A stretch of 9,650 bases of DNA, taken from assembly GCA_030615705.1 (NCBI GenBank), contig JAUWYT010000036.1, positions 1 to 9,650 on the forward strand. The letters run 5' to 3'. The position numbers and the translations under genes are program-made. Below the pieces are notes generated by a model. It had not been told where the DNA came from and ran no database searches. It was given only the letters and a program-made list of their open reading frames with translations. Positions 1 through 9,650 of this stretch are shown here, in pieces (positions within the stretch are counted from its first letter, which is position 1; each line of letters opens with the position of its first letter). The DNA is from Chloroflexota bacterium. GTDB taxonomy: Bacteria; Chloroflexota; Anaerolineae; VGOG01.

Positions 1-445
1 CGGGGGGTCGCTTTCTGGCAAGAAGCTGATCATTGACTACCTGTGCCAGAGGGGCCGCCCCTTCCTCTTCTCCAGCGCCACCACCCCAGCCGACACCGCC
101 GCTTGCCTGGCGGCCCTTGACTTGTTGGAGGAGTCCACCGAGCTGGTGGACAAGCTGTGGGAGAACACCCGCTACTTCAAAGCCGAGATGAAGGGCCTGG
201 GGTTCGACACCGGCAGGACAGAAACGCCTATCGTGCCTGTTATGCTGGGCGAGGCTCCGGTAGCCATGCAGTTCTCGGCGCGCCTTTTCGAGGAGGGGGT
301 CTTCGCTATGGCCCTGGGCTACCCCACCGTGCCCCGTGGACAGGCCCGTATCCGCGTTATGAATACCGCCGCCCACAGCCGAGACGACCTGGACAAGGGG
401 CTGGCAGCTTTCGAGAAGGTAGGCAAGGAGTTGGGCGTCATTTGA
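1..445 (+). CDS. kbl: Glycine C-acetyltransferase / 2-amino-3-ketobutyrate CoA ligase, C-terminal 147 residues (5' end outside window)
   Basis: This is the C-terminal part of a PLP-dependent alpha-oxoamine synthase. The frame opens at base 2 and runs without interruption to a TGA at 443-445. The full enzyme condenses glycine with acetyl-CoA, or works in reverse during threonine breakdown after threonine dehydrogenase, in the cytoplasm. Segments seen here match the family well. [18 protein letters not shown] corresponds to the conserved RPYLFSN.LAP region. IVPVMLGE is followed by [14 protein letters not shown], then an [15 protein letters not shown] helix and the ending GKELGVI. This ending is typical of Kbl more than of BioF, but BioF-like 8-amino-7-oxononanoate synthases are close paralogues. 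The PLP-binding lysine should lie just upstream of the window. No terminator separates it from the convergent ABC gene, and the two stop codons overlap. Confidence 0.88.
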
Positions 446-2237
446 AGACATCGTACTCCTGCTCCAACTCGCGCCTGAACTGCTTCGTGTACAGCCGGTA
501 GTAGTGGCCCTGGGCGCGCAGTAGCTCGGCGTGGGTGCCCATCTCTGTGATGCGCCCGTCCTCGATGACGAGAATACGGTCCGCCCGCCTGATCGTCGAG
601 AGGCGGTGGGCGATGACGAAACTGGTGCGATCCCTCATCAGCGCCTCCATCCCCTGCTGGATCAGCACTTCGGTCAGCGTGTCCACCGAACTGGTCGCCT
701 CATCCATGACAAAGATCTCCGGCTGCGCCAGGATCGCCCGCGCCAGGCTGACCAGTTGCTTCTGGCCGACCGAAAGCAGCACGCCGCCCTCGCCCACTTC
801 CTCGTCGTAGCCCTTTTCCAGCGTGACGATGAAGTCATGGGCGCCAGCCAGTCTGGCTGCCTCCTCGATCTCCTCATCCGTGGCGTCCAACCGCCCGTAG
901 CGGATGTTCTCGCGGATGGTACCGGAGAACAAGTGCGGTGTCTGCAGCACCACGCCGATGCGCGACTGGATGGCGTGCAGTGATAGCTCGGTGTAATCCC
1001 GCCCACCGATGCGGATGACGCCGGCCTGGGGCTCGTAGAAGCGGCACAGCAGGTTGACGATGGTGGATTTGCCCCCGCCCGTCGGCCCCACCAGCGCGAT
1101 TGTCTCGCCGCGTCTCGCCTTCAGCGTGAAGTCCTGCAGCACGGGCTTGTCTTCTTCGTAGTAGAAGTCCACGTGGTCAAACTCGATGTCGCCCCGGATG
1201 GTGCCTGGATCAATCGCGCCGGGCCGGTCGGTCACCTCAGGCACGGCGTCAATCAGCGAAAAGACGCGCTCGGCCGAGGCAATCGCGTGTTGCATTTCGG
1301 CGTACACACGAGCCATGTCCTGGACAGGCCAGAGCATGAACGTGATGTACGAGACGAAAGCCCCGATGCCGCCGATGGTCATGCTGCCTACCTGGGCCTG
1401 CAAGCCACCGTACCAGGCGACGCTGCCCAATGCCACTGCGCTGATCAACTGCACCAGCGGGAGAAACAGCGCCGAGAGCCAGGCCGCCCGGTAGGACGCG
1501 CGGTACATCTCGCCCGAAAGCTCGCCGAACTCGCGCAGGTTCTCCTCCTCCCGACAGAGGGCTTTCACCACGCGCACGCCCTGGATGTTCTCGTTGTATG
1601 CGCCCGTGATCCTGGAGTTGATCTTGCGCACCAGCCGGTACTCCACGATGATCTTCTTCTTGAACAGGGCCGCCACTACCACCAGCACCGGGATGACGGC
1701 GAACACGATCAGGGCCAGCCGCCAGTTGATGGTCAGCATGAAGTAGACCGCCGTGGCGATGCTCGTCACCGCCCAGGTGACGTCCAGCAGCCCCCAGGTC
1801 ACCAGCTCGGCGATGCGGCCCGAATCGGAGGTGACGCGCGACATGATCCACCCCACCGGCGTCCGGTCGAAGTAGGAGAACGACAACTGCTGCAAATTGT
1901 CGAACATCTTCTTTCGCAAATCGTACCGGATGCGCTCCCCCAGGATGCCGACCAGGAAGATAAAGCCAAAGACCCCCACAGCCGACACCACAATCAACAA
2001 GCCGTAGGTAGTGATGATCCGCGTGAGCGCCGCCCTATCGCCTGCCAGGATGCCCTCGTCCACGATCTGTTTGCCGAGGTAGGTGAAGTACGAGTCCAGC
2101 AGCGACACAGACGAGATGGACAGCAGAAAGCCGACCAGCCACGGCCAATGGGGTTTGGTCTGGGCCAGAATGCGCAGAACGGTTCTGCCGTTGAACTCAG
2201 TCGTGAATTCTTCTTCTTCAAATTCAAAGTGCGACAC
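438..2237 (-). CDS. Heterodimeric ABC exporter subunit B: fused permease/ATPase with catalytic Glu and divergent LSVGQ signature
   Basis: This 599-residue half-transporter has a membrane domain (about residues 30-305, six likely helices) and an ATPase domain (about 349-585). Motifs are Walker A GPTGGGKS at 384-391, Q-loop Q432, X-loop EEVGEGG at 479-485, signature LSVGQ at 488-492 (Val for the usual Gly), Walker B IFVMD at 508-512 with catalytic E513, D-loop SVD at 517-519, and switch H544. I chose the GTG at 2235-2237 because AGGAGG at 2244-2249 lies 6 nt upstream. The open frame extends to an ATG at 2313-2315, but that has no comparable site and would overlap the upstream gene by 92 bp. With GTG the overlap is 14 bp, which suggests translational coupling. 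It probably pairs with subunit A (2224-4086) to export drugs, lipids or peptides across the inner membrane. The substrate cannot be read from sequence. Confidence 0.93.
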
Positions 2238-4086
2238 AAGCAACCTCCTCCCAGACTTCCGAAGTCTCGGAGACTTCGGAAGTCTGACCGATCTCTCTCT
2301 CCAATTCGTCCTCAATGCGAGCCTGCACGTCGTAGATCTGACGGTAGATACCCTCTTGTGCCATCAACTCGTCGTGCGTCCCGCGTTGCACGATCCATCC
2401 CTGGTCAAGCACCAGGATCAAGTCGGCGTTCATCACGCTCTGGATGCGGTGGGCGATGATGAACGTGCTGCGGCCTTGCATCAGGTGTTGTAGCGCCTGG
2501 CGGATCTCGCCCTCGGTCTCCGTATCAACCGACGACGTGGCGTCGTCCAGGATCAGGATGCGCGGGTCTTTCAGCAGCGTGCGAGCGATGGCGACGCGCT
2601 GTTTCTGTCCGCCGGAGAGCGTGACTCCCTTCTCACCCACCAGGGTGTCGTAGCCATCGGGGAATGAAGTGATAACGTCGTGGAGGGCTGCCGCCCGTGC
2701 TGCGGCTTCGGCCTCCTCGTCAGAGACCTCTCGCCCCACCCCGTAGGTGATGTTCTCGCGGATGGTGCGGGAGAACAGGAAGGGCTCCTGCTCGACGATG
2801 CCGATCTGCTGGCGCAGGAAGTGGCGTGGGTACTCCTTCAGCTCCACCCCGTCGAGGGTCAGGCTGCCGCTGGTGTACTCGTAGAAACGGGGCAGCAGGT
2901 TGACCAGCGACGTCTTGCCCGAACCGGTCGAACCGAGCAGGGCCACGGCCTGTCCCGGCTCACACCGGAAGCTGATGTCCTTCAGCACCGCACTGTCCCC
3001 GTTGTCGTATTCAAAGCAAACGTCACGGAAGACGATCTCCCCCCGCACGTTGCCAGACGGCCTGTACGTACCCTCGTCCAGAGGTTCGCGTTCTTCCTTG
3101 ATTAGCTCGACCACGCGCTTATACGATACCATCCCGGTAGACATCTGCACGATCAGCCGCCCCAGGTTGCGTATGGGCCAGATTAGCCAGATGATCAGCC
3201 CGGTGGAAGCCAGGTAGGTGCCCACCGTGATCGTGCCGTTGATGGCCATCAACGCGCCAGCCACGAGAGCTCCCAGCATCTGGCCGCCACACAGGATGTC
3301 TGAGCTTGGCCAGAACATTGAGTGCAGCGTCAATAGCCACCGGCCACGCTGGAACTGCTCCCAGTTATCCTGCTCGAACTTGTCCCGCTCGTAGGATTGC
3401 CGGGCAAAGGCCTTGACCACCCGCACCCCGGTCAGGTTCTCCTGCAAAGTGGTCGAAAGCTTCGCCTCCTGCTCCTGAAAAGCCTCATAAGCTTTCGAGA
3501 CCTTTCTGAAGAAAAAGAGCGACATGACCACAATCAGCGGCACCACCATGACCGAAAGCAGCGCCAGTCGTGTGTTCAGGCTCATCAGGGCGGCGAAGTT
3601 GATGACAAAGAGCAAGATGATGCGCCCCGCGCCGATGGCCTGGTCGGCAAAGAAGCGGCGCAGCGCGTCAACGTCCGAGGTGGTGCGTTGGATCAACTCG
3701 CCGGTCTGTGTCTGGTCGTGATAGGTAAACGACAGCCGCTGGATGTGGTCGTACAGGTAATTCCGCAGACGCCGGGTGATCCCCTCCGCCGTCCGCGCGC
3801 TCAGCTTGCCACTGAGAAAGGAGAACGCTCCCTGTCCCAACGCCAGGGCCACAAAGCTCAACCCGACGAGCGGCAAGGTGCGATCAAACCTTTCCTGCCC
3901 CAGGACGTCGTCCACGAAATAGCGCAGCAGTAGCGAATTGCCCGATCCAAGAGCGGCCGCTATGCCCACGCCAAGCACCGCCCCCAGGTAGGCCAGGCGA
4001 AAGCCGGCCAACATGCGCCACAGGCCAACCAGGCGCTTGTCCGAAACAGCGGTTTTGAAACCGAACTTGGTTATAGATGTTGACAT
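2224..4086 (-). CDS. Heterodimeric ABC exporter subunit A: fused permease/ATPase with Asp in place of the catalytic Glu
   Basis: This 620-residue half-transporter has likely membrane helices near residues 31-50, 70-90, 151-170, 174-195, 262-282 and 289-305, then an ATPase domain from about 349 to 590. Walker A is GSTGSGKT at 385-392, Q-loop Q433, X-loop TLVGEKG at 481-487, signature LSGGQ at 490-494, Walker B ILILD at 510-514, D-loop SVD at 519-521 and switch H546. The residue after Walker B, normally the catalytic Glu, is Asp (D515). This is the classic mark of the degenerate ATPase site in exporters such as TM287/288 and BmrCD. The ATG is preceded by AGGAG at 4096-4100 with 9 nt spacing. 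The C-terminal tail (602-611, TSEVSETSEV) is encoded by a palindromic repeat and looks like an added extension. It is the first gene of the operon, downstream of a structured attenuator leader. Confidence 0.93.
   Translation of the reverse strand: MSTSITKFGFKTAVSDKRLVGLWRMLAGFRLAYLGAVLGVGIAAALGSGNSLLLRYFVDDVLGQERFDRTLPLVGLSFVALALGQGAFSFLSGKLSARTAEGITRRLRNYLYDHIQRLSFTYHDQTQTGELIQRTTSDVDALRRFFADQAIGAGRIILLFVINFAALMSLNTRLALLSVMVVPLIVVMSLFFFRKVSKAYEAFQEQEAKLSTTLQENLTGVRVVKAFARQSYERDKFEQDNWEQFQRGRWLLTLHSMFWPSSDILCGGQMLGALVAGALMAINGTITVGTYLASTGLIIWLIWPIRNLGRLIVQMSTGMVSYKRVVELIKEEREPLDEGTYRPSGNVRGEIVFRDVCFEYDNGDSAVLKDISFRCEPGQAVALLGSTGSGKTSLVNLLPRFYEYTSGSLTLDGVELKEYPRHFLRQQIGIVEQEPFLFSRTIRENITYGVGREVSDEEAEAAARAAALHDVITSFPDGYDTLVGEKGVTLSGGQKQRVAIARTLLKDPRILILDDATSSVDTETEGEIRQALQHLMQGRSTFIIAHRIQSVMNADLILVLDQGWIVQRGTHDELMAQEGIYRQIYDVQARIEDELEREIGQTSEVSETSEVWEEVACVAL
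2253..2285. repeat. Double palindrome (REP-like), 33 bp, inside the 3' end of exporter subunit A
   Basis: Two 15-bp arms, AGACTTCCGAAGTCT (2253-2267) and AGACTTCGGAAGTCT (2271-2285), are exact reverse complements separated by CGG. Each arm is also a palindrome around a single central base (AGACTTC-N-GAAGTCT). The 33-bp length equals 11 codons and keeps the frame of subunit A, where it encodes the repeated TSEV-type tail. In the minus-strand mRNA the hairpin lies just before the AGGAGG of subunit B (2244-2249). It could therefore slow ribosomes or protect the RNA at the gene junction. It has the form of a dispersed repeat, but only one copy is in the window. Confidence 0.85.
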
Positions 4087-4118
4087 GGTGTGTATCTCCT
4101 CTCTCCTTGACTACTCAC

Positions 4119-4270
4119 CCTCCCGCAGGTTGGGACGCTTTCCAGGCGTGAAAATGTGTCTCGACAGGACATTCAAGCCCACAAGTACTGCCAATCGCAA
4201 CCTGCGGGAGGCTAGGCTGAGTAGCCTCTTGCAGACAAAGAACAAGGCCGAGAACAATGCCCCCGGCCTT
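4119..4270 (-). promoter_or_regulatory. Structured 5' leader between the attenuator terminator and exporter subunit A
   Basis: There is no convincing gene between the leader terminator and the exporter start. Instead there are three exact inverted repeats: 4244-4250 with 4264-4270 (AAGGCCG/CGGCCTT), 4208-4214 with 4222-4228 (GAGGCTA/TAGCCTC), and a long-range 13-bp pair, 4119-4131 with 4199-4211 (CCTCCCGCAGGTT and its complement). The second and third share bases 4208-4211, so they cannot both form fully. No good promoter is visible here on the minus strand, so this RNA is probably made only by read-through of the terminator. Its role is inferred: a second control point or a spacer that keeps the exporter ribosome-binding site open. 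Confidence 0.55.
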
Positions 4271-4297
4271 ACAGAGAAACGTTGGGATAAAATAAAA

Positions 4298-4330
4298 CAG
4301 GCCGTGGGTGTCGTGTGCACCCACGGCCTG
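4298..4330 (-). terminator. Intrinsic terminator of the exporter leader (attenuator)
   Basis: Reading the minus strand, CAGGCCGTGGGTG (4330-4318), a 7-nt loop and CACCCACGGCCTG (4310-4298) form a perfect 13-bp GC-rich stem, followed at once by TTTTATTTTAT. This is a textbook intrinsic terminator. It starts 8 nt after the stop codon of the 34-codon leader ORF and more than 200 nt before the exporter genes, the position expected for an attenuator. The first half of its 5' arm (CAGGCCG) can instead pair with TGGCCTG inside the leader ORF (4417-4411), a candidate antiterminator. Confidence 0.85.
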
Positions 4331-4338
4331 CGGTAACT

Positions 4339-4443
4339 TTACCACAGTCTTTCAGGAGGCGCACTACGACAAGGCAACAAGTAATCTTCGTTGTTATCGC
4401 AGAGCCGAAACAGGCCAGCGACGAACATTCTTACAGTGTGCAT
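4339..4443 (-). CDS. 34-residue leader peptide preceding the ABC exporter operon
   Basis: This is a short ORF I read directly from the minus strand. The start ATG is at 4441-4443, the stop TAA at 4339-4341, and AAGGAGG at 4450-4456 gives a 6-nt spacing. The peptide begins MHTVRMFVAGLFRLC and ends PCRSAPPERLW, with the only Trp as the last residue. A nearer ATG (4446-4448) is too close to the ribosome-binding site and yields only five codons. The ORF begins about 20 nt after the predicted transcription start and ends 8 nt before the terminator, so its translation could control termination. There is no run of codons for one amino acid. The layout resembles antibiotic-sensing leaders such as that of bmrCD in Bacillus subtilis, which also precedes a heterodimeric ABC exporter. 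No function as a free protein is proposed. Confidence 0.75.
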   Translation of the reverse strand: MHTVRMFVAGLFRLCDNNEDYLLPCRSAPPERLW

Positions 4444-4469
4444 GTCATACCTCCTTAAAAGATGCAGAC

Positions 4470-4497
4470 ATTATACCATAATCCGGTGGATTGTCAA
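4470..4497 (-). promoter_or_regulatory. Strong sigma70-type promoter for the exporter leader
   Basis: On the minus strand, a consensus -35 TTGACA (4497-4492) and a consensus -10 TATAAT (4475-4470) are separated by 16 bp, with a TG just before the -10 (extended -10, TGGTATAAT). The transcript should begin near 4463, about 7 nt before the leader ribosome-binding site. A promoter this strong ahead of an exporter fits control at the later terminator rather than at initiation. Confidence 0.85.
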
Positions 4498-4552
4498 GTT
4501 TGCTTTCAACCACCTTTTTCTTCCTCACTTGAGGTTGGGGGGCAAATTGGAT

Positions 4553-4581
4553 TTGACATTCTGCCCCGAATATGGTATACT
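4553..4581 (+). promoter_or_regulatory. Strong sigma70-type promoter for the T-box leader and Liv-type importer operon
   Basis: TTGACA at 4553-4558 and TATACT at 4576-4581 have the ideal 17-bp spacing, and TG precedes the -10 by one base (extended -10). Transcription should start near 4588, a few bases before T-box stem I. It is divergent from the exporter promoter, and the two -35 boxes are about 55 bp apart. Confidence 0.85.
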
Positions 4582-4828
4582 CTACGACAAATCAAACATT
4601 GCCAAAGACTGGGAACAGGACTAGTAAGCCTTCAGGCGAGGCCCAGAGAGTCGGGGTAAGGTGGAAGCCCGACGCCAGCGCGAAGGCCGAATGGACCTGG
4701 GAGTTGCAGGCCGAACGGGGTAGTCCCCAAGTAAGCCGAGCCGGAGTCGCCACCGTTATCAGGGCTGAGGGTATTGGACGGCATAGCGGCTGTCCCGTAC
4801 CTGCAACGAGTGAGGCTGGCTCACGACT

Positions 4829-4852
4829 ATCCGCTGTCATGGCGGATTTTTT
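4829..4852 (+). other. Terminator-like hairpin inside the T-box leader
   Basis: ATCCGC (4829-4834) and GCGGAT (4842-4847) form a 6-bp stem with a 7-nt loop, leading directly into six T residues (4847-4852). It sits where stem III and the following linker of a T-box are expected, upstream of the antiterminator. The same CCGCTGT strand (4831-4837) can instead pair with ATAGCGG at 4783-4789. It may simply be stem III, or a weak early termination point. Confidence 0.45.
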
Positions 4853-4908
4853 CGTTTCAGGGAGTCAGCCTAAGAAGGGTGGCACCACGGGTGCTTCTGG
4901 CTACGGAG

Positions 4909-4942
4909 CCCTCGTCCCTTACCGGGACGGGGGTTTTTGTTT
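4909..4942 (+). terminator. T-box intrinsic terminator
   Basis: CCCTCGTCCC (4909-4918), a TTACC loop and GGGACGGGGG (4924-4933) make a 10-bp stem with one G-T pair, followed by TTTTTGTTT. It stands just after the T-box sequence, whose stabilised antiterminator would normally compete with the 5' arm. This is the regulated stop for the importer operon. Confidence 0.92.
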
Positions 4943-5042
4943 GGGGGAAGGTCGGGAGGGGGATCATCAGGTCATCCTACTAGCTTCTAGCGTAGTGGCG
5001 CGGATGGTCGGCTCACTCCCTCCGCCAGTCCCGAAGGGTGAC

Positions 5043-5069
5043 AAGGAGGTGATGGACTATGTAGCGTGA
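5043..5069 (+). other. Perfect Shine-Dalgarno sequence with only minimal ORFs behind it
   Basis: AAGGAGGTGAT (5043-5053) matches the full anti-Shine-Dalgarno complement, yet no gene follows. An ATG at 5059-5061 has ideal spacing but is followed at once by TAG (5062-5064). An overlapping ATG at 5052 encodes just MDYVA before TGA at 5067-5069. The next real gene, the binding protein, starts at 5123 with its own AGGAG. The rest of the 4943-5122 interval shows no other feature I can support. Confidence 0.4.
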
Positions 5070-5122
5070 TGCTCATCGGGTAAATCTTATGAACACAAAA
5101 ACGAAAGGAGAAAAAGAAGAGA

Positions 5123-6358
5123 ATGAGGAAGAGTATCTGGACTTTCGTCGTTGTCTTACTGTTGATTGCTTTGGCGACAAGTGCGTGCGCGCCGGCTCCC
5201 ACTCCCACCCCCACGCCCAAACCCAAGCCGACGCCTACTCTCTCACCCCCCACTGCTACTCCCAAGCCCGCGTTCGAAGGGCCCATCAAGGTGGGGATAA
5301 TGACGGTGATGACCGGTCCGGCCGCCTCAGTGGGCATGGAGCAGCGCAACTGGGCCAAGCTGGCTGTAGACCAGTTCAACGAAGCCAGCGGCATCCCCGG
5401 GATCGAAGTCGAGATGGTAGAGGGCGACACCGAGTTCGACCCGGCCAAGGCGATGTTGGTAGCGGAGCGGATGGCTGCCGATTCCACCATCTATGGCATC
5501 GCCGGTCCGGAGAGTAGCCAGAACTGCGCTGCCACTGCTGAGATATTCGAAAAGGCCAGCTTGGCTTACATCAGCCCCTCGTGCACCGGGTCTGATCTTT
5601 CGGAGCAAGGCTACAAGACTTTCTTCCGCGTGGTGCCCAGGGACGACGTGCAGGCTCCCGCTGATGCCATCTTCATGGTCGAGGACCTGGGAGCCAAGTC
5701 GGTGTACATCATTGACGACCAGTCGGTGTACAGCGTGGGGCTGGCGGAGGAAGCTGAGAAGAAGCTGAAGGAGCTAGGTGTCACCAGGATCAAACGCGAG
5801 TCCATCAGCCAGAAGGACAGCGATTTCTCGGCCCTGTTGACGCTGGTGAAAGCAGAATCGCCGGATGTGGTGTTCATCCCCATCCAGTTGGCGGCACAAG
5901 GGGCACAGATTGCCAAGCAGATGCAGGAACTGGGAGTGAAGGCCCATCTGGTGGGCAGCGATGGGCAGTTCTCGCCGTCCGACTTCATCGCCGGGGCAGA
6001 GGGAGCCACGGAAGGGGCTTACGTTTCCCAGTTCGCGCCCGATGTGCACTACATCCCCGAGGCCGAGTCAGCATGGAAGGCGTATGAGGCCCAGTACGGG
6101 GAATTTGGAGCCTACGGCCCGCCAACATTCGAGTCCATGGCCATCTTACTGGACGCTATCAAACGGGCTTTTGATGAAGATGGCAAGATCACCCGAGAGA
6201 ATGTGCTGCGCGAGGTGAAGGCCACCAGGGATCGCCTCGGCATCCTGGGCTTCAAGGTCACCTTCAACGAAAAGGGTGACGCCACCGGAGCTGCCTTCTA
6301 CATCTTTAAAGTAGTCGGGGATCACTTTGAGCTGGTCAAGAAGGTGGAGATGGAATGA
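5123..6358 (+). CDS. livK: Liv-type (HAAT) ABC importer substrate-binding lipoprotein, predicted Trp/aromatic cargo
   Basis: This 411-residue protein is of periplasmic-binding-protein type I, the LivJ/LivK amino-acid receptor family. An N-terminal membrane-spanning signal (residues 5-20) ends in ATSAC, with C22 the likely lipidated cysteine. The -3 position is Thr rather than the usual Leu, so the lipobox is slightly atypical. Residues 23-50 form a Pro/Thr/Lys linker built on TPTPTPKPKP. The binding domain begins near 54 with PIKVGIMTVMTGPAASVG. It has the first-lobe GPESSQNCAATAEIF segment (128-142) and SPSCTGSDL (151-159), where LivJ-type proteins contact the ligand backbone. The ATG follows AGGAG at 5106-5110 with a long 12-nt spacing. 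It is the first gene after the T-box terminator. The family usually binds branched-chain or other hydrophobic amino acids. The Trp specifier upstream argues for an aromatic ligand here, which is inference. Confidence 0.88.
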   Translation: MRKSIWTFVVVLLLIALATSACAPAPTPTPTPKPKPTPTLSPPTATPKPAFEGPIKVGIMTVMTGPAASVGMEQRNWAKLAVDQFNEASGIPGIEVEMVEGDTEFDPAKAMLVAERMAADSTIYGIAGPESSQNCAATAEIFEKASLAYISPSCTGSDLSEQGYKTFFRVVPRDDVQAPADAIFMVEDLGAKSVYIIDDQSVYSVGLAEEAEKKLKELGVTRIKRESISQKDSDFSALLTLVKAESPDVVFIPIQLAAQGAQIAKQMQELGVKAHLVGSDGQFSPSDFIAGAEGATEGAYVSQFAPDVHYIPEAESAWKAYEAQYGEFGAYGPPTFESMAILLDAIKRAFDEDGKITRENVLREVKATRDRLGILGFKVTFNEKGDATGAAFYIFKVVGDHFELVKKVEME

Positions 6359-6371
6359 GAGCTTTGGTCCT

Positions 6372-6400
6372 GTCAGGCGGGGGCAAGGCCCCCGCCTGAC
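6372..6400 (+). terminator. Strong hairpin without T-run between the binding-protein and permease genes
   Basis: GTCAGGCGGGGGC (6372-6384) and GCCCCCGCCTGAC (6388-6400) are perfect 13-bp complements with a 3-nt AAG loop. Only AAACG follows, so it is not a classic intrinsic terminator. Such hairpins after binding-protein genes commonly protect the upstream mRNA from 3' decay, or stop a fraction of transcripts. That gives more binding protein than permease. The function here is inferred. Confidence 0.65.
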
Positions 6401-6411
6401 AAACGTCAACG

Positions 6412-7356
6412 ATGGGAAAATGGCCTATGGACGCGCTCCTCAGGCAATTGCCACAACAATTGGTTAACGGGCTCACTCTGGGCAGTGTCTACGCTCTCAT
6501 TGCCCTGGGCTATTCCATGGTCTACGGCATCCTGCAACTGCTGAACTTTGCCCACGGTGAGGTCTACATGATCGGCGCCTTCATCGGTTGGGGAGTTTTC
6601 GCCCTTTTGGTACCTGGGAACACCCTGCTGCTTCCTGCTTCTGTCATCATCCTTCTCATGCTGATGGCAGCCATGCTGGGTTGTGGGTTTCTGGGCGTCG
6701 TCATAGAATGGTTTGCCTATCGGCCCTTGCGTGAGGCCCCCCGCATCGCTCCGCTCATCAGCGCCCTGGGCGTGTCCTTTTTCTTGCAGAACGCCGTGCT
6801 GCTCACCATGAGCGCCCGCTACAGGGCATACCGCACCGGGTTGCTCATCCCCCGCACCTGGGGGATATCCATCTTCGGAGCCACCATCTCCTTCACCCGC
6901 ATCCTGGTCATCGTTGTGGCTGTGCTCCTCATGCTGATCTTGCACTACCTGGTGCAGAAGACCCGGCTGGGTAAAGCCATGCGAGCCACAGCTCAGGACC
7001 GAGAGGCGGCAGCCATGATGGGCATTGACGTGGACCGCGTCATCGTGGTCACGTTCTTTATCGGCTCGGCTCTGGGCGGGGCGGCTGGGGTGTTAGTGGG
7101 GCTGTTGTTCACCCAGATTTATCATTTCATGGGCTTCACTGCCGGTCTCAAAGGTTTCACCGCCGCAGTCTGTGGCGGCATCGGCAATATCCCCGGGGCC
7201 ATGCTGGGCGGGTTTCTTCTGGGCATCATCGAGAGCATCGGTGTCGGCTTCATCTCACCCAGGTATAAAGATCTCATCGTTTTCTGTGTTTTGATCCTAA
7301 TCCTTCTTTTGCGGCCCAGAGGTCTGTTGGGGGTTAAGGTGCAAGAGAAGGTGTGA
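6412..7356 (+). CDS. livH: Liv-type ABC importer permease, LivH family
   Basis: This 314-residue inner-membrane permease is close to the usual 290-310 for LivH. The N-terminus carries the family hallmark NGLTLGSVYALIALGYSMV (19-37), then LNFAHGEVYMIGAF (44-57). The cytoplasmic coupling loop that docks on the ATPase is TRLGKAMRATAQDREAAAMM (184-203). Further conserved segments are GLKGFTAAVCGGIGNIPGAM (245-264) and RPRGLLG (301-307). About eight hydrophobic helices are apparent. The start is uncertain. The ATG at 6412 lacks a clear ribosome-binding site, and an in-frame ATG at 6427 (residue 6) is equally possible. Both lie soon after the intergenic hairpin. It pairs with the LivM-like permease to form the channel. 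Confidence 0.93.
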   Translation: MGKWPMDALLRQLPQQLVNGLTLGSVYALIALGYSMVYGILQLLNFAHGEVYMIGAFIGWGVFALLVPGNTLLLPASVIILLMLMAAMLGCGFLGVVIEWFAYRPLREAPRIAPLISALGVSFFLQNAVLLTMSARYRAYRTGLLIPRTWGISIFGATISFTRILVIVVAVLLMLILHYLVQKTRLGKAMRATAQDREAAAMMGIDVDRVIVVTFFIGSALGGAAGVLVGLLFTQIYHFMGFTAGLKGFTAAVCGGIGNIPGAMLGGFLLGIIESIGVGFISPRYKDLIVFCVLILILLLRPRGLLGVKVQEKV

Positions 7357-7380
7357 GCCCTTACCTCGGGAAAACGGGAA

Positions 7381-8871
7381 ATGTCAACCAAGCCAGACTG
7401 GGAACAATTCGGCAAAGATGAATGGGCGGCGCGGGAAGAGGCGCGCCTGAGGGAGGCAGAGGCCGCGGGCAGGCTGTCCTTCCGGCTACGACGAGCCTGG
7501 AAGGATATGGACTCTCGCCTGAAGATGCTGCTGGCGCTGGCTGTAGCCAGCACCCTGCCCCTGTTCGTGCACAATCCCTATCACATGCGCGTGGCAGGCA
7601 TCGTGGGCCTGTACATCATGCTATCCCTGGGACTGAACGTGGTGGCCGGGTTTGCCGGGCTTCTGGACCTGGGTTATGTGGCCTTCTACAGCCTGGGAGC
7701 CTATGCCTACGCGCTCCTGGCCTCACCTCAGTTCCACCAGCATTGGCCTTTCTGGCTGATCTTGCCCCTGGTCATCTTCGTCACCGCTCTCTTCGGTTTC
7801 TTATTGGGTTCTCCGTCCATGCGTCTACGGGGCGACTACCTGGCTGTCGTCACCCTGGGCTTTGGGCAAATCGCCGGTTTGCTCCTCCTCAACCTGGATA
7901 GAGTCCGCCTACCCTTCCTGCACCTGGAGAAGCCGTTGAACATCACCGGCGGGCCGAACGGCATCATCAACGTTGACGACATCCGCATCCTTGGCTACAC
8001 CGTGGAGACGGCCACCGGGTATTATTATCTGATCCTGCTCTTCGTCGCCCTGGTCTTTCTGGTTGTCTTTCATCTCGACTGCTCGCGCATCGGGCGGGCC
8101 TGGCGGGCCATTCGAGAGGACGAACTGGCGGCCCAGACCATGGGCGTGGATACCCGTCGGCTGAAGTTGCTGGCCTTCTCGGTAGGAGCATCTATCGCCG
8201 GGACTGCTGGCGTGCTCTTCGCCGCCTGGCAGGGAGCGGTGTTTCCCTCTAACTTCGACGTGACTATCCTCATTATCCTGTACTCGATGGTCGTGCTGGG
8301 CGGGGTGGGCAGCATCTGGGGGGCGGTCAGCGGGGCACTGATCCTGTCTATCCTGCCCGAATTGCTGCGCAGCCCCGAGGTGGCCCGGCTCATGTTCTAC
8401 GGTGCCCTCATCCCGGCCGTAATTGGCCTCTCACGGCGAGCGAAAATGCGGGGTCTGGCCCTGCTGGGGGGTGTGGGTGTTCTGGGGATGGCTCTCAAGG
8501 TCACGCTTACCGCCCTGCGACCGGAATGGTTCCTGCAGCCTGAGCTGAAACTCAGCGTGGCCCGATCCACATTCGCGCCATTGATGAGGGCTCTCAACTG
8601 GTGGATGTTGTTCCCCCGTGACAGCCGAGGCATAGGCAATGCGGCTTTCGTGCTGGCGCTGTTCCTGCTGCTGGGGGTTCTTCGTCTCAAGGGTACGGGT
8701 CAATACGTATTGCTGGTGCCCGGGCTTTATACTCTAGCCTTCGTTTGGGAGACACGCCTGGTCGAGGAACCCAGTGTCACCCGCATGTTGATCTTCGGAG
8801 TCCTCCTGGTGCTTATGATGAACTACCGTCCTCAGGGATTGTTTGGACAGAGATGGGTACAGAGGCTTTGA
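7381..8871 (+). CDS. livM: Liv-type ABC importer permease, LivM family, with unusual N- and C-terminal extra segments
   Basis: This 496-residue permease is longer than most LivM proteins (roughly 300-430). A charged cytoplasmic N-terminus (1-45, rich in Glu and Arg) precedes the first helix. Conserved core segments are LGLNVVAGFAGLLDLGYVAF (83-102), LRGDYLAVVTLGFGQI (149-164), NITGGPNGI (187-195), the ATPase-coupling loop GRAWRAIREDELAAQTMGVD (238-257) and VVLGGVGSIWGAVSGALIL (304-322). The C-terminal family mark RPQGLFG appears only at 483-489. Between it and LPELLR (325-330) lies an extra stretch of about 130 residues with additional hydrophobic segments near 340-350, 358-375, 421-434 and 441-456. 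It begins 24 nt after livH ends, with only a weak purine-rich stretch as ribosome-binding site. The frame is intact, so the extra part looks genuine rather than a fusion artefact. Confidence 0.92.
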   Translation: MSTKPDWEQFGKDEWAAREEARLREAEAAGRLSFRLRRAWKDMDSRLKMLLALAVASTLPLFVHNPYHMRVAGIVGLYIMLSLGLNVVAGFAGLLDLGYVAFYSLGAYAYALLASPQFHQHWPFWLILPLVIFVTALFGFLLGSPSMRLRGDYLAVVTLGFGQIAGLLLLNLDRVRLPFLHLEKPLNITGGPNGIINVDDIRILGYTVETATGYYYLILLFVALVFLVVFHLDCSRIGRAWRAIREDELAAQTMGVDTRRLKLLAFSVGASIAGTAGVLFAAWQGAVFPSNFDVTILIILYSMVVLGGVGSIWGAVSGALILSILPELLRSPEVARLMFYGALIPAVIGLSRRAKMRGLALLGGVGVLGMALKVTLTALRPEWFLQPELKLSVARSTFAPLMRALNWWMLFPRDSRGIGNAAFVLALFLLLGVLRLKGTGQYVLLVPGLYTLAFVWETRLVEEPSVTRMLIFGVLLVLMMNYRPQGLFGQRWVQRL

Positions 8872-8890
8872 TGCAAACGGAGGCCATATC

Positions 8891-9650
8891 ATGCCGTTGC
8901 TAGAGATGCGGGGCCTGACCAAACACTTCGGCGGCCTGACGGCCGTGGATGGTCTGAACCTGTGCGTTGAGCCGGGTGAGATTGTCAGTCTCATCGGGCC
9001 GAACGGGGCCGGCAAAACCACGGTCTTCAATCTCATCACCGGCCTCTATCCCCCCGATGGAGGCGACGTCTCCTTTGAGGGGCAAAGCCTGGCGGGCCTG
9101 CAACCGCACCAGATCACCGCCCGGGGCATCGCCCGCACTTTCCAGACCCTGCGCATCTTCACCAACATGACCGTCCTGGAGAACGTGATGGTGGCTCAAC
9201 ACTCACGGGGCCGGGTCGGACTGATGGAAAGCATCCTGCGCCTGCCCAGTTTCCGCCAGGAGGAGGCCCGCATCCGCCGCAAGGCAGTTGAGGCCCTGTC
9301 TTTCTTCGACACGCGACTGGTGGGCTTCCGCTTGGACCAGTTGGCCTACAGGCTCTCCTACGCCAACCGCCGCCGCCTGGAGATCGCCCGGGCCATGGCT
9401 GCCGAGCCGAAGTTGCTTTTGCTGGACGAGCCCACAGCCGGTATGAACCCCCACGAGACGCTGGAGATGACGCGCATGATCGGCCAACTGCGGGACGAAA
9501 AAGGCTACGCCATCCTGTTCATCGCGCACGATATGCAGGTGGTGCAAGGGGTCTCGGACCAGGTGGTGGCCCTGGACCACGGCTGCAAAGTCGCCGAGGG
9601 TTCGTATGAAGAGGTGGTCGACAACGAGCGGGTTATCGAAGCTTATTTAG
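8891..9650 (+). CDS. livG: Liv-type ABC importer ATPase, LivG family (3' end just outside window)
   Basis: This cytoplasmic ATPase powers the two permeases. 253 codons are visible, ending VIEAYL, where LivG proteins usually have only a few more residues. Motifs are Walker A GPNGAGKT (36-43), Q-loop Q85 in ARTFQTLRIF, the LivG-typical insert around 101-130, Walker B LLLLDE (175-180) with catalytic E180, AGMNP (183-187) and switch H213 in FIAHDMQVV. The signature reads LSYAN (155-159) rather than LSGGQ or LSYGQ, so the key Gly and Gln are replaced. The following RRRLEIARAM is conserved. The start ATG follows GGAGG (8879-8883) with 7 nt spacing, and the gene begins 19 nt after the livM stop. A partner LivF-type ATPase is expected next. 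No stop codon is seen within the window. Confidence 0.94.
   Translation, partial: MPLLEMRGLTKHFGGLTAVDGLNLCVEPGEIVSLIGPNGAGKTTVFNLITGLYPPDGGDVSFEGQSLAGLQPHQITARGIARTFQTLRIFTNMTVLENVMVAQHSRGRVGLMESILRLPSFRQEEARIRRKAVEALSFFDTRLVGFRLDQLAYRLSYANRRRLEIARAMAAEPKLLLLDEPTAGMNPHETLEMTRMIGQLRDEKGYAILFIAHDMQVVQGVSDQVVALDHGCKVAEGSYEEVVDNERVIEAYL

Follow-up and report, generated by a model that had tools for sequence, protein, structure and literature searches.

A predicted tryptophan-sensing T-box ahead of a Liv-type importer likely to take up tryptophan, in an apparent Chloroflexota operon reaching trpS and trpB2

Among the described systems closest to the locus reported here is the TrpXYZ importer of Streptococcus suis, whose induction under tryptophan limitation has been demonstrated (PMC9382623). 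T-box specificity has also been used to predict transporter substrates: the relevant passages of Wels 2008 (PMC2494555) place Trp T-boxes on ABC and NSS transporters in Firmicutes and, in Dehalococcoides, T-boxes on trpE and on a trpB-like gene. The same source expects multispecific branched-chain symporters under T-boxes for a single amino acid, and Chloroflexi are counted among the groups having T-boxes in a passage of Sun 2013 (PMC3766115). In a literature search judged on titles, abstracts and passages, with most subscription journals outside its scope, we found no report of a Trp T-box before a Liv/HAAT operon. Importers of this type are routinely named branched-chain by homology; here an independent regulatory signal, together with trpS and trpB2, points to tryptophan.

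The leader and the operon behind it

The window, that is the whole stretch of DNA analysed, is an entire contig (C177, JAUWYT010000036.1; 9650 nt) of assembly GCA_030615705.1, labelled G000 below. The assembly is a MAG of 322 contigs and 1.9 Mb in total, and at 79.6% completeness gene absences in it carry little weight. We compared it with two genomes of the same family (G001 and G002) and with members of two further families (G049 and G109). Only the end of a BioF/Kbl-family gene is present (2-445); between it and the leader lie two ABC exporter genes encoded on the minus strand, and the leader is followed on the plus strand by livK, livH, livM and livG.

A promoter-like site of the leader, TTGACA-17-TATACT, matches 11 of 12 consensus letters, with a TG ahead of the second hexamer, at 4553..4581 (plus strand). 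It is conserved in the alignment with G001, G002 and G049, and would place the transcription start near 4589, the left limit chosen by the sequence-only reading of this DNA. The T-box which that reading had proposed was recovered in a covariance model search: a class I, transcriptional T-box leader at 4602..4922 (plus strand) matches RF00230 over the full model (positions 1-219 of 219), with 86.6 bits and an E-value of 2.3e-19. This score is below the curated threshold, the gathering score of 93, which is why the default Rfam scan of the window listed nothing. We kept the membership despite the low score, as the leuS and pheS T-boxes of the same genome also fall below 93 (69.9 and 62.9 bits). 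The T-box core reads AAGGGTGGCACCACGGG and includes the bulge TGGC at 4880..4883 (plus strand), whose C4883 is predicted to pair with the discriminator G73 of tRNA-Trp. On folding, the antiterminator with a 7-nt TGGCACC bulge is the unconstrained minimum-energy structure of 4871-4922 (-17.2 kcal/mol). An intrinsic terminator with a T run at 4906..4945 (plus strand; -23.5 kcal/mol) competes with the antiterminator (4875-4920) by taking its 3′ side, and the two folds are mutually exclusive, as is characteristic of a UGGN-bulge T-box.

The specifier is TGG (Trp) at 4692..4694 (plus strand), in the context GAA-TGG-ACCTGGGAG, as had been claimed beforehand, and its register is backed by the other T-boxes of the genome. 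Five of these were used as controls: serS (codon TCG, bulge C), valS (GTC, T), thrS (ACC, A), leuS (CTC, T; context GAA-CTC-GCCTGGGAG) and pheS (TTC, T), the first four passing NCBIfam cut-offs and pheS being named by eye. At all five, codon and bulge fit the downstream gene. The discriminators of the genome match the bulges for Ser (G73), Val (A73), Thr (T73) and Leu (A73), and no tRNA-Phe was seen among its typed tRNAs. The leuS leader has the same 3′ flank and register as the window leader, so that GAA-TGG-ACC is read as TGG.

The bulge C had been proposed to call for a tRNA with G73. The base itself stands, and the tRNA-Trp of the relatives G001, G002 and G049, with anticodon CCA and G73, agrees with both TGG and C; in G000, no tRNA-Trp was found among 35 tRNA matches (34 of them typed, the single other being C118:4247-4329, 83 nt) or by a pattern search. 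When the pattern was run without the discriminator on five genomes, G001, G002 and G049 matched, and G000 and G014 gave no match. A pattern ending in GCCA matched 17 of 298 class genomes and was discarded as evidence on the discriminator, since it forces G73 by itself.

G001 and G002 carry the same block as the window, with a Kbl-like gene, two ABC exporter genes and a T-box, then a trpB-like gene. The window leader is 92.6% identical to the same-locus T-box of G001 (67.6% when the gaps of a G001 insertion are counted) and 89.1% identical to that of G002, both having TGG and TGGC. A nucleotide search with the leader gave matches in 137 of the 396 genomes of the class, G000 being one of them. 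In a census whose counts are to be read as "at least", 109 distinct loci, picked by similarity to the window leader, were examined among the roughly 150 matches listed (one locus that appears twice there being counted a single time), with gene labels from BLASTP against reference frames named by eye. Among these listed matches, the best-matching downstream gene is trpB-like at 40 loci, trpE at 32 and trpS at 24, giving one of the three at 96 of 109; the rest are livK (3), a creatininase-family gene (1) and loci with no label (9). A few of the loci labelled trpB-like have another ORF first. TGG was read at 104 of the 109, which is not an unbiased count, as the regular expression prefers a fitting TGG and the loci were selected by leader similarity; the bulge base is C at 95 and T at 9, and no core was detectable at 5. 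In TBDB, T (U) occupies this position in 46% of Trp T-boxes, which is explained by G:U wobble (PMC7778990). Altogether, Trp specificity is supported by the register controls, by the same-locus leaders on trpB-like genes and by the related leaders on trp genes across the class, and we hold the predicted control of this leader by tryptophan to be very nearly certain.

Behind the leader, all on the plus strand, lie a livK-like lipoprotein, the substrate-binding protein of the importer (5123..6358; PF13458, 165.5 bits), a livH-like permease (6412..7356; PF02653, 167.7 bits; 88% identity to G049 over 291 aa), a livM-like permease (7381..8871; PF02653, 149.2 bits; 74% identity to G049) and a livG-like ATPase (8891..9650; PF00005 and PF12399) truncated by the contig end. 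A full Liv/HAAT importer had been announced from the window; four of the five subunits are indeed in it, and the fifth, livF, lies outside, where it occupies the end of C318, another contig of the assembly, with 89% identity to the livF of G109. With livF counted, the set comprises a Peripla_BP_6 binding protein, two BPD_transp_2 permeases and two ABC ATPases, as expected of the Liv/HAAT family.

Read in reverse, C318 opens with a repeat of the final 20 bases of the window, identical at 19 of them, and the livG frame runs on into it. There follow livF, a 4Fe-4S ferredoxin, an aldehyde:ferredoxin oxidoreductase (AOR; AFOR_N 250.1 and AFOR_C 440.6 bits), a TIGR04076 protein, trpS (TIGR00233, 296.9 against a cut-off of 176.75) and trpB2 (TIGR01415, 620.6 against 518.85). 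The two contigs apparently form a single operon, T-box-livKHMGF-ferredoxin-AOR-TIGR04076-trpS-trpB2. A simple relocation of trpB2 behind trpS was also considered and ruled out, the search for livF having put both genes at the end of one apparent operon. In G049, a stretch holding a 216-residue frame separates liv from a ferredoxin, an AOR and a stretch matching TIGR04076; in G109 the order is liv-ferredoxin-creatininase-Opp. LivK orthologs with a TGG/TGGC T-box upstream are present in both genomes (77% identity in G049, 78% in G109), which brings the Trp T-box-liv arrangement to three families in all, counting the window's own. The next best LivK by score among 60 relatives has 33% identity. 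An exact two-peptide scan of a GTDB-based collection, which other relatives may escape and which may omit the window's own genome, returned two relatives, namely these G049 and G109 operons. At the other Liv genes of G000 (on C102, C64 and C257), no T-box match was found.

What the importer carries

The leader is predicted to sense uncharged tRNA-Trp, and tryptophan shortage would lead to readthrough into the liv genes, the genes after the T-box presumably being co-transcribed. Tryptophan would be the compound taken up by the importer, a close indolic relative of it being less likely, and uptake, charging and last-step synthesis of tryptophan would stand under one switch. We give a probability of about 0.7 to the reading as a whole, in which a Trp-sensing T-box governs an importer likely taking up tryptophan, in one operon that extends to trpS-trpB2 and arose by acquisition of a cassette. 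Tryptophan is also, in our estimation, the probable main substrate, and the importer likely carries either tryptophan or an indolic relative. The T-box gives no proof of this, as it reports the shortage of the cell and not the ligand of the importer.

A role of the importer in tryptophan supply is supported by the presence of trpS and trpB2 in the apparent operon, by trpA and trpC not being found in this and three related genomes and by the recurrence of T-box-liv in two other families. TrpA (TIGR00262) and TrpC (PF00218) were found in none of G000, G001, G002 and G049 (0/4), both searches being positive in 14 of 14 control genomes; trpA and trpC are present in G109 and G060 (2/2). Without TrpA or TrpC beside it, TrpB2 would depend on another source of indole. 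The pattern fits a cell that imports tryptophan, or one that imports indole and finishes with TrpB2, and family members in which trpA and trpC were not found may depend on imported tryptophan or indole. Auxotrophy would not be the whole reason for the arrangement, since G109 has trpA, trpC and a T-boxed trpE, yet keeps T-box-liv.

The window LivK belongs to a clade of 50 protein clusters at least 67% identical to it (P0001-P0050), beyond which the next tier drops to 55% and less (best 120 of 188), in a search of a large protein database that scored 7996 candidates sharing most words. Further contigs carry clade members, P0022 (73% identity) being on one 4.9 Mb long, and the T-box context is known from three members. 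In the alignment with LBP, Ser79, Thr102 and Glu226, which we take to be alpha-amino-acid contacts, correspond to Ser132, Thr155 and Asp280, contacts of a type common across the wider family. Tyr202, to which we likewise assign a role, corresponds to Gln255, the bulky Trp18 to Val70 and Leu77 to Glu130. The replacement of Tyr202 by Gln255 was counted against an explanation by a tryptophan importer. Glu130 is found in 49 of the 50 clade members, in none of 69 proteins of the next tier, where 67 carry Ala (best 120 of 188), and in none of 28 other Liv homologs of the class. These correspondences would suit a remodelled binding pocket that carries a single acidic group, the ligand not being given thereby.

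If the cargo is tryptophan itself, it is difficult to see why a starvation switch should control an AOR. The importer might instead carry an indolic or aromatic precursor, such as indole-3-acetate or another aryl acid, which AOR and ferredoxin would convert and from which tryptophan would be made, TrpB2 taking part. Liv-type binding proteins for aromatic acids are known. This explanation also draws on the ferredoxin and AOR after liv in G000 and G049, with ferredoxin after liv in G109 as well, and on the occurrence of TrpB2 where TrpA and TrpC were not found, the chemistry of TrpB2 asking for another indole source. However, G109 has a creatininase-family gene after ferredoxin, where G000 has AOR, and the presumed amino-acid contacts of LBP are matched by Ser132, Thr155 and Asp280, even if these are widespread in the family. 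We consider import of a precursor unlikely, while giving it a real share of probability.

Import of tryptophan is preferred over that of a precursor, and it must also be weighed against an importer of the usual branched-chain kind, or of hydrophobic amino acids at large, that would be incidentally under tryptophan control, with tryptophan one of several substrates. Homology and source names go in this direction: all the names shown for P0001-P0050 are branched-chain amino-acid binding protein, and Leu/Ile/Val-binding proteins are among its closest relatives of solved structure. Multispecific transporters under a T-box also have a precedent (Wels 2008, PMC2494555). Nonetheless, identity to characterised LIV proteins is only about 30%, and no LIV equivalog or subfamily cut-off of NCBIfam is reached (LivK 156 bits for a cut-off of 477, LivH 253.6 for 379, LivM 243.3 for 366, LivG 277.9 for 362). 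The clade-specific Glu130 at the position of LBP Leu77, and trpS and trpB2 in the same apparent operon, also argue against such an importer, which we regard as improbable. The pointer to tryptophan applies to one clade of 50 protein clusters among the matches listed, and makes a specific and cheap binding test possible.

A mosaic leader and its probable origin

The collinearity of G001 and the window extends to window position 4891, which is fourteen bases beyond where the T-box core starts. Collinearity resumes on the reversed C318 at 4817, just past the T run of the G001 terminator, and continues through trpB2 to the contig end. From these two points it follows that about 9.6 kb of G000 lie inside what in G001 is a single leader. 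The leader itself has a putative recombination seam at 4877..4891 (plus strand), its 5′ side resembling the sister trpB2 leaders and its 3′ side the liv leader of G049. We scored diagnostic sites at which G001 equals G002 and G049 equals G109, the two pairs differing, G060 being left out of the comparison. Left of the core, the window agrees with the trpB2 leaders at 9 of 10 such sites, and right of it with the liv leaders at 6 of 6; the split has a Fisher p of 0.0009, for sites that are few and non-independent, three of the right-hand ones being in one indel region. In the 3′ part of the leader, the window shares 49 of 57 positions with G049, 32 of 57 with G001, 33 of 57 with G002 and, with gaps counted, 44 of 74 with G109, so that G049 alone is clearly closer.

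Together, the mosaic sites and the collinearity with G001 suggest to us that two Trp T-boxes recombined at their conserved core. A liv cassette, with the 3′ part of its own Trp T-box, would have recombined at this core, its landing site being the resident T-box leader of trpB2. We consider such an event to be the most likely origin of the arrangement. It would represent a snapshot of a riboswitch regulon gaining cargo with its specificity retained.

A chimera of assembly or binning could in principle have created the mosaic leader or the C177-C318 link. The MAG is fragmented (322 contigs), and in the 20-base overlap between the two contigs one base differs and no read spans the join. On the other side, a single contig contains the T-box-liv junction, for which two other genomes offer counterparts, and the link between the contigs agrees with the livG frame, with the livG-livF order of G109 and G049 and with the collinearity with G001 on both sides, which supports it in its own right. 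An artificial junction is, for us, very improbable. Least credible of all is a specifier displaced by one or two bases (GGA Gly, ATG Met or GAC Asp): although the register varies by one base in G000, where serS, valS, thrS and pheS have an extra base between purine-A-A and the codon compared with leuS, and although the tRNA-Asp of G000 has a G73 able to pair with the bulge C, the three registers are ruled out by the leuS control, which reads in the window's register with an identical 3′ flank, by the discriminators (T73 in Gly tRNAs and A73 in Met tRNAs of G000) and by the same-locus and related leaders, which precede trp genes.

A recombinational origin of the trpB2-liv leader invites a broader and much more doubtful proposal. 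T-box leaders might be places where whole uptake-and-salvage cassettes dock, the cargo being swapped by recombination at the conserved core while the amino acid that is read stays the same. The present case would then be about 9.6 kb (Liv-type importer, ferredoxin, AOR, TIGR04076 protein and trpS) inside the trpB2 leader of a tryptophan auxotroph, the importer founding a new family for uptake of tryptophan or indole acids. We put this forward tentatively, as an idea that may well prove wrong.

Comparison with known systems

We regard the locus as a well-supported variant of known systems, in which the apparent operon with trpS-trpB2 and the origin inside a T-box are of more interest than the T-box alone. 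The binding protein differs in family from that of the TrpX type, which we take to be PF04392: it belongs to PF13458, and among other importer-binding families only PF01094 and PF13433 were matched. Control by a Trp T-box, as judged by sequence, is a trait of TrpXYZ that the window has, and the one-permease/one-ATPase composition with a TrpX-type binding protein is one that it lacks.

Like the window, TrpXYZ of S. suis is an ABC importer with a binding protein and a Trp T-box leader (PMC9382623). It has one permease and one ATPase, whereas the importer of the window has two of each when C318 is included; in line with the caveat of the sequence-only reading, this precedent for a T-box on a Trp transporter concerns another transporter family (PMC9382623). 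The S. suis trpXYZ operon, as set out in that article, contains no trpS or trpB2, whereas both are in the apparent operon of G000.

With LivJ/LivK-LivHMGF of E. coli, the locus shares gene content, the order K-H-M-G-F (C318 counted) and Pfam domains, and its LivK is related to Leu- and Leu/Ile/Val-binding proteins of known structure. It differs from Liv/HAAT importers by the missed LIV cut-offs, by the clade-specific pocket positions and by its predicted Trp T-box control. The Trp T-boxes on trpE and trpB-like genes of Chloroflexi have the same specificity and come from the same phylum (PMC2494555). Finally, a trpB-like gene is still under this leader in the sister genomes, whereas in G000 a Liv-type cassette sits between the T-box and trpB2.

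Other genes behind Trp T-boxes

In another genome of the class (G060), a Trp-type T-box (L223, G060:C87) lies upstream of a set of genes, several of them named by eye, that comprises a ferredoxin, a creatininase-like gene, two amidohydrolase-like genes, an Opp-like importer and a threonine-synthase-like gene. This set has parts in common with the liv operon found behind the Trp T-box of G109, a further genome of the class, and it is possible that it represents another Trp salvage cassette. At five loci with related leaders (L163, L164, L187, L189 and L220), an ATPase-like ORF with the FFVGENGSGKST motif separates the trpB-like gene from the Trp T-box.

A hairpin, an insertion and a nested tRNA gene within T-box leaders

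Within the T-box linker of the window there is another hairpin (4829-4847, plus strand) that resembles a terminator and has a T run; it is also kept in the two same-family genomes, G001 and G002. The linker of the G001 T-box (L052) harbours an insertion of about 106-110 nt whose ends are inverted (GGATCCAA/TTGGATCC). The leuS T-box leader of the window's own genome (L005 1501-1833, G000:C213:7116-7448) hosts an entire tRNA-Ala(GGC) gene (L005 1552-1625, minus strand; G3:U70, A73), positioned between Stem III and the antiterminator.

The exporter leader and the livK-livH repeat

On the minus strand of the window, the two ABC exporter genes are preceded by what looks like an attenuation leader (4497-4285). 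It comprises a promoter-like site (4497-4470, 12/12 match), a Shine-Dalgarno sequence with a leader ORF whose 34 codons begin at 4443 and, 3′ of this ORF, a strong terminator, its hairpin (-29.9 kcal/mol) carrying a T run. The end of the ORF is similar to ...LLPCRSAPP.RLW in G001, the likeness being weaker in G002.

Between livK and livH, we also found GTCAGGCGGGGGC..GCCCCCGCCTGAC (6372-6400, plus strand), a strong inverted repeat that lacks a T run. This is what would be expected of an intercistronic mRNA hairpin located 3′ of a binding-protein gene.
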